Below are positions 1 through 64,000 of a stretch of DNA of 64,000 nucleotides, piece by piece. Positions within the stretch are counted from its first letter, which is position 1. The number at the start of each line of letters is the position of its first letter. The translations under genes were made by a program, and so were the position numbers. The stretch lies in contig JAJFUB010000125.1 in assembly GCA_021372615.1 (NCBI GenBank), positions 1-64,000 on the forward strand. The letters run 5' to 3'. The stretch comes from a bacterium. Lineage in GTDB: Bacteria; Armatimonadota; Zipacnadia; Zipacnadales; UBA11051. The notes beneath the pieces are model-generated. The model worked only from the letters and a program-made list of their open reading frames with translations, was not told the origin of the DNA and searched no databases.

Positions 1-27
1 GCCCAGTCGTTGGGGCAATGCTGCACT

Positions 28-50
28 GGGCGGGGTACAAGCCCCCGCCC
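28..50. terminator. GC-rich hairpin upstream of the MttB-like gene
   Basis: An 8-base perfect inverted repeat (GGGCGGGG at 28-35, CCCCGCCC at 43-50) encloses a 7-base loop. No gene lies in the first 91 bases, so this may be the end hairpin of a gene outside the window. There is no T-run on either side, so a terminator role is only a guess. Confidence 0.25.
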
Positions 51-91
51 TACAGGCCCTCCCCACGCCTTTGCACCACAGGAGCCCACAC

Positions 92-1519
92 ATGTTCGCC
101 ACCGTCCTCTCGCCTGACCAGATCGCCCGCCTCCACGAGCACTCCCTGCGCCTCCTGTGGGAGATCGGGGTCGAGGTCCCACACGCCGACATGCTGGCGC
201 GCTTCGCGGACGCCGGGGCGCAGGTGGACCTCGCCACCCAGCGCGTCCGTATCCCGACCGAACTGGTCGAGCTGTCCCTGCAGCAGTGCGGCAAGCAGTA
301 CACGCTCTACGGGCGCGACATGGCGCAGACGGCGCGCTTCGGCCAGGGCGCGCGCAACTTCAACAGCATCGCCGGCGAGGCCAGTTGGATCGAGGAGCTG
401 GGCGGCAAGCGCCGCTACGCGCGGTTGTCCGATGTCGCCATCGCCGCGCGGCTGGGCGACGCCCTGCCGCATATCAACATCGTCGGCGCCATGACCGACC
501 CGGCCGACGTGCCGCCCCCGGTGCGGTGTGTCGAGGTGCTGGCGCAACTCATCCGCCACACCACCAAGCCGCCCACACTGTGGTACCACGACCGCCCCTC
601 GGCGCGCTATCTGAACGAGATGATGATTGCCCTCCGCGGCAGCGAGCAGGCCGCCGCCGAGTTCCCCTACACCTACCCCTTCCTCGAACCCATCAGCCCG
701 CTGCGCTTCCCCTTCCACGGGATCGACCTGCTGTACGAGACCGCGCGGCTGAACCTCCCGGTGCCCATCGGGCCGATGGCGCAGACGGGCCTCTCGGCGC
801 CCTGCACGCTGGCCGCGACGATGGCCCAGGAGAACGCGGAGATCCTCGCCGGCGTCTGCGTCACGCAGCTCATTCGTCCGGGCATGCCGGTATGCTATGG
901 AGGCATCTGCCATGCCTTCGACATGCGCACGACACAGCTCATCTTCTCCGGCCCCGAACAGGCCATCTTCGGCGTCGCCATGACGCAACTGGGCAAGCAT
1001 TACGGTCTGCCCGTGTATATCAACGTGGGCCTGACGGACAGCAAGCGAGTGGACGCGCAGTCGGGGCTGGAGGCGGGGATCACCCTGGCGTTCGGCGCGG
1101 CGGCGGGGGCCGACATCTTCGGCCACATGGGCATCAGCGGCGTGGACCAGGCCTCCTCCGCGGACATGCTCGTGTGGCAGGATGAGGTCATTGGCTTTGT
1201 GGAAAGCGCGCTGCGCGAGCTGGACTTCAGCAACGAGGCCCTCGGCTTCGACACCAGCCTGTCCGTCGGTCCGGGCGGCAGCTTCATCGGCGGGGAGCAC
1301 ACCGCGCGCCACTTCCGCCGCGAGATGTGGCAGCCCACGCTGCTGGACCGCCAGTACTACCAGGCGTGGCTGGACGAGGGCGCGGCGAGCGCCGAGGAGC
1401 GTGTGGTGGCGAAGCGCCGGGACCTACTGGCCACCCACGAGGTCGAGCCGGTCAGCGAGGAGCTGGAGCAGGCACTGACGGAGATCGTGGCCGCGGCGAG
1501 GCGAGAGCTGACGGAGTGA
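92..1519 (+). CDS. MttB-family (trimethylamine methyltransferase-like) protein, non-pyrrolysine type
   Basis: The 475-residue product matches the MttB/COG5598 superfamily, cobalamin-dependent methyltransferases that pass a methyl group from a quaternary or tertiary amine to a corrinoid protein. The length is that of the family. The true trimethylamine enzyme needs an in-frame amber codon read as pyrrolysine; none occurs here, so the protein belongs with the non-Pyl members, some of which demethylate glycine betaine or related compounds. ATG at 92 is chosen over an in-frame TTG at 71 because AGGAG lies 7 bases before it. No corrinoid protein or reductive activase gene is adjacent, so the substrate cannot be inferred from context. 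The family is confident, the substrate unknown. Confidence 0.9.
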   Translation: MFATVLSPDQIARLHEHSLRLLWEIGVEVPHADMLARFADAGAQVDLATQRVRIPTELVELSLQQCGKQYTLYGRDMAQTARFGQGARNFNSIAGEASWIEELGGKRRYARLSDVAIAARLGDALPHINIVGAMTDPADVPPPVRCVEVLAQLIRHTTKPPTLWYHDRPSARYLNEMMIALRGSEQAAAEFPYTYPFLEPISPLRFPFHGIDLLYETARLNLPVPIGPMAQTGLSAPCTLAATMAQENAEILAGVCVTQLIRPGMPVCYGGICHAFDMRTTQLIFSGPEQAIFGVAMTQLGKHYGLPVYINVGLTDSKRVDAQSGLEAGITLAFGAAAGADIFGHMGISGVDQASSADMLVWQDEVIGFVESALRELDFSNEALGFDTSLSVGPGGSFIGGEHTARHFRREMWQPTLLDRQYYQAWLDEGAASAEERVVAKRRDLLATHEVEPVSEELEQALTEIVAAARRELTE

Positions 1520-1546
1520 CGGCATTCACAGGATGGCGCGGGCAAA

Positions 1547-1641
1547 GGCAAAGGATGAACAGGATGCAAGGATGCAAGGATAGGGAGGATACGGCAACGG
1601 CATAGATCGCTTCGGTGTACGGGCGGTCACCGACCGCGACC
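1547..1641 (+). repeat. Left flank of higBA: GGAT-rich tract plus hairpin repeat
   Basis: A run of degenerate GGAT-containing units (about 1547-1600) ends in GGCAACGGC. A 24-base element follows at 1618-1641 whose core GCGGTC-ACC-GACCGC is palindromic. The same 24-base element with one mismatch occurs at 2361-2384, and the GGAT tract recurs there in reverse orientation. The hairpin lies just past the higA stop and could also end that transcript. Confidence 0.7.
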
Positions 1642-1651
1642 AGTCGCGCGC

Positions 1652-1960
1652 TCAGGCGGTGCCGGCGTGCGGACGGATGCCCCGCAGGACCGCGCGCTCC
1701 TCGCGTTGGGCGAAGTACAGGTCCCAGCGCATCTGTACGTTCATCCAGAAGTCCGCGGACATGCCGAAGAACTTGGCCAGGCGCAGCGCCGTGCTGGGCG
1801 TGACGCCCCGGCGACCATTGACGATGTCGTTGACGCGCTGATACGGCACATGAATGCTGTCCGCCAGTTCCCGCTGGGTCAGCCCCATCGGCTCAAGAAA
1901 CTCCTCCCGCAGCATCTCACCGGGATGTGTCGGTCGTCGGTGCGTCGGTACGCGGATCAT
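1652..1960 (-). CDS. higA: HigA-type antitoxin, XRE-family DNA-binding protein
   Basis: The 102-residue product has the HigA/VapI layout: an N-terminal PGEML motif (about residues 13-17), then a helix-turn-helix that includes LTQRELA and the recognition-helix stretch RVNDIVNGRRG (about 27-53). In this family the protein binds the HigB toxin and represses the shared promoter. It lies 21 bases downstream of the toxin gene, the toxin-first order typical of higBA. ATG is preceded by AGGAG with 7-base spacing. Length and motif set are complete, so the antitoxin looks intact. Confidence 0.92.
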   Translation of the reverse strand: MIRVPTHRRPTHPGEMLREEFLEPMGLTQRELADSIHVPYQRVNDIVNGRRGVTPSTALRLAKFFGMSADFWMNVQMRWDLYFAQREERAVLRGIRPHAGTA

Positions 1961-1981
1961 GGTGCATCTCCTGCGATGGAC

Positions 1982-2275
1982 CTAGTGGTAGTCCACGATC
2001 TCGACCAGGGCAGCCCCCGCCGCGGTCCATGTGAAGCAGATCCGGTACCGCTCATTGATGCGGATGCTGTGTTGTCCTGCGCGGTCGCCGGCGAGGGCCT
2101 CCAGGTGATTGCCCGGAGGCACCCGGAGATCGTTCAGCACAACGGCGGAATCGATCTGGTCGAGCTTGCGGGCAGCGCCTCGCCACAACGTCACCGGGCA
2201 CGTCCGGCGGGCCTCACGGGTGTCCCTGCCGTTGAAGACGTCCTCAGTCCCCGCCGTCCTGAAGGACAAGATCAT
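1982..2275 (-). CDS. higB: HigB-type (RelE superfamily) mRNA interferase toxin
   Basis: The 97-residue protein resembles HigB toxins: an N-terminal ILSFRTAGTEDVFNGRD segment, the ARRKL-like stretch AARKLDQID, and a C-terminal RINERYRICFTW strand pair followed by VEIVDYH. HigB cuts mRNA on the ribosome. The gene opens the higBA pair and its start codon lies inside an inverted-repeat operator, so expression is probably autoregulated by the HigBA complex. No truncation or frameshift is seen. Confidence 0.9.
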   Translation of the reverse strand: MILSFRTAGTEDVFNGRDTREARRTCPVTLWRGAARKLDQIDSAVVLNDLRVPPGNHLEALAGDRAGQHSIRINERYRICFTWTAAGAALVEIVDYH

Positions 2276-2305
2276 GATAGCATGATAGCACGGTACTCAT
2301 GCTAT
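2272..2305 (-). promoter_or_regulatory. Putative HigA/HigBA operator
   Basis: A perfect 9-base inverted repeat (ATAGCATGA at 2277-2285, TCATGCTAT at 2297-2305) lies directly upstream of higB, and a further half site TCATG at 2272-2276 overlaps its start codon. Three alternating TCATG/CATGA half sites at a toxin-antitoxin promoter fit autorepression. Position and symmetry are seen; binding is inferred. Confidence 0.65.
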
Positions 2306-2360
2306 GACAAGCGCCAAGCACAGCACGCTGTCCCCGACAGCCCGTACTTCTGCCCACCTC

Positions 2361-2468
2361 TACGAGCGGTCACCGACCGCGACCCCTCCGGCCTCTCCCG
2401 ACCCCATCCTCCCCATCCTTCTATCCTTCCATCCTGTTCGCCGTTGCCGTCATCCTCTCCATCCTGCG
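2361..2468 (+). repeat. Right flank of higBA: hairpin repeat plus inverted GGAT tract
   Basis: The element at 2361-2384 repeats 1618-1641 with one mismatch. A tract of ATCC units (2401-2468) follows that is the reverse complement, in style and partly in sequence, of the GGAT tract at 1547-1600, including GCCGTTGCCGT against ACGGCAACGGC. The toxin-antitoxin pair is thus framed by imperfect inverted repeats. Confidence 0.65.
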
Positions 2469-2471
2469 AAT

Positions 2472-4847
2472 CTACCTCCCCAGCTCCCACACCTGCGTCG
2501 CCTCCGGCCTGAGCGTCACTGTGAACGTCCCGCCCACTGCCTTCGCCTCGCTCTCGATCAGCCGCCGCCGCTTCGCGCCCTCCCAGGAGGGCTTGAGCGT
2601 CGCCGTTACCGGCTCGCGGCTATCGCTCACGACCACCACATACAGCTTCCCGCCCACTGCCTTCTCCCGCGCCTCGAGCTTCTCCGTCGTTGGCGTGAGG
2701 GGCACATCTCTCCACTGCCCGGGCGCGAGAATGACGTCCTGGAGCTGCGCCATCTCGGTGTTCAGCGCCCGCGTGTACGAGAGCAGCGCCGGGTCGCGGG
2801 ACAGGCAGCCCGCCGGCTCGCCGTCGTAGTACGAGTAGTACCCGAACCACTTGTAGCCGTGGATCACGTGCAGCCACAGGCTGGTGCGTAGCTCGTCCGG
2901 CGTGGGCATCCGCTGGGTATGGCGGTTCGAGTTGTAGGTCTGCAGGCACGTGCCCAGGGGCTTCTTGCCCAGCAGGTCGCGGTCGGTGATGTCCAGCCAG
3001 CGCCGCTTGTAGTCGAAGGGCGTCATCTGCGGGAAGGGGTAGCTGTCGTAGCTCCACAGGTCCTGGCTGGCCAGGTAGTCGCTGGCGCGCGGGTACTGGC
3101 ACAGGTTGACCCACACGAAGTGGTTCGGGTCCAGACGCCGGATCAGCTCCGCGGCGGCCTGCACCGCCTCGGGCTCCATCGTGCCCTCCGGCTCGTCAAT
3201 CAGGTCCCAACACAGCACCGCCGGGTGCTCCTTGAACCTCAGCACCGCCTGCTCGATGTGCCCCAGGTCGAACTCCGGCCCCTTGTTGAAGTACTGGTTG
3301 TTGAACAGCGCGACCGTACCGTACAGCCCCACCTGCGCGCACGCGTCCAGGTGCTTCTGGATGCTCGGGAGCGGGTCGGGGTCGCTGCCGTAGCACTGTA
3401 CGACGTTGAAGCCGTGACTGACGATCTCCTCGTTCATCGGCGCGTGGTAGAGCATCCGCGCCAGGAACGGCTTGCCGTTGACCGTGATGGTGTCGCCCAC
3501 GGCCCTGGCCGTGCGGATGGGCTCCCACTGCGGCCACGCGACGGGGTCGAACTTGATGAACTCGCGGCTGTCGGTCTGCGCGGACCCGCCGTTGAGGGTG
3601 AAGGTGGCGTCTGCCCGGAAGCGCCCGACGGGCAGGCCGACGAGGTCGAAGGGGACTTCAAGCTGCGGACCCTTGACCGGCAACGTCTTGTGCAGCACTG
3701 TCTTGCCGCTCTGCAGGTCCCTGAGGGCCAGGCCCACGCTCAGCTTCGGCAGCAGTTCGGGGGCGCAGGTGAAGGCCGCCGACCAGCGCCCGGCGCGCTG
3801 GGTCGAGGGGTAGGCATACTCATCGAGCGACACCGAGACAATCTGGGGCACGGTCAGGCGATAGGCTGCTTCCCTCGGGTGCGCGCCGGCGCCCACACAA
3901 ACATACAGCGTCGAGGGTCCGGCCGCGCTGATCGCTACCGGTATGGTGATCGTCGCCGGCTTGTCGGCGGCGAGGCGATAGATGTCACGCTCTGGCTGAG
4001 TCATGTGGGGCGTGCCGGCAGGCCGAATGGCTGCAGCGAGGCTGGTGCCCGTGGGCTGGGCGGCGCTGAGCGTCACCTGCAGGTCATTCCGGCCCAGGAC
4101 GGGCGGCCGCATCGAGAGCGCAGTCACGGTGACGTTCGGCACGGTGGGCCGGCTGGTAGCCGGCCCCTCCAGCGGCTGGGCGGGTGGTAGCGGCGCGACG
4201 AACTGCGAGCCCGCTTCCGCCTTGATCTCCAGCAGGGGCCAGGCCGTCTTGTAGCTGACGAAGTCTTGGTCCTCGGAGGGCGGCACGTACTCCTTCACGT
4301 TCGTCAGCAGGATCACGTCGATGTACGGCCACTGGGTCGTGTCGTCCGAGCCTTGCAGGCGCAAGACGTGCTTGCCCTGGGCCGGCGAGACGCCGGCACT
4401 GGTCGGGATGGTGGCGGAGCCGACCCGGGTAGTGGCGGGGCCGACGCCGGTAGCGACCGGGCTGGCCGGGATGGCGACCGGGCCGAGCGGCTTGCTCCAG
4501 CACAGCGAGGTGCTCGCCTGGTCGTGGGCGATCAGCCCCAAGTCGCGCCCGTCCCACAGCACATGCGTCTTCGTCGTCGGGAGAGCCAGGCACCGCACCC
4601 GGATCGTGTACTCGCCCTCCTGCAGCCCCTCCACGTCGTATTCCAGGAAGCCCCCGGCGGGACGCCCAAACACCGCCACCTGGCCGCCGGACGGATGGCC
4701 CATCCACGACGTGAAGCCCTCGGCCCGCAGGCCCTCGGTCTCCCCGCGGCTGAAGGCCTCGCCCTCCAGGTAGCGGTACTCGTAGTCAGCGCACGCCCCG
4801 GTCGCCATGAGGGGCGTACACAGCACCAGCAGCAGCCATGAGCGCAT
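2472..4847 (-). CDS. Exported glycosidase-like protein, beta-sandwich domains plus TIM barrel
   Basis: The product is 791 residues. ATG at 4847 has AGGAGG 7 bases upstream and is preferred over an in-frame start 21 bases earlier. Residues 1-20 are a signal peptide ending ACADY. A carbohydrate-binding-like beta-sandwich (about 25-150) and Ig-like strands follow, then a clan GH-A-like TIM barrel (about 440-720) starting at VNGKPFLARM. CWDLIDEPEG (about 545-554) fits the acid/base Glu after barrel strand 4. At the strand-7 position the sequence reads GTCLQTYNS and no nucleophile Glu is obvious, so the mechanism or even activity is uncertain. Low-complexity and repeat-derived peptides occur near residues 120-145 and 226-234. 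Not assigned to a GH family. Confidence 0.75.
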   Translation of the reverse strand: MRSWLLLVLCTPLMATGACADYEYRYLEGEAFSRGETEGLRAEGFTSWMGHPSGGQVAVFGRPAGGFLEYDVEGLQEGEYTIRVRCLALPTTKTHVLWDGRDLGLIAHDQASTSLCWSKPLGPVAIPASPVATGVGPATTRVGSATIPTSAGVSPAQGKHVLRLQGSDDTTQWPYIDVILLTNVKEYVPPSEDQDFVSYKTAWPLLEIKAEAGSQFVAPLPPAQPLEGPATSRPTVPNVTVTALSMRPPVLGRNDLQVTLSAAQPTGTSLAAAIRPAGTPHMTQPERDIYRLAADKPATITIPVAISAAGPSTLYVCVGAGAHPREAAYRLTVPQIVSVSLDEYAYPSTQRAGRWSAAFTCAPELLPKLSVGLALRDLQSGKTVLHKTLPVKGPQLEVPFDLVGLPVGRFRADATFTLNGGSAQTDSREFIKFDPVAWPQWEPIRTARAVGDTITVNGKPFLARMLYHAPMNEEIVSHGFNVVQCYGSDPDPLPSIQKHLDACAQVGLYGTVALFNNQYFNKGPEFDLGHIEQAVLRFKEHPAVLCWDLIDEPEGTMEPEAVQAAAELIRRLDPNHFVWVNLCQYPRASDYLASQDLWSYDSYPFPQMTPFDYKRRWLDITDRDLLGKKPLGTCLQTYNSNRHTQRMPTPDELRTSLWLHVIHGYKWFGYYSYYDGEPAGCLSRDPALLSYTRALNTEMAQLQDVILAPGQWRDVPLTPTTEKLEAREKAVGGKLYVVVVSDSREPVTATLKPSWEGAKRRRLIESEAKAVGGTFTVTLRPEATQVWELGR
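4146..4170. repeat. REP-like palindrome inside the glycosidase reading frame
   Basis: GGGCCGGCT-GGT-AGCCGGCCC-CTCC forms a 9-base perfect stem with a 3-base loop. The same element, with one stem pair changed, lies between genes at 8074-8098, and a reversed copy is at 7993-8016. Here it lies in frame inside coding sequence and contributes residues about 226-234 (GPATSRP region). Confidence 0.75.
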
Positions 4848-4870
4848 GAGTCGTCCTCCTGAGTACACAG

Positions 4871-4898
4871 AGAGCCACCGGGCGGGCCCGGTGGCTCT
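4871..4898 (-). terminator. Strong 12-base-pair hairpin, probable terminator
   Basis: AGAGCCACCGGG (4871-4882) and CCCGGTGGCTCT (4887-4898) form a perfect 12-base stem with a CGGG loop. It sits just after the stop of the gene at 4920-6164 and before the ribosome site of the next minus-strand gene. No T-run follows, so termination strength is uncertain. Confidence 0.6.
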
Positions 4899-4919
4899 GG
4901 GTAGGCTGGTGGTACGCGC

Positions 4920-6164
4920 TCACTCCTTGAACGTGACCCCCAGCGCCGCGAGAGCGGCGTCCACCTGCTGCTCGGCCTCGTCGAACTTCCCGTAGGCAAA
5001 GGCCTGGCGGGAGGCCGCGAGCATCGCGTTGATTGGCTTGGCCGCCTCGGGGTCGCTGGCCGCCAGCTTGTCATACGCTGGCTTGGCGGCGGCGAACTTC
5101 GCCCGCCAGCGGTTCTTCTGCGGCACCTTGGCCATCGAGGGATCGGTGGTGGGCGTCGCGGCGGCTGTCGCCGCCGGCTTCGGGGTCGTGGCGGGCTTGG
5201 TTGTCGCCGTCGTCGTGGCCGGTTTCGTCGCCGGCTTGGCGGCCGTCGTCGCGGGCTTGGTTGTCGGAGGCTTGGTGGTGGCCGCGGCGGGCTTGGTCGC
5301 CGGCTTGGTGACTGCGGGCTTGGTGACCGTGGCCGGCTTCGTCGTAGCCGTAACCGGGGCGGTGGCCGCGCCGACCCTGGGCGGGGTGCCCTGGCCGGTG
5401 AGGTAGTACAGCAAGTTCGAGTACAGCTCGCGCGCCGCCGACTCCTTGCGCGCCGTCCAGTCCTCGGCGTTCATCTCCCGCACCGTCCGCATGGCGTCCA
5501 CGATCAGCAACTCGGCGCCGTTCTCATTGCCGACGAACGCCACCGGCTTGGCGGCAGCCGGCTTGGGCTTGACGGCCGCCGGCTTCGGAGTGGTCGTGGC
5601 CGGCTTGACGACCACGGTCGTCGGCGGCTTCGCGGCGGGGTTGGTGATCGCGGGCTTGGCCGCGCCGGCGGGTGGCTTGGCGGCGGCGGGCTTGGCCACG
5701 GCCGCTGTGCCGGGCTTGGTGCTCGCCGTCACTGTCGTGCCGGGCTTGGCGCCATAGCCGAGCTGCGAGGGCGGCAGCTTGCTGCACGGCGTGGCCTTGG
5801 GCAACTGCTGGGTCAGGTTCTTGGCCCACAGTTGCGCCAGTTGCTTCTCGGTCATCTTGTTCGTCTTGGCTTCCGCCGGGTACACGGCCACGACGGGGAT
5901 ATCCCAGGCGTAGACCGTCCACAGGCTGCCCTTCTGCTTGACGGTGACCTGCGGATGCTGGGTGTCCTTGGAGGACACGACCTCGACGATCTTCTGGTCC
6001 ACATTCGCCACGCGCTCGGCCACGGTGGCGAAGGCGCCGCGGTCGCGCAGCCGGGCCACCAGGCCGCCGCCGACGCACACATCGGCCGTCTCCTGGGCGA
6101 AGACCGGCAGAACGAGCGCCAGCGCGAGCAGGGCCGCCAGCAGGGGAAGAGTCATGGGTCGCAT
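4920..6164 (-). CDS. Exported Lys/Pro/Ala/Thr-rich protein of unknown function
   Basis: The product is 414 residues. ATG at 6164 has AGGAGG 6 bases upstream; the frame stays open far upstream only as a shadow of the next gene. Residues 1-23 form a signal peptide (cleavage after VFAQ likely). Residues about 25-125 are a compact domain beginning ADVCVGGGLVARLRD, with weak resemblance to a short domain found in some exported proteins and mechanosensitive-channel precursors. Two low-complexity linkers rich in KPA and TKPAT units (about 140-205 and 255-335) surround a short helical segment. The C-terminal 70 residues form a helical domain. A cell-wall-spanning anchor or stalk is possible; the function is not recognised. 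Confidence 0.7.
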   Translation of the reverse strand: MRPMTLPLLAALLALALVLPVFAQETADVCVGGGLVARLRDRGAFATVAERVANVDQKIVEVVSSKDTQHPQVTVKQKGSLWTVYAWDIPVVAVYPAEAKTNKMTEKQLAQLWAKNLTQQLPKATPCSKLPPSQLGYGAKPGTTVTASTKPGTAAVAKPAAAKPPAGAAKPAITNPAAKPPTTVVVKPATTTPKPAAVKPKPAAAKPVAFVGNENGAELLIVDAMRTVREMNAEDWTARKESAARELYSNLLYYLTGQGTPPRVGAATAPVTATTKPATVTKPAVTKPATKPAAATTKPPTTKPATTAAKPATKPATTTATTKPATTPKPAATAAATPTTDPSMAKVPQKNRWRAKFAAAKPAYDKLAASDPEAAKPINAMLAASRQAFAYGKFDEAEQQVDAALAALGVTFKE

Positions 6165-6325
6165 CTTGGGCCTCCTGTGCCGCGCGGCGAGGCGCCGTGT
6201 CGCGGGGGCTAGAGTTGCATGATAGGTGTCTTGAACTGGCGCCGTCAAGCAACCCCCATGGTAGGACCTGCATATTCGCCGGAAGTTCCGCTCGTTCCTC
6301 CCCGACCCCCCTCTGCCTGCCCCGC

Positions 6326-7954
6326 CTACTCCGTCATCTTGCGGAAGCGCTGGAACGACTGCCACAGCTTCCAGTAGCCCCGCACCAGCGCCACCAGGCT
6401 TTGTCCACGCACCCGGTGGCCCAGGTCGCGCAGCACTTGGTGAGCCGCGTTGCGCCCCGGCATGCCGGTGATGCCCCCGCCCGGATGGACGCCGCTGCCG
6501 GTCAGGTACAGGCCCTGCACCGGCGTGCGGTACTGCGACAGCTCCGGGAGCGGTCGCAGGCCCCAGGCCTGGTGAATCTCCATGTCCACATGCCACGCGC
6601 AGCCGCGCGGGTTGTCCGTCAGCCGCTCCCAGTCCAGCGGCGTCGTCACCAGCCGCCCCAGGATCGCGTCCCGCACGTTGGGCGCGTACCGGCAGAACGT
6701 GTCCACCACCTGGTCGGCGACGCGCTCTCGCACGTCGTCCCAGCTCTGCCCGCCCGCCAGCTCGTACGGCGCGAACTGCGACAGCCACAGCGTATGCTGG
6801 CCCTCGGGGGCCAGCGACGGGTCCAGCGCCGTGGTGCAGGCGCACCACAGCCCCGGCTCGCGCGACGGCCTGCCTGCCTGTATGTCTAGCCAGCCGTCGT
6901 ACACGTACTGCAGCGAGGGGGCGATGATGGGCGAGGCGAGGGTCTGCTCGGGGCGCGCGCCGTAGCCGGTGAACTCCGGCCGCTCCGACAGCGCCAGGTC
7001 CACCTTGAACAGCGAGGCACTGGCGACGCTGACCTGCCGCACCCGCCCGAGGAGACCTGAGGGCACGTGCTCTTCGGGAACCAGCTTCAGGAACACCCGC
7101 CGGGCATCCAGCGAGGAGACGATGCACCGGCGGGCCGCGAACGTCTCGCCCGTGGCAGTGACGACCGCCTGCGCCCGGTTGCCCTGCACCACGATCCGCT
7201 CGACGTGCTGCCCGGTGAGCACCTGCCCGCCCGCCGAGGTGATGACATGGGCCAGGGCCTGGCTGAGCGCCCCCGAGCCGCCCTTTGGCCGCGCGCTGCC
7301 TGACAGGTGGCTGCCGGACTGCAGACTCATCGCGAGCGTCGAGCCGGGCTTGGTCGGCGGCGTCCCCGTCTGCACCGCCCACCACGCCATCGCGCCCTTG
7401 AGCCGCTCGTCGACAAAGAAGCGCTCAATGAAGACAGTAGGGGGCGTCAGCAGCGCCCGCCACAGCTCCTGCATCTCGGCCGTCTCGGTCGAGAGCATCA
7501 TGTCGGCCAGCGAGGGCGGGGGGACGAGGTCGAACGGTTCGAGCATGTGCAGTGCCTGCTCCCACCACCCATGCCAGCGCCGGTAGCTCTCCACCTCCGC
7601 GGGCGCGAAGGTCGCCAGCTCCTCGCACGTCCGGTCCACATCCCGCCACACCAGCCAGCTTGTCCCGTCCGGGTAGGGAAAGAACCACAGTGGCTCGTGC
7701 CACAGGTACTCCAGCCCGTGCTTGTCCAGCGCCAGCTCCCTGGGCACCGGCCCCGAGCAGATATGCTGGTGGTCCACGCCGCCGCGGTTGATGCGGAAGC
7801 CGGGCAGGCCGGGGAAGTCCTCGGTGGGGCAACACCCGCCAAGCACCTCGCGGCGCTCCAGCACGAGCACACTCAGCCCCGCCTTCGCAAGATACGCTCC
7901 GCAGGCAAGGCCATTGTGGCCGCCGCCGATGATGATGGCGTCGTGTTGAGGCAT
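6326..7954 (-). CDS. Phytoene desaturase-like FAD-dependent oxidoreductase
   Basis: The 542-residue protein starts with the FAD-binding motif IIGGGHNGL (about residues 7-15) followed by VLERREVLGG, and ends with the family's second FAD motif around YLTGSGVHPGGGITGMPGRN. This is the CrtI/PYROXD2-type amine oxidase superfamily of flavoproteins acting on polyenes or related lipids. No phytoene synthase or other carotenoid gene is nearby, so a carotenoid role is not supported and PYROXD2-like is the safer description. ATG at 7954 has GGAG 8 bases upstream. A cytoplasmic or membrane-associated location is expected because no signal peptide is present. Confidence 0.85.
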   Translation of the reverse strand: MPQHDAIIIGGGHNGLACGAYLAKAGLSVLVLERREVLGGCCPTEDFPGLPGFRINRGGVDHQHICSGPVPRELALDKHGLEYLWHEPLWFFPYPDGTSWLVWRDVDRTCEELATFAPAEVESYRRWHGWWEQALHMLEPFDLVPPPSLADMMLSTETAEMQELWRALLTPPTVFIERFFVDERLKGAMAWWAVQTGTPPTKPGSTLAMSLQSGSHLSGSARPKGGSGALSQALAHVITSAGGQVLTGQHVERIVVQGNRAQAVVTATGETFAARRCIVSSLDARRVFLKLVPEEHVPSGLLGRVRQVSVASASLFKVDLALSERPEFTGYGARPEQTLASPIIAPSLQYVYDGWLDIQAGRPSREPGLWCACTTALDPSLAPEGQHTLWLSQFAPYELAGGQSWDDVRERVADQVVDTFCRYAPNVRDAILGRLVTTPLDWERLTDNPRGCAWHVDMEIHQAWGLRPLPELSQYRTPVQGLYLTGSGVHPGGGITGMPGRNAAHQVLRDLGHRVRGQSLVALVRGYWKLWQSFQRFRKMTE

Positions 7955-7992
7955 GCAGTTCTCCAGTACCGGAGTTCGGGCAGCGTGTCGTT

Positions 7993-8098
7993 GGAGGGGC
8001 CGGCTATTAGCCGGCCCGCCGTTGGCCGCGTCCGTTGCCGCCCTGCATGGTACCCGTATTCGCTTCGCACGGCGGGCCGGATGGTATCCGGCCCCTCC
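7993..8098. repeat. Inverted pair of REP-like palindromes (REPIN-like)
   Basis: One palindrome (GGAG then GGGCCGGCT-ATT-AGCCGGCCC, stem core 7998-8016) and a second (GGGCCGGAT-GGT-ATCCGGCCC then CTCC, 8074-8098) face each other across about 57 bases between two minus-strand genes. A third copy of the family is at 4146-4170. Closely spaced inverted REP pairs are the usual unit moved by RAYT transposases, but the RAYT in this window is flanked by different repeats. Confidence 0.7.
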
Positions 8099-8114
8099 GA
8101 CGGCCCGCCGTTCG

Positions 8115-10145
8115 CTACGGCTCGATCTCCACTGCCGCCATGCTGAACGGCGGCAGCGTTACCTGCAGCCCCTCAGCCGTCTTGAGGACCTCCAGCGGCG
8201 TGATCTTCACCGTGTTGGGGTCCTTGAGGTTGTTGGCCTCCAGGGAGGGGGCGGTGAGGATCCAGGCCCCCGCGCGCGTGGGGACACGCGCGCCCACGCG
8301 GCCGGCGGCGCCCACGCGGATCGTCGCCGGCACTGCCTGCTCCGGGTTCTTGTTCACGATCATCAGCGTGACCGTCCCGTCAGCCCGCTTGGCTGCGTTC
8401 ACGCCCAGGTCCGGCACCGCGCCGGCGTTCTTGGGGATGAACTTCTGCACGCTCACGAGCTTGAACCAGGCCTGGCCGCTGATGTTGCCCCCGCCGCCCA
8501 GCCGCCGCGCGATGATCTCGATCGCCGTCGTCTCCGGCAGCGTCGTGTACTCCACCTCCACCTGCGTCCAGTCGCTGGTGCCGGTCACGCTGCCGCCGAG
8601 GCTGCAGGACTTCGTCTCCGTCCAGCCGCGCGCATCGCCGACCTGGAAGCCCACGCCCCGCGTGTTGTCTATGCCGTCGGTCCTGACGAGGCCCGTGACG
8701 CGGTAGCCCGTGTCCGGGTCGGCCGGGACGTTGAGCTTCGGCGCATAGTAGTTCGGGTCATTGCCGCTGAAGGTCGCGTGCACGACCTGCCCCTCGAAGG
8801 TCTGCGTGATGCCCGCTTCCGGCCCGCGCTCTTCCCAGGTGTAGTCCTTGGGCAGCAGGTTCTCCTCGAAGAGCTTGAACTCGGTGGGCTTGCCCTTGCG
8901 GGCGGGCAGCGGCCCGCCCATGAAGTCCCAGTTGCCGCACTGCACCTGCACCCCGATCAGCGTGTCGCCGAAGCGCTCGTGGTACATCTGGTAGGGGAAG
9001 AAGTTCGCCTGCTTCACCGGCGTCTCGCCCTTGTGGACATAGCCCTTCACCATGCCCCAGTACTCATTGGCGAACTGCCAGAAGTTGCCCATCAGAATGC
9101 GGTTCTGCGGGCGCATCATCACCCGCAGGTGCTCGGCATTGCGCAGCGCGTTGCCGAAGGCCTGCCGATACGGCACCGGCTTCTCCTGCACGAACCAGCC
9201 GTTGTACTCGGTGATGGCCAGTTGCATGTTGGTGCGCCCGCACACTTCCTTGATTTGCGCGTGGAGCCTGTCGTAGACGTCCTGGATGTGCGCATCGGCC
9301 GCCAGGCACGCCAGCATGTACTTGTGGCCCTTCTCCTCGTCGGTGTCGCCGCTGAAGCCGGGCGTGTAGGTATGGTCGATGGCGTAGTCCATCTGCTTGC
9401 CGCAGCCGACGAGCACCGCCTTGTTCCAGTCCCACAGGCCATACTGCAGCAGCCCCGCCAGCCGGATCTTGGAGTCCACGGCCTTCATGGCTTTCTGGTA
9501 GGCCAGGTACTGCTTCGCATAGTCCTCAGGGGTGATCTTGCGCGGGTTGGGGTTGTCGGCGGTCTTGTGCTCGCCGTGGTAGTCTTCGTTGCCGTACTCG
9601 AAGTACACGACCCCATAGGGCTGCGGGTGGCCGTCGGCAGCCCTCACGGCGGCCCAGTCCTTCCCGCCATTGGGGTTCTTGCCGACGGGGCTGTTGAGGT
9701 ACTCCACGATGTCCGCCGCATCGTTCTGATCGCCCCAGTACACCGCCAGCGTGATGAGCGGGATGGAGCCGGAGGCCTCGCAGAAGGTCATGAACTCCGG
9801 CAGGCCCCAGAGCATGTCAGGCCGCTCAGACAGCGGCCCCACGGTCTTCTTCCAGTTGTAGTTGTGGGCGATACAGCCACCGGGCCAGCGCTGGATGGTG
9901 ATGCCCGCTTCCCTGGAGAGCGCGACATACTCAGGCACCGGCGCCCGCTTGTCCGGGTCCCACAGGCCGGAGCCATGCTTGGCATACTCCGGCCGCCCCG
10001 GGTAGGCGAGCTGGTTGTTGCCGAGGATGAGGGGGTTGACCTTGCCGACGATCTGGGCAGGATTGACAGTGATAACCGCCTCATGCCCGGCCGCGAACGA
10101 GACGCCACACAGCAAACACCCCAGCCAGTATTTCGGGGACACCAT
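8115..10145 (-). CDS. GH51-like alpha-L-arabinofuranosidase, exported
   Basis: The 676-residue product has a signal-like N-terminus (about residues 1-20) and a clan GH-A barrel like GH51 arabinofuranosidases: QRWPGGCIAHNYNW near 84-97, acid/base Glu in EYGNEDYHG near 186, and nucleophile Glu in LAITEYNGW near 308. About 405-560 is an inserted carbohydrate-binding beta-sandwich, and a C-terminal strand domain ends the protein. These enzymes release arabinose from plant polysaccharides. The ATG at 10145 lies inside a transposase-type repeat, so the first residues (MVSPKYW) are repeat-derived. AGGAGG about 10 bases upstream supports this start. A second repeat (8271-8300) is embedded near residue 620. 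The glycosidase class is confident, the exact substrate less so. Confidence 0.82.
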   Translation of the reverse strand: MVSPKYWLGCLLCGVSFAAGHEAVITVNPAQIVGKVNPLILGNNQLAYPGRPEYAKHGSGLWDPDKRAPVPEYVALSREAGITIQRWPGGCIAHNYNWKKTVGPLSERPDMLWGLPEFMTFCEASGSIPLITLAVYWGDQNDAADIVEYLNSPVGKNPNGGKDWAAVRAADGHPQPYGVVYFEYGNEDYHGEHKTADNPNPRKITPEDYAKQYLAYQKAMKAVDSKIRLAGLLQYGLWDWNKAVLVGCGKQMDYAIDHTYTPGFSGDTDEEKGHKYMLACLAADAHIQDVYDRLHAQIKEVCGRTNMQLAITEYNGWFVQEKPVPYRQAFGNALRNAEHLRVMMRPQNRILMGNFWQFANEYWGMVKGYVHKGETPVKQANFFPYQMYHERFGDTLIGVQVQCGNWDFMGGPLPARKGKPTEFKLFEENLLPKDYTWEERGPEAGITQTFEGQVVHATFSGNDPNYYAPKLNVPADPDTGYRVTGLVRTDGIDNTRGVGFQVGDARGWTETKSCSLGGSVTGTSDWTQVEVEYTTLPETTAIEIIARRLGGGGNISGQAWFKLVSVQKFIPKNAGAVPDLGVNAAKRADGTVTLMIVNKNPEQAVPATIRVGAAGRVGARVPTRAGAWILTAPSLEANNLKDPNTVKITPLEVLKTAEGLQVTLPPFSMAAVEIEP
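8271..8300. repeat. Palindromic repeat embedded in the GH51-like gene
   Basis: GCGCGCGTG-GGGA-CACGCGCGC followed by CCACGCG matches, apart from one loop base, the hairpin in the 48-base tandem repeats at 24939-25034. It is read in frame and encodes the peptide around GARVPTRAGAW. Confidence 0.75.
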
Positions 10146-10187
10146 ACTAAATACCCCTCCTACCTATTATGGGGACACCATACTTAA
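10129..10187. repeat. Left end repeats of the RAYT element (two copies)
   Basis: Two direct copies of a GGGGACACCATACT-type motif lie at 10129-10148 and 10165-10187. They are inverted relative to the two copies at 10900-10946. The inner copy lies one base from the transposase stop codon; the outer copy supplies the start codon of the neighbouring GH51-like gene. Confidence 0.85.
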
Positions 10188-10188
10188 C

Positions 10189-10857
10189 TCAGCCCGCAGC
10201 TCGCCGCGGCTTTGGGCCCCGCCGCTGCGGTCGCAGCACCCGCTCCGTTTGCCGCTCCAGGTCCGCCACAAAGGCGTCGGAGCCCAGCGGCCGCCCCGTA
10301 CGCTCGTGCTTGCGGAACGCCTCCCATTGCTCCGTCGGGAACGGTTGCGTCAGGTAGTCGTGCCAGTTCCGCCGCAGCGCCAGCAGCGGCTCGGTCTGTA
10401 CCAGCTCGTCATCCCGCCCGGCCACGTGCGCTGCCGCGCTGCTCCACGGGTAGTCCTCCGCCGTGGCCGTCAACCCCGCGCGCACCGGGTTCAGTTCGAT
10501 GTAGCGCGCCGCGGCGAGCAGGTGACCGTCGTCCATCGGGTACGAGGCGAACCGGCCCTGCCACAGGTGCCCGCGCCAGCCCTCGCGCGCGTTGACGTGA
10601 CAGGTGTAGCGCCGGTGGGCCTCGCCGATGGCCCGACGCAGGCCGTCCCCGCCGGCCGGCACGGCGATCAGGTGCACATGGTTGGGCATCAGGCAGTAGG
10701 CCCAGATCTGCACCTGTCTCTCGGCGCACCACTGCGCCATGAGTTCGCGGTAGAGGGCGTAGTCCGTCTCGGTGAAGAACGTCTGCTGGCGGCGGTTGCC
10801 GCGTTGGGTGACATGGTGGGGGATGCCGGGCACGATGACACGCGCGAGGCGGGGCAT
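10189..10857 (-). CDS. REP-associated tyrosine transposase (RAYT, Y1/IS200-like)
   Basis: The 222-residue protein starts at ATG 10857 (MPRLARVIVPG), the standard family start, rather than an in-frame codon 36 bases upstream. It has the Y1 transposase features: PHHVTQRGNRRQ near the N-terminus, the metal-binding HUH motif in MPNHVHLI (about residues 75-82), the catalytic Tyr in AHRRYTCHVN (about 105), and the typical GHLWQGRF and ARYIELNPVRAG blocks. These single-strand transposases act at palindromic REP sequences. Paired inverted repeats sit tightly on both sides, so the unit appears complete and possibly still mobile. Confidence 0.93.
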   Translation of the reverse strand: MPRLARVIVPGIPHHVTQRGNRRQQTFFTETDYALYRELMAQWCAERQVQIWAYCLMPNHVHLIAVPAGGDGLRRAIGEAHRRYTCHVNAREGWRGHLWQGRFASYPMDDGHLLAAARYIELNPVRAGLTATAEDYPWSSAAAHVAGRDDELVQTEPLLALRRNWHDYLTQPFPTEQWEAFRKHERTGRPLGSDAFVADLERQTERVLRPQRRGPKPRRAAG

Positions 10858-10899
10858 GGGCTGAGGATACGCCAGGCGTGGGAAAGGGGTCAAGCGGAA

Positions 10900-10946
10900 T
10901 TAAGTATGGTGTCCCCAAAATAGGGAAGTATGGTGTCCCCAAAATA
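10900..10946. repeat. Right end repeats of the RAYT element (two copies)
   Basis: Two direct copies of the AAGTATGGTGTCCCCAAAAT motif lie at 10900-10922 and 10926-10946. The first is the inverted counterpart of the copy at 10165-10187 with a single mismatch over 23 bases. Together they close a roughly 0.8-kb transposable unit. Confidence 0.85.
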
Positions 10947-11034
10947 GGGGAGGTGTGGTGCGATGGTGCAGCGAAGCGTGCGGGCCACGGCGCAGTCCCG
11001 GGGCGTCGGAGTACTCCCAGGAGGTTACGTTCAG

Positions 11035-11784
11035 ATGGCGACGGCTCGATGGCTGCTCATTCCGGCTGTGCTCGCGGCTGTGTGCGGGCTCTGTCTGTGC
11101 GGCTGTGGCGACGACGACAGCGAGGGCGGGGACGAGGGCGTGGCACTGGGCGACAACCATGTCTATGCGGCGGGCGATAGCTGGGGCTACCGCCTGACCG
11201 GCACGTACACACCGTCGGGCGGGGCGGCCATCGCCTTCGGCCCGGCGGCAGCCACCCTGACCTATGACGCCACCGTCGTGGCGCTCGGGCTGGCAGCGGT
11301 GGACACGCAGTTTATCAAGCTTCAGGCAGACTTCGCGGTCGGCACGCACCATGACGAGCAGTTCCGGCATGCCTTCGCGATCACCCAGGACCGCAGCGGC
11401 GTCATTCAACTGGTGGGTCTCACCCCGCACCTGACGACCGCCTCCGACATGGAAGCGCTCTCGACCCCAATCGCCGGCCTGGACTTCGCCGGCTTCCCCA
11501 CCACCAGTTGGACCGGCAGCGGCACGCTGCCCACGTACGGCGACTTCTCGGTGGACAGCGACTTCGAGGCTGCCGAGACCGTCAGCACCCCGCTGGGCAA
11601 GTTCCAGACCAACCGGGTGAAGGGCACCTACACCCTCGACGACTTCCCCGTCACGCTCACTACGTGGCTGAACCCGCAGGTGGGCATGTTCGTGCAGATG
11701 CGCGAGCAGTGGGAGGAGGCCGACGGCAGCACCATGGATCTGCTGTACCAGTTGACCTCCACGACTGTCGGCTACGAGCCCTGA
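11035..11784 (+). CDS. Lipoprotein of unknown function
   Basis: The 249-residue product starts at ATG 11035, with AGGAGG 10 bases upstream; the frame is open further upstream without a usable ribosome site. A hydrophobic signal ends in a lipobox-like LCGC (Cys about residue 24) followed by an acidic DDDSEGGDEG stretch, so it is probably lipidated and surface or periplasm anchored. The rest is a beta-rich domain with no recognised motif. It faces away from the RAYT element and is followed by a hairpin, suggesting a single-gene transcript. Confidence 0.7.
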   Translation: MATARWLLIPAVLAAVCGLCLCGCGDDDSEGGDEGVALGDNHVYAAGDSWGYRLTGTYTPSGGAAIAFGPAAATLTYDATVVALGLAAVDTQFIKLQADFAVGTHHDEQFRHAFAITQDRSGVIQLVGLTPHLTTASDMEALSTPIAGLDFAGFPTTSWTGSGTLPTYGDFSVDSDFEAAETVSTPLGKFQTNRVKGTYTLDDFPVTLTTWLNPQVGMFVQMREQWEEADGSTMDLLYQLTSTTVGYEP

Positions 11785-11825
11785 GCGCGCCCGCCGGACG
11801 CGCTAACCCGATCTGCATGCACCTG

Positions 11826-11861
11826 CCGGAGACGGCCCTGTTGCTTCCGGGTTGTCTCCGG
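11826..11861 (+). terminator. Possible terminator hairpin after the lipoprotein gene
   Basis: CCGGAGAC (11826-11833) and GTCTCCGG (11854-11861) can pair across a 20-base loop, followed by TGTGTTT. The stem is perfect but the loop is long and the T-run weak. Confidence 0.35.
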
Positions 11862-11879
11862 TGTGTTTGAGGCACAACC

Positions 11880-12800
11880 ATGGATGACCTGGCCGCCCCC
11901 CCCCGCCCGCTGCGAGTTAGCCTGCTGTGGCCTGGTCTGTTGCTCCTGACCGACGGGTTGCTCCGTCTGCCGGGGCTCAGGGCCACGTGGGGGCATCTGA
12001 CGCGCCCCCTGCCGCCGGGTGCGCCGTCCCTGGCCCTGTCGGCCCTGCACGGGCCGGTCGTCGCCCTCCTGACGCTGCTCGCGGCGGCGCTGGTGCTGAG
12101 TCGCCGTCCCGCCTGCGTGCGGCCGGCGCGGGTGTTGCTGATCGCGGCTCTGGGTGCCGGCCTACTGGCCCTCGCGGCGGTGCTCGGCCGGCTGCTGTCG
12201 CTGGACACACACGCGCTGAACGCCCCCGCGCGACAGGCCTCCCTGTCGCTCTCCCTGGCCGGCGCCCTGCCCGGCCTGCTGCTCGGGGTGTCTGTGCTGT
12301 GGCTGCTGTATCATCCCCTGACAACCGCGCCGGGAGCCGTCCGGCCGCGCGGCGCCCTGGAGGTCAGCCCCCCGGCCCTCGGCTTGGTCACGCTGCTGTT
12401 GCTTCTGGCCCGCCACGGCCTGCAGATGGGTCTGCGCCTGTCGCAGCTGCCGCGCCTGCTGAGCCTGCCGGAGGGCCTGCCCCCGGCCCTGACGGTCACC
12501 ATGCAGGCGGGCATTCTGCTCAGCCTGCTGCTGGCACTCCTCCTGCTCGGCGGCTTCGCCCTCATCGCGGCGCGCCTTACGCCCGTCCGGCCGGTGGTCC
12601 TGGCGTCTCTGCTCGTGGCGGCCCTGCACAGCGTGGTGGCCGGCGCCCTGACCTGGGGGAGTGTGTGGCAGGGCCTGGCCGTGGTGCCCTTCGCTGCGCT
12701 GGTCGTGGCCCTCGGCGGCCTCATCGAGGCTCTGCTGCTGGCCGCGATGTGGCACAGCGCGCGCCCCACCGTCGGCCCTCCCAGAGGTGACGGCTTGTGA
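11880..12800 (+). CDS. Polytopic membrane protein of unknown function
   Basis: The 306-residue product is strongly hydrophobic, with about seven or eight membrane segments rich in Leu and Ala and short Arg-rich loops. No family motif is recognised. Its stop overlaps the GTG of the next gene by 4 bases (GTGA, 12797-12800), so the two are translationally coupled. That suggests a membrane partner for the glycosidase, for example in transport, but nothing in the protein shows a transporter signature. No clear Shine-Dalgarno precedes the ATG. Confidence 0.65.
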   Translation: MDDLAAPPRPLRVSLLWPGLLLLTDGLLRLPGLRATWGHLTRPLPPGAPSLALSALHGPVVALLTLLAAALVLSRRPACVRPARVLLIAALGAGLLALAAVLGRLLSLDTHALNAPARQASLSLSLAGALPGLLLGVSVLWLLYHPLTTAPGAVRPRGALEVSPPALGLVTLLLLLARHGLQMGLRLSQLPRLLSLPEGLPPALTVTMQAGILLSLLLALLLLGGFALIAARLTPVRPVVLASLLVAALHSVVAGALTWGSVWQGLAVVPFAALVVALGGLIEALLLAAMWHSARPTVGPPRGDGL

Positions 12801-13666
12801 TACGCTTGCAGGACCTGCCCAACCCCGTCTTCGGTCTCCCCGGAGTCAGCGTGCGCGACCCCGCGGCCCTCTGGCACGAGGGCCTCTGCTATCTCGTCTA
12901 CACCCACCAGGCCGGCGGCTGGGGCGGGCCGATGTGCTGGCATGTCGGCCTGGTGACGACCCGCGACTTCCGCACCTTCTCCCCCGAGACGACCATCTCT
13001 CCGCCGGGCTATGCCTCGCCCGGCAACATCGTCCGCTGGCAGGACCGCTGGGTGCTCGTGGTGCAGTCGTACCCCTGGCCCAGCGAGATCGCCCTCCTGT
13101 TCTCGGACGATCTGGTCCACTGGTCGGCCCCCCGGCACATCATCCCCGCGGACACCGGGCCGGGCTGGGGCGCGGAGCATGGCCCCATTGACGGCTGGCT
13201 GTACCAGTATGAGGGACAGTGGCTGTGCGCGTGGGTGAACTTCCTGAAGGGGACCGACCACCGCGCCTTCGGCTGCCACGCCTCGGCGGACATGACGACC
13301 TGGGAGAACCTCAGCCCGGAGGCGCCGTTCATTGACGGCTCGGCGTACAACCACAACGGCGGGGTCGAGAACTGCGCCATCGTGCGCGAGGGCGAGGTCT
13401 GGCACTTCTTCGCCAGCGTGGGCATGAACCCCCAGCACCTGGCACACACGTCGGGGCCCTCGCCGTGGGACTGGCCGCCCCTGACCCCGGCGCAGGAGAT
13501 CACGCTGCCGCTCGCGCCCTGGTGCGTCCACAGCCAGTCCGCACTCTTTGTGGACGACTGGCGCGACATCTGCGGGCAGTGGGCCATGATCTACCACGGT
13601 CTGGAGCGCCCGGACGGGGACGCCACCTTCGGGCTGGCCTTCGCGGACAACCTGTCGGACTGGTAG
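12797..13666 (+). CDS. GH43/GH130-like five-bladed beta-propeller glycosidase homologue
   Basis: The 289-residue protein has the repeating blade pattern of GH43/GH32/GH130-type propellers: VRDPAALW near residues 17-24 (the conserved Asp after the first strand), DLVHWS near 104-109, ASADMTTWENLSPEAPF near 160-175, then GGVENCAIV and YHGLERPDGDATFGLAFADNLSDW at the end. Such enzymes cut or phosphorolyse arabinan, xylan or mannan-type linkages. There is no signal peptide, so it acts in the cytoplasm unless exported otherwise. It starts at GTG overlapping the membrane protein gene. The stop follows DW, where relatives often continue a few residues. The fold is confident, the substrate not. Confidence 0.75.
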   Translation: MIRLQDLPNPVFGLPGVSVRDPAALWHEGLCYLVYTHQAGGWGGPMCWHVGLVTTRDFRTFSPETTISPPGYASPGNIVRWQDRWVLVVQSYPWPSEIALLFSDDLVHWSAPRHIIPADTGPGWGAEHGPIDGWLYQYEGQWLCAWVNFLKGTDHRAFGCHASADMTTWENLSPEAPFIDGSAYNHNGGVENCAIVREGEVWHFFASVGMNPQHLAHTSGPSPWDWPPLTPAQEITLPLAPWCVHSQSALFVDDWRDICGQWAMIYHGLERPDGDATFGLAFADNLSDW

Positions 13667-13936
13667 GGCTGGGAGACCGCGCACGACCCCGTGACAACAG
13701 GAGGAGTAGCCACCTCGCGCCCCCATCGGGAGATGGGCGGTGGGAATGTCCAGAGGGCAGCCAACGTCAGTCTGACCACAATCGCAGACCTGACGGAGGG
13801 TAGTCCGACAGTGAACACGTTGCAGTCGCCCGGCCTGGCCCGCACCGCGCGGGCCATTCGCGTCTCCAGGGACGCCGGCACGGATCGCGGCGAACGTGAG
13901 CCGGACACCCTCACCGCTCCCCGAGGAGGCACTCAG

Positions 13937-15238
13937 ATGACAGACCCGCATGCCCGCCGCATGCCCGCCGTCCCGTATCTCACCGGCGTCCTCGCCATGG
14001 CGCTCTCTCTGGTGGCGAACGGCTGCCTCGCCGCTCCGGGCCAGGGCCGGGGTGGCCCTCGCGATGGCGGCAACCAGCCCCCACCCAACCGGACCTACGG
14101 CCTGGCCCAGACGCTGTCCGAACAGGGCCAACTGCACACCGTCGCCTTCAGCGGCTTCGCCTTTCTGACCGGCAACCTCGGTGCCGACTCCTTCTTCCCG
14201 CCCGGCAAGGTCGCCGACTGGTGGGGCTTCCAGTACCTGCGGGACAACGACCCCAGCCACCTGGGGCACAACACGGACTTCCTCACCAAAGCCGCCTACA
14301 ACATGCTATATGTGCTGACGAGCGAGCAACGGGCGCAGCTCGTGGCCCTGGCGCAGCAGCAGGTCAGACCGATCAACGACTACGCCCTCGCCCGCTTCCC
14401 GCTCATGCAGGCCTTCCGGCGCCAGCTCACCCGGGACCTCCCACAGGGCTCGGCAGGCCTGAACAAGCCAGCCGTGCTCGCCTACTCCGCCGACCTGTAC
14501 CGCCGCGACGGCGAGATGAGCCTGCAGCGGGCAGAAGTCATGGGCGGCATTCTCCACGGTTTGACCGCTCAGCAGCGCGCTTACCTCGACAAGCTCAAGG
14601 GCACGGGCATGGCGACCTGGCCCAGCATTCCCGAGCCGATGGACCGCCGCACCATGCCCCATGACGTGCATGTCGCCGTCATGACCTATGCCGGCGACAT
14701 GTTCAGTTGGTACATGGGCAGCCTCGAGGCGGACGTGTACTTCTGCCCCGAGCGTCAGGGGACGTACTTCGGCGGGTTCTACCTCAAGGACGCGCCGGCG
14801 ATGGGCAACCCCAACTACACCATCAGCGACCACCTCACCGGTGATGTCGGGGCGGTCATGCTGTCCAAACTCAGCCCCGAGCAGGCCCAGGCCATCACCG
14901 GCCTCGTGCCGGCGCAGGCGCCGCTGCTACAGGAGATCGTGAACACCCGCCGCGCCATCGCCACGCAACTGCGCCGCACCATCGCGGGCGACGCTGCCGA
15001 CCAGGCTGAGGTGCTGGCCCTGTCGGAAAAGTATGGCCGGCTGGACGGTGAGATCATCTACGGTGATGCCATGGCCTTCGCTCAGGTCGGCCAGAGCCTC
15101 AGCGCCCAGCAGCAGGCCGACCTGGCTGCGCTGCGGCGGCAGATCGGGGTGGGCGTGCCGCAGGGCGCCTTCATCTACTCCACGCCTGTGCAGATGCCCG
15201 ACATCGCGAACACCGACTTCCTGTTCGGAGTGAAGTGA
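13937..15238 (+). CDS. LTxxQ-motif (Spy/CpxP-like) exported lipoprotein
   Basis: The 433-residue product starts at ATG 13937 with GAGGAGG 7 bases upstream; the longer open frame reaching back to 13691 lacks a ribosome site. A signal peptide ends in VANGC (Cys about residue 31), a plausible lipobox. The mature protein is helical and repeats the periplasmic LTxxQ-type signature at least four times: LTSEQRAQL, LTAQQRAYL, LSPEQAQAI and LSAQQQADL. Spy and CpxP use such motifs in periplasmic chaperone or stress sensing, but this protein is more than twice their length. Its stop shares one base with the ATG of the first phosphatase gene, so the three following genes form one unit. Confidence 0.7.
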   Translation: MTDPHARRMPAVPYLTGVLAMALSLVANGCLAAPGQGRGGPRDGGNQPPPNRTYGLAQTLSEQGQLHTVAFSGFAFLTGNLGADSFFPPGKVADWWGFQYLRDNDPSHLGHNTDFLTKAAYNMLYVLTSEQRAQLVALAQQQVRPINDYALARFPLMQAFRRQLTRDLPQGSAGLNKPAVLAYSADLYRRDGEMSLQRAEVMGGILHGLTAQQRAYLDKLKGTGMATWPSIPEPMDRRTMPHDVHVAVMTYAGDMFSWYMGSLEADVYFCPERQGTYFGGFYLKDAPAMGNPNYTISDHLTGDVGAVMLSKLSPEQAQAITGLVPAQAPLLQEIVNTRRAIATQLRRTIAGDAADQAEVLALSEKYGRLDGEIIYGDAMAFAQVGQSLSAQQQADLAALRRQIGVGVPQGAFIYSTPVQMPDIANTDFLFGVK

Positions 15239-16683
15239 TGGTACACCGCCCGCCCTTCCGCCGGTGTCTGCTGATCGCGGCCGCTCTGCTGCTGGCCTAT
15301 CCGGGCTGGCCGCAGGGCGGCGGCCGGGGTGGCGGCCGCCCTCGTGAGGTGGCGCTGCCCGCTGACATGCAGCCCCTCCTGGCGCTCTCGGCCGTCGCCG
15401 GCCGGCCTACCGACCGCGCTGTAGCCATCAATGTCCTGTCCGCCACGGCCGGCTCGGCCCGGGTGGACTACAGTACCGCGACAGGGCAAACCGGTCAGCA
15501 CTCCGCACCCGTAGTGTGCTCGGCCAACGTGCCCGTGGAGATCGCCCTCACCGGCCTGCAGCCCGACACTGCTTACTCGTATCGCGTCCGCGTCGGCGAA
15601 CAGCAGACGCCCGAGCAGGGCTTCCACACCGCCCGCGCCCCCGGCAGCGCCTTCACCTTTGAGGTCCAGGGCGATTCGCACCCCGAACGCCCACAGATGT
15701 TTGACGCCGGACTCTATGCGCAGACCCTCCGTGCCGCTGCGGCCGACCGCCCGGACTTCTACCTGACCCTCGGCGATGACTTCAGCGTGGACACGCTCCA
15801 GACCCCCACGGCGGAGGCAGTGGACCAGATCTACCGCACCCAGCGTCTGTTCCTCAGTCTCGTCGGCGCCCCGCTGTTCCTCGTCAACGGCAACCACGAG
15901 CAGGCCGCCCTGTGCAACCTCGACGGCACGCCCGACAACGTCGCGGTCTGGGCCGGCAACGCCCGCAACCGCTACTTCCCCCTACCAGCGCCGGACGGTT
16001 TCTACACCGCCGACGCCCGACCCGTCGAGCACATCGGGTTGCTGCGCGACTACTACGCCTGGACGTGGGGTGACGCGCTCTTTGCCGTCATAGACCCGTA
16101 CTGGCATTCGCCGCAGCCGGTGGACAACGTCCGGGGCGGCCGCGACAAGGGGACACGGGACCTGTGGGAGGTAACGCTAGGCGACGAGCAGTACCGGTGG
16201 CTCCAGCAGACGCTGGAGGCGAGCAGCGCGAAGTACAAGTTCGTCTTTGCCCACCACGTGCTGGGCACGGGGCGCGGCGGCATCGAGGAGGCCGGCTGGT
16301 ACGAGTGGGGCGGCCAGGACCGACGGGGGGTGTCTGAGTTCGCCCAGAGGCGGCCGGGCTGGGAGCTACCCATCCACCAACTCATGGCTCGCAACGGGGT
16401 CACGGTGTTCTTCCAGGGCCACGACCACATCTTCGCCAGGCAGCAACTCGACGGTGTCATCTACCAGTCGCTGCCACTGCCGGCAGACCCGTACTATGCG
16501 CTCTACAACCGCGATGCCTACCGCACGGGCGACGCCTTGCCGGGGTCAGGACGGGTGCGGGTGACGGTGGCGCCCGACAAGCTGACAGTTGACTACATCC
16601 GCTCGTTCCTGCCCAAGGACGGGAGTGCCGACCACCAGGACGGCGAGATTGGATATAGCTATGCAGTTGCCGCCCGTCAGTAG
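15238..16683 (+). CDS. Purple acid phosphatase-like exported metallophosphoesterase (copy 1)
   Basis: The 481-residue product has an N-terminal signal segment, an Fn3-like PAP N-domain (about residues 45-135), then a calcineurin-type core with all five metal/active-site blocks: GDSH near 144, LGDD near 178, GNHE near 217, HH near 339 and GHDH near 394. Such enzymes are binuclear phosphomonoesterases or phosphodiesterases outside the cytoplasm. ATG at 15238 overlaps the preceding stop by one base and has GGAG 7 bases upstream; a GTG codon directly before it is less well placed. It is a tandem paralogue of the next gene, sharing FYT..YYAWTWGDALF, ARQQL/ARQEL and C-terminal VDYIRSFLP-type blocks. 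Confidence 0.88.
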   Translation: MVHRPPFRRCLLIAAALLLAYPGWPQGGGRGGGRPREVALPADMQPLLALSAVAGRPTDRAVAINVLSATAGSARVDYSTATGQTGQHSAPVVCSANVPVEIALTGLQPDTAYSYRVRVGEQQTPEQGFHTARAPGSAFTFEVQGDSHPERPQMFDAGLYAQTLRAAAADRPDFYLTLGDDFSVDTLQTPTAEAVDQIYRTQRLFLSLVGAPLFLVNGNHEQAALCNLDGTPDNVAVWAGNARNRYFPLPAPDGFYTADARPVEHIGLLRDYYAWTWGDALFAVIDPYWHSPQPVDNVRGGRDKGTRDLWEVTLGDEQYRWLQQTLEASSAKYKFVFAHHVLGTGRGGIEEAGWYEWGGQDRRGVSEFAQRRPGWELPIHQLMARNGVTVFFQGHDHIFARQQLDGVIYQSLPLPADPYYALYNRDAYRTGDALPGSGRVRVTVAPDKLTVDYIRSFLPKDGSADHQDGEIGYSYAVAARQ

Positions 16684-18088
16684 GTGGGTAGCAGCAGCCG
16701 GCGCGGTGGCGCTGGTGCTGCTGGTGCAGGCCGAGCCGCAGGCTCCGCGGGGCCAGCGTCCACCGCAGGACCTGTCGCCTTGCTTCCATGCCGAAGTGCC
16801 GGCGCACCCGTTCGACGTCATCCTGGGCCGACCGACGGATGCCTCAGTCACGGTCAGCGTGCTGTCCTACACGGCGGCGGAAGGCTACGTCGAGTGGGGC
16901 ACACAGCCGGGGCAGTATGTGAGCCAGACAGCGGCAGTCAAGCTCCCCGCCGGGCAGCCGGTGGAGATGCTATTGCGGCCGCTCGCACCGGACACGGCGT
17001 ATTGGTACCGCCTACGCACCCGCGCGACCTCGGGCGACGTCGGCGTGAGCGACAAGTACCACTTCCACACCGCCCGTCCATCCGGCAGCCCCTTCACCTT
17101 CACCATCACTGCCGACCCGCACCTGGACGAGCGCACCGACATCGGCCTGTACGCGACGACGCTGCGCAACGCACTGGCGGACAACCCGGACTTCCACCTC
17201 GATCTCGGTGACACGTTCATGTGCGACAAGGTCCGCCCCCTGGGCCAGCCGATCCTGCCGATGTATCTGGCGCAGCGCTACTACTTCGGGTTGCTGTGCC
17301 CGTCCGCCCCGCTGTTCTTCGCGACGGGCAACCATGACGGCGAGACCGGGAACGAGGACCCGGAGGCCGTGGCGCTGCGCCGGCAGATGCTGCCCGGCCC
17401 GCGCCCGGACGGCTTCTACACCGGCAACGAGGACGACGCGCAGGCGAACTACTATGCGTGGACCTGGGGCGACGCGCTGTTCATTGTGCTCGACCCGTTC
17501 ACCTACACGACCGCCCGCGTCCGGACCGCAGACGACAACTGGAACCGCACACTCGGGGAGGCGCAGTACCGCTGGCTGCAGCGCACGCTGGAGGAGACTC
17601 GGGCCTCCCTCAGGTTCGTCTTCATCCACCACCTGGTCGGCGGTCTGGACCGGAACGGGCGGGGTGGGGCCGAGGCGGCGCGCTACTTCGAGTGGGGGGG
17701 ACGCAGTCTGGACGGCACGGATGAGTTCGCCCGCCGGCGCCCCGGATGGGGCCTGCCGATCCATCAGTTGCTGGTCAAGCACGGAGTCAGCGCCGTCTTC
17801 CACGGCCACGACCACTTCTACGCGCGACAGGAACTCGGCGGGGTTGTCTACCAGGAGGTGCCACAGCCAGGCTGGGTCGGCGGTGAGCGGGTGGTCGAGG
17901 CGGCGAGCTACGGCTACGCCACCGGAGAGATCATGGCCAGTTCGGGTCACCTGCGCGTGAAGGTCAGACCGGGGGAAGCCACGGTATCCTACGTGCGCTC
18001 ATATCTGGCCCCCCAGGAGACCAACGGGCGCCGGAACGCCCAGGTGGCGCACACCTACACGTTGCGCGCCACCGCCCCGGCCCCCTAG
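16661..18088 (+). CDS. Purple acid phosphatase-like exported metallophosphoesterase (copy 2)
   Basis: The 475-residue product starts at ATG 16661, overlapping the end of copy 1 by 23 bases in another frame. A signal peptide (about residues 1-22) precedes an Fn3-like N-domain and the phosphoesterase core, with ADPH near 150, LGDT near 181, GNHD near 223, HH near 322 and GHDH near 381. All catalytic blocks are intact in both copies, so the duplication has not decayed. The pair may split substrates. The gene ends 4 bases inside the 3-prime end of convergent murB, leaving no room for a conventional terminator. Confidence 0.87.
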   Translation: MQLPPVSRWVAAAGAVALVLLVQAEPQAPRGQRPPQDLSPCFHAEVPAHPFDVILGRPTDASVTVSVLSYTAAEGYVEWGTQPGQYVSQTAAVKLPAGQPVEMLLRPLAPDTAYWYRLRTRATSGDVGVSDKYHFHTARPSGSPFTFTITADPHLDERTDIGLYATTLRNALADNPDFHLDLGDTFMCDKVRPLGQPILPMYLAQRYYFGLLCPSAPLFFATGNHDGETGNEDPEAVALRRQMLPGPRPDGFYTGNEDDAQANYYAWTWGDALFIVLDPFTYTTARVRTADDNWNRTLGEAQYRWLQRTLEETRASLRFVFIHHLVGGLDRNGRGGAEAARYFEWGGRSLDGTDEFARRRPGWGLPIHQLLVKHGVSAVFHGHDHFYARQELGGVVYQEVPQPGWVGGERVVEAASYGYATGEIMASSGHLRVKVRPGEATVSYVRSYLAPQETNGRRNAQVAHTYTLRATAPAP

Positions 18089-18993
18089 TCTTCCCCGACG
18101 ACGCAGACCTCTTGTTCCAGCCAGACGCCGTGCTCGTCGTGAACGCGGTTGCGCACCTGCTCGATCAGTTGCAGGACATCGCTGGCGGTGGCGCCCCCGA
18201 CATTGACGATGAAGCCGGCGTGCTTGGCCGAGATCTGCGCCCCGCCGATGGTCAGGCCCTTGCAGCCGCTGCAGTCGATGAGCCGCCCGGCGAAGTCCCC
18301 CGGCGGACGCTTGAAGATGCTGCCTGCGCTCCGCTCCTTGAGCGGCTGTCGCGACAGGCGCTTCTCGATCGTCTCGTACATCGCCCGGCGGATGTCCGCC
18401 GGGAGCCCCTCGACCAGTTCGAACTCGACCTCGAGGACGACCAGGGGCTGCTGCTGCAAGGCGCTATGGCGGTACGAGAAGTCCAGGTCGGCGGGCGTCA
18501 GGTCCAGGTGCCCGCCCTCGGTGTTGAGGACGGTGACACGCCTGACGGTCTGGCCGACCTCGCCCCCGTTGGCGCCGGCGTTCATCCATACGGCGCCGCC
18601 GACGGTGCCGGGGATGCCGGCGGCCCAGGCCAGTCCGTCCAATCCGCCCTCCGCGGCCTGGACACAGAGGCGGTCGAGGCCGGCGCCACTCTGGGCGATC
18701 AGACGGCGGCCCTGGCGGCGGATGGCGCCGAGGGCCTCACCCAGCTTGATGACCACCCCGCGGAAGCCCCCGTCGCGGACGACGATGTTGGTGCCGTTGC
18801 CGATGACGAGGGTCGGCAGACCGGCCTGCCGGCAGGTCTGCAGGAGCGCCGCCAGGGCTGAGGTGTCGGTGGGTACGGCGAGAATGTCTGCCGGGCCGCC
18901 GATGCCGAACGAGGTGTGCCGTGACATCGGCTCGTGCTCGAAGAGCTCCACCCCGGCCAGCCCGGCCAGTGCGTGCGTGACAGTTGCTGACAT
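18085..18993 (-). CDS. murB: UDP-N-acetylenolpyruvoylglucosamine reductase
   Basis: MurB reduces UDP-GlcNAc-enolpyruvate to UDP-MurNAc with NADPH and FAD in cytoplasmic peptidoglycan synthesis. The 302-residue protein shows FAD-binding TSFGIGGPAD near 28-37, IGNGTN near 64-69, GIPGTVGGAVWMNAGANGG near 125-143, catalytic Arg in FSYRHS, catalytic Ser in SAGSIFKRP near 226, and catalytic Glu in LEQEV near 294. Length and motif order fit the shorter MurB type found in Bacillus and Thermotoga. The start codon directly follows the stop of the upstream PRC-barrel gene (TAGATG), so the two are probably cotranslated. Confidence 0.96.
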   Translation of the reverse strand: MSATVTHALAGLAGVELFEHEPMSRHTSFGIGGPADILAVPTDTSALAALLQTCRQAGLPTLVIGNGTNIVVRDGGFRGVVIKLGEALGAIRRQGRRLIAQSGAGLDRLCVQAAEGGLDGLAWAAGIPGTVGGAVWMNAGANGGEVGQTVRRVTVLNTEGGHLDLTPADLDFSYRHSALQQQPLVVLEVEFELVEGLPADIRRAMYETIEKRLSRQPLKERSAGSIFKRPPGDFAGRLIDCSGCKGLTIGGAQISAKHAGFIVNVGGATASDVLQLIEQVRNRVHDEHGVWLEQEVCVVGED

Positions 18994-20013
18994 CTACTGC
19001 TCCGTCGGCTGGGCTTCGTCGCCCGTCTCGGCCTGCGCGGCGGGTTCGGCCGGCGCAGCCGCCTGGTCCGCGGGCACGGCCTCCTCGGCCGGCTTGCCTG
19101 CCACATCTTCGTCGGTGATCGGCGCCGCCTCTTCCTTGTCGCCCAGGTTGGCCACGGCCTCGCGCGTCTTGGCGGTTAGGTCGGCGGCCTTCTCACGGAC
19201 AGCCCCCGCCTCCTTCTTGACGGCCTCGCTGCCGGCTTCCACCAGCTTCGAGGCTCGCTCGCGGGCCACCTTGGCTTCCTTCTTGACGGTCTCCCCGGCG
19301 GTCTCGGTGAACTTGGCGGCCTTCGCACGGACGACCTTGGCTTCCTTCTTCACTGTCTCGCCGGCCGTCTCGGAGAGCTTGGTCGCCCGGGCGCGGACGA
19401 CCTCGGCCTCCTTCTTGACGGTCTCGCTGCCGGTCTCGTACAGCTTCTCGGCCTGCTCGGAGACCTGCTGGACCTGCTTGCGGGCGCCCTCGCTCCACTG
19501 CCCGAAGCGGCTGCGCCAGCCGCCGGCCTCGCGGCCCAGTTGCTGCACTTGCTCGTCGGGCAGGATCACTGCGTCACGCCCGTGGATCGTTCCGGGCAGC
19601 ACCGGCAGGATCAGCACACCGTCAGCGAGGTCCTTCAGCGGGCCGCTGGAGACCTCGTACCGCGTGACGACCTTGTCGTAGGGGTCAATGAAGACGGAGG
19701 ACACAGTGCCCAGACGCTTGCCCGAGGCGGTGAAGACGGCCAGCGGCTCAGGCGAAAGCTGCTTGCGGCTCTCGAGGTCGGGGGTCGCGGACAGCACGGT
19801 CGCCACGGTCTTGCTCGAGACCATGATGACATCGCTGCCGATGGTCTTGATGTCGGCCGCCAGCACACCGCGGTCGCCCGCCCCGTCGCTCACGATCAAT
19901 CCCAGCACGGCGCCAGTGGCCAGGTCCACCACCACCTGGCTGACGGTGCCGACATTGGCGCCTTCCTCAACGGAGAGGACGCGCAGACCGACAATGGATC
20001 TGATCTCACGCAT
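18994..20013 (-). CDS. PRC-barrel protein with amphipathic 22-residue repeats
   Basis: The 339-residue product starts at ATG 20013 with GAGGGG 5 bases upstream. Residues about 1-75 and 85-160 are two PRC-barrel-like domains (MREIRSIVGLRVLS and AVFTASGKRLGTV starts). About 185-275 is a helical region with four near-identical units of the form ETxxETVKKEAxVxRxxAxKL, spaced about 22 residues apart and resembling LEA-type or apolipoprotein-like amphipathic helices. The tail is acidic and Ala/Glu/Pro-rich. There is no signal peptide. PRC barrels occur in ribosome maturation, photosystems and stress proteins. A membrane- or DNA-associated stress role is possible but unproven. It is coupled to murB. 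Confidence 0.75.
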   Translation of the reverse strand: MREIRSIVGLRVLSVEEGANVGTVSQVVVDLATGAVLGLIVSDGAGDRGVLAADIKTIGSDVIMVSSKTVATVLSATPDLESRKQLSPEPLAVFTASGKRLGTVSSVFIDPYDKVVTRYEVSSGPLKDLADGVLILPVLPGTIHGRDAVILPDEQVQQLGREAGGWRSRFGQWSEGARKQVQQVSEQAEKLYETGSETVKKEAEVVRARATKLSETAGETVKKEAKVVRAKAAKFTETAGETVKKEAKVARERASKLVEAGSEAVKKEAGAVREKAADLTAKTREAVANLGDKEEAAPITDEDVAGKPAEEAVPADQAAAPAEPAAQAETGDEAQPTEQ

Positions 20014-20050
20014 GATAACCCCTCGCTTCGTACGGCTGAGTGGTTGCGAT

Positions 20051-20842
20051 TCAGGCGTCGCCCAGAGCCTGCCAGGCCTTCTGCGAGGTGCGTCCATAGC
20101 CCTGGAGACTGCCCACGTCCCAGCGCTCCTCATCGGGCTGTAGCGGCATGGCGAAGGCGAGGCGCTCCTGGGCCAGGGCACGCAACGCGTCCGTCAACTG
20201 GACCTCGCCGCCATGGCCCGGCTTCACCTCGCGCAGGGCGTCGAACACGTCGTGCGTCAGGACATACCGCGCGCATACCGCGAGCCGGCTGGGCGCCGCG
20301 TCCGGGCCGGGCTTCTCCACCAGGTCCAGGGCGCGTACGCTACCCCCCGGTCCGTCCGGGCCGGGCTTGATGATGCCGTACCGGGACGTATCCGCCAGCG
20401 CCACCGTCTGTGCGGCGATGACTGCCGCGGCGCCCGCTTCGGCGTACACCTGCAGCATCCGCCGGGCCAGTCCGCCGAACTCATTGCCCCAGATCACCGC
20501 ATCGCCGAGGGCCACGAACACGTCCCCGGGGACCTCGTCAGCGGCCGCCAGGACGGCATCGCCCAGCCCTCGCGGCTCCTCCTGCGCCGCGTAGCGCAGG
20601 CTCAACCGGGCCCACGCCTCATCGGCTTCGCGCAAGGCGGCGAAGTGCTCGACGATGGCCTCCTTGTTGTTCCCGATGACGATGACGAAATCCTGCAAGC
20701 CGGCAGCCTCCAGCTCTTCCACCACGAGCTGAATGGCCGGCTTGGGCCCCAGCGGCAGCATCTCCTTGGGGATCGAGTACGTCAGGGGAAACAGCCGCGT
20801 TCCTCGACCGGCGGCCGGAATCACGGCAGTGACAGCAGCCAT
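20051..20842 (-). CDS. galU: UTP-glucose-1-phosphate uridylyltransferase
   Basis: The 263-residue protein makes UDP-glucose from UTP and glucose-1-phosphate. The nucleotide-binding signature PAAGRGTRLFPLT lies at about residues 9-21, with PKEMLPLGPKPAIQ directly after, then the GLGDAVLAA and DVFVALGDAVIW blocks, and VEKPG near 165. It is slightly shorter than the usual 290-300 residues but contains all core blocks. The start is ATG 20842; an adjoining in-frame GTG at 20845 is equally possible because GAGG lies 6-9 bases upstream. It sits between tRNA-Thr and the PRC-barrel gene on the same strand. Thymidylyltransferase activity cannot be excluded. Confidence 0.88.
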   Translation of the reverse strand: MAAVTAVIPAAGRGTRLFPLTYSIPKEMLPLGPKPAIQLVVEELEAAGLQDFVIVIGNNKEAIVEHFAALREADEAWARLSLRYAAQEEPRGLGDAVLAAADEVPGDVFVALGDAVIWGNEFGGLARRMLQVYAEAGAAAVIAAQTVALADTSRYGIIKPGPDGPGGSVRALDLVEKPGPDAAPSRLAVCARYVLTHDVFDALREVKPGHGGEVQLTDALRALAQERLAFAMPLQPDEERWDVGSLQGYGRTSQKAWQALGDA

Positions 20843-20884
20843 CACAGCATACCTCGGTAGCTCCCGCCGCGGCTCATCACAGTC

Positions 20885-20919
20885 AGGCGGGCAAACAAAA
20901 GCCTGGATTCCGCCCGCCT
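20885..20919 (-). terminator. Hairpin between tRNA-Thr and galU
   Basis: AGGCGGGC (20885-20892) and GCCCGCCT (20912-20919) form an 8-base stem with a 19-base loop downstream of the tRNA 3-prime end. The T-rich stretch falls in the loop rather than after the stem, so this is a weak terminator candidate. Confidence 0.35.
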
Positions 20920-20954
20920 ATGGCGGCGCTGGAGACCAGGCCGGAGAGAACGAA

Positions 20955-21029
20955 TGGAGCCAGCGAGCAGACTTGAACTGCTAACCTGCGCATTACGAAT
21001 GCGCTGCTCTGCCATTGAGCTACGCTGGC
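20955..21029 (-). tRNA. tRNA-Thr (anticodon CGU)
   Basis: The 75-base sequence folds into a full cloverleaf: acceptor GCCAGCG/CGCTGGC, D arm GCTC/GAGC, anticodon arm GCGCA/TGCGC with loop TTCGTAA giving anticodon CGT, and T arm AGCAG/CTGCT with loop TTCAAGT. The 3-prime CCA is encoded. The discriminator base is T. The anticodon reads ACG, a threonine codon. A clear promoter lies about 75 bases upstream. Confidence 0.97.
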
Positions 21030-21103
21030 CCGACAGAACTGCCACAACCCCACGGCAGATCGTCGCCGCGGGCCGCCGTTGAGGCTTCTGGCAGCGGACC
21101 TGA

Positions 21104-21132
21104 AGTATACCCGCTGCCCCCCGCCAAGTCAA
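21104..21132 (-). promoter_or_regulatory. Sigma70-type promoter for tRNA-Thr
   Basis: On the minus strand TTGACT (21132-21127) and TATACT (21109-21104) are separated by 17 bases. Each hexamer has one mismatch to consensus. The predicted start is near 21097, giving a leader of about 68 bases before the tRNA. Confidence 0.75.
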
Positions 21133-21182
21133 GCTCCGGGCAGGCGTCGGCCGACCTGCCCGCGCCACTGATCCTGGTCAAG

Positions 21183-22034
21183 TCACGCCCGGCCCGCCGC
21201 GCCCGTGCGCTCGATCCAGCGCTCCACGACTGCCGCCATCTCCCCCGTGGCCACTGCCATGGCCTGCGGAATCCACAGGTTGCGCCCTGCCTGCCACTGG
21301 TCCAGGAGTGACTGGCGCACCGTCGTGATCAGATCGGTGGCGACATTCACCTTGGCGATGCCCAGCGAGATCGCGCGGCGCAGGTCCTCGTCGGGGGTGC
21401 CGCTGCCGCCGTGCAGCGCCAGGGGCACCTGGACCGCCTCGCGGATGCGCGCCAGGCGGCCGAAGTCCAGCTGCGGCAGCGTTGCGTAGTGCCCGTGGGC
21501 ATTGCCGACGGCCACGGCGAGGCAGTCCACGCCGGTCGCGGCCACGTAGTCGGCGGCCTCCTCCGGATCGGTCAGCGCGGCGCCCTCACCACCCTCGACC
21601 GCCGTTACGCTGGCCTTGCCGACGACCCCCAGCTCCCCCTCCACGCTCACCCCACGCGGATGTGCCAGGCCGACAACCTCGCGCAGGGCCGCGACATTCT
21701 CTGGCAGGGGCCGGGTCGAGTAGTCCAGCATCACGGACGTGTGGCCCGCATCCATGCACTCCCGCACGCGCTCCAGCGAGTCGCCATGGTCGAGCAGCAG
21801 CGCGGCGCGAACCTCATAGGCCGGGAGCAGCGCGCGGACGACGGCGCCGATCGCGGCCGGCGCCAGCATCGGGTAATCCGCGGGAGCAGTCATGAGAATG
21901 ACGGGCGCACGCAGTCGCTCCGCCACGCGCAGGACGGTCTGTACCGCCTCGGCGCACCATACACAGAAGGCCGGCACGGCATAGCCGGCGGCATAGGCTT
22001 CGGATAACAGATCGGACATGGGCAACAAAGGCAT
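21183..22034 (-). CDS. Class II fructose-bisphosphate/tagatose-bisphosphate aldolase family
   Basis: The 283-residue product starts at ATG 22034 with GGGAG 5 bases upstream. Class II aldolases cleave ketose bisphosphates with a catalytic zinc. Visible signatures are LLLDHGDS (active-site Asp and first zinc His, about residue 85), SVEGELG (about 134-140), the zinc His in VGNAHGHY (about 179) and ALHGGSGTPDE (about 206-216). Length matches the GatY/KbaY/FbaA short type. No adjacent glycolytic or tagatose genes tell the substrate. It is transcribed from upstream of the tRNA promoter on the same strand. Confidence 0.88.
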   Translation of the reverse strand: MPLLPMSDLLSEAYAAGYAVPAFCVWCAEAVQTVLRVAERLRAPVILMTAPADYPMLAPAAIGAVVRALLPAYEVRAALLLDHGDSLERVRECMDAGHTSVMLDYSTRPLPENVAALREVVGLAHPRGVSVEGELGVVGKASVTAVEGGEGAALTDPEEAADYVAATGVDCLAVAVGNAHGHYATLPQLDFGRLARIREAVQVPLALHGGSGTPDEDLRRAISLGIAKVNVATDLITTVRQSLLDQWQAGRNLWIPQAMAVATGEMAAVVERWIERTGAAGRA

Positions 22035-22269
22035 GAGTGCTCCCGGTACCTCGGTCTCAGGCGGCGGCGTGGGTGGGGGAGACGCCCACCGGCTCGGCGG
22101 AGGCGGTCGTGCCGGGGGTTGCGGGCCCCGGCGGGGCCGCCCGACGAACGCAGCCCTGCAGCAACATGGCTGGATTCCGACGGAGAGTTTCGGGAGCGGA
22201 GGTGCGGACACCTGCAGTCAGGACAGGGCGGTGGCCAGCGCGGTAGCCGCTACGGCGTGCCCTAGCGTT

Positions 22270-22289
22270 CGCTATGGTGTGCCATAGCG
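22270..22289 (-). terminator. Hairpin overlapping the rseP stop codon
   Basis: CGCTATGG and CCATAGCG pair perfectly (8 bases) around a TGTG loop and cover the rseP stop codon. There is no T-run. The next 235 bases up to the aldolase gene are GC-rich and hold no recognisable gene. Confidence 0.4.
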
Positions 22290-23675
22290 CACGAGGTTGC
22301 TGACGTCCTTGTACGTCAGCGCCACGAACAGGAGCATCACGAAGGCGAAGCCGAGGATGCTGACGGCCAACTCGAGCCGGGGGCTGACCCGCCGGCGGAT
22401 GATCGCCTCGAAGCCCAGTAGCACGATGCGGAAGCCGTCGAACGGGGGGAAGGGGAAGAGGTTCATGACGGCCAGGATGGAGCTGATGATGCCGCCCCAA
22501 CTGAGCACGGCGTCCCAGCCGATGCGCGCGCGTTCGGCGCTGATGGCCATGATGGCCACCGGCCCGGCCAGTTCCGCCTCGACCTCATGGCGCAGCATGG
22601 CCTGTACCGAGACGATGACCGTGGCCGCCGACCCGACCGTGCTGAGCACCCCGAGCTTGAGCGCCTGCACCGGGCCGACCGGCTGCGTCGCCCCCCGCAG
22701 CACGACCCCGATGCGGCCGATCTCGCGGATGCGCGAATAGAGCGTCCCCTGGGCATCCCGGGCCGTGTACCGCCCGTGCCCCACTTCGGTCAGCGCCGGC
22801 AGCGCCAGCAGCGCTCCCTCGCGTCTCACGTTCACCGTGACCTGCTGGTTGGGCCGCGCGGCAATGTAGCCGACCAGCGCCGTCTGGGTCAGCGGGGCGA
22901 ACTGCACCCCGTAGCTGCGCTGCAGCGCCTGCTGCGCGTCCTGGTCGGCGACCCGGCCCAGCCCCGCGGGTACCGGGAGCGAGAGCACCTTCTCCTGGTC
23001 CCGGATGCTCGTGGCGTTCAGATCCAGCACCATCACGGCCGCCTTGCCACCCTTGGCCCGGCGGAGGGCCGCCAGCATCTCGACCGGGGTGTTGACTTCG
23101 GCGCCGTCCACGCGCTCGATGATGTAGTCCTTCTTCAGGCCGGCCTTCTGGCCCGCGCCGCTCTGCACCGCGCTCAGCTCCAGTGAGTAGGTCTGCCCAT
23201 CCACGCCGACAATGCAGTCGCCCCCGCGCAGACCGGCCCGCTGGGCCGGGGAGCTGGCCGCGACCTTGGAGATGTAGATGCCCTGGTCGTCCGGGTTCGG
23301 CACACCCTGCCACGCCGTGACGGCGGTGAACAGCACGATGGCCAGGAGGATGTTGGCCACGCTGCCGGCGACAATGACCAGCGCCCCCTGCCAACGCGGG
23401 CGGGTGTGGAAGCCGCGCACCACATACTCGGCGCCCGGCTCCATCCCGGCGATCCTGACGTACCCGCCGACCGGGAAGATGTTCAGACGGTACAACGTCT
23501 CGCCTCGCCGCCGCTGCAGGAGCGCCCGCCCGAAGCCCAGGGCGAACTCCTCGACATGCATCCCGGAGAGCTTGGCGAGCAGGAAGTGCCCTGCCTCATG
23601 GCACAGCAGGCACAGGCCCAGCACCACGACGATCGCGGCGCCGCTATTCAGATAGGTCAGGACGGAATTGAGCAT
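22272..23675 (-). CDS. rseP: Site-2 intramembrane zinc metalloprotease RseP
   Basis: RseP-type proteases cut anti-sigma factors and signal peptides inside the membrane. The 467-residue product has the HExxH zinc motif as HEAGH in the first transmembrane helix (about residues 26-30), GYVRIAGM after it, a PDZ region around SPAQRAGLRGGDCIVGVDG (about 140-158), and the second active-site motif NLFPFPPFDGFR near 400 with Phe in place of the usual Leu before Asp-Gly. Start ATG 23675 (MLNSVL) matches the family N-terminus; only GAGAG lies upstream. It follows dxr by 43 bases, a common bacterial pairing in the envelope operon. Confidence 0.94.
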   Translation of the reverse strand: MLNSVLTYLNSGAAIVVVLGLCLLCHEAGHFLLAKLSGMHVEEFALGFGRALLQRRRGETLYRLNIFPVGGYVRIAGMEPGAEYVVRGFHTRPRWQGALVIVAGSVANILLAIVLFTAVTAWQGVPNPDDQGIYISKVAASSPAQRAGLRGGDCIVGVDGQTYSLELSAVQSGAGQKAGLKKDYIIERVDGAEVNTPVEMLAALRRAKGGKAAVMVLDLNATSIRDQEKVLSLPVPAGLGRVADQDAQQALQRSYGVQFAPLTQTALVGYIAARPNQQVTVNVRREGALLALPALTEVGHGRYTARDAQGTLYSRIREIGRIGVVLRGATQPVGPVQALKLGVLSTVGSAATVIVSVQAMLRHEVEAELAGPVAIMAISAERARIGWDAVLSWGGIISSILAVMNLFPFPPFDGFRIVLLGFEAIIRRRVSPRLELAVSILGFAFVMLLFVALTYKDVSNLVRYGTP

Positions 23676-23718
23676 CGCGCTCTCTTTGCGTTCAGTGTGT
23701 GTGCGGGCTCTGCCGGCG

Positions 23719-24870
23719 CTACTGCGCCGCCCACGCCCGTACGTACTCGCCCGCCCAGCGATCGGCCGCCACGGCCTCCTCGATGCTGCGGACGTCACCG
23801 CCTGGATAGGCGTTCAGGGCCCGCTCGATGGCATCGGGGATGCCCATGAAGCCCAGACGGCCCTGCAGGAACAGCTCGACGGCCGCCTCGTCAGCGCCAT
23901 TGAGCGCCGCCGGGTAGCCGCCGCCGGCCTCCGCGGCCTGCCGCGCCAGCCGCAGGCATGGGAACTTGGCGACATCCGGCTCCGCGAACGTCAGCGGCGA
24001 GGCCTGCGCCAGGTCCAGCCGGGGCAGCTCGTTGCGCACGCGCTCCGGGTGGAAGAGCGCCACCTGAATCGGGGTGCGCATGTCCGGCCATCCGAGCTGC
24101 GCCAGCACGCTGCTATCGGCGAACTCCACCAGCGAGTGAATGATGCTCTGGTGGTGCACCACGACCTCGATCTGGCTGAACTCCACCCCGAACAGCCACT
24201 TGACCTCAAAGACCTCGAAGCCCTTGTTGGCCAGAGTCGCCGAATCAATCGTCACCTTGCGGCCCATGCGCCAGTTGGGGTGGCGCAGAGCCTGGTCCGG
24301 CGTGACCTGCGCCAGCTCCTCACGGCTGAGCTTGGCGAACGGCCCGCCTGATGCCGTGAGCAGGATGCGCTCCACGGCCTCACGCGGCTGGCCCTGCAGA
24401 CACTGGAAGATGGCCGAGAGCTCGCTGTCCACGGGCAGCAGCCGCGCCCCGGAGCGCTCGGCCAGCGCCGTCACGACCGCGCCGGCCATGACCAGCGGCT
24501 CTTTGTTGGCCAGGGCTACGTCCACGCCCTGGCGCAGGGCCGCCGCCAGCGGCAGCAGCCCCGCCGCCCCCGAGATGGCCCCCACCACCAGGTCCGGCTG
24601 CGTCTGGTCCAGCAGCCGCTCCAGCCCGGCCTCGCCGGCCAGCACCTGCGCATGGGGCAACTGCTCGGCCACGGCGTGTGCGGCGGCCTCGTCCGTCAGG
24701 CACAGCCGGGAAACATCGAACGTACGCGCCTGGGCAGCGATCAGGTCGGTGCTGCGCCCGGCGACGAGGCCCACGACCTCCAGCCGCTCCGGGTGCGCCG
24801 CCACGATCTCCAGCGTCTGCTTGCCAATGGACCCGGTCGAACCGAGAATGACGACACGTTTGCGGACCAT
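23719..24870 (-). CDS. dxr: 1-deoxy-D-xylulose 5-phosphate reductoisomerase
   Basis: Dxr converts DXP to MEP with NADPH in the non-mevalonate isoprenoid pathway. The 383-residue protein has the NADPH motif LGSTGSIG (about 9-16), ALANKEPLVMAG (about 121-132), metal-binding DSELSA with the conserved Glu (about 147-152), ASGGPF (about 173-178), and NWRMGRKVTIDSATLANKG (about 198-216). Length and residues are typical. GAGG lies 4 bases before the ATG. The upstream 299 bases to the next gene are packed with repeats, so the promoter was not located. Confidence 0.97.
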   Translation of the reverse strand: MVRKRVVILGSTGSIGKQTLEIVAAHPERLEVVGLVAGRSTDLIAAQARTFDVSRLCLTDEAAAHAVAEQLPHAQVLAGEAGLERLLDQTQPDLVVGAISGAAGLLPLAAALRQGVDVALANKEPLVMAGAVVTALAERSGARLLPVDSELSAIFQCLQGQPREAVERILLTASGGPFAKLSREELAQVTPDQALRHPNWRMGRKVTIDSATLANKGFEVFEVKWLFGVEFSQIEVVVHHQSIIHSLVEFADSSVLAQLGWPDMRTPIQVALFHPERVRNELPRLDLAQASPLTFAEPDVAKFPCLRLARQAAEAGGGYPAALNGADEAAVELFLQGRLGFMGIPDAIERALNAYPGGDVRSIEEAVAADRWAGEYVRAWAAQ

Positions 24871-24925
24871 GTTACCTCTGACGAAATGCTGCGTCTGCAG
24901 CGCGCAGGGCGCTCATCCCTGGAGC

Positions 24926-24943
24926 GCGGCTCTCCAGAGCCGC
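24926..24943. repeat. Short palindrome at the edge of a repeat cluster
   Basis: GCGGCTCT-CC-AGAGCCGC is a perfect 8-base stem with a 2-base loop. It runs directly into the first 48-base tandem unit at 24939. Confidence 0.6.
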
Positions 24944-25034
24944 AGTCCCATCTGCGCGCGTGAGGACACGCGCGCCCACGCGACAAGCCGCAGTCCCATC
25001 TGCGCGCGTGAGGACACGCGCGCCCACGCGACAA
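24939..25034. repeat. Two perfect 48-base tandem repeats, each with a hairpin
   Basis: Units 24939-24986 and 24987-25034 are identical. Each contains GCGCGCGTG-AGGA-CACGCGCGC, a 9-base stem with a 4-base loop, then CCACGCGACAA. The same hairpin lies inside the GH51-like gene at 8271-8300. Two units without spacers do not make a CRISPR array. Confidence 0.85.
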
Positions 25035-25037
25035 GCC

Positions 25038-25106
25038 GTAGTGCGGGCTTCCAGCCCGCCCTTGGTCGGGTCGTCTGACTCTGGGCCGGCTGGAAGCCCG
25101 CACTAC
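25038..25106. repeat. 19-base terminal inverted repeat element
   Basis: GTAGTGCGGGCTTCCAGCC (25038-25056) and its exact reverse complement (25088-25106) enclose 31 bases. The 69-base unit looks like a REPIN or small MITE. CATC-rich sequence follows to 25160. This cluster fills the 299-base gap between dxr and the cupin gene. Confidence 0.85.
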
Positions 25107-25169
25107 ACCCAGGAAGAACCCATCTCCCCATCCCCTCATCCCCTCATCCGACCATCCCGCGCTCTCGCC

Positions 25170-25625
25170 TCACCAGCCCTCCGACTTCCACTGGAACGGG
25201 ATCTCCGGGTCGAACGGGTCGCGGCGCAGTTCGTCCGGGGCGGCGTAGTTGTATAGCTCGGTGGGTAGGTTCAGCACCACCGCGGTCTCGCCGCCCACGG
25301 CCATGAAACCATGCCAGACCAGCGGCGGGATGCACACCAGGGCCGGGCTCAGGGCGCCGATGACGACGCTCTGTGTCTGCCCGCGGGTGCTGCTGTCGGG
25401 CCGGTCGTCATACAGGCCGACCTTCAGGTTGCCCGCCAGGCAGCAGAAGTAGTCAACCTGCAGGCGATGGCAGTGCCAGGCCTTGACGATACCGGGGAAG
25501 CAGGCGGACACGTAGGCCTGCCCGAACTGCTGGAAGAGCTCGTCGTCGCTGCGGAGGATCTCCATCAGGTAGCCGCGCTCATCCACATGCCGGGTCAGCT
25601 GCTTGATGACCACACCCTCAATCAT
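25170..25625 (-). CDS. RmlC-like cupin, dTDP-sugar 3,5-epimerase family
   Basis: The 151-residue protein aligns with short dTDP-4-dehydrorhamnose 3,5-epimerase-like cupins: GVVIKQLTRHVDERGYLMEILR at the start is the family opening, then ACFPGIVKAWHCHRLQVDYFCCLAGNLKVGLYD, and LVWHGFMAVGGE near the end. It is shorter than true RmlC (about 180 residues) and lies away from other rhamnose genes, so it may act on another nucleotide sugar or be a sugar-binding cupin. GGAGGG lies 7 bases before the ATG. Confidence 0.8.
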   Translation of the reverse strand: MIEGVVIKQLTRHVDERGYLMEILRSDDELFQQFGQAYVSACFPGIVKAWHCHRLQVDYFCCLAGNLKVGLYDDRPDSSTRGQTQSVVIGALSPALVCIPPLVWHGFMAVGGETAVVLNLPTELYNYAAPDELRRDPFDPEIPFQWKSEGW

Positions 25626-25646
25626 GGGCCAACCCTCCCGCCGCTG

Positions 25647-26987
25647 TCACTCATCACCGGGCATCAGGACGCCGATGGCGTGAGTCGTGAACCACTGCTG
25701 GGCCAGGGCCACCAGGTCCTGGCCGGTGATCGCTTCAATGCGGCTCTCGGCCTGCCACGCCAGGTTGACGTCGCCGCCGTACAGCTCGTAGCACGAGATG
25801 GCCTTGGCCAGGCCGGCGTAGTCCAGGCGCAGCCGGGCATAGGAGTTGATGAGGCGGCTCTTGGCGCGCTCCATCTCGGCGGCTGTGGGCGGCTCGGACT
25901 GCAGGACGACGAACTGCCGGAGCAGCGCCATCCGCGCCTGCTCCATCTGCCGAGGCGCCATGACCATGTGCAGGATGAGCAGCGGTCGGGGCTGCGCCAT
26001 GGGGGCGATGGCCGTCACGGCCGCGGGCTCGTCGCCACGGCTGGCGATGCGGTTGAGGCCCAGTCCGGCGCGCAGCGCCGGATCCCGCTCCAGCCGTCCC
26101 CCCTTGCCCTCCAGCAGCGTATACACCAGTTGGGCCTTCAGGAAATCGGGCGTCCCGTAGCCTGGAGCGGGGACTCCGACCATCACCGAAACGCCGCGCC
26201 AGCCCGGGGCCTGCGCCACGTAGATGCGGGGCGCCGCGCCGAGGCTTGCGGTCTGCGTCGGGACCCTCGTCCGGCCGGCCGGGCAGGCCGAGGTCGCCAG
26301 CGCCGCCAGGTCCACCAGGTCGCCCGTCGCGCGCGGGCCGATCAGCGTCAGCACCGCGTTGCCCGGCGTCATGTAGGTCGCGCGAAAGGCGGCGACATCG
26401 GTAGCCGTCAGGGCCTTGAGCGTCTCCGCCGTGCCCTGCACCGGCTGCGCCAGCGGCGCCCGGCGCCCGAAACAGGCCTTGAGGAGGCTGTAGTAGGTCT
26501 GCTCGACCACGGTGTTGGTGTCGTCGCGCTCGTTGGCCAGGAGCAGCTCGCGGGCGGCCTGCAGGTCCTCCGGCTTCACTGGCTGCTGGCCCAGCAGCAT
26601 CCGGCCGGCCAACTGCACCGCCTGCGGCAGCATGTCATCGGTCACGTGACCGCGGATCTCGCAGTAGTCACACTCGGTGTTGGCGACGAGGCCGGCGCGG
26701 GTCCCGCGCAACTGCTGCCCCAACTGCTCCCACGGCTCCTGCTTGAGCAGCTCACGCAGTTGCACCTGCAGGACCTGCTGGCTCAGTGCCGCCACTCCAG
26801 CCCGCGTGGGGGCGATGCCCGCCGGGTCGTAGCGCACGGCCAGGTGCAGGCCGGCGACCGCCGAGCCCCGGTCCTCGACGGCCAGCACCGTTAGGCCGTT
26901 AGGCAGGACCACACGCTTGAAGTTGGGCGCCGCCTGCGCCGAGGTGAGGACGAGAATGGACAGGCCAATCGGGAGCAGGTGTCTCAT
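25647..26987 (-). CDS. M16 family peptidase homologue, catalytically inactive subunit
   Basis: The 446-residue product has a signal peptide (about residues 1-19, LTSAQAA) and two M16 half domains starting RVVLPNGLTVLAVEDRG. The zinc motif HxxEH is absent; the matching segment reads VAALSQQVLQ near residue 65. In paired M16 systems one subunit keeps the zinc site and the other contributes a substrate-binding arginine/tyrosine pair. The start codon overlaps the stop of the upstream active M16 gene by 4 bases, so a heterodimer is likely. Near residue 235 a GRTRVPTQTA peptide resembles the repeat-derived peptides elsewhere. Confidence 0.85.
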   Translation of the reverse strand: MRHLLPIGLSILVLTSAQAAPNFKRVVLPNGLTVLAVEDRGSAVAGLHLAVRYDPAGIAPTRAGVAALSQQVLQVQLRELLKQEPWEQLGQQLRGTRAGLVANTECDYCEIRGHVTDDMLPQAVQLAGRMLLGQQPVKPEDLQAARELLLANERDDTNTVVEQTYYSLLKACFGRRAPLAQPVQGTAETLKALTATDVAAFRATYMTPGNAVLTLIGPRATGDLVDLAALATSACPAGRTRVPTQTASLGAAPRIYVAQAPGWRGVSVMVGVPAPGYGTPDFLKAQLVYTLLEGKGGRLERDPALRAGLGLNRIASRGDEPAAVTAIAPMAQPRPLLILHMVMAPRQMEQARMALLRQFVVLQSEPPTAAEMERAKSRLINSYARLRLDYAGLAKAISCYELYGGDVNLAWQAESRIEAITGQDLVALAQQWFTTHAIGVLMPGDE

Positions 26988-28333
26988 GGCAGCATCGCCG
27001 CTGCATCGGGCTGGCTGCCCTTGGTCCCGCGCATGATCGCGAGAGCATAGTTGTCCGGCTTGTAGTAACGCGCCGCAACCTGCTGGAGCTGTGCCGGGGT
27101 GATCTGCATCACCTGCTCGATGTAGTCAATCGCGAAGCGGTAGGTGTCAATGCTGGCGTAGAAGCCCATGGAGCCGACCTGGTCGTCCAGCGCCTCGTTG
27201 CTGAAGGCGTACTCGGCGTATAGCAGCCGCTTGGCCCGGTCCAGTTCCTGGTCGCTCACCGGCTCCTCGGCCAGGCGCTGCATCTCCTTGACGATCGCCA
27301 CCTGCGCCTCCTCTTCCCGCCCGGGCCGCACCACGGCGGTAACGGTCAGCAAGCCGGGCTGCTTCTGGGTCAGGAACTCCACATCGGCGGTGAGCAGCAC
27401 CTTCTGTTCATTGATGAGCCGGGTGTTCAGCCGCCCCACACCGCTCTGTCCCAGCAGCGTATAGATCAGATCGGTGGCACACACCGCCGGCTTGTCGTCA
27501 ATCGCCGGGGCGCGCCAGCCGAACGACAGCAGGCTGATGTCGCGCGAGACCGGCTCGGCCTTGACGCGCGTCTGCGTCAGCGGCGGGTCCACAGGCGGCT
27601 CCTGCCAGCCCGTGTCCCGCGCCGGCAGAGCGGCCGTGAGCTGCTTCACCCGCCCCTCCAGCCACGTCGGGTCCACATCCCCCGCCGCCAGCAGCGTCGC
27701 ATTACCCGGCACATAGAAGCGCCGGTAGAACTGGTTGGCGGTGTCGTAGGTCAGCTTGTCCACATCGGCGATCAGGCCGCCGATGGGCCGGCCGTACGGA
27801 TGCTTGTCGAACGCCAACTGCCAGAGCATCTCGTCCAGGTACAGGTCCACGCGGTCGCGGCGGTCCACGATCTCGCGTTTCACCACCGACACCTCGCGCA
27901 TCATCTGCTGCTCGGTGAAGCCGGCCTCGAAGACCGCCTTGAGCAGCACCGGCAGCACGCGCTCGAGGTAGCGGCTGGCGACGACCACGTCCACATGGGT
28001 GAAGTCGCGCAGCGTGACGGCGTCAATCCGCCCGCCCAGCGACTCGATGAACGGCGCGAGCATCTGCTCATCATCGCCGGTGGTCTCAAAGAGGAGGTGC
28101 TCGACGAGGTGGGCGGCCCCGGCGGTCGCAGCGGTCTCGTGGCGGCTACCAGCCCGGACATACAGCCCCAGGGCCGCGACCGGCCACTGCCGCTCCTCCT
28201 TGACCACGAGCTTCAGGCCGTTGGGCAGCGTCTTCTCGGTGACCTTGCTGGCATCGAGGATCGGCGCGCGGGGGGCCGCCAGGGCCCCCGCCACCAGCAG
28301 CAAGGCTGCTGCCAGACAGATGAACCGTCGCAT
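26984..28333 (-). CDS. M16 zinc peptidase, exported, active subunit
   Basis: The 449-residue protein starts at ATG 28333 with GAGG 6 bases upstream. A signal peptide (residues 1-20) precedes the first M16 domain, with EKTLPNGLKLVVKEER and the inverted zinc motif HLVEH near residue 76 followed by LLFETTG. The second zinc-ligand Glu is expected in the helix around VSVVKREIVDRRD (near 150). These pitrilysin-type enzymes degrade peptides or process exported proteins. The next gene encodes the zinc-less partner. A long open frame upstream of 28333 is not used. Confidence 0.92.
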   Translation of the reverse strand: MRRFICLAAALLLVAGALAAPRAPILDASKVTEKTLPNGLKLVVKEERQWPVAALGLYVRAGSRHETAATAGAAHLVEHLLFETTGDDEQMLAPFIESLGGRIDAVTLRDFTHVDVVVASRYLERVLPVLLKAVFEAGFTEQQMMREVSVVKREIVDRRDRVDLYLDEMLWQLAFDKHPYGRPIGGLIADVDKLTYDTANQFYRRFYVPGNATLLAAGDVDPTWLEGRVKQLTAALPARDTGWQEPPVDPPLTQTRVKAEPVSRDISLLSFGWRAPAIDDKPAVCATDLIYTLLGQSGVGRLNTRLINEQKVLLTADVEFLTQKQPGLLTVTAVVRPGREEEAQVAIVKEMQRLAEEPVSDQELDRAKRLLYAEYAFSNEALDDQVGSMGFYASIDTYRFAIDYIEQVMQITPAQLQQVAARYYKPDNYALAIMRGTKGSQPDAAAMLP

Positions 28334-28448
28334 GTTCGACCTCTGCCATAGATGATGCTCGGGGACGCCGCCTCGCCCTGCGTCCCCGTGCTGATGAGCC
28401 ACCAACGTCTTCGCCCCCCGCCGCCGGCGCACCTGCCGCCCCGACGGC

Positions 28449-30836
28449 CTACCCCGGCGCCACGTAGCTCGCCAGGATCTTCTTGACGCCCTGCTTGGGG
28501 AAAGCGATGACTAGTTCCGGGTCTTCGCCCTCACCCACCGAGACCACCACGCCCCCGCCGAACTTCTTGTGCACGATGCGACTGCCCGCCCGGTACGGAC
28601 ACGCGGCGGCCGGCTTCTCGGCCCCGTCCGCTTTCTTCTTGGGCTTGACCGGGATCGGCTGGTTGGGCTCCGGGCGAGCCCGGCGGCGACCACGCTCCGC
28701 GGGCGGCTCGGGCGCTGCGGGCGCCGGCTTGGCGTCGGCCGCTTCGGCGGCCTCGCGCTCGGCCAGCAGCCGCCCGTTGTGCTTGGCTCTGTTGATCAGG
28801 GCCACGATGTCAATCTGCCGCTGGCCCGGCTGGCGGCCCGTGGCGTCATCCTCATCCGCGGGCGGCTGGGGCGACAGCAAGCTGTTCAGTTCGCCCCGCC
28901 GCTCGATGCAGTGCCCCGGCAGGTCCTCCAGAAACCGCGAGGGCCGCTGCGGGCGGCGGCTGCCGAAGATCATGCGCGAGCGGGCATGTGTAATGTATAA
29001 CATCCGCCGCGCCCGGGTTATTCCCACATAACACAGCCGGCGCTCCTCCTCGATCTGGAAAGCGTCGCCCATGGAGCGCTCGTGGGGGAACACGCCCTCC
29101 TCCATCCCGACCATGAACACGATGGGGAACTCGAGGCCCTTGGCGCTGTGCAGCGTCAGCAGCGACACCTGGCTGTCCATCTTCTCGGCCTGGTCAATGT
29201 CGGCGATCAGGGCCACGTGCTCCAGGAAGCCCGTCAGCGTCGGCTCCTCATTGCGCTCGGTGAAGCGCGCGGCGACCGTGACCAGCTCCATGAGGTTGTC
29301 GGCCTTGTACTTGTCCTCGGCCTTCTCGGAGTTGACGTAGTGCGGCAGCAGGCCGGTCTGCTCGAACGTCTGGCGGACCAGCTCGGGCAGCGGCATGTGC
29401 TCGACCAGGTCGCGCAGCCGGCGCATGATGTCCATGAAGTCGGCGACTGCGGCAACGGCGCGGGGGGCCAGCTCCTCGATCTCGTGCACCCGCCGGCACG
29501 CCTCCTCCAGCGAGATCTCCTCCCGGTGGGCCAGCCGATCCAGCGCCGACACGGTCTTGTCGCCGATGCCGCGGGTCGGCACATTGATGATGCGGCGCAG
29601 CGAGATGCCGTCGGCGGTGTTGTTCAACGCCCGCAGGAAGGCCAGCGCGTCCTTGATGATGGCGCGGTCGTAGAACCTGAGCCCGCCCACGATCTCGTAC
29701 GGCACGCCCGCCTCCAGCAGATATTGCTCAAAGACGCGGGACATCGCATTGGTGCGGTAGAGGATGGCGTAGTCGCCGGGCCGGGCATTGCCGCACTGGG
29801 TCTGGGCCCGGATCATGTTGACGACCCACTCCGCCTCCTCTTCCTCGTTGATGGCGTTGTAGATGACGATGTCGTCGCCGGGCTGGTTCTCGGTCCACAG
29901 GCGCTTGTCGGCCCGCGCCTCGTTCTGCTTGATGACCTCATAGGCGCATTCGAGAATCTTCTGGGTGCTGCGGTAGTTCTGCTCGAGCTTGATGACCTGC
30001 GCCTGCGGGTAGTCTTGCTCGAAGGCCAGGATGATCCCCACATTGGCCCCGCGCCAGCCGTAGATGCTCTGGTCGTCGTCGCCCACCACGCAGATGTTGT
30101 TGCGCTTGCCGCCCAGAAGCTGCACCAGCCGGTACTGCGCGTGGTTGATGTCCTGGTACTCATCCACCAGCACATAGTCGAAGCGGTCCTGGAGGCGGCG
30201 CAGCACCGAGGGCTTGGTGTCCAGCAGCTCCACCGCGCGCATCAGCAGGTCGTCGAAGTCCAGCGCCTGATTGGCGGCCAGGCGGCGCTGGTAGTGGGCG
30301 TACACCCGCTGGGCCATGTCGTCGAGGCTGCCCTTCTTGGTGCGCCGGTACTCCTGCACCCCGACCAGCTCGTTCTTGGCGTTGCTGATGCGGCTGAGGA
30401 TCTCGGTGGGGGAGTACTTCTCCTCGCCGTCGGAGTCGCCGTCCAGCAGCGAGAGGGCTTCCTTGACGATGGCGAGCTGGTCGGAGTCGTCGTAGATGGA
30501 GAAATTGTGGGGGATGCCGATGGCCTCCCCCTCGGCGCGCAGGATGCGGGCGCAGATGGAGTGGAAGGTCCCCGCCCACAGGCCCTTGGCCCGGGCGCCG
30601 ATGAGCCCCTTGATGCGCTCCTTCAACTCCCCGGCGGCCTTGTTGGTGAAGGTGACGGCGAGGATGTTGCCGGGGTCAATGCCGCACTCCTCGACCATGT
30701 GGGCGATGCGGTAGGTGAGCGTGCGGGTCTTGCCGCTGCCGGCCCCGGCGAAGATGAGCACCGGCCCGTCAATGATGGCGGCGGCCTTGCGTTGTTCGGG
30801 ATTGAGCTTGTCGAGCAGAGATGCCAAATGGATCAC
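28449..30836 (-). CDS. pcrA: UvrD/PcrA-type superfamily I DNA helicase
   Basis: The 795-residue protein is a 3-prime to 5-prime DNA helicase for repair and replication restart. It starts LLDKLNPEQRKA, then Walker A FAGAGSGKT (about 30-38), motif Ia VTFTNKAA, motif II VDEYQDIN (about 222-229), motif III VGDDDQSIYGWRGA, motif IV LEQNYRST, motif V LTLHSAKGLEF and motif VI YVGITRAR. The C-terminus ends with the PcrA-type Tudor-like segment (YRAGSRIVHKKFGGG). GTG at 30836 is used; no strong ribosome site is seen. Length and motifs are complete. Confidence 0.96.
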   Translation of the reverse strand: MIHLASLLDKLNPEQRKAAAIIDGPVLIFAGAGSGKTRTLTYRIAHMVEECGIDPGNILAVTFTNKAAGELKERIKGLIGARAKGLWAGTFHSICARILRAEGEAIGIPHNFSIYDDSDQLAIVKEALSLLDGDSDGEEKYSPTEILSRISNAKNELVGVQEYRRTKKGSLDDMAQRVYAHYQRRLAANQALDFDDLLMRAVELLDTKPSVLRRLQDRFDYVLVDEYQDINHAQYRLVQLLGGKRNNICVVGDDDQSIYGWRGANVGIILAFEQDYPQAQVIKLEQNYRSTQKILECAYEVIKQNEARADKRLWTENQPGDDIVIYNAINEEEEAEWVVNMIRAQTQCGNARPGDYAILYRTNAMSRVFEQYLLEAGVPYEIVGGLRFYDRAIIKDALAFLRALNNTADGISLRRIINVPTRGIGDKTVSALDRLAHREEISLEEACRRVHEIEELAPRAVAAVADFMDIMRRLRDLVEHMPLPELVRQTFEQTGLLPHYVNSEKAEDKYKADNLMELVTVAARFTERNEEPTLTGFLEHVALIADIDQAEKMDSQVSLLTLHSAKGLEFPIVFMVGMEEGVFPHERSMGDAFQIEEERRLCYVGITRARRMLYITHARSRMIFGSRRPQRPSRFLEDLPGHCIERRGELNSLLSPQPPADEDDATGRQPGQRQIDIVALINRAKHNGRLLAEREAAEAADAKPAPAAPEPPAERGRRRARPEPNQPIPVKPKKKADGAEKPAAACPYRAGSRIVHKKFGGGVVVSVGEGEDPELVIAFPKQGVKKILASYVAPG

Positions 30837-30904
30837 CAGGTAGGAACAAGGTACGCACCCCGGCGCGGGGTGCGTACGGTAGTCGCCAGGCGTTCTCGGC
30901 CCGG

Positions 30905-31165
30905 CTAGCGGTACACGCGGCCGCGCGGGGCCACGCGGACGATGGTGACCTCGTGGGCCGCGTCGTCAACGGCGTAGACAATGCGGTACGCCCCGACCCG
31001 ACCACGGTAGTAGCCACGCAACTTGCCCTGCAACATCGTGCAGCCAAGCGGACGGGGGTCGTCACGGAGACCTTCGATGAAGTCCCCGACACTCGTCCTG
31101 ACATCCTGGGGCAGGCCGACAGCTTCCTTCCGCGCGCTGCCCTTGAAGGATATCGTGTACCTCAA
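30905..31165 (-). CDS. RelE/ParE-family toxin
   Basis: The 86-residue product fits RelE-type mRNA interferases: YTISFKGSARKEAVGLP near the start, RDDPRPLGCTMLQGKLRGYYRGRVGAYRIVYAVDDAAHEVTIVRVAPRGRVYR to the end in short motif blocks (GYYRGRVGAYRIVY and VRVAPRGRVYR are the key ones). TTG at 31165 is chosen because it overlaps the antitoxin stop and has GGAG 8 bases upstream; an earlier GTG at 31195 would add ten residues not seen in the family. It is the second gene of the pair, and the operator lies before the antitoxin gene. Confidence 0.87.
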   Translation of the reverse strand: MRYTISFKGSARKEAVGLPQDVRTSVGDFIEGLRDDPRPLGCTMLQGKLRGYYRGRVGAYRIVYAVDDAAHEVTIVRVAPRGRVYR

Positions 31166-31407
31166 AGCCCCATCTCCGCCTTGACCTGCTCCCACGGAAT
31201 GACGGGGTCGTTCGGGTCGGCCATCCTGGCGTCGGCGACGGCGATATCGGAGGCGTCCTCCAGCACCTGCTCGATGGCGCTTCGTATCAGCGCCGAACGG
31301 CTGGTACCCAGTGCTTCGGCCAGTTGGTCTATCTGTTGCAACAGACCGACCGATAGGTTGATGTTGACGGCTACTCTACGGGCCTGAGGATCGGCCAAGC
31401 GGGGCAT
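31162..31407 (-). CDS. CopG/ribbon-helix-helix antitoxin
   Basis: The 81-residue product starts at ATG 31407 with GGGAG 7 bases upstream. RRVAVNINLS forms the DNA-binding ribbon (about residues 10-19) and LLQQIDQLAEALGTSRSALIRSAIEQVLE the two helices (in blocks, about 22-50). The C-terminal tail ADARMADPNDPVIPWEQVK is typical of antitoxin toxin-binding ends. It is cotranslated with the RelE-like toxin through a 4-base overlap. Confidence 0.88.
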   Translation of the reverse strand: MPRLADPQARRVAVNINLSVGLLQQIDQLAEALGTSRSALIRSAIEQVLEDASDIAVADARMADPNDPVIPWEQVKAEMGL

Positions 31408-31420
31408 AGCGCAACTCCCT

Positions 31421-31444
31421 GTATGTATGTACATATCATCATAC
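31421..31444 (-). promoter_or_regulatory. Putative antitoxin operator
   Basis: An AT-rich palindromic stretch lies 14 bases upstream of the CopG-like gene: GTATG (31421-31425) and CATAC (31440-31444) bracket the perfect palindrome TATGTACATA (31426-31435). Such alternating symmetry is usual for ribbon-helix-helix autorepressors. Binding is inferred. Confidence 0.6.
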
Positions 31445-31480
31445 AAGCCGCCCGACCGCCCGTCAAGTCGCCCGGACGCC

Positions 31481-33154
<1,674 letters not shown>

Positions 33155-33214
33155 TCAATGCGGACCTTACGAAGTCCGCCTAAGAACGCGATCCGTGCTG
33201 CGACACGTGTTGAG

Positions 33215-33250
33215 AAAAAAAAAACGAGGGGAGGACGGCCGAGGCCGTCC
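33215..33250 (-). terminator. Probable rho-independent terminator after hepT
   Basis: On the minus strand a perfect 8-base stem (GGACGGCC, 2-base loop, GGCCGTCC, plus-strand 33233-33250) is followed after 8 bases by ten T (plus-strand A10 at 33215-33224). It lies between the hepT stop and pyrG. The gap before the T-run is longer than ideal. The rest of the 228-base interval shows no gene. Confidence 0.55.
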
Positions 33251-33361
33251 GCGACTACGTTGGACTGTATCTTACACCAAATCGAGGAATAGCACCAGCC
33301 CCCAAAAGCGTGACAATCATGCGAATCCCCGGCGGCTGGCAGACGGCGGCAGGCCACGCAG

Positions 33362-33697
33362 CTACGTGACCTGGTCAGCCAGCGCCTCGGCCGCCACCCG
33401 CAACTCCGGAGCGTCGTGGGAGGCAGCTTGCCAGACTACATCAAGGTCCACGGCGAAGTACTGATGCACGAGGATATTGCGCATGCCGATGATCTGGCGC
33501 CACGGGATGTCCGGCATGCGCTGGCGGGCCCCCTCGCTCAGGGCGGCGGCCGCCTCGCCCAGAATCTGCAGATGGTGCCGCATCCACGTCTGCACCAGTT
33601 CGTCCCGCCGGAAACGCTCTTCGCCCAGCCGCGCATACCGGCCGATGTGGTCCGCAGCCTCGATGATGTCGAGGAGACGCTCGCGGTCGGACCTCAT
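33362..33697 (-). CDS. hepT: HepT-type HEPN-domain RNase toxin
   Basis: The 111-residue, mainly helical protein carries the HEPN RNase signature RX4HXY exactly, as RNILVHQY near residues 73-80, and the family blocks [11 protein letters not shown] and [16 protein letters not shown] toxins cut RNA and are neutralised by the partner MNT protein through AMPylation of the Tyr in this motif. It overlaps mntA by 4 bases. The layout is that of HepT/MntA modules common in bacteria and archaea; RNase activity here is inferred from the intact motif. Confidence 0.88.
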
Positions 33698-34005
33698 AGG
33701 GCGACCGCCTCTTGCAGCACGCGGTCGCGGATGCGCTCCCTCAGCCCCCCGGTCGTGACGACATCCACCTCGCAGCCCAGCAGGTCTTGCAGGTCCATGA
33801 GTAGACCGCCGAGGTCAAACAGAGAGCAGCCCTTGCGGGCGTCAACGAGGAAATCCACGTCACTGCCCGCAGCCGCCTCCCCGCGCGCGACCGAGCCAAA
33901 GAGCCGCACGTTGCTCACCTTGTACTCCTCGGCCAGCCGCAGTATTTCCTCCCGCCGGGCGCGGATCTGCGCGAGCGTCGGGGGACAGCCTGTTGTCTGA
34001 GCCAT
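33694..34005 (-). CDS. mntA: MntA-type nucleotidyltransferase antitoxin
   Basis: The 103-residue protein has the minimal nucleotidyltransferase motif GSX10DXD as [20 protein letters not shown] (near residues 37-55, given as the motif block) and a [14 protein letters not shown] segment that carries the third acidic residue. MntA proteins add AMP to the HepT toxin. It is the first gene of the pair and is not preceded by a strong ribosome site. The metal-binding residues are complete, so an active enzyme is expected. Confidence 0.88.
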
Positions 34006-34032
34006 GAGAGGGGGCTCCTCCGGCGCCTCAGT

Positions 34033-34503
34033 CTATGCCGTCTCGTCGGCAGACGCCTCGGGCTCGGGGCTCGGAGCAGGCGCCTCTTCCTTGGCCTCCT
34101 CGGCTCCAGCCGCCGCTCCCGCCTCGGGCGCGGCTTCCTCCTCGGTCAGCGGCGCCTCGTCCTCGAGTACCGGGATCTCGACGCCCTTCTCCAGGCTGGC
34201 AGCCCGGACCAACTCGATCTCATGCTTGACCTTGGCGATCTCGGCGATGATGGCGTCAATCCGCTGGCAGTCCACCAGCACGTCCTGGTTGCGCACCTTG
34301 CCCTGCCCGTGCAGGCCGTACACCTTGGCCCCGATCTGCCGGATCAGGCCGTTGCGCTCCTTGTCCAGCCGCCGCACCTGCCCGGCCAGCCGCTGGATCT
34401 GCGTCCGCTGCTCGATCATCTCAGCCGCCGACTCCCCGGTCTCCTTGGCGCTGCGCAGGAAGAGGCGACCCAGGTCACGCATCCGGCTCATCATGTCACC
34501 CAC
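34033..34503 (-). CDS. Coiled-coil protein with acidic Ala/Glu/Pro tail, unknown function
   Basis: The 156-residue product starts at GTG 34503 because AGGAGG lies 8 bases upstream; the next ATG codons at 34494 and 34491 have no ribosome site. Residues about 10-100 are continuous heptad-like helix (LRSAKETGESAAEM, VRRLDKERNGLIRQIG, IIAEIAKVKHEIELV), and about 105-156 are low-complexity Ala, Glu and Pro. There is no signal or membrane helix. It might bind another protein or nucleic acid; no family is recognised. Confidence 0.65.
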   Translation of the reverse strand: MGDMMSRMRDLGRLFLRSAKETGESAAEMIEQRTQIQRLAGQVRRLDKERNGLIRQIGAKVYGLHGQGKVRNQDVLVDCQRIDAIIAEIAKVKHEIELVRAASLEKGVEIPVLEDEAPLTEEEAAPEAGAAAGAEEAKEEAPAPSPEPEASADETA

Positions 34504-34532
34504 GGCAGATACCTCCTCAGAATTCCGGCTCT

Positions 34533-35438
34533 TCAGCCGCGATCCAGGCGTCTCAGCCCCGCTGCCCGCGCCGCCTGTCGCGCCTGCTGGACCTCCTCGA
34601 CGGTCACGCGGCGCGCGATCTCGGCGACCTCGGCGGCCCGGTAGCACGGGCGGTACTGATCCATCACATTGACGTAGATGTCGGCGTCCACCGAGGCCAG
34701 GAACCGCATGACCTCCGGGCTCGTGGACCAGCCCGCGGGCATCACCAGGTGCCGCACGAGCAGCCCCCGCCGGGCGATCCCCTCGGCATCCACCTGCAGC
34801 GGCCCCACCTGCCGGTGCATCTCGCGCACGGCTGCCTGCATGCGCTCGGGGTAGTCCGGCGCATCACACAGGCGCTGGGCGACCCCGGCGTCCAGGAACT
34901 TGGCGTCGGGCATGTAGATGTCCACCACGCCCTCCAGCAGTCGGAGCGCCGCCAGCGCCTCGTAACCCCCGCAATTATACACGATGGGCAGATGCAGACC
35001 TAAGGGAATTGCGGCGTGGACGGCCTCGAGGACTTGCGGCAGGAAGTGCGTGGGGGTAACGAGGTTGATGTTGTGGCAGCCCTGGCGCTGCAGGCTCAGC
35101 ATGATCCCGGCGAGGCCCTGGGCGGTCACTGCCTCGCCCCCGAGGTGGTGGCTGATGCCATAGTTCTGGCAGAACAGGCAGCCGAGGTTGCAGCCGGAGA
35201 GAAAGACGGTGCCTGAGCCGCCCCGGCCCACGAGCGGACGCTCCTCCCCGAAATGCGGGCCAGCGCTGGCCACCCGCGCCAGCGCTCCGCCCCCGCAGAA
35301 GCCGGTCTCGCCGGCGCGACGGTCCACGCGGCACTGGCGCGGGCAGAGGGTGCAGGGCGCCAGCAGGCGGCGCGCCGCCTCGAGGCGCTCAGCCCAGTCG
35401 TCGGGGGCGAGGTTGAGGTAGGAGGGGTACTGCTGCAT
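34533..35438 (-). CDS. Radical SAM protein, PflA-like activating enzyme family
   Basis: The 301-residue protein has a first cysteine-rich block CTLCPRQCRVDR with GETGFCGGG (about residues 29-51), then the radical SAM cluster motif CNLGCLFC (CX3CX2C, about 83-90), as in the COG1313 uncharacterised Fe-S group related to pyruvate formate-lyase activators. It starts at ATG 35438, six codons inside a longer frame opening at GTG 35456. It follows surE by 21 bases. The substrate is unknown; no glycyl-radical enzyme is nearby, which argues against a simple activase role. Confidence 0.85.
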   Translation of the reverse strand: MQQYPSYLNLAPDDWAERLEAARRLLAPCTLCPRQCRVDRRAGETGFCGGGALARVASAGPHFGEERPLVGRGGSGTVFLSGCNLGCLFCQNYGISHHLGGEAVTAQGLAGIMLSLQRQGCHNINLVTPTHFLPQVLEAVHAAIPLGLHLPIVYNCGGYEALAALRLLEGVVDIYMPDAKFLDAGVAQRLCDAPDYPERMQAAVREMHRQVGPLQVDAEGIARRGLLVRHLVMPAGWSTSPEVMRFLASVDADIYVNVMDQYRPCYRAAEVAEIARRVTVEEVQQARQAARAAGLRRLDRG

Positions 35439-35459
35439 GCGTGCCCCCGCCGACACGGC

Positions 35460-36227
35460 CTACGCGCCCGCCAGCCGCTCCATCAGGCCCGGCAACTGGT
35501 CGTGCCCCAGGTCCCCCGTCAGGTCGAAGTGCACCGGGGTCATGGAGATGTGGCCGTCCTGGACGGCCTGGATGTCCGTGCCCTCGGCGGCGTCGGACTC
35601 CAGCGGCGAGCCGCTGAACCAGTAGTAGGGGCGCCCGCGCGGGTCTGTGTGCTTGCTGAGCACGTTGCTGTACTTGCGGCGGCCCAGCCGCGTTAGTAGC
35701 GCGGGCTTCAGTGCGGCGGGCGGCACATTGGGGATGTTGATGTTGAAGAAGGTGTCCGGCGGCAGCGGCCACTCGTCCTGCACGGCCGTGACCAGCCTCC
35801 GCACAAAGCGCGCCGCGCCCTCATAGAGCACGTTGTCATACGAGCAGACCGAGACGGCGACGCTGGGGATCTCCTGCAGCGCGCCCTCCATGGCCGCCGA
35901 GACCGTGCCCGAGTAGAGCACCTCCTCGCCCAGGTTCGCACCGGCGTTGATCCCCGAGATGACCATGTCGGGCTGGGGCAGATCGCTCAGGCTGGCGAGG
36001 ATGACGCAGTCGGCCGGGGTGCCGTTGCTGGCATAGGCGCCGATGGTGTGCTCCAGGTGCACCGGCTCCAGCCGCAGCGGCTTATGCAGCGTGATGGCAT
36101 GGCCGGTGGCGCTCTGCTGCCGCTCCGGGGCGATTACGAGCACCTCGGCGACCTGCGCCAGCTCGCCCACGAGCACCCGCAGCCCCTCGGCAAACACGCC
36201 ATCGTCATTGGTGACGAGAACTCTCAT
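35460..36227 (-). CDS. surE: 5'/3'-nucleotidase SurE
   Basis: SurE dephosphorylates nucleoside monophosphates and short polyphosphates in stationary-phase or stress cells. The 255-residue product starts MRVLVTNDDG, containing the metal-binding Asp pair, followed by VIAPERQQSATGHAITL (about 37-53), NGTPADCV (about 72-79) and SGINAGANLGEEVLYSGTVSAAMEG (about 93-117). ATG overlaps the serA stop by 4 bases and has GGGGG 6 bases upstream. Length and residues are typical. Confidence 0.95.
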   Translation of the reverse strand: MRVLVTNDDGVFAEGLRVLVGELAQVAEVLVIAPERQQSATGHAITLHKPLRLEPVHLEHTIGAYASNGTPADCVILASLSDLPQPDMVISGINAGANLGEEVLYSGTVSAAMEGALQEIPSVAVSVCSYDNVLYEGAARFVRRLVTAVQDEWPLPPDTFFNINIPNVPPAALKPALLTRLGRRKYSNVLSKHTDPRGRPYYWFSGSPLESDAAEGTDIQAVQDGHISMTPVHFDLTGDLGHDQLPGLMERLAGA

Positions 36228-37825
36228 GCGTTCCCCCCGTCGAACGTGAAGACCATCGTGTGCGTCCGGGTCACGCCATCCAGTTGCGCAATCTGCCGCA
36301 GGGCCGCCAGGGGCACCTCGCTCTGCACCGTCAGGGCCATTAGGCCCACCTCGCCGGGCGCCTCGTGGCTCACCTGGATGGCCGAGACGTTCACCCCGGC
36401 CTCGCCCAGCACGGTCCCGACCATGCCGATGAAGCCCGGCCGCGACGGCGCGTGTCGCCAAATGAGCAGGGCGATGTCCTCGGGCGGCAGGTCCAGGCCG
36501 TAGCCGTCCAGTTCGATGATGCGCGGGTGACCGCGCTCCAGGAGGGCACCCGCCACAGTGGTGGGCTGATCCGCCGCCACGCGCAGCTCCAGTACGTCCG
36601 TGTAGCCCCGGTCGTTGTCCAGGCGCGTCTGCGCCACCTCGATGCGGCGCTCGCGGGCCAGCAGGGGCGCGTTGATGGCGTTGACCGGCTCATCGGCCAC
36701 CCCGCCCAGTAGTTGGGCCAGGGCCGTCGCGCCGACATACGCCAGGTACTCGGGCGCCAGGTCGGCCGAACTGAGCACCTCGACCCGCCGCAGCGGTCCC
36801 TGCTGCAGGCCCCGCGCCAGTTGCCCCAGCGCCCGCGCTAGCGGCAGGAACGGCGCCACGGCCTGCAGCGCCTCCGGCGGCAGGGCAGGCGCATTGACCG
36901 GCCAGCGCGGCGGCCGCCCGGCCAGCACATCGGCCACCTGCCGCGCAGCGTCTATCGCCACGTTCACCTGCGCCTCCTGCGTCATGGCCCCCATGTGCGG
37001 GGTGGCGATGACGTTGGGCAGCTCGACGAGCTCGCGGTTGTCTGTTGGCTCCTCGGCAAACACGTCGAGCGCCGCGCCGGCCAGTTGGCCTGCCCGCAGC
37101 GCCGCCACCAGGGCCGCTTCGTCTATGAGCGAGCCCCGGGCGGTGTTGATGAGCATGGCCTCGGGCTTGAGCCGGGCCAACTGCTCGGCGCCGAGGAGAT
37201 GCTCCGTCTCGGCGCTGGCGGTGGCATGGAGGCTGACGAAGTCGCTCTCCCCCAGCAGCGTCGGCAGATCAGTCAGCCGCGCGCCGACCGCCGCCGCCCG
37301 CTCCTCGGTCACGTACGGGTCGTAGGCCAGGACGGTCATGCCCAGGCCCCGGCCGCGCTTGGCCACCTCGGCCCCCACGTTCCCCAGGCCCACCAGCCCG
37401 AGCGTCTTGCCCTGAATCTGCCGCCCGGCGAAGGACTTGCGGTCCCACACGCCGCCCTTGAGCGCGGCGTTGGCCTGGGGCAGACACCGCGCCGCCGCCA
37501 GCATCAACGCCACGGCGTGCTCGGCCGCCGCCAGGATGTTCCCCGCCGGCGAGTTGACCACCAGCAGGCCCCGGCGTGTCGCCGCCGGGACATCAATGTT
37601 GTCCACACCGACCCCGGCGCGGGCGATCACCCGGCAGGCGGTCGCGGCCTCGATGGCCGGAGCGGTGATCTTGGTCGCGCTGCGGACAACGATCGCCTCG
37701 AAGCCGGGCACGAGCGCCACCAGTTCCGCCTCGGACAGCCCGGTGCGGACCTCGACCTCGCCGGCCTCGCGCAGGATCGCCAGGCCCTCCTCGGCCAGAT
37801 TGTCACAAACCAGTATGCGTGGCAT
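36224..37825 (-). CDS. serA: D-3-phosphoglycerate dehydrogenase
   Basis: SerA starts the phosphorylated serine pathway by oxidising 3-phosphoglycerate with NAD. The 533-residue protein is the long type: substrate domain, NAD-binding GLVGLGNVGAEVA (about 146-158), catalytic Arg in INTARGSL (about 232), Glu in DVFAEEPT (about 262), His in ATPHMGAMT (about 280), then the intervening domain and a C-terminal ACT domain (about 455-533) for regulation. Its stop overlaps the surE start. The class V aminotransferase 20 bases upstream probably supplies the next step. Confidence 0.96.
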   Translation of the reverse strand: MPRILVCDNLAEEGLAILREAGEVEVRTGLSEAELVALVPGFEAIVVRSATKITAPAIEAATACRVIARAGVGVDNIDVPAATRRGLLVVNSPAGNILAAAEHAVALMLAAARCLPQANAALKGGVWDRKSFAGRQIQGKTLGLVGLGNVGAEVAKRGRGLGMTVLAYDPYVTEERAAAVGARLTDLPTLLGESDFVSLHATASAETEHLLGAEQLARLKPEAMLINTARGSLIDEAALVAALRAGQLAGAALDVFAEEPTDNRELVELPNVIATPHMGAMTQEAQVNVAIDAARQVADVLAGRPPRWPVNAPALPPEALQAVAPFLPLARALGQLARGLQQGPLRRVEVLSSADLAPEYLAYVGATALAQLLGGVADEPVNAINAPLLARERRIEVAQTRLDNDRGYTDVLELRVAADQPTTVAGALLERGHPRIIELDGYGLDLPPEDIALLIWRHAPSRPGFIGMVGTVLGEAGVNVSAIQVSHEAPGEVGLMALTVQSEVPLAALRQIAQLDGVTRTHTMVFTFDGGNA

Positions 37826-37845
37826 GTCGGTCGTCTACCCAGCCT

Positions 37846-38982
37846 CTACAGCCCGTGATACACGTCTTCCAGCTCCGTCAGCACCGCCTCCACGTCGCAG
37901 CCGTGGCCCAACTCGCCCAGTTCCTTCCCCACGGCCTCCCAGGTGCGCAGCAGATCGCTGACCTGCACTGCGCCCAGGTGCCCGATGCGGAAGATATTGC
38001 CCTTCAGGGCATCCTGCCCGCCGGAGATGACGATGTTGTGCTTCTCGCGCAGGGCTTTGACGAGCGTCCCGGAATCCATGTCCGGCGGCGACTGGATCGC
38101 GGTCACGAGGTCGCTGGCGCTGTCATCGGCGGCAAGAAGCTGCAGCCCGGCCGCCCGGGCTGCGGCCCGACAGGCCCGCGCCAGGCGGCGATGGCGTTCC
38201 TGGAAGTGGGCCAGGCCCTCGCTCTCGATCAGCCGCAGCGAGGCCTGCAGCGCCACGATCATGTTCACATTGGGCGTGTACGGCGTCTGGCCCTTGCGTA
38301 GCGAGGCCAGCGCCCTGGGCAGGTCAGTGTAGAAGCGCGGCATGCGCGCCTGTTCGGCGGCGGCCCAGCCCCCCTCGCTCAGGCACACGAAGGCCAGCCC
38401 GGGCGGGAGCATGAGGGCCTTCTGGGAGCCGGCCGCCGCGGCGCTCAGGCCCGCGTCGTCCAGCTCGATGGGCATGCCGGCGATGGCGCTGACACAGTCG
38501 GCGAGGGACAGGGCCCCGGCATGGCCGGCGGCCTCGGCCAGCGCCGCGGCATCCTGCTGCACGCCGGTCGAGGTCTCATTGAGCACGAAAAGCAGGGCTC
38601 GGTAGCCGCCCTCGCTCATGCGCTCCCGTACCACATCAGGATTCGCTGCCTGGCCCGGAGGGACCTCCAGCACGTCCACCTCGGCCCCGAAGGCCGCGGC
38701 GATCTGGCCCATGCGCTCGCCGAACTTGCCCCCGTTGATCGCCAGCACACGGTCGCCGGGCGACAGGGCGTTGACGATGACGGCCTCGACCGCGCCGGTG
38801 CCCGAGCTGGTCAGGATCAGCGCGGGCTGCTCCGAGCCGAACAGTCGCTGGAGGCCCACGGTGCAGTCCTCCAGCAGTTCCGCGAAGGCCTCACCGCGAT
38901 GGTACATGCTGGGCTGCGACAGCGCCTCGCGCACTTCACGGGGCAGTATCGTCGGCCCCGGGATCATCAGGAGGGGGTCCAT
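37846..38982 (-). CDS. Class V aminotransferase (alanine-glyoxylate/serine-pyruvate type)
   Basis: The 378-residue PLP enzyme starts at ATG 38982 (MDPLLMIPGPTILP), sharing one base with the upstream stop. Signatures are SSGTGAVEAVI (about 66-76), the cofactor Asp in LADCVSAIAG (about 150) and the PLP lysine in AAGSQKALMLPPG (about 189). The family swaps amino groups between serine or alanine and glyoxylate or pyruvate. In several lineages such a gene next to serA replaces SerC as phosphoserine aminotransferase. Context favours that reading but the sequence alone cannot settle it. Confidence 0.87.
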   Translation of the reverse strand: MDPLLMIPGPTILPREVREALSQPSMYHRGEAFAELLEDCTVGLQRLFGSEQPALILTSSGTGAVEAVIVNALSPGDRVLAINGGKFGERMGQIAAAFGAEVDVLEVPPGQAANPDVVRERMSEGGYRALLFVLNETSTGVQQDAAALAEAAGHAGALSLADCVSAIAGMPIELDDAGLSAAAAGSQKALMLPPGLAFVCLSEGGWAAAEQARMPRFYTDLPRALASLRKGQTPYTPNVNMIVALQASLRLIESEGLAHFQERHRRLARACRAAARAAGLQLLAADDSASDLVTAIQSPPDMDSGTLVKALREKHNIVISGGQDALKGNIFRIGHLGAVQVSDLLRTWEAVGKELGELGHGCDVEAVLTELEDVYHGL

Positions 38983-39995
38983 CACGGCACGATCACCTCG
39001 TTTGTCACCTCGGCGCCCTCCGGCACCGTGGCCCCGGCTATGATGCTGCCATGCACGCGCGCCTGGGGGCCGATGCGGCTGCCCGGCCAGACGACGCTCT
39101 CGGTCACGACCGCCCCCGCCTCGACCACCACCCCCGCGCCCAGCGCCGTCTCCCCGCCGAGGCACACACCCTCCCCGAGGGTCACGTCGGCGGCGATGTC
39201 CACCGGCCCGGCCAGCGTCACCGTCGCCGGGACGGGGCTCTTGACCGCCGGGCGGAGCCAGCTCAGCTTGCCGGCGATGACATCCCGGCTGGCCTGCAGA
39301 TAGGTGTCCACCCGCCCGACATCGGCCCAGTAGCCGTCCTGCGCGGGCACATGGGCGTACAGCGCCCGGCCCTGGCTCAGCAGATCCGGGAACAGGTCGT
39401 GCTCGCTGGAGTACACCTGCCCCGACGGGATGTGGTCCAGCACCTCCGGCGACATCAGGTAGAAGCCGGAGTTCACCGTGTTGCGGCCCGTCTCGTCAAG
39501 CGGCACCTTCTCCTTGAAGGCAGTGACCCGCCCCGCATCGTCCCACTGGATGAGCCCGAAGTGGGCGATGTCGTCGGTCCGCCGGAGGCAGAAGGTGATG
39601 AGCGCCTCGCGCCGCAGGTGATCGGCGGCGAAGGCCCGCAGGTCCACATCGTAGATCATGTCGCCATTGCAGGCGAAGAACGGCCCGCTGATGTGCTTCC
39701 GGACGTTACCGAGCGCCCCGGCGGTGCCCAGCAGCTCGGGCTCCTCCACATAGACCAGCTCGACGCCCCACGCGCTGCCATCGCCCAGGTGGGACTGTAG
39801 CAGCTCGGCCCGGTAGCCCATGGCCAGGATGATCTGCTTCACGCCGGCCTGCGCCAGGGGCACGATCTCGTAGGCGATCAGGGGCAGGTTGGCCACCGGC
39901 ATGAGCGCCTTGGGGAGCTGGTACGTGAGCGGCCGCAGCCGCGTGCCCAGCCCCCCTACCAGCAGGACGGCCTGTTCGATGGTAGCGGAAGCCAT
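38982..39995 (-). CDS. Sugar nucleotidyltransferase with left-handed beta-helix tail
   Basis: The 337-residue protein has the GT-A-type nucleotidyltransferase domain (about 1-240): VLLVGGLGTRLRPLTYQLPKALMPVANLPL near the start, CNGDMIYDVDL for the metal Asp, and FKEKVPLD, NTVNSGFYL. About 250-337 contains hexapeptide repeats (VDIAADVTLGEGVCLG). Mannose-1-phosphate guanylyltransferase or glucose-1-phosphate thymidylyltransferase activity fits equally; VGGLGTRL and the hexapeptide tail resemble the GDP-mannose group. It precedes the aminotransferase without a gap. The nucleotide and sugar are unassigned. Confidence 0.85.
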   Translation of the reverse strand: MASATIEQAVLLVGGLGTRLRPLTYQLPKALMPVANLPLIAYEIVPLAQAGVKQIILAMGYRAELLQSHLGDGSAWGVELVYVEEPELLGTAGALGNVRKHISGPFFACNGDMIYDVDLRAFAADHLRREALITFCLRRTDDIAHFGLIQWDDAGRVTAFKEKVPLDETGRNTVNSGFYLMSPEVLDHIPSGQVYSSEHDLFPDLLSQGRALYAHVPAQDGYWADVGRVDTYLQASRDVIAGKLSWLRPAVKSPVPATVTLAGPVDIAADVTLGEGVCLGGETALGAGVVVEAGAVVTESVVWPGSRIGPQARVHGSIIAGATVPEGAEVTNEVIVP

Positions 39996-40037
39996 GCTGT
40001 ATCAGTGTCCGGCGCGCCCACGCGGCATCCACGCGCT

Positions 40038-40919
40038 CTAGCGCAGATAGATGATGATCCCGACCGTCGCCGCATACAGCAGCACGTTGATCATCAGCGG
40101 CCAGTCGCGCAGCAGGGCGCGGTCCGGGTGGCCGCCGAGGCCCTTCTGGTGCACCAGGTACAGGTAGCGGAAGATGCCGTAGATGACGAAGGGGACCGTG
40201 TACAGCAGGTTGGTGCTGCCCACCAGCGCGACGGTGCGGTCGGAGATCGTGTACAGCGCGTACGACATGAGCGTCGAGGCGGTCATGACCGAGATCATCT
40301 GGTCGAGCAGCTCGGGCGAATACTCCGCCAGGCTGGCGCGGTGGTTGCTGGCCTCCTCGCCCAGAGTCATCAGCTCGCCGCGCCGCTTGGCCAGCGCCAG
40401 GAACAGCGCCAGCAAGAGGGTGCAGATGATGAGCCAGGGGGAGATCACGGCATGGATGGCCGCCGCGCCCGCCACCGCCCGCAACACGAACCCCGACGCC
40501 ACCGCGAACACGTCAATGATGACGACATGCTTCAGGAAGCCGCTGTACAGCAGGTTGATGCCGACATAGGCCAACGCGACCTTGAGCAGCAGCGTGCCCG
40601 CCGCCAGGTAGGCCCCGACCAGGCCCAGGACCACCAGCACGACGGCGAAGCTCACGGCGCAGGGGAGGCTCAACCGTCCGCTGGCCAGCGGACGGTTGCG
40701 CTTGATGGGGTCGAGACGGTCCTGCTCGACGTCCAGCGCGTCGTTGATGATGTAGACGCCGCCGGCGAGCAGGCAGAACACCAGGAACGCCTCGACGGCC
40801 TCGATGACCGCCGTTGGGTCGGCGGCCTTCTGGGCGAACAGCAGCGCGGCGAAGACCAGGAGGTTCTTGGTCCACTGGCGCGGCCGCAACGCCACGATGA
40901 GGTCAGCCAGCACGCGCAT
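40038..40919 (-). CDS. UbiA-family prenyltransferase, decaprenyl-phosphate phosphoribosyltransferase-like
   Basis: The 293-residue membrane protein has about eight helices. Its opening RPRQWTKNLLVFAAL and the metal-binding NDALDVEQDRLDPIKRNRPLASGRL block (in two motifs, NDALDVEQD and RNRPLASG) match the DPPR-synthase branch of UbiA (Rv3806c type). That enzyme puts 5-phosphoribose on decaprenyl phosphate for arabinan synthesis in actinobacteria. Here it might feed a related lipid-linked pentose used in envelope glycans. Its ATG follows the lysS stop at once (TAGATG). The branch assignment is moderately sure, the acceptor unknown. Confidence 0.85.
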   Translation of the reverse strand: MRVLADLIVALRPRQWTKNLLVFAALLFAQKAADPTAVIEAVEAFLVFCLLAGGVYIINDALDVEQDRLDPIKRNRPLASGRLSLPCAVSFAVVLVVLGLVGAYLAAGTLLLKVALAYVGINLLYSGFLKHVVIIDVFAVASGFVLRAVAGAAAIHAVISPWLIICTLLLALFLALAKRRGELMTLGEEASNHRASLAEYSPELLDQMISVMTASTLMSYALYTISDRTVALVGSTNLLYTVPFVIYGIFRYLYLVHQKGLGGHPDRALLRDWPLMINVLLYAATVGIIIYLR

Positions 40920-42425
40920 CTAGGCCTCGCTTGCCTCCGGACGCATGTGCGGAAACAGGATCACTTCCCGCAGGCTCTGCCGATCGCACAGCAGCATGAT
41001 GAGCCGATCAATGCCGATGCCCAGCCCGCCCGCCGGCGGCATGCCGTATTCCATGGCGCGCAGGTAGTCCTCGTCTAGCGGGTGGGCTTCCTGGTCGCCC
41101 TGGGCCCGCATGGCCACCTGCCCCTCGAAGCGCCGGCGCTGGTCCAGCGGGTCGTTCAGCTCGCTGAAGGCGTTGCCAACTTCCTCGCCGCCCATGAAGA
41201 TCTCAAACCGCGCCGTCAGCTCCGAGTCGGGGCGCAGGCGCTTGGCCAGCGGCGAGATGATGACCGGATACTCGGTCACAAAGGTCGGCTGGATCAGGTC
41301 GGGCTGGACGAACTTCTCGAAGGCCTTGTCCAGCAGCCCCGCCAGGTTCTCCTTCTCGATGTCTTCCAGCTCCAGGTGCGCGCACGCCGCGCGCGCCGCG
41401 GCATCGTCCGACAGGCAGGCGAAGTCCACGCCGGTGGCTTCCTGCACGCTGCCCAGCAGCGACAGCCGCCGCCACGGCGGCGTCAGGTCTATCTCGTGGC
41501 CCCGGTAGGTGAACTGCAGGGAGCCATTGGCGGCCTGGGCCAGCGCGCAGACCATGCCCTCGGCCTGGCGCATCACATCCTCGAAGTCGGCATAGGCCGT
41601 GTACGTCTCGATGGTGGTGAACTCCGGGTTGTGCCGCGTGTCCACCCCCTCATTACGGAACAACCGGCCGATCTCATAGACCTTCTCAAAGCCGCCCACC
41701 AGCAGGCGCTTGAGGTACAACTCCGGGGCGATGCGCAGGTACAGCTTCATGTCCAGGGCGTTGTGGTGGGTCACGAACGGCTTGGCCGCCGCGCCGCCGT
41801 AGATCGGCTGCATGACCGGCGTCTCGACCTCGAGGAAGCCCTGGCTGTCCAGGTGCTGCCGCAGCGCGCTGATGGCCCGCGAGCGCTTGACGAACAGGTC
41901 GCGCGCCTCGGTGTTGACCATCAGGTCCAAGTAGCGCTGCCGGTAGCGGGTCTCGACGTCCTGCAGGCCGTGCCACTTGTCCGGCAGCGGGCGCAGGGCC
42001 TTGGACAGCAGCGTCCAGCTCTCGATGCGGACGGTGGGCTCGCCCCGCCGCGTGCGGAAGGCCCGCCCCGTCAGGCCGATGATGTCGCCCAGGTCCAGCT
42101 CGCCGAACTGCTCGAAGCCGGCGAGCACATCGGGCTTGGCCCACACCTGGATCTTGCCCGACAGGTCGTGCAGGTCAGCCCAGATGGACTTGCCCTGGCG
42201 CCGGATGGCCATGAGCCGGCCGGCGATCTGGACGGGGAACTCCGCCTGCTCCCAGTTGGCCGGCTCCTCGCCCGCAGCGGCCTCGATCCGCTCGACCTCG
42301 GCCACGATGGAGGCGGCGCAGTGGCTGCGCTCATAGCGATGGACGCCGAAGGGATCCTGCCCGGCGGCCTGCAGGGCCAGGAGCTTCTCGCGGCGGAGGA
42401 TGACTTGTTCGTTGTCGGTGGACAT
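40920..42425 (-). CDS. lysS: Lysyl-tRNA synthetase, class II
   Basis: LysS charges tRNA-Lys. The 501-residue protein has an N-terminal OB-fold (about 60-150, [20 protein letters not shown]) and a class II catalytic core: motif 1 near [26 protein letters not shown], motif 2 [21 protein letters not shown] (in parts, near 245-265), and motif 3 [14 protein letters not shown] near 470. Length is usual. It lies directly upstream of the UbiA-like gene and 12 bases downstream of the acyl-ACP-reductase-like gene. Confidence 0.97.
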
Positions 42426-42437
42426 GGTGGAACCTGA

Positions 42438-43514
42438 CTATCTACGTGTCTGGCGAGCCGCTGCCCGCTGCCTGATCGCGTCTATGTCTTCGTCAGTGAG
42501 TTGCCGCTCGAAGGACCGGAAGCCGCCGAGCTTGAAGCCGTGCTTGCGGGCCAGCGCAGCCATCTCCTCGACTTGCTCCTGCCGGAGGTCCGCTCCGAGG
42601 GAGTAGTCGCCCGTGCGGCCCTCCAGCGCCAGCAGCATCGTCTCAGCCATGCAGGCATAGACCATGCCCGGTGGGAAGCCGAAGTTGAACTCGATGTTCA
42701 CATCGCCCGGCACCGCCACGGCCCCGCCCTCGATCACCAGCACATCGTCGCGCTCGTCGGCCACGCGCTTGGACACGTCGCGCGGGCGGGCGATGTCGCA
42801 CACCACCGCCCCGGGCTTGAGGTGCTCGGGCTGCACGATCGCCTCAATTGAGGACGTGACGGCCACGATCATGTCGGCCTCTTGGAGCCCGGCCGCCAGG
42901 TCGGTCTCGACAGCGACATTGCCCGCGCCGTTCACGTCGGCCAGCACCGCCTCCAGCGTCTCGCGCTTGCGCCCCACCAGCACCAGCCGCCCCACCTGCG
43001 GGGCCAGCAGCTTCGCCGCGATCTTGCCGATGGAGCCCGTCGCGCCGAGGATCGCTGCGGTGGACTGCTTCGGGTCGTGGCCCATGCGCTCGGCCGCCAG
43101 CAGCGTGCCCTCCAGGCCGGTGGCCGTCGTGTAGCTGTTGCCGGTCGTGACGCCGATCTTCACCCGCTCGGCGATGGTGAAGCCCTTGTCGCCCACAACG
43201 GAGGTGAAGGCCCCCAGGCCGACGACCTCCGCCCCCAGGTCGGCGGCGACGTTGCAGGCCTGTACGATCTTGCTCGTGCAGCGCCTCGGGTTGCCGTTGA
43301 GGAGTTGTCGAGCGGTGAGCGGGCAACCAACGAACCAGCCCTCCGTCTCCGCGCCGGTGGGAGAGCGCACGCCCAGGATGCGGCCGCAGTCCTGCGGCGA
43401 CATCACGTTGAGGGCCGCCTCCACCCACGATGTGGGGAGGCGGCGCGTGAAGGCATACTTGCGGGCAATATCGCTCACGTCGAGCGGATGGAGGATGAAG
43501 GCAAATCGCGTCAA
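42438..43514 (-). CDS. Acyl-ACP reductase-like/COG5322 dehydrogenase
   Basis: The 358-residue protein resembles cyanobacterial acyl-ACP reductase (AAR), which makes fatty aldehydes with NADPH: LGAFTSVVGDKGF, TTGNSYTTATGLEG, the Rossmann motif ILGATGSIGKIAAKLLAP (about 154-171), and the catalytic-Cys region YACMAETMLLALEG (about 285-298). It starts at TTG 43514 with AGAGG 6 bases upstream. The COG5322 group is often annotated as shikimate/quinate dehydrogenase-like. No aldehyde-deformylating oxygenase gene is nearby. The activity on acyl-ACP is inferred from motif similarity only. Confidence 0.75.
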   Translation of the reverse strand: MTRFAFILHPLDVSDIARKYAFTRRLPTSWVEAALNVMSPQDCGRILGVRSPTGAETEGWFVGCPLTARQLLNGNPRRCTSKIVQACNVAADLGAEVVGLGAFTSVVGDKGFTIAERVKIGVTTGNSYTTATGLEGTLLAAERMGHDPKQSTAAILGATGSIGKIAAKLLAPQVGRLVLVGRKRETLEAVLADVNGAGNVAVETDLAAGLQEADMIVAVTSSIEAIVQPEHLKPGAVVCDIARPRDVSKRVADERDDVLVIEGGAVAVPGDVNIEFNFGFPPGMVYACMAETMLLALEGRTGDYSLGADLRQEQVEEMAALARKHGFKLGGFRSFERQLTDEDIDAIRQRAAARQTRR

Positions 43515-43571
43515 GTCGGACCTCTTCCCGTCAGTCCCGGCGTCCTCGCGAGGGCACGATGGATCGCGCCG

Positions 43572-44540
43572 CTACGGCAAGTGCTCGGCAATGTGTTCCA
43601 GCACGACCTCCCGGAACTGCCCCAGCGAGCGCACCTGTTGGCAGCGTTGCCGCAGCAAGGCGGCATGGGGCACGCCCCGGGCGTAGAAGCCGATCTGGCC
43701 GCGCATCTGGTGGGCGGCCTGGGCCTCGTCCTGATCCAGGGCCAGCATCTGGGCGTGACACAAGGCCACCGCCAGGCGGTCTGCCGGTGCGGGATCGGGC
43801 GAGACCTCGCGCCCGGCCAGCGCCTCGGCGGCCTGGCTGAACAGCCAGGGCCGTCCCAGCGCCCCGCGCGCGATCATCACCCCGGCGCAGCCGGTCTGCC
43901 GCCGCCGCTCCGCCACCTGCGGCGCTGTGGTCACATCGCCGTTGCCGATGACCGGAATCGCGACCTGCTCGACCAGGCGCGCGATGCACGTCCAGTCGGC
44001 CTGCCCGCGAAAGTGCCCGCTGGCCGGGCGCGCGTGGAGCGTCAGCGCGGCGACGCCGACATCCTGCAGCCGCCGCCCCAGCTCCAGATAACTCTCATCC
44101 CCGGCCGCCATGCCTGCCCGGTACTTCACGGTCACCGGCACCGGCACGGCCTGCACGACTGCGGCGGCCACCGCCACAGCGCGGTCCGGGTCGGCCATGA
44201 GGCTGACACCGGCCTGCGCCTTGCGGACCTTCGGCACGGTGCACCCCATGTTCAGGTCCACCAGGTCGGCGCCGAAGTCCACGCACAGGCGCGCCGCGTC
44301 CGCCATGCACTCCGGCTCGCCGCCGAAGATCTGCAGGGCCACGGGGTGTTCGTGCGGGCTGGTCTGCATCAGCGGCGGCGTCTTGGTGCTGCCGTACTGG
44401 AGGGCCTTGGCCGAGATCATTTCGCTGGTGACCAGCCCGGCCCCGGCCCGGTGGCACAGCACCCGGAAAGCAAGCGTAGTATAACCCGCCATCGGTCCGA
44501 GCACCAGCGGCGGGTCAATCTGAACGTGACCGATCTGCAT
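43572..44540 (-). CDS. dus: tRNA-dihydrouridine synthase
   Basis: The 322-residue flavoprotein reduces uridine in tRNA D loops. It starts at ATG 44540 (MQIGHVQIDPPLVLGPMAGYTTLAFR), with family blocks GAGLVTSEMISAKAL, QIFGGEPECMADAA, the catalytic Cys in LNMGCTVPKVRKAQAG (about residue 102, Thr instead of the usual Pro), VKYRAGM, ALTLHARPASG and GNGDVTT. It is the DusB-type length. A longer open frame upstream of 44540 overlaps coaX on the same strand but lacks family sequence. Confidence 0.93.
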   Translation of the reverse strand: MQIGHVQIDPPLVLGPMAGYTTLAFRVLCHRAGAGLVTSEMISAKALQYGSTKTPPLMQTSPHEHPVALQIFGGEPECMADAARLCVDFGADLVDLNMGCTVPKVRKAQAGVSLMADPDRAVAVAAAVVQAVPVPVTVKYRAGMAAGDESYLELGRRLQDVGVAALTLHARPASGHFRGQADWTCIARLVEQVAIPVIGNGDVTTAPQVAERRRQTGCAGVMIARGALGRPWLFSQAAEALAGREVSPDPAPADRLAVALCHAQMLALDQDEAQAAHQMRGQIGFYARGVPHAALLRQRCQQVRSLGQFREVVLEHIAEHLP

Positions 44541-44578
44541 GGCGTTGACGCTGCCCGGGCGGCCGGAATGGGCCGGCC

Positions 44579-45406
44579 TCAGTCGTAGTGGTCCATGAGG
44601 CGAATGCCCTCGAGGGTCAGCAGCGGCACGTGGATCGCGGGCCGGTGCATCAGGGCCAGGCATAGCTCCGCACTGCCGCCGGTGATGAGCACCGGCGCCT
44701 CCCCGACGACCGCCAGCCCCTCCTCGATGAAGCGGTCGGCGGCAGCGGCCACCTGCAACGCCAGGCCCGCGTGGAGGGCCTCGGTGGTCGAGCGACCCAC
44801 GAGCGGCGGATCCTCGGGCAGACCGCGCAGCATGGCGGTGACGAGCCGCTGGGAGACGGCCATCACGCCTGCTGACAGCGGCAACATGCCCAGCGCGATG
44901 GCGCCGCCGACGAACACCCCGTCGGCGTTCACGACCTCGCTCGTCAGACACGTGCCCGCATCAATGACGACGACCGGCGCGCCGTGCAGCTTCACCGCAC
45001 CGACGACATTCGCCCAGCGGTCGGCGCCGATCTCCGTCGGCTTGCGGTACTCCGTCTTCAGGCCCGGCTTCAGGTGCTTGCCCACCAGCTTGAGCGGGCA
45101 CGGGGCCAGGCGGCCCAGGAGCCGGATGAGGTCCCCCGCCGCGTCACAGGTGGAGGAGACGCCGAGGCCGCTGCAGTCCTTGAGGTCCAGGCCGTCCTGG
45201 CTCAGGTACTCGTCCAGGACCTCAATGATCTCCTCGGGCCCGGACACCGGCAGCTCGTCCTCTTCATCCGGCTCCAGCGGCGGATCGCCCGCCATGTCGT
45301 GGCCCAGTGCGTGCTCAATGGCGTCCACACTCACCCACTCGCCGTCCTGCCGGGCGCCGTACTTGACGGCGGCATTGCCGATATCCACGTAGAGGCGCCA
45401 ACTCAT
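44579..45406 (-). CDS. coaX: Type III pantothenate kinase
   Basis: CoaX phosphorylates pantothenate, the first step of coenzyme A synthesis. The 275-residue protein has the ASKHA-fold motifs DIGNAAVK (residues 8-15), IGADRWANVVGA (about 126-137) and VIDAGTCLTSEVV (about 147-159). The first motif reads DIGNA where most members have DIGNT, a change at an ATP-phosphate contact. An acidic, poorly conserved insertion lies near 35-60. It overlaps the phosphoesterase gene by 4 bases. Confidence 0.9.
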   Translation of the reverse strand: MSWRLYVDIGNAAVKYGARQDGEWVSVDAIEHALGHDMAGDPPLEPDEEDELPVSGPEEIIEVLDEYLSQDGLDLKDCSGLGVSSTCDAAGDLIRLLGRLAPCPLKLVGKHLKPGLKTEYRKPTEIGADRWANVVGAVKLHGAPVVVIDAGTCLTSEVVNADGVFVGGAIALGMLPLSAGVMAVSQRLVTAMLRGLPEDPPLVGRSTTEALHAGLALQVAAAADRFIEEGLAVVGEAPVLITGGSAELCLALMHRPAIHVPLLTLEGIRLMDHYD

Positions 45407-46116
45407 AACTCAACTGGCTCCTGTCGCCACTGGTCTCCGTCTCGCGTCAGTATAGCCGCTCCGCGAGCGTGGGGGAAGGTGCGGCTGACGGTCACGGGGC
45501 CGACACGCTCCAACGTGGGCGCGGGGGCGTGCCAGTGCCCGGCGAGGATCAGGTCAATCTCCGGGTAGGTGGCGGCCAGTTCAGCCTCGGGCCGGTGTCC
45601 GAAATGCGTCAGCGCCACCAGCACATCCACTTGCTCCCGCAGGGCCCCGACGGCTTCGGACACCACCTGCAGCGGCGGCATATAGCGAGCCGCCGCCAGA
45701 CGCTCCCAGCAGCTCCCCGGCTCGATGATCGGCTGGCTCAACCCGAACAGACCGACCCGAGGGCCGGCCCCTGTCTGCAGGATCGTCCAGCGCTGCAGGA
45801 AGGGCAAGGGGCCGCGCCGGGGGAGCAGGTTCGTCGAGAGGACGGGGAAGCGGAAGCCGGCCAGCTTGGCCGCCAGGGCGCGGGCCGTGAGGGCATACTC
45901 GCGGTTGCCCACGCACAGGGCATCATAGCCCGCCTCGTTCATCAGGCGGACAGTGCGCTCGGGCCAGGGCAGGGCGAAGAGATTGGGGGCCAGGAGGGCG
46001 TCGCCCGCATCCACGAGCAGCGCGCCGCGCTCGCGCTTGAGGTCGCGCAGCCGCTGCGCCTGACCGGCTCGCAGGCGGCCATGCAGGTCCGCCGTGTGGA
46101 TCAGGCACAGGGACAT
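45403..46116 (-). CDS. 5'-nucleotidase-like calcineurin phosphoesterase
   Basis: The 237-residue protein has the UshA/CpdB-type N-terminal phosphoesterase fold: HTADLHG (about residues 7-13), VDAGD (about 35-39), LTHFGH (about 169) and GHWHAP (about 191). At the usual GNHE site it reads VGNREYA near 71, replacing a catalytic His with Arg. There is no signal peptide and no C-terminal nucleotidase domain. Activity is therefore doubtful or altered. It lies between kdsD and coaX in one operon. Confidence 0.82.
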   Translation of the reverse strand: MSLCLIHTADLHGRLRAGQAQRLRDLKRERGALLVDAGDALLAPNLFALPWPERTVRLMNEAGYDALCVGNREYALTARALAAKLAGFRFPVLSTNLLPRRGPLPFLQRWTILQTGAGPRVGLFGLSQPIIEPGSCWERLAAARYMPPLQVVSEAVGALREQVDVLVALTHFGHRPEAELAATYPEIDLILAGHWHAPAPTLERVGPVTVSRTFPHARGAAILTRDGDQWRQEPVEL

Positions 46117-46121
46117 GGCGG

Positions 46122-47105
46122 CTAGATGACCCTTAGCTTCATGAGGTCCTGGATGTCCACCATGCCGATGGCGCGCCCGTCTTCGTCCACCACCGGCAGG
46201 TTATCAAACTCGCGTTCCTCCATCAGGCGCAGGGCCTCGGCGGCCAGCATGTCCGGATGGGCCACCGTCGGCCGGGTGGTCATGACCTCGCGGATCGGGC
46301 GGCCCATGACCTGGCCCGGGTTGTCGGCCTTGCGCATGAGCTGGCGGAAATCGCCGTCGGTGAAGAGCCCGCGCAGCATCCCATCCCCGTTCACGATGGT
46401 CACGACCCCGCGCACCGGGGCGGTGCTCATCGTCAGCAGCGCCTCCATGACGGTCGCCTCGGGCGATACGGTCGGGTTGTCCTCGCCGGTGCGCATCACG
46501 TTGGACAGGCGCAGCAGCAGGCGGCGGCCCAGTAGCCCGCCCGGGTGGGTCGAGGCGTAGTCCTCGGCCGTGAAGCCCCGGGCGGCCATGACCGACATCG
46601 CCAGGGCATCGCCCAGCGCCAGCGCCACGATGGCCGAAGCCGTCGGGGCCAGACCCAGCGGGCAGGCCTCGCGCTCGCAGCGGGCGTCGAGCACCGCATC
46701 GGCGCTGTGGGCGAGCGTCGACTCCTCATCCCCGCAGATGGCGATGAGCTTCACCTTGCGGCGCTTGACGGCCGGCAGGATGTCGAGGATCTCCTCGGTC
46801 TCGCCGGAGTTGGAGAGCATGATGACGACATCGCCGTCGCAGATCATGCCCAGGTCGCCGTGCATGGCCTCCGCCGGGTGCACGAAGAAGGCGGGGGTGC
46901 CGGTCGAGGCCAGCGTGCTGGCGATCTTGCGCCCCACGGCGCCCGACTTGCCGATGCCGCAGACAATGGCGCGGCCCTCGCACTCCAAGAGTAGCTTGGA
47001 GGCGGTGAGGAAATCGTCGCCCAGACGGGCGGCAGCGGCCGCGATGGCGGCTTGCTCGACCGACAGAGTCTCCACGGCCTGATTGAGAATGGTGTCGTCT
47101 GACAT
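46122..47105 (-). CDS. kdsD: Arabinose-5-phosphate isomerase (KdsD/KpsF)
   Basis: KdsD interconverts ribulose-5-phosphate and arabinose-5-phosphate, the first step to Kdo. The 327-residue product has a SIS domain (about 35-180: CGIGKSGAVGRKIASTL, AMHGDLGMI, MLSNSGETEEIL, PTASAIVALALGDALA) and two CBS domains (about 205-327). ATG at 47105 is chosen; an in-frame GTG at 47117 overlapping the kdsA stop is also possible. It directly follows kdsA, making the Kdo pathway context clear. Confidence 0.95.
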   Translation of the reverse strand: MSDDTILNQAVETLSVEQAAIAAAAARLGDDFLTASKLLLECEGRAIVCGIGKSGAVGRKIASTLASTGTPAFFVHPAEAMHGDLGMICDGDVVIMLSNSGETEEILDILPAVKRRKVKLIAICGDEESTLAHSADAVLDARCEREACPLGLAPTASAIVALALGDALAMSVMAARGFTAEDYASTHPGGLLGRRLLLRLSNVMRTGEDNPTVSPEATVMEALLTMSTAPVRGVVTIVNGDGMLRGLFTDGDFRQLMRKADNPGQVMGRPIREVMTTRPTVAHPDMLAAEALRLMEEREFDNLPVVDEDGRAIGMVDIQDLMKLRVI

Positions 47106-47116
47106 GCTGTAGCTCA

Positions 47117-47947
47117 CTAACTCGTCGTGTCTAGCCCCTGCACGACCTCATGCACCGCCTTCACCGCCGCCAGCAGCGCCGGCAGGTCGGCGAAGGGGAT
47201 CATGTTGGGGCCGTCGCACGGCGCCCGGTCCGGCTCGGGGTGCACTTCCAGGAACAGCCCGTCAATGCCCATGGCCGCCGCCGCCCGCGCCAGGCCTGCG
47301 GCGAACTCACGCTGGCCGCCCGAGGCCCCGCCCGCTCCGCCGGGGAGCTGCACGCTGTGCGTGGCATCGAAGACCACCGGCACGCCCAGCCCGCGCATGA
47401 TCGCCAGCCCGCGCATGTCCACCACCAGGTTGTGGTAGCCGAAGGTCGTCCCGCGCTCGGTGAGCATGACCCGTCGGTTGCCGGTAGACTGCACCTTGCC
47501 GATCGAGTGCCTCATGTCGTCGGGGGCCAGGAACTGGCCCTTCTTGATGTTGACCGGCAGCCCGGTCTCGCCGCACGCGACCAGCAGGTCGGTCTGGCGC
47601 GACAGGAAGGCCGGGATCTGGATGATGTCCAGCACCTGCGCGGCCGCCGCGACCTGTCCGGTCTCATGGACATCGGACAGCAGCAGCACGCCGGCGCGCG
47701 CCTTGACCTGCGCCAGCAGGTCCAGCCCCGCCTGCCAGCCCGGCCCGCGGGCCGAGGTCACGGAGGTCCGGTTGGCCTTGTCGTAGGAGGCCTTGAACAC
47801 ATACGGCAGCCCGGCCGCGGCCGCGAGGTCGCGCACCCGGCAGGCCATGTCGTAGGTGGCCTCCAGGTCCTCGATCAGGCAGGGCCCGGCGATGAGGACC
47901 AGGTCACCAGTGCCGAAGGTGATGGGGCCGACTGAAACTGGTGTCAT
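47117..47947 (-). CDS. kdsA: 3-deoxy-8-phosphooctulonate (Kdo-8-P) synthase
   Basis: KdsA condenses phosphoenolpyruvate with arabinose-5-phosphate. The 276-residue protein shows LIAGPCLIED (about residues 18-27), KASYDKANR (about 49-57), LLLSDVHE, QIPAFLSRQTDLL, NIKKGQFLAP and VVFDATHSVQLPGG. The Cys in AGPC together with the Asp in FDATHS is the signature of metal-dependent KdsA. Start ATG 47947 gives the normal length; an upstream GTG frame lacks family sequence. kdsB would be the expected neighbour but is separated from it by two foreign-looking genes. Confidence 0.96.
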   Translation of the reverse strand: MTPVSVGPITFGTGDLVLIAGPCLIEDLEATYDMACRVRDLAAAAGLPYVFKASYDKANRTSVTSARGPGWQAGLDLLAQVKARAGVLLLSDVHETGQVAAAAQVLDIIQIPAFLSRQTDLLVACGETGLPVNIKKGQFLAPDDMRHSIGKVQSTGNRRVMLTERGTTFGYHNLVVDMRGLAIMRGLGVPVVFDATHSVQLPGGAGGASGGQREFAAGLARAAAAMGIDGLFLEVHPEPDRAPCDGPNMIPFADLPALLAAVKAVHEVVQGLDTTS

Positions 47948-48007
47948 GGCGAACCCAGACGCCTCCAAGGTTATCGTTCTAGGCACGGCTGCGCTTCCGT
48001 CTATCTT

Positions 48008-49027
48008 CTACGGCTGCTTGCCACGAAGACGGGCAACAAGCCTGGGTAGCCGCCTCTGCACATCGAACGCGCGAGCCACTCCAGCATTCCCGGCTGGGGC
48101 CGTCTCCAGACGCTGAACAAGGTCGGGCGACACAGCCTGGATGGTATCCAGTATCTTGATCAACTCGTTGGCGTGGTAGTAGTCGTCCGCACTCTCAAAC
48201 CGCCGCACGAGCGCCGTTTGCATCTTCGTGCACACAGGAGTCAGCCTGCCGAGAGACAAGGACACAATGTCCGCGGACAGCTCGGCGGCACTCCTGTTGC
48301 CCGCGGGCAAGGCTTGGTACTTGCCGATCAGACCGTACGGGTCCTGCCCCACCTTCAGCGGGACGACCGGAACTCTGCGGCCGATCGCAGCCCCCACCTC
48401 CTGGTCCGTCCAATCGCTATCATGGAATGACAGCGTGAGCCATGCCGCAAGCATGTCCATGCTAAGCAGTGCTCGAAGAATCTCGCCTTGCCATTCCGCG
48501 GTAGGCGCAATGTCACGATGCGCGACGAAGCAGTATATGCCCAGACGCACGCAGGAGTCCTTTAGGTCAGTCACGGCGGCTCTGTCATCAGCCTTGTGGC
48601 TGACAAACATCCTGACAAACTCCGGCTCTTCTCCCCAGAGATCCGCATCTTGATCGCGAGGTCGGGGAGCGAGTACGCCGGCGGCAAGAGGCGATTCCGT
48701 GATCTCCAACTCGACTGCGGCGATGTACTCGCCCCTGATGCGCAGAACGTGGTTGACCCTCTCGCGAATCGTCTGCTCGAGACTGTCCAGTTGCTCCAGG
48801 CCCACAGCCATGTAGATCCCTGGCGGGACGAGGAGCCGGATAGAGTGACCGTGGTGTTGCTCCCAGTTCTCCTCGTAGAAATCGGTGTCCGCCATCACCT
48901 CGGCTTCCGAGTTGAGGAGCACATCGCGTACCTGGACGTCGCCCCTGCGGTCAGCATCTGCCGCGACGACTCCGAGCAGCTTGCCGACCATGGCCGGTGC
49001 TCTGAACTGCCTCTCTTCCTCAGGCAC
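48008..49027 (-). CDS. TIR-domain protein, probable defence NADase-like
   Basis: The 339-residue protein has a TIR domain at about 135-245: RMFVSHKADDRAAV, IYCFVAHRDIAPTAEWQGEI with the conserved Glu after Trp that catalyses NAD cleavage in this fold (about 180), and LSFHDSDWTDQEVGAAIGR. Residues 1-130 and the C-terminal 90 match no family recognised by eye and could sense a trigger. It starts at GTG 49027; an ATG at 48991 is an alternative. Base composition is visibly lower in G+C than the flanking kds genes. Antiphage TIR proteins have this layout. NADase activity is inferred. Confidence 0.8.
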   Translation of the reverse strand: MPEEERQFRAPAMVGKLLGVVAADADRRGDVQVRDVLLNSEAEVMADTDFYEENWEQHHGHSIRLLVPPGIYMAVGLEQLDSLEQTIRERVNHVLRIRGEYIAAVELEITESPLAAGVLAPRPRDQDADLWGEEPEFVRMFVSHKADDRAAVTDLKDSCVRLGIYCFVAHRDIAPTAEWQGEILRALLSMDMLAAWLTLSFHDSDWTDQEVGAAIGRRVPVVPLKVGQDPYGLIGKYQALPAGNRSAAELSADIVSLSLGRLTPVCTKMQTALVRRFESADDYYHANELIKILDTIQAVSPDLVQRLETAPAGNAGVARAFDVQRRLPRLVARLRGKQP

Positions 49028-49077
49028 TGCCGCGTGACCCCCTTACGCCATCACCCGTCTAGCCCAGCATCGTGAAG

Positions 49078-49425
49078 CTACTGCCAAGTGGCAACAGGTA
49101 GTCTCTCACCTGCTCGGTCATAGATGACCTCCCGATGTCGCTCGACGCTTCGCCAGAAGTACGGGTTCCCCTCGCCGGGGGGCCTGGCGCTGACCAGATC
49201 CACTTTGAGACCCAGCAGCCCCTCCAGCGCGAACAGGAGGCCGAGATAGGCTTCGCCTCGCACGAGCGGGGCGACATTCTCGAACTCCACGACGAAATCC
49301 ACATCGCTCTCGCCTTCCCGGAAGCGCCCGTCAGCGGCCGAGCCGAACACCTCCAGGCGCTGCACGTGGTGCTGCTCGCACAGCTCGCGTATCCGGTCCA
49401 GGTTGTCTCGGATCAGGTCAATCAT
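49078..49425 (-). CDS. Minimal nucleotidyltransferase (MNT) domain protein, orphan
   Basis: The 115-residue protein has the nucleotidyltransferase motif FGSAADGRFREGESDVDFVV (about residues 32-51) and a GLKVDLVSARP block carrying the third acidic position. It looks like a MntA-type antitoxin, but no HEPN partner is adjacent; its neighbours are the TIR gene and kdsB. ATG 49425 is chosen over GTG 49434. The C-terminal tail REVIYDRAGERLPVATWQ is unusual. A TIR-plus-MNT pairing or a remnant of a TA module are both possible. Confidence 0.82.
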   Translation of the reverse strand: MIDLIRDNLDRIRELCEQHHVQRLEVFGSAADGRFREGESDVDFVVEFENVAPLVRGEAYLGLLFALEGLLGLKVDLVSARPPGEGNPYFWRSVERHREVIYDRAGERLPVATWQ

Positions 49426-49434
49426 CGGCCTCAC

Positions 49435-50214
49435 CTACTCCCCGGCCATCATCCCCCGCACCCGCTCCAGGTCCTCCGGCGTGTCCACGCCGATGGGCGA
49501 ATAGTCCACCGGCACCACGCGGATCGGGCAGCCGTTCTCCAGCGCCCGGAGCTGCTCGAGGCTCTCGGTGATCTCCAGCGGCGTCCGCGGCAGCGCCGCC
49601 ATCCACAGCAGCGTCTCTTTGGTGTACACGTACAGCCCGATGTGCTTGAGCGGGTGCAGGCCCGACTTGGGATGCACGCGCGGCGCCGCCTCGTCCAGTG
49701 TGACGCCCGGGTCGAGGCGGAAGTACGGAATCGGGCACCGCGAGAAGTATAGCGCGAAGCCCCGCTGGTCTACCACTACTTTGACCGCCGAGGGTTCGAG
49801 GTGTTCCTCCAGGGCAGTGATCGGCGTGGCGATCGTGCCGAGCCGCAGGCCCGCCTCGCTCAGGAACGGCTCGATGGCGGCGTCAATGATGTCCGGCCGC
49901 AGCAGGGGCTCGTCGCCCTGCAGGTTGACGATCAGGTCACACTCCGTCTGCCGGGCGACCTCGGCCAGCCGGTCGGTCCCGGAGGCGTGGTCGGCGGAGG
50001 TCATCACCGCGCGGCCGCCATAGCTCTCGACGGCGGCCCGCACCTGTTCGCTGTCCGTGGCGACGAGCACCTCGGACAGGTGTCGGGACTGGCGGGCCCG
50101 CTCGACCACGTGCTGGACCATCGGCTTGCCGCCGATGTCCAGCAGGACCTTCCCGGGCAGACGAGTGGAGGCCAGGCGGGCCGGGATCATGCCGACGATG
50201 CGGGGTGCGGCCAT
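49435..50214 (-). CDS. kdsB: CMP-Kdo synthetase
   Basis: KdsB activates Kdo as CMP-Kdo for lipopolysaccharide inner core. The 259-residue product starts at ATG 50214 (MAAPRIVGMIPARLASTRLPGKVL) with AGGA 7 bases upstream. Further blocks are VLVATDSEQV, MTSADHASGTDRLAEV, IVNLQGDEPLL and KHIGLYVYTKETLL. Length and motifs are complete. The gene follows mreD by 22 bases. Its separation from kdsA by the TIR/MNT pair is the striking feature. Confidence 0.97.
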   Translation of the reverse strand: MAAPRIVGMIPARLASTRLPGKVLLDIGGKPMVQHVVERARQSRHLSEVLVATDSEQVRAAVESYGGRAVMTSADHASGTDRLAEVARQTECDLIVNLQGDEPLLRPDIIDAAIEPFLSEAGLRLGTIATPITALEEHLEPSAVKVVVDQRGFALYFSRCPIPYFRLDPGVTLDEAAPRVHPKSGLHPLKHIGLYVYTKETLLWMAALPRTPLEITESLEQLRALENGCPIRVVPVDYSPIGVDTPEDLERVRGMMAGE

Positions 50215-50236
50215 GTCGTCTTCCTTTCCGAACGCG

Positions 50237-50764
50237 TCAGGGCTCTTCGGGCAGTGGATGGTACTGCGACAGCAGCCGCGCGAGGGGGTAGATCGGGATC
50301 GTGAGCAGGCCGCTGAACACCGCGCGGGCGAGGGCGGCGGCGAACCACGACTGCGGGCTGGGCGGCGGCGCCAGGACGAGGTTGACCACGGCGGCCACCA
50401 GCACACCGGCGGCGACGAGGATCGTGGCCAGCAGCAGGCGATCCGAGAACATGCGCCCCCGCATCGTCCCGGCCAGGAACCCCAGGCCCATGTGCGAGAT
50501 GAACAGGCTGCCCATCGGCAAGTCGGCGACGGAAGCCCACAGCAGGGCGCCGAAGAACCCCGCCGTCAGGCCACCGGGGCCACTGCTGGTCAGGCCCAGG
50601 CTGATGACGGCCGCCAGGACCAGGTCGGGCGGCTGGCCGTACAGTCGCAGCCACGTCGGCCAGGTCACCTGCGCGGCCGCCAGCACGAGCAGCAGCACGA
50701 ACGACAGCAGGTGGCCCAGCACTGCCGAGCGGCGCGACCCCACCGGGACATAGCTAACCGCCAT
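50237..50764 (-). CDS. mreD: Rod shape-determining protein MreD
   Basis: The 175-residue protein has about five transmembrane helices and the MreD layout (LLSFVLLLVLAAAQVTWP, PPDLVLAAVISLGL, GGLTAGFFGALLWASVADLPMGSLF). MreD links MreBC to the cell-wall elongation complex in the inner membrane. It overlaps mreC by 11 bases in the usual order mreB-mreC-mreD. Sequence is poorly conserved in this family, so position in the operon is the main support. Confidence 0.9.
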   Translation of the reverse strand: MAVSYVPVGSRRSAVLGHLLSFVLLLVLAAAQVTWPTWLRLYGQPPDLVLAAVISLGLTSSGPGGLTAGFFGALLWASVADLPMGSLFISHMGLGFLAGTMRGRMFSDRLLLATILVAAGVLVAAVVNLVLAPPPSPQSWFAAALARAVFSGLLTIPIYPLARLLSQYHPLPEEP

Positions 50765-51611
50765 GGCGTTCCACCAGCACGTACGAGAGGTGATCGAAGT
50801 CCACGAACGGGCGGATGATGGCCGTCACGTCCATGCTGCCGGCCGACGAACGCCGCAGCCGCACGATCGTGCCGATGGGGATCCCCGGCGGGTAGACCTC
50901 GCCCATGCCGGAGGTGAGCACGACGTCCCCTTCGCGCAGGTTGGCGCGGCCCATTAGCTTGTCCATCACGAGCAGGTCGGGCACGTACTCGGGCCGGGCA
51001 GCGACGTGCACCATGCCCTGGTCGCGCGGCGGGCGCTGGATGACCGCCGCCACCGCGTGCTCGGCGTCAATCAGCGGGAAGACATACGCGCGGTCGCCCT
51101 CCACCTCGGTCACGCGCCCCACCAGCCCCAGTTCAGTGCGGACGATGTTGCCGACCTCGATGGGCCGGCGATCCTCGGAGCGGATCGTCAGGCGCTTGCG
51201 GCTCAAGCCGTAGTTGACGGTCACGACGCGGGCCACGAACGGGCTGGGAGTGCTTTGCTCGGCGAGGCCCAGGAGCTTGCGCAGGTGGCGGTTCTCGATG
51301 TCCGCATCTACCAGCCGGAGCTTCTGGGCGGCCAGCTCCTCGTTCTCGGCCCGCAGGCGGCGGTTCTCCTCGGCCAGTCGGCGGTACTGACCCAGGCCCG
51401 AGCCGAAGCTCTGCAGCCTGGCCCCCAGGAAGGCGAGGCCCCGCTGCAGCGGCCAGGAGAGGGCTACCACGAGGCGTTCGGGCGCGCTGGCCGACGAGCC
51501 GCCGCCGGCGTGGCTGCGGGCCCGATGCTGCCATACGGTCAGGACGAGCGCCAGCGCGATGAACAGGATCAGCTGGCGTGTCGCGGGGGCCGAGCGTGGT
51601 CTTCGTAGCAT
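50754..51611 (-). CDS. mreC: Rod shape-determining protein MreC
   Basis: The 285-residue protein has one N-terminal transmembrane helix (about 10-28), a coiled coil (about 60-100, RRLAEENRRLRAENEELAAQ) and the periplasmic beta-barrel domains of MreC (VARVVTVNYGLSRKRLTI, VGNIVRTELGLVGRVTEV, VVLTSGMGEVYPPGIPIGTI). MreC scaffolds the elongasome. It lies between mreB and mreD. Confidence 0.95.
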   Translation of the reverse strand: MLRRPRSAPATRQLILFIALALVLTVWQHRARSHAGGGSSASAPERLVVALSWPLQRGLAFLGARLQSFGSGLGQYRRLAEENRRLRAENEELAAQKLRLVDADIENRHLRKLLGLAEQSTPSPFVARVVTVNYGLSRKRLTIRSEDRRPIEVGNIVRTELGLVGRVTEVEGDRAYVFPLIDAEHAVAAVIQRPPRDQGMVHVAARPEYVPDLLVMDKLMGRANLREGDVVLTSGMGEVYPPGIPIGTIVRLRRSSAGSMDVTAIIRPFVDFDHLSYVLVERHGG

Positions 51612-51689
51612 GAGCAGGTTGCCGGAGGTCCTGATCGGGTGTGCGCCGCCACCCCTGGCCGGTCGGTTCCGGCCCGGGGCCGCTGCCGC

Positions 51690-52778
51690 CTAGCGCGACA
51701 CGCGGGTGCTCACATCCCGCAGTTCCTCAAGGTAGTGCGCCGCGCCCAGGGCCACGCAGGTCAGGGGGTCCTCGGCGACGTAGACGGGGATGTCGGTCTC
51801 GGCGCTGATGAGCTGGTCGAGGCCCTGGAGCAGGGCGCCGCCGCCGGCCAGGACAATGCCGCGGTTCATCACGTCAGCCGCCAGCTCCGGCGCGGTAGCG
51901 TCCAGCGTCTCCTTGACCATCTCCACGATGGCGTTGACCGTCGCGTGGATGGCCTCACGGATCTCCCCCGAGCTGATGACCACGCTGCGCGGCAGGCCGC
52001 TCAGCAGGTCCTTACCCCGCACCTCGACCTGCTCCTCCTCCTGGCGCGGGAACGCCGAGCCGATGCGGATCTTGATCCACTCGGCCGTCGCCTCGCCCAC
52101 ATAGAGGTTGAACTCGCGGCGGATGTACAGGGCGATGGCTTCGTCAATCTCCTCGCCGGCGATGCGCATGGACCGCTGGGTGCAGATGCCGCCCAGGGAG
52201 ATGACGGCGATCTCGGTGGTGCCGCCGCCGATGTCCACGATCATGTTGCCGACCGGGTCGGCCACCGGCAAGCCGGCGCCGATGGCCGCGGCCATCGGCT
52301 CGTCAATGATCTCGCACTCGAACGCCCCGGCCTGCCGCGCCGCGTCCTCGACCGCGCGCCGCTCGACCTCCGTGATGCCCGAGGGCACCCCCACCACCAT
52401 GCGCGGGTGCGCGAACCAGCGCTGGGGCTGGATCTTGCGGATGAAATGCCGCAGCATGGCCTCGGTCACGTCGAAGTCGGCGATGACGCCGTTGCGCAGC
52501 GGCCGCACGGCAGCGATGCGCGCCGGCGTCCGGCCCACCATCCGCTTGGCATCCTCGCCCACCGCCAGCACCTGGTTGGTGACCGTGTCCACGGCCACCA
52601 CCGAGGGCTCGCGCAGCAGAATGCCCCGTCCGTTCACGTGGACGAGGGTATTGGCGGTGCCCAGGTCGATGCCCAGGTCGGGCGCGAAGTGGGCGAACCA
52701 CTGCATGACACGGTGCACGCCGCGTTCGAGGAACGTACGCCGGTCGGGACTGACACCGATGAGTTGTCTTGCTTTCAT
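51690..52778 (-). CDS. mreB: Rod shape-determining actin MreB
   Basis: MreB polymerises under the membrane to direct lateral wall growth. The 362-residue product has phosphate-1 DLGIDLGTANTLV (about 35-47), the connect motifs, phosphate-2 MIVDIGGGTTEIAV (about 186-199) and the adenosine motif VLAGGGALLQGLD (about 314-326). ATG 52778 overlaps the maf stop by 4 bases but gives about 24 extra N-terminal residues over typical MreB; ATG 52706 would give the normal length, yet neither has a strong ribosome site. Confidence 0.95.
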   Translation of the reverse strand: MKARQLIGVSPDRRTFLERGVHRVMQWFAHFAPDLGIDLGTANTLVHVNGRGILLREPSVVAVDTVTNQVLAVGEDAKRMVGRTPARIAAVRPLRNGVIADFDVTEAMLRHFIRKIQPQRWFAHPRMVVGVPSGITEVERRAVEDAARQAGAFECEIIDEPMAAAIGAGLPVADPVGNMIVDIGGGTTEIAVISLGGICTQRSMRIAGEEIDEAIALYIRREFNLYVGEATAEWIKIRIGSAFPRQEEEQVEVRGKDLLSGLPRSVVISSGEIREAIHATVNAIVEMVKETLDATAPELAADVMNRGIVLAGGGALLQGLDQLISAETDIPVYVAEDPLTCVALGAAHYLEELRDVSTRVSR

Positions 52779-53371
52779 GTCAACCAGAGGGGCCGGCCGC
52801 ACTCGGCCAGGGCCCGGAGTAGTCGTCCCAGGGGCAACCCCACCACATTGAGATACGAGCCGATCACTTCGGCCACCAGCGCTCCGCCGCCGGACTGCAC
52901 ACCGTAGGCCCCCGCCTTGTCCAGCGGGTCCCCGGAGTCCACATAGGCCGCGATGGTCGCGGCCTCCAGCCCATGGAAAGTGACGGCGGTCGTGTCACAG
53001 CCCTCCGCCACGACCTCTCCGTCGCGGGCCAGCACAAACGCCGTGTGCACCTGGTGCCGCCGCCCCGACAGCCGCGCCAGCATCCGCCGCGCCTCCTCGG
53101 CATCGGCGGGCTTGCCCAGCACGTGCCTGCCGACCGCCACCACCGTGTCGGCGCCCACTACCAGTCGGCCCGGCAGGCGCGCCGCCGCGTCCAGCGCCTT
53201 GGCCCGCGCGCCGGCCCGGGCCACGGTCTCCGGCCGGCCCTGCGCGTTCACGTCGGCCTCGGCGTCGCTCACGGCGACCTCGAAGTCAATTCCCGCCAGG
53301 CAGAGCATTTCCTGCCGCCGCGGTGAGGCCGAGGCCAGCACCAGCGGCGCCTCCGGGGCCGCGGTCGTCAT
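52775..53371 (-). CDS. maf: Maf-family nucleoside triphosphate pyrophosphatase
   Basis: Maf proteins hydrolyse non-canonical or canonical dTTP/UTP-type nucleotides. The 198-residue product starts at ATG 53371, overlapping the UbiB-like stop by 4 bases, and has SASPRRQEML (about 15-24), GADTVVAVGRHVLGKPAD (about 84-101) and SGDPLDKAGAYGVQSGGG (about 155-172). It precedes mreB, a common bacterial arrangement. Length is typical. Confidence 0.95.
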   Translation of the reverse strand: MTTAAPEAPLVLASASPRRQEMLCLAGIDFEVAVSDAEADVNAQGRPETVARAGARAKALDAAARLPGRLVVGADTVVAVGRHVLGKPADAEEARRMLARLSGRRHQVHTAFVLARDGEVVAEGCDTTAVTFHGLEAATIAAYVDSGDPLDKAGAYGVQSGGGALVAEVIGSYLNVVGLPLGRLLRALAECGRPLWLT

Positions 53372-55056
53372 AACCGCCCCGACCGCAGGATCGAGAACAG
53401 CAGCCACGCCCCCAGCACAATGCCCACCAGCAAGTACGCATAGGTCAGCCAGAAGCTCAGCGAGCCGCTCAGGCGCTCGCTGGTGACCAGGTTTGTCGAA
53501 GAGGCGATGATCGCGGCCACCACGATGGCGAACGCGATGCGGTTGACCATCAGGTCCAGGCGGTGCAGCGGCCGGTCAATGTTCTCATGGTAGATGCGCA
53601 GCCGCACCGCACCGCCTTCCAGCTTCTGCAGCACCTGGTTCACCTGGCGCGGCAGGAGCATGGCGTAGCGGTACGAACTGCGGATCACGCGGACGAGATC
53701 GCCGCCGAGGCGCTGGGGGTTCAGCCGCTGCCACATGAGCGCCTGAGCTTCGGAGCGCATCAGGGCCTGGGAGTCGAAGTTCGGGTCCAGCTCCAGGCAG
53801 ACGCCCTCGGTGACGACCAGTGACTTGGCGATGGCAGCCAGGGCCGGCTGGGTGCGCACACCGTGCCGCAGCACCAGCGACAGCAGCTCCTCCAGCAGTT
53901 GGCCCAGGCCCACCTGGGCGCTGCTGGCAAAGCCCGAATACTGCGCGATCATCCGGCCGACATCGGCGGTCAACTGCTGCAGGTCGGTGCGGTCACTGGC
54001 GATCCCGAGGGCCAGCAGGTGGTCGGTGACCTCCTGGGGCTCGTCGGTCAGGGCCGCCATGAGCAGCGCCAGCAGCGTGTCGCGCGTGGTCCGATCCAGG
54101 GCCACGGCGTTGCCGCAGTCCAGGAACACGACCTGGTCGCCGCCGGTGAACAGGACATTGCCCGGGTGCGGGTCGTTGTGGAAATAGCCGTCGCGCAGGA
54201 TCTGCCGGGCCATCAGCGCGGCGAAGTTGCGCGCCGCGGCCGGCCGGTCCACGCCCGTGGCCTCCAGCTCGTCCGGCCGGTTCGCCTTGGCCCCCTCCAC
54301 CCACTCCACCACCAGCACCCGTCGGGTGCTCAGGTCCCAGTGCACAACGGGAACCCGCACCCCCTCGTCCTTCTCGAGGCTGCCGCGGAGGCGGTCGGTG
54401 TTACGCGCCTCGATCAGGAAGTTCAGCTCCTGACGCAGGTTGTGCGCAAAGTCCTGGGTAAGCTGCAGAACGCGGTTCTCCGCGGCCCAGGGAATGGAGC
54501 GCTCAGCCTGTCGCGCCGCCAGCAGCAGGATGTCCAGGTCCGTCTCCACCGAGCTGCTGACACCCTTGCGCTGCACCTTGACGGCCACGGGCGAGCCATC
54601 CGCCAGACGGGCGAAATGCACCTGGGCGATGGAGGCCGACGCCCGGGCCTCCGGATCAAACTCCCGGAACACTTCCTCGACGGGCGCTCCGAGCTCCTCG
54701 GTGATGACCTGCTGCACCTCGTCAAAGGGCGAGGGCGGCACGTGGTCCTGCAACCGCGACAACTCGCGCACGTACGCCTCGGGCACGAGATCCGCCCGCG
54801 TGGACAACACCTGCCCGAGCTTGATCGCCGTCGGGCCCAGCTCTTCGAGCGCCAGGCGCAACCGCACCGGCAGGTCCAGCTTGGCCACGGCCTCGTCCAC
54901 CGGCTTGGGCCGGCGGGGATGGCGCGGGTCAAGCTGATGCACCAGGTAGCTCAAGCCGAAGCGCCCCAACACGGAGACAACATGGCTCGCCCGGCGTACG
55001 CCGGCGCCCATGCGCCCACTGAACGTGTCGTAGCGGGGCCGGCTAGAGTCGAACAT
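53368..55056 (-). CDS. UbiB/ABC1 (AarF)-family atypical kinase
   Basis: The 562-residue protein has the family blocks: KxGQ as AIKLGQVLSTRADLVP (about 75-90), the ExD-like Glu in ELNFLIEARNTDRL (about 213-226), catalytic DPHPGNVLF (about 303-311) and LDCGNAVAL in place of DFG (about 320-328). Two C-terminal transmembrane helices anchor it. UbiB-type kinases support ubiquinone or other isoprenoid lipid metabolism. ATG 55056 is chosen; ATG 55095 would overlap the upstream gene by 53 bases. The window shows no other ubiquinone genes. Confidence 0.9.
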   Translation of the reverse strand: MFDSSRPRYDTFSGRMGAGVRRASHVVSVLGRFGLSYLVHQLDPRHPRRPKPVDEAVAKLDLPVRLRLALEELGPTAIKLGQVLSTRADLVPEAYVRELSRLQDHVPPSPFDEVQQVITEELGAPVEEVFREFDPEARASASIAQVHFARLADGSPVAVKVQRKGVSSSVETDLDILLLAARQAERSIPWAAENRVLQLTQDFAHNLRQELNFLIEARNTDRLRGSLEKDEGVRVPVVHWDLSTRRVLVVEWVEGAKANRPDELEATGVDRPAAARNFAALMARQILRDGYFHNDPHPGNVLFTGGDQVVFLDCGNAVALDRTTRDTLLALLMAALTDEPQEVTDHLLALGIASDRTDLQQLTADVGRMIAQYSGFASSAQVGLGQLLEELLSLVLRHGVRTQPALAAIAKSLVVTEGVCLELDPNFDSQALMRSEAQALMWQRLNPQRLGGDLVRVIRSSYRYAMLLPRQVNQVLQKLEGGAVRLRIYHENIDRPLHRLDLMVNRIAFAIVVAAIIASSTNLVTSERLSGSLSFWLTYAYLLVGIVLGAWLLFSILRSGRL

Positions 55057-56050
55057 TGGCGCCCGATCCACAGGCGGCGCACCTGCCTCGTTCATCCAGG
55101 CCCGTGACGGTGCCTGTCATGCCCCGGCGCACAATCAGCGTCCGGCCGCACTGGGGGCACACTGTATCAGTCGTACCCGCCAGCCACAAGTTCCCCACGT
55201 ACACGAACTTGAGCTGCTCGCGCGCCAGGTCGTACGCCCGTTGCAGCGTCGCGGCCGGCGTCGCCGGCGCCTGAAAGTGGTAGTCGGGATGGTACGCCGA
55301 GAAGTGAATGGGCAGCTCCGGCGACACCGAGGCCGCCCAGTCCACCAGGGCCCGCAACTCCGCCTCGGAGTCGTTCTCGCCCGGGATGATCAGATTGGTG
55401 ATCTCCACATGCGTCCGGCCAAAGGCCCGCTCGACGGTCTGCCGGGCCGGCAGGGCTTGCCCCTGGCAGTGCTCCAGGTAGAACCGCTCGCTCATGGACT
55501 TGATGTCCACATTCATGGCGTCAACGAACGGCAGCAGCTCCTCCAGCGGCTCCTGCTCGACGAGGCCGTTGGTCACCAGCACATTGCACATCCCGGCGTC
55601 CCGGATCAGCGGCGCCGTCTCGCGAACGTACTCGTACCAGATGAACGGCTCATTGTATGTATAGGCCAGGCCGATGTTGCCCTCATCGGCATACCGGCGG
55701 GCCAGCGCCAACGCCTCGTGGGGCGGCAGTTGCTGCGTCGGCGGCCGCTCCTGGGAGATCTGCCAGTTCTGGCAGAACCCGCACTTGAGGTTGCAGCCGA
55801 AGGTGCCCACCGACAGAATCAGCGAACCGGGACGGAAGTGGTACAGCGGCTTCTTCTCAATCGGGTCCAGCGCCATCGAGGTGACTTCGGCGTAGTTGCG
55901 CGTCACCAGGCGTCCCCCGACGTTGTGGCGCACCGTGCAGCGGCCGGACTTGCCCGGCGCGATGTGGCAATGCCAGGGGCAGAGCCGGCAATCGGCCCGC
56001 TCTCCCACCATGTCATAGAACAACGCTTCCCGTTCCGGCACGCCCACCAC
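55043..56050 (-). CDS. AmmeMemoRadiSam system radical SAM enzyme
   Basis: The 335-residue protein belongs to the PflA-like COG1180 family usually partnered with AMMECR1 and Memo proteins. It has a first cysteine block CRLCPWHCHI with SGRCTVR, the radical SAM motif CNLKCGFC (CX3CX2C, about 86-93) followed by QNW, YTYNEP near 130, and a C-terminal zinc-ribbon-like tail with CPQCGR and CAACGS. The substrate of the family is unknown. No AMMECR1 or Memo gene lies in the window. It starts at GTG 56050, with AGAGG close by; a GTG three codons later is also possible. Confidence 0.88.
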   Translation of the reverse strand: MVGVPEREALFYDMVGERADCRLCPWHCHIAPGKSGRCTVRHNVGGRLVTRNYAEVTSMALDPIEKKPLYHFRPGSLILSVGTFGCNLKCGFCQNWQISQERPPTQQLPPHEALALARRYADEGNIGLAYTYNEPFIWYEYVRETAPLIRDAGMCNVLVTNGLVEQEPLEELLPFVDAMNVDIKSMSERFYLEHCQGQALPARQTVERAFGRTHVEITNLIIPGENDSEAELRALVDWAASVSPELPIHFSAYHPDYHFQAPATPAATLQRAYDLAREQLKFVYVGNLWLAGTTDTVCPQCGRTLIVRRGMTGTVTGLDERGRCAACGSGANVRL

Positions 56051-56110
56051 CTCTGCCCAGAAGGGGGCTGACCCCGCAGGGGTCTGTCCCCGCCCTCGCC
56101 GCCTGGCTCC

Positions 56111-56875
56111 CTAGCCGGCCCCGAACGCCGGCTCGCCCTGGATGCTCTCCACCAGGGCCCGCGTGGCCGCAATCTGGTCCTCATCGCCCCAGACCGCCAG
56201 CCAGATGCCGCCCTCGGCCCCACAGACGCCGCCGGCGCCGATCTGGTGCGCCTCCACGCCCACCAGCAGCTCCAGCGCCTCGATCTCCGTCACAATCTCG
56301 GCCTGCACGGGCCACAGTGCCGGCATGCCCTCGCGGCTGCACTCCGGATCGGTGTTGATGAGGTCAGCCAGCTCCTGGATGTCCTCGGCGATCTCCTTCT
56401 CCAGCCCCACGGGGCAGACCAGGTGCAGCCCCTTGCCGTAGGCCGACCCGATGATCGTCCCCAGCGTCCCGCCCTCCGGGTGCCCGATCAGCAGCCCGAC
56501 CATGCCGGACTCGTAGTTCAGCGCGTTGGCGCCCTTGATGACGACATCGCCCCGCTTCATCTGCAAGACGACGTCCTTGAGCGTCACGTCGCTACGCCGG
56601 CCATTGGCGAAGATGACTTCCGGAATGCTCCCGGCGAACACGCCGCTGGTGTCGGCCTTGGCCGGGAGCGTACGGCCGAGCACGTAGGCGCCCTTCGCGA
56701 TCTTCTCGCCCAGCAGCTCCTCGGCTACGTAGGCGTTCGTGGTACCCTTGGTCACGACCACGATGCCGTCCTGCATGGCCTGCTGCACGGCCGGGAGCGC
56801 CGCCACCGCCTTGGCGATCAGGCGCTTGCCTTCCGACACTGTGAGCACCAAACTGAGGGTGTGCAGACCGGCCAT
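56111..56875 (-). CDS. Conserved-looking protein of unknown function
   Basis: The 254-residue product starts at ATG 56875 with GGAGG 6 bases upstream. It opens MAGLHTLSLVLTVSEGKRLIAKAVAALPAV and has VVVTKGTTNAYVAEELLG, LQMKRGDVVIKGANALNYESG, GHPEGGTLGTI and HQIGAGGVCGAEGGIWLAV, Gly-rich blocks that look like a compact enzyme or ligand-binding fold. No signal peptide or membrane helix is present. It is the promoter-proximal gene of the minus-strand run and lies 60 bases before the radical SAM gene, so a functional link is possible. No family is recognised. Confidence 0.7.
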   Translation of the reverse strand: MAGLHTLSLVLTVSEGKRLIAKAVAALPAVQQAMQDGIVVVTKGTTNAYVAEELLGEKIAKGAYVLGRTLPAKADTSGVFAGSIPEVIFANGRRSDVTLKDVVLQMKRGDVVIKGANALNYESGMVGLLIGHPEGGTLGTIIGSAYGKGLHLVCPVGLEKEIAEDIQELADLINTDPECSREGMPALWPVQAEIVTEIEALELLVGVEAHQIGAGGVCGAEGGIWLAVWGDEDQIAATRALVESIQGEPAFGAG

Positions 56876-57059
56876 CTTCTTCCTCCCAGACGGAACCGGA
56901 AGCCGTGGTGAGATGTTGGCTGAGTATACCAACGTGGGGGTGCTTTGGCAAGGAAACGGGGCTGTGGGGCCGAGGGAGGGGCAGGGAGGGGAAGCGGGGC
57001 CTGGCGAGGAAGCACCCGGCAGCAGTGGTACGGCACGCGCGGCCTAGCACCGCGTTTCG

Positions 57060-57089
57060 TTGACAAGCTGACGATGTATCCCATATAAT
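57060..57089 (+). promoter_or_regulatory. Consensus sigma70-type promoter
   Basis: TTGACA (57060-57065) and TATAAT (57084-57089) are both perfect, with an 18-base spacer. The predicted start near 57096 gives a leader of about 37 bases before the TPR gene. In this GC-rich sequence a perfect match is striking and marks a strong promoter for the plus-strand operon. Confidence 0.88.
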
Positions 57090-57132
57090 CGCACGGTGAG
57101 TGATTCCTCCCCCTCGAAGGGAGCGTTGTCGG

Positions 57133-59082
57133 ATGGCGAGGGGCCGAAGCCTGATCCATACCACCTTCCTGTGTCTGACCTTCTGCCTGTTGTCTCCAGC
57201 GCTGTGGGCCCAACTTGATGACTTCAACAGCGCCGTGAAGCAGTACGACGAGGGTCAGTACGAGGAGGCCGCCAAGGCCTTCGAGGCGACCACGGCAGCG
57301 CAGCCGGACTTCGAGTCCGGCTGGTACTACCTGGGACTGGCGCGCCTCAAACTCACCGACTACGAGGGCGCGCTGGCCGCCTTCCAGAAGGCGGTGGACC
57401 TGGCCCCCACCCGGCCCGGTACGCGCCTGATGGTCGGGCAGATCTACGAGAGCCAGAAGGCCTACGCCGAGGCCATCAAGGTCTACCAGGACGAGCTGCG
57501 CTACCGGCGTGGCAAAGACGTCCTCCCCGTCATGACCGCCCTGGGCCGGGCGCTGTATTACTCCGGCCGCTACAACGACGCGGTCACCACCCTCGACCGC
57601 GTCGTCACTGAAGACATCCACTATGTCGAGGCGCTCTACTACCTGGCGCTGAGCCATGCCTCACTGAAGAACCACACCCAGGCGATCAAGTACTACGACC
57701 GCGCGGGCACGACGCTGGACGAGTGGAGCGGCCTGGTGACGCGCCTGTCGCGCCTGCGGCAGTTGCAGACCAAGGGCGGCATCACCCCGGCCCAGCAGCG
57801 CGAGATCGGCTCGGTCGAAGAGCAGCTGGCGCAGGACTACGGGCGGGCCCAGGACTTCGGCACCGTCCTGGGGCTGTGGCCCACCCTCAACAAGGCACGC
57901 GGCAACAGCCTGCTGGCGATGAAGGAATGGTCAGCCGCCCGGACGGCCTACCGCCAGGCTCTCGACAAGACGAAGCGGGGCTCCCCCTCTGACGCCGACG
58001 CGTATACGCTGGTAGCCCTGGCCTCTCTGGAACAGGGCAAGAGCGTCTTCCTGGACAACAGCCTGCTCTTCGAGATGATTGACATCCTCAAGGATGCCGA
58101 GAAGCAGGCCAAGGAGGCCATCAAGAAGAACGCGGCCTTCCCCCCGGGGCATAACGCGCTGGGTGAGATCTACCTGTTCCAGGCCAAGACCTACACGACC
58201 AAGCCCGAGTTGAAGATCACCTCCCACACCTTCGAGGACGCCATCAAGGAGTTCCAGGAGGCGCTCAAGACCGACCCCAACTACGTGCGGGCCATGCGCA
58301 ACACGGCCGAATGCCTGCTGCTGTCAGGCAAGGCCGAGGAGGCGCGCGACCAACTCAACAAGGCCCTGACCCTGGAGCCCAAGCGCGACGATCTGCACGC
58401 CCAGATGGCCGAGGTGCTCCTGGCTCTGGAGCAACCGGACGAAGCCGCCACCGAGGCGCAGAACGCCCTGGCCATCAACAAGACCAATGTCGCGGCGCTC
58501 AACGCCGCCGGCATGGTCTACATGTACTACCGTGACGATCTGGGCGAGGCCACCGAGTACTTCAGCCGCGCCGTGGCCGCCGACCCCCGCCGGTGGGAAG
58601 GCTACGTGAACCTGGGGCTTGCCTTCTACCAGATGGAGTCCTGGTACCGCGCCCGGCGCGAGTTCCGCAACGCCCTGGACCGCATCCCCACGGCGACGAT
58701 CGCCAACACCGCCCAACGGCAGGCCTTCCTGTACTACCTGGTCGCGCGCACCTACCACGCCACCGGGATGTACGCCCAGGAGATCGAGGCGCTCAACGAG
58801 GCTCTGGGGCGGTGGCCGTCGCACCTGGATACCCTCCGGCAACTGGCGCAGGCGTACGAGGCGCAGCAGAAGTACCGCGCCGCCCAGCAGGTGCTGGAAG
58901 ATGCCCTGAAGTACTCCTCGGGGCCGCAGGAGGACGCGGACATCAACGTCCAACTCGGTCAGATGCTGGAGAAGGAGGGACGCCCGCACGAGGCCATCGC
59001 GGCCTATAGCGCGGCTCTGAAGGCCGACCCGAATGCGCTGTCGGCGAAGGAGGGTCTGGAGCGGCTACAGGCAGCCCAGTAG
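57133..59082 (+). CDS. Exported tetratricopeptide-repeat protein
   Basis: The 649-residue product starts at ATG 57133 with GGGAG 9 bases upstream. A signal peptide (about 1-26, LSPALWAQ) is followed by about a dozen TPR units, for example YDEGQYEEAAKAFEAT, YYLGLARLKLTDYEGALAAFQKAVDL, YYLALSHASLKNHTQAIKYY and NALGEIYLFQAKTYT, with a longer linker near 210-260. TPR arrays hold protein partners. It heads the operon containing an M16 homologue and a PQQ-propeller protein, so it may scaffold an envelope complex. The gene's function is not otherwise defined. Confidence 0.88.
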   Translation: MARGRSLIHTTFLCLTFCLLSPALWAQLDDFNSAVKQYDEGQYEEAAKAFEATTAAQPDFESGWYYLGLARLKLTDYEGALAAFQKAVDLAPTRPGTRLMVGQIYESQKAYAEAIKVYQDELRYRRGKDVLPVMTALGRALYYSGRYNDAVTTLDRVVTEDIHYVEALYYLALSHASLKNHTQAIKYYDRAGTTLDEWSGLVTRLSRLRQLQTKGGITPAQQREIGSVEEQLAQDYGRAQDFGTVLGLWPTLNKARGNSLLAMKEWSAARTAYRQALDKTKRGSPSDADAYTLVALASLEQGKSVFLDNSLLFEMIDILKDAEKQAKEAIKKNAAFPPGHNALGEIYLFQAKTYTTKPELKITSHTFEDAIKEFQEALKTDPNYVRAMRNTAECLLLSGKAEEARDQLNKALTLEPKRDDLHAQMAEVLLALEQPDEAATEAQNALAINKTNVAALNAAGMVYMYYRDDLGEATEYFSRAVAADPRRWEGYVNLGLAFYQMESWYRARREFRNALDRIPTATIANTAQRQAFLYYLVARTYHATGMYAQEIEALNEALGRWPSHLDTLRQLAQAYEAQQKYRAAQQVLEDALKYSSGPQEDADINVQLGQMLEKEGRPHEAIAAYSAALKADPNALSAKEGLERLQAAQ

Positions 59083-59150
59083 GAGCTGCGGGAACGGCCC
59101 CGAGATGGCAAGCCGGCCTGCGGGCCGGCTCGCTTATCCTGGTACTGTCG

Positions 59151-60398
59151 TTGGCGGCACCGGCGGCGCCCGACCCGGTGAGCCGTACCGTTCTGGACAA
59201 TGGTCTGGTCGTCCTGCACCGTGAGAACCCCGGGAGCCTGACCCTGGCCGTCGGCTGCTATCTGCGCCTCAGCGCGCTGATGGAAACGGCGGACACCGCC
59301 GGGTGGCGGAACCTGCTGCAACAGGCTCTGCTCGACCTGCAGGACGCCAGCGGACGACGGCTGGAGGAGCGGGTCGCGGACGCCGGCGCGCAGATCCGCC
59401 TGCAGACCTCGCCCGACTACACCGAGGCCCTGTTCCAGGGCACGGCTGAGCAGTTGCCGACGCTGCTGGGCTACGTGCGGGAGATACTGTCGGACACCCC
59501 TCTGGACGCCCAGAGCCTCAACCGGCGGCGTCAGGAGGAACTACGGGACATATCCGGCCGGCGGGACTCACCGCAGACGCTGGCCGAGGACATGGCGCTG
59601 AAGGCCCTGTTCGGCGGGAGCCCCTGCGGGTGGCCCCCGACCGGCAGTTTCGCCGTGGGGACGATGCGGCTCGACCGCCTGCAATCGCTGCGGCGCCTGC
59701 ACCACGCGCCCAACCGGGCCGTGGTCGCGATCAGCGGCCCGATGGGATGGGACGAGGCGCGGGGAGAGGCCCAGGCGACGCTGGGGGGGCTGCTGCCGCG
59801 GCCGATCCTGCCCGAGCCGTCGGCACCCGTCGTGACGCGCCGGGCCGGCGTGCTGCGCTACACGCCGTGGGAAGGTGACAACGCCGTCATCGTCGCGGCG
59901 GCGCCCTGCCCTGGCCCCAGCCATGCTGAGTTCGGCGCGGCTGCCGTCCTGAGCGCCGTCCTGGGGTCCGGTGAGGGGTCGCGGCTGTTTGCCGCGCTGC
60001 GGCAAGCGCGTGGCCTGACGTACACGGTCCGCACCGATCTGGCCCCCTCCCGCATCTGTGGGATGGTCCAGATCATGGTCGCCTGTGAACCCAAACAGGC
60101 CCCCGAAGTGTTTCGTATCATGCGGGCGGAGATGGCGGGCCTGTCGTCCCGGCCGCCGTCCGAGGCCGAAGTCCACCGTGCCGTGGCGTACCTGACGGGC
60201 AGCTACCTGCTGGGCCGGCAACGCAACGCTGAGATCGCCCACTACCTGGGGATGTTCGAGGCGCTCATGCCCGGGCAGGGCGCCCGGACCGACCTGGTAG
60301 CGGTGTTCGATCAGGTGACCGTGGCGCAGGTGGAGACAGCCACGCGATGGCTGCAGGACCGCAACATCTGGGTCCAGGTCGGCGGCAAGCCGCTCTAG
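59151..60398 (+). CDS. M16 peptidase homologue lacking the zinc motif
   Basis: The protein of at least 415 residues is M16-like from SRTVLDNGLVVLHRENPG onward, with RLFAALRQARGLTYTVRTDL in the second half. The position of HxxEH reads WRNLLQQALL, so it cannot bind catalytic zinc. TTG at 59151 is the only conventional start; in-frame codons from 59118 (CTG) would add RAGSLILVLSLA, a clear signal peptide. The well-placed ATG at 59105 is out of frame by one base, so a single-base assembly error or a CTG start is suspected. It follows the TPR gene by a short gap in the same operon. Confidence 0.75.
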   Translation: MAAPAAPDPVSRTVLDNGLVVLHRENPGSLTLAVGCYLRLSALMETADTAGWRNLLQQALLDLQDASGRRLEERVADAGAQIRLQTSPDYTEALFQGTAEQLPTLLGYVREILSDTPLDAQSLNRRRQEELRDISGRRDSPQTLAEDMALKALFGGSPCGWPPTGSFAVGTMRLDRLQSLRRLHHAPNRAVVAISGPMGWDEARGEAQATLGGLLPRPILPEPSAPVVTRRAGVLRYTPWEGDNAVIVAAAPCPGPSHAEFGAAAVLSAVLGSGEGSRLFAALRQARGLTYTVRTDLAPSRICGMVQIMVACEPKQAPEVFRIMRAEMAGLSSRPPSEAEVHRAVAYLTGSYLLGRQRNAEIAHYLGMFEALMPGQGARTDLVAVFDQVTVAQVETATRWLQDRNIWVQVGGKPL

Positions 60399-60438
60399 GA
60401 CCTTCCCGGGTGTGGTCATGACTGCAGGAGGGCTCCCG

Positions 60439-62448
60439 ATGCGATTCAGTCAGGTCGTGATCACAGTGTCGGTGGCGCTGGTGCTGGCCGCGACGTTGGC
60501 CGTGGCGCAAGACGCCCCGGCAATGGCCAACTACATGGCCGCCTATGACGTCATGCGCACCGGCGTCAGCCCCTACGACTTCAAGTTCCCCCCCGTGTTG
60601 TCCTGGCAGTTCACCACCGGCGAGAAGAACGCCAGTGAGCCGGTCGCCGGTGTCGCCGTCGGCCCCGACCTGGTCTACGCGCCCGTCGGCAGCAATCTCT
60701 ATGGCCTGTCCCGCGCCACCGGCGAGCAGAAGTGGAAGTTCAGTCTCGGCGGCAAGTGCTTCTGCACCCCTGTCGTGTCCGGGGACGTCGTCTACATCGG
60801 CACTGAGAACAAGCAACTCATCGCGGTGGACGCAGCGAAGGGACAGCGCCTGTGGGCCTTCCCCGCCACGGCCGCCATCCGCGGCGAGCCGCTGCTGTTT
60901 GAGAAGACGCTCTACTTCGGAACCGATGACGGACGGCTGTTTGCGCTGGATCTGGAGAGCCGGCAGTTGCGCTGGTACTTCGAGGCCGGTGGCAAGATCC
61001 GCGGCGGCCCGGCGTACTACCGCGAGACCGTGTTCTTCGCCTGCGATGACGGGTTCCTGTACGCTCTGAGCACCAAGGACGGGCACCAGGTGTGGAACAC
61101 CAACCTGGGCACCGAGGACCTGTTCTCGGCGCCAGTCGTCGAGCGCCGCCGCATCCTGATCGGGGCTGGCAACTCCCTGGTCGCCTGCGATGTGGAGAAT
61201 GGCGCCATCGCCTGGACCTTTGAGACCTACGGGGTGGTGGCGGGCCGGCCGGCCGTCAAGGACCGCATGATCTTTGTCGGCAGCAACGACGGCTCGCTGT
61301 ACTGCCTCAACGCCGGCACCGGCAAGGCGCTCTGGCGCTACCCGCGCGAGGGCACGCTCGACCCCGTATCCTCCTCGCCCAGCATCCAGGGCGACAAGGT
61401 CGTGTTCCGTTGCGGCCGCCGCCTCATCGTCGCCTTGGACACCAACCCCCAGACCGCCGCAGACAAGCGGCTGGTGTGGCAGTACACGCTGCCTGAGCCA
61501 CCGGCCCGGCAGCGCACCGGGGTCGGCCCCGGCGGCGTCGCCGGTCCTGGCGGCATGAGTGGTCCTGCCGGCATGGGCGGTCCCGGTGGCTTCCCTGGCG
61601 GTCCCGAGGGCGCCGGAGCCCCGCCCGGGATGCCCGAGGGCGGCATGATGCCACCACCGGGCGGCCCTGGTGGCGGCCCGGGAGCCGGAGGCCCGCCTGA
61701 GGGCGGCCCCGGTGGTCGCGGCGGGCGCGGCGGGCGCGGCAGCCGCACCGGCCCCGGGGGCCAGCGCGGGACAGGTTGGCAGGCCGAGCTCGTCTGGGAG
61801 AACATCGTGGACCCGCCGGTCATGTTCGCCCCCGGCGGCGCCTACGTGATCGGCGACGACCAAGCGGTGTACGCCTTCGATAACCTCGCGGGCGACAACG
61901 CCGGCCCGCAGCTCACAGACGGCCTGCTGGACATTCGCGGACAGGGCGGCTACCAGGTGCGCTATCGCCTCGTCGTGGATCGCGGCGACACCTTCGCCGG
62001 CCGCTGGGCGGATCTCGTCGAGGTCCCCGGCGCGCCCCCGGTCTCACTCTCCATCGCGCTGACGGACTCCGGCTGCGGTGTGGACCCGAGCACCGTCACC
62101 GCCAAGTTCGACGACCAGGCAGTCGAGACCACGTATAACGCCCGGCAGGCTCTCCTGTGGTACATCTACGACCCGCGCGGCGCGGCGGTCGCCATGCGCA
62201 ACGGCGTGCGGAACCTGCTGGTCAGTTGCGCCGACTGGCTGGGCAACAAGACCACTGCCCAGGTGGCCTTCACGGTGGACAACTCACTGCCCCAGCCGTC
62301 CCCGCCCCAGCAGCAGCAGATGCAGCCCGGCGGCGGCGAAGGCGGCCCCGGGATGCCAGGCATGCCCGGAATGCCGGGAATGCCCGGGATGCCCGGGATG
62401 CCGGGCGCACCGGGGGCCATGGGCCCGGCCGGCATGCCTGAGATCTAG
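60439..62448 (+). CDS. Exported PQQ-like beta-propeller protein with collagen-like Gly-rich segments
   Basis: The 669-residue product starts at ATG 60439 with AGGAGG 7 bases upstream. A signal peptide (about 1-23) is followed by PQQ-type propeller repeats (about 55-345: VAVGPDLVYAPVGSNLYGLSRATGEQKWKF, VYIGTENKQLIAVDAAKGQRLWAF and similar). At about 357-449 a low-complexity Gly/Pro/Met segment interrupts the propeller; a last blade-like strand (AYVIGDDQAVYAFDN) and an Ig-like domain follow, then six GMP triplets near the C-terminus (about 637-660). BamB-like scaffolds use such propellers, but the collagen-like tails suggest a surface role. The function is not known. Confidence 0.85.
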   Translation: MRFSQVVITVSVALVLAATLAVAQDAPAMANYMAAYDVMRTGVSPYDFKFPPVLSWQFTTGEKNASEPVAGVAVGPDLVYAPVGSNLYGLSRATGEQKWKFSLGGKCFCTPVVSGDVVYIGTENKQLIAVDAAKGQRLWAFPATAAIRGEPLLFEKTLYFGTDDGRLFALDLESRQLRWYFEAGGKIRGGPAYYRETVFFACDDGFLYALSTKDGHQVWNTNLGTEDLFSAPVVERRRILIGAGNSLVACDVENGAIAWTFETYGVVAGRPAVKDRMIFVGSNDGSLYCLNAGTGKALWRYPREGTLDPVSSSPSIQGDKVVFRCGRRLIVALDTNPQTAADKRLVWQYTLPEPPARQRTGVGPGGVAGPGGMSGPAGMGGPGGFPGGPEGAGAPPGMPEGGMMPPPGGPGGGPGAGGPPEGGPGGRGGRGGRGSRTGPGGQRGTGWQAELVWENIVDPPVMFAPGGAYVIGDDQAVYAFDNLAGDNAGPQLTDGLLDIRGQGGYQVRYRLVVDRGDTFAGRWADLVEVPGAPPVSLSIALTDSGCGVDPSTVTAKFDDQAVETTYNARQALLWYIYDPRGAAVAMRNGVRNLLVSCADWLGNKTTAQVAFTVDNSLPQPSPPQQQQMQPGGGEGGPGMPGMPGMPGMPGMPGMPGAPGAMGPAGMPEI

Positions 62449-62509
62449 GGGCCGCGGCGGCGCATTGTCGCCGACGGGGGCCGGCGCCCTTTAGTAGAAG
62501 GGGAGGGAC

Positions 62510-62992
62510 ATGGTCAAGGTCATCATCAAGGTGGTCGTCGCGCTCGGGCTGTTGGCCTACGGCGCTTTCTTCCTGTCCTGGAATATCGCGCCCCAGCAGA
62601 TCACCGGGTTCGTCTGGGGCGGCATCCGCTACAGCCAGACGCTGCCGCTGGGCAGTCTGGTCTTCATCGGGCTGGCTCTGGGTGCGGCGCTGATGGCCAT
62701 CGCCGCCTGGGCGACGTGGGCCACGCAGAAGGCACAGGCCGACAAGTACGCGGCCACTATCCGCAAGGCCAAGAGCAAGCTGCAAGCGCAACTCGACGAG
62801 ATCAACGACCTGCGCGATCAGGTCGCGCGGCTGGAAGCCGAGCTGGAGGGTCTCCGAGCCGGTGACGGCACGTGGGGGCAGGTGACGCAAGCAGACATCG
62901 CGGCGGGCGTGGAGGGCGCAACCGCCGCCGCCGAACCGGGGGGAGAGGCCTCAGCCGCTCAGGCCGAGGTTGACGACCCCGATGTGATTTAG
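62510..62992 (+). CDS. Small membrane protein with coiled coil, LapA-like layout
   Basis: The 160-residue product has two transmembrane helices (about 5-24 and 44-66), then a coiled coil (about 70-118, KYAATIRKAKSKLQAQLDEINDLRDQVARLEAELE in heptads) and an acidic Ala/Glu tail. This layout resembles LapA/DUF1049 proteins of the lipopolysaccharide-assembly context. GGGGAGGG directly precedes the ATG. It is the last gene before the dprA hairpin. Identity as LapA is a guess from topology. Confidence 0.72.
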   Translation: MVKVIIKVVVALGLLAYGAFFLSWNIAPQQITGFVWGGIRYSQTLPLGSLVFIGLALGAALMAIAAWATWATQKAQADKYAATIRKAKSKLQAQLDEINDLRDQVARLEAELEGLRAGDGTWGQVTQADIAAGVEGATAAAEPGGEASAAQAEVDDPDVI

Positions 62993-63060
62993 CTATCATC
63001 CAGGGCCTGACACGTCGGACCGCGCCAGTGCAGGCCCACACACCAGCCCTGTGATGTCGG

Positions 63061-63080
63061 GAGGCCGAGGTATCGGCCTC
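63061..63080 (+). terminator. Hairpin before dprA
   Basis: GAGGCCGA (63061-63068) and TCGGCCTC (63073-63080) form a perfect 8-base stem with a GGTA loop, followed by TCTTGATTCTG. It lies between the membrane coiled-coil gene and dprA and may end the upstream operon; the T-run is weak. Confidence 0.45.
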
Positions 63081-63117
63081 TCTTGATTCTGGGGCCAAGG
63101 CCACGGGGGTGCCTTCC

Positions 63118-64000
63118 ATGGACGCCGCGGACGCCTGGCTCATCCTCAACGGCAGCCACCTGTCGCCCGCCCGGCAACGCCGGCTGCTGGACGCCTTCGG
63201 CGATGCCGACGGGGTCGTGACTGCTGCCGAAGCCGACCTCCTCGGCGTCGAGGGCTTCACCCGCCAGCACGTCGGGATGCTGCGGCGCGCCGAACGCGAG
63301 TTGGACCTGCCGGCACTGCGCCAGCAGATGATGACACATGGGGTCAGCTTGCTGCCGTGCACCGCGCCGGACTACCCCCGGGCGCTGCGCGAGACGGCGG
63401 ACCCGCCGCCCCTGCTGTTCGTGCAGGGGGAGCTGACCAGTCGCGACGAGATGGCCGTCGCCATCGTGGGAACGCGCAAGTGCAGCCCCTATGGGGCGCA
63501 GGTCGCACGGCGGCTGGCGTCCGACCTGGCGCGGCGCGGCTTCACCGTAGTCAGCGGCATGGCCGCCGGCATTGACGCCGAGGCTCACCGGGGCGCCGTG
63601 GAGGCCGGCGGCCGCACGGTCGCCGTCATGGCCTCCGGGCCGGACATCACCTACCCGTCCAGTCACAAGGAGTTGCGCGCCGACATCGCCGCCCATGGCG
63701 CGGTGCTGACGGAGTACGGCTTTGGGACCCAGCCCCTGCGCGAGCTGTTCCCGAGCCGCAACCGGATCATCGCGGGGCTGACGCTCGGGACGCTGGTGGT
63801 GGAGGCGCCGCTGAAGAGCGGGGCGCTCATCACCGCCCATCTCGCGGCCGAGTACGGGCGCGAGGTGCTGGCCGTGCCCGGCAGCATTGACAGCCCGGTG
63901 AGCCACGGCTGCCACGACCTCATCAAGAACGGGGCGCGCCTGGTCGAGGTCGCCGAGGATGTGGTGGAGGGGCTGGGGATCATGCTGGAAGCTGCGCCGG
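63118..64000 (+). CDS. dprA: DNA processing protein DprA (runs off the window)
   Basis: DprA loads RecA on incoming single-stranded DNA during natural transformation. The 294 visible codons start at ATG 63118 (MDAADAWLILNGSHLSPARQ). They include the Rossmann-like core: AIVGTRKCSPYG (about 116-127), VVSGMAAGIDAEAHRGAV (about 142-159), MASGPDITYPSSH (about 171-183), PLRELFPSRNRIIAGL (about 206-221) and SGALITAHLAAEYGREVLAVPGSID. An N-terminal helical segment (about 1-75) resembles a helix-hairpin-helix. The 3-prime end is outside the window. Confidence 0.95.
   Translation, partial: MDAADAWLILNGSHLSPARQRRLLDAFGDADGVVTAAEADLLGVEGFTRQHVGMLRRAERELDLPALRQQMMTHGVSLLPCTAPDYPRALRETADPPPLLFVQGELTSRDEMAVAIVGTRKCSPYGAQVARRLASDLARRGFTVVSGMAAGIDAEAHRGAVEAGGRTVAVMASGPDITYPSSHKELRADIAAHGAVLTEYGFGTQPLRELFPSRNRIIAGLTLGTLVVEAPLKSGALITAHLAAEYGREVLAVPGSIDSPVSHGCHDLIKNGARLVEVAEDVVEGLGIMLEAAP

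Follow-up and report, generated by a model that had tools for sequence, protein, structure and literature searches.

We consider it likely that the two genes lodged between kdsB and kdsA in the window (the whole 64,000-nucleotide stretch of DNA that was analysed) are an orphan antitoxin of the MntA type, left over from an MntA-HepT module, and an independent, solitary TIR-domain effector, rather than a new two-gene system; their pairing is most likely accidental. The original prediction had read them as a defence module transferred into the operon, in which the minimal nucleotidyltransferase (MNT) restrains the TIR protein. The transfer stands, as both genes are foreign and the TIR protein, which keeps its Glu, could plausibly act in defence. 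The restrained pair does not, given that it fails to recur and that HepT is the better-supported partner of the MNT protein.

On the minus strand the gene order reads mreB-mreC-mreD-kdsB-MNT-TIR-kdsA-kdsD (Table 1), so that kdsD-kdsA, the TIR and MNT genes and kdsB-mreDCB do lie on one strand as had been described. The start given for the feature, 47948, falls inside kdsA, and the TIR gene actually ends at 48008. The kdsB stop is followed directly by the MNT start codon, without a spacer, a gap of 50 nt separates the MNT stop from the TIR start in the same orientation, and approximately 21 nt lie between TIR and kdsA. A plausible ribosome-binding site, AAGGGGG, is located about 10 nt 5' of the GTG start of TIR, and MNT and TIR are probably co-transcribed.

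Table 1. Features at the kdsB-kdsA junction, in window coordinates
Feature	Position	Strand	Evidence and remarks
kdsB (CMP-KDO synthetase)	49435..50214	-	Pfam CTP_transf_3, E 5e-54; flank upstream of insertion
MntA-like minimal nucleotidyltransferase (MNT), intact ORF	49078..49434	-	Pfam NTP_transf_2, motif GSX11DXD, HepT-paired relatives
Presumed HepT-start relic, other frame, overlapping MNT 3' end	49093..49119	-	Homologous ATG position and 9-mer score
TIR protein, 339 aa, intact	48008..49027	-	Pfam TIR_2, alignments A1 and A2, AlphaFold2, PDB fold matches
kdsA (KDO-8-phosphate synthase)	47117..47986	-	Pfam DAHP_synth_1, E 2e-65; flank downstream of insertion

A kdsB orthologue was detected in 58 of the 61 related genomes. 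At all 29 other Armatimonadota loci compared (L046-L074, window excluded) kdsA follows kdsB with nothing in between, among them the locus of the nearest relative (G001), whose kdsB is 81% identical. MNT and TIR therefore represent an insertion specific to the lineage or genome of the window. At the insertion junctions no convincing target duplication was found, only short, chance-like repeats. The foreign character of both genes was confirmed by base composition and codon use. GC3 is 0.90-0.93 in kdsA, kdsB, kdsD and mreB-D, 0.78 in MNT and 0.73 in TIR, which bears out the lower G+C content claimed for the TIR gene, and the codon score falls from approximately 0.5 in the kds and mre genes to 0.17 in MNT and -0.13 in TIR. 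Both genes thus differ from the kds genes, with which equal G+C and codon use had been named as grounds for refutation, and TIR departs further than MNT on both measures. We count the difference between the two codon scores in favour of separate origins.

The MNT product matches Pfam NTP_transf_2 (46.3 bits, above the cut-off) and PADLOC PDC-S09 (88.5 bits), and it matches the NCBIfam MntA antitoxin profile below that profile's cut-off. It shares the NTP_transf_2 domain and a GS...DXD motif with the antitoxin of the type VII MntA-HepT system, in which MntA adds AMP to the Tyr within the RX4HXY motif of HepT (PMC7641770). The motif is spaced GSX11DXD instead of the GSX10DXD expected for MntA, a spacing also found in HepT-paired relatives with an intact HepT, e.g., L013. 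The best relatives in the class are 35-52% identical to it and are situated 5' of a DUF86/HepT gene encoding RX4HXY, the ATG of which overlaps the 3' end of MNT; at 9 of 14 such loci HepT is intact and overlapping (RX4HXY, Pfam HepT-like). Four further MNT homologues were found in the window's genome, every one of them with an adjoining HEPN gene. One of the four belongs to a complete MntA-HepT module elsewhere in the window itself, on the minus strand at 33362-34005 (MNT part 33694-34005). MNT-HEPN modules inside biosynthetic operons have been documented, as in the Thermus lysine operon, and solo antitoxins are frequent (PMC2701414).

At the window locus, unlike in these modules, an adjacent HepT/HEPN toxin with RX4HXY is absent. 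What appears to be left is the codon series ATG ACC GAG CAG GTG AGA GAC TAC CTG (MTEQVRDYL), after which similarity to HepT ends and the TIR gene comes next. Its ATG occupies the position homologous to the HepT starts of the relatives (TATG within a conserved Tyr codon). As 0.64% of 17,311 ATG-started 9-mers also score as HepT-like, the assignment of the relic rests on score and position together, and with only about 9 codons to go by the statistic is modest. The 21 nt that separate TIR from kdsA contain no recognisable remnant of the HepT 3' end. With HepT reduced to this stub the module is incomplete, which makes the MNT protein an orphan antitoxin.

Loss of HepT is not confined to the window. 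At 5 of the 14 MNT-relative loci (L008, L010, L015, L016 and L019, viewed in the larger stretches L121-L125) the gene is cut after approximately 14-20 codons. The cut points cluster just past the first HepT helix, and MNT is intact at these loci. Two sister genomes also have an MNT module between two genes identified by eye, from their sequence, as nuoD and nuoH. In one (G020, L128) HepT is intact beside MNT; in the other (G023, L122) it breaks off after about 17 codons, and other ORFs come next. Such truncation within the first 20 codons, and the filling of the HepT place in G023, could mean that effectors other than HepT replace it just past its 5' end in MNT operons, with MNT retained for some general reason and TIR as one case of such an exchange. 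We regard this as unlikely: the ORFs in G023 have no Pfam match, and none of the remaining cut loci continues into a toxin gene, what follows being non-coding sequence, a DUF58-like gene or genes on the opposite strand. Traced to the flanks of the cut loci, toxin exchange thus found little support.

The TIR protein consists of an N-terminal alpha/beta domain (residues ~9-110), the TIR domain (~138-240) and C-terminal helices (~247-336). Pfam TIR_2 matches residues 141-238 with 41.5 bits (cut-off 28), and E182, the TIR Glu predicted in the AEWQGEI segment, is invariant across all aligned relatives (alignments A1 and A2). An AlphaFold2 model shows the same three parts with a mean pLDDT of 79, and its Foldseek matches in the PDB are almost all TIR domains. 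The protein thus possesses both the fold and the catalytic Glu by which TIR-domain NADases are recognised, and it is probably an NAD-consuming effector by analogy with characterised enzymes. It resembles the stand-alone TIR NAD+ hydrolase AbTir (PDB 7uxu, 8g83) in its fold (TM 0.72 to 7uxu over target length) and in its TIR Glu, but differs from it in the additional N-terminal and C-terminal domains. These remain unassigned, as originally reported, with no Pfam match in any of 8 family members; outside the TIR domain, none of the PDB fold matches was convincing. The N-terminal domain (with a motif like YDNWNGGTYG) recurs on a DUF559-like protein encoded by a plasmid from Burkholderia (L129:3962-4735; hhalign probability 97), whose DUF559 match is below the cut-off; judging from this similarity, it may be a conflict-system module shared with a putative endonuclease. 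Thoeris was considered and rejected. The TIR domain has only distant matches to its profiles (PADLOC ThsB, E 0.03; NCBIfam ThcB4, 31 bits with a cut-off of 220), the flanking domains differ from those of ThsB, and the neighbours are MNT and kdsA, with no ThsA (SIR2-SLOG) beside the gene.

The adjacency of MNT and TIR on one strand, their intact ORFs and their shared foreign composition would fit a true two-gene module, in which the MNT protein AMPylates and silences the TIR protein until infection releases it. Their co-orientation, probable co-transcription and intact ORFs could also reflect a recent functional partnership. We consider such a module highly improbable. The predicted recurrence of the pair was not seen at any other locus examined: each gene is found without the other and among unrelated neighbours, and their families have separate histories. 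A profile scan detected no MNT or HEPN ORF in 25 loci with TIR relatives (~20 distinct; flanks scanned usually ~5 kb either way, shorter where some contigs end), nor does a TIR gene lie beside any MNT relative examined. Moreover, the MNT protein already has a known partner family in HepT. The TIR protein has no RX4HXY, the motif that MntA targets in HepT, and the family alignment shows no conservation of its tyrosines 283-284. AMPylation of TIR by MNT was rejected on the grounds that the pair is not recurrent and RX4HXY is absent. In line with the earlier statement that no TIR-MNT pairing is known, our literature search, partial in its coverage, returned no paper on such pairs.

Relatives of the TIR protein, most of them full-length, are found in other Armatimonadota, other bacteria, an archaeon, plasmids and contigs classed as viral; a scan of viral contigs with the L031 protein found no relatives. 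Their genes stand alone, among metabolic neighbours, on plasmids or in restriction-modification loci. Five are within type I restriction-modification loci, in three cases clearly between hsdS and hsdR: hsdM-hsdS-FRG-TIR-hsdR (L088:716-9209), hsdM-hsdS-Mrr_cat-TIR-hsdR (L095:3360-11494) and hsdM followed by hsdS-TIR, with hsdR further along (L031:299-12436). The other two fit more loosely, with hsdM, TIR, a HipA-like kinase and an ORF resembling the start of hsdR (L099:1-7141) and with TIR, a SIR2 gene, a helicase and an hsdR-like fragment (L100:1-6286). We called hsdR in L099 and L100, hsdS in L088 and hsdM in L095 by eye, and the remaining hsd genes from Pfam. An extra effector-like gene (FRG, Mrr_cat, HipA-like or SIR2) is often present in these loci.

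This placement recalls the PrrC/RloC-like effectors that lie inside type I restriction-modification operons (PMC3710099), with a TIR domain in place of the HEPN nuclease. It is tempting to speculate, though only tentatively, that the TIR proteins form an undescribed restriction-modification-linked effector family (the N-terminal domain shared with the DUF559-like protein, TIR and C-terminal helices) that recurs in type I hsd operons, perhaps as a back-up defence that is set free once the restriction enzyme has been blocked. Control of the hsd-embedded relatives by the restriction enzyme would follow the precedent of PrrC (PMC3710099). The window copy, which is not among hsdM, hsdS and hsdR, would be a solitary offshoot. 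In the partial literature covered, no paper described TIR genes within hsd operons.

One relative, the TIR gene of G037 (L033:5498-6985), carries an in-frame TAG. Ahead of it lies a short ORF containing a tandem duplication that resembles the N terminus of a restriction-modification protein. The TAG, together with the near-complete loss of HepT at the window locus, could indicate that MNT and TIR are non-functional passengers in decay, but the window ORFs are intact, retain their catalytic motifs and include a plausible ribosome-binding site before TIR, and we judge decay very unlikely.

Under the preferred reading of an orphan antitoxin beside an independent effector, an MntA-HepT module would have entered the kdsB-kdsA junction and lost most of its toxin gene, with the MntA-type antitoxin surviving. 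TIR, a presumed mobile single-gene effector, would now occupy the place of HepT. The TIR protein most likely acts alone, its N-terminal domain and perhaps also its C-terminal helices serving to sense or assemble, and the TIR domain would then hydrolyse or cyclise NAD+ with E182 as the catalytic residue. From established TIR biochemistry, we infer a putative role in phage or plasmid defence by abortive infection. The MNT protein most likely has no part in TIR control.

Altogether, the analysis removes a false lead, the control of TIR by AMPylation, and the locus would provide a clean case of a toxin-antitoxin module that enters a housekeeping operon, loses its toxin and leaves its antitoxin behind. 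The TIR family is worth following, since its members recur in type I restriction-modification operons.
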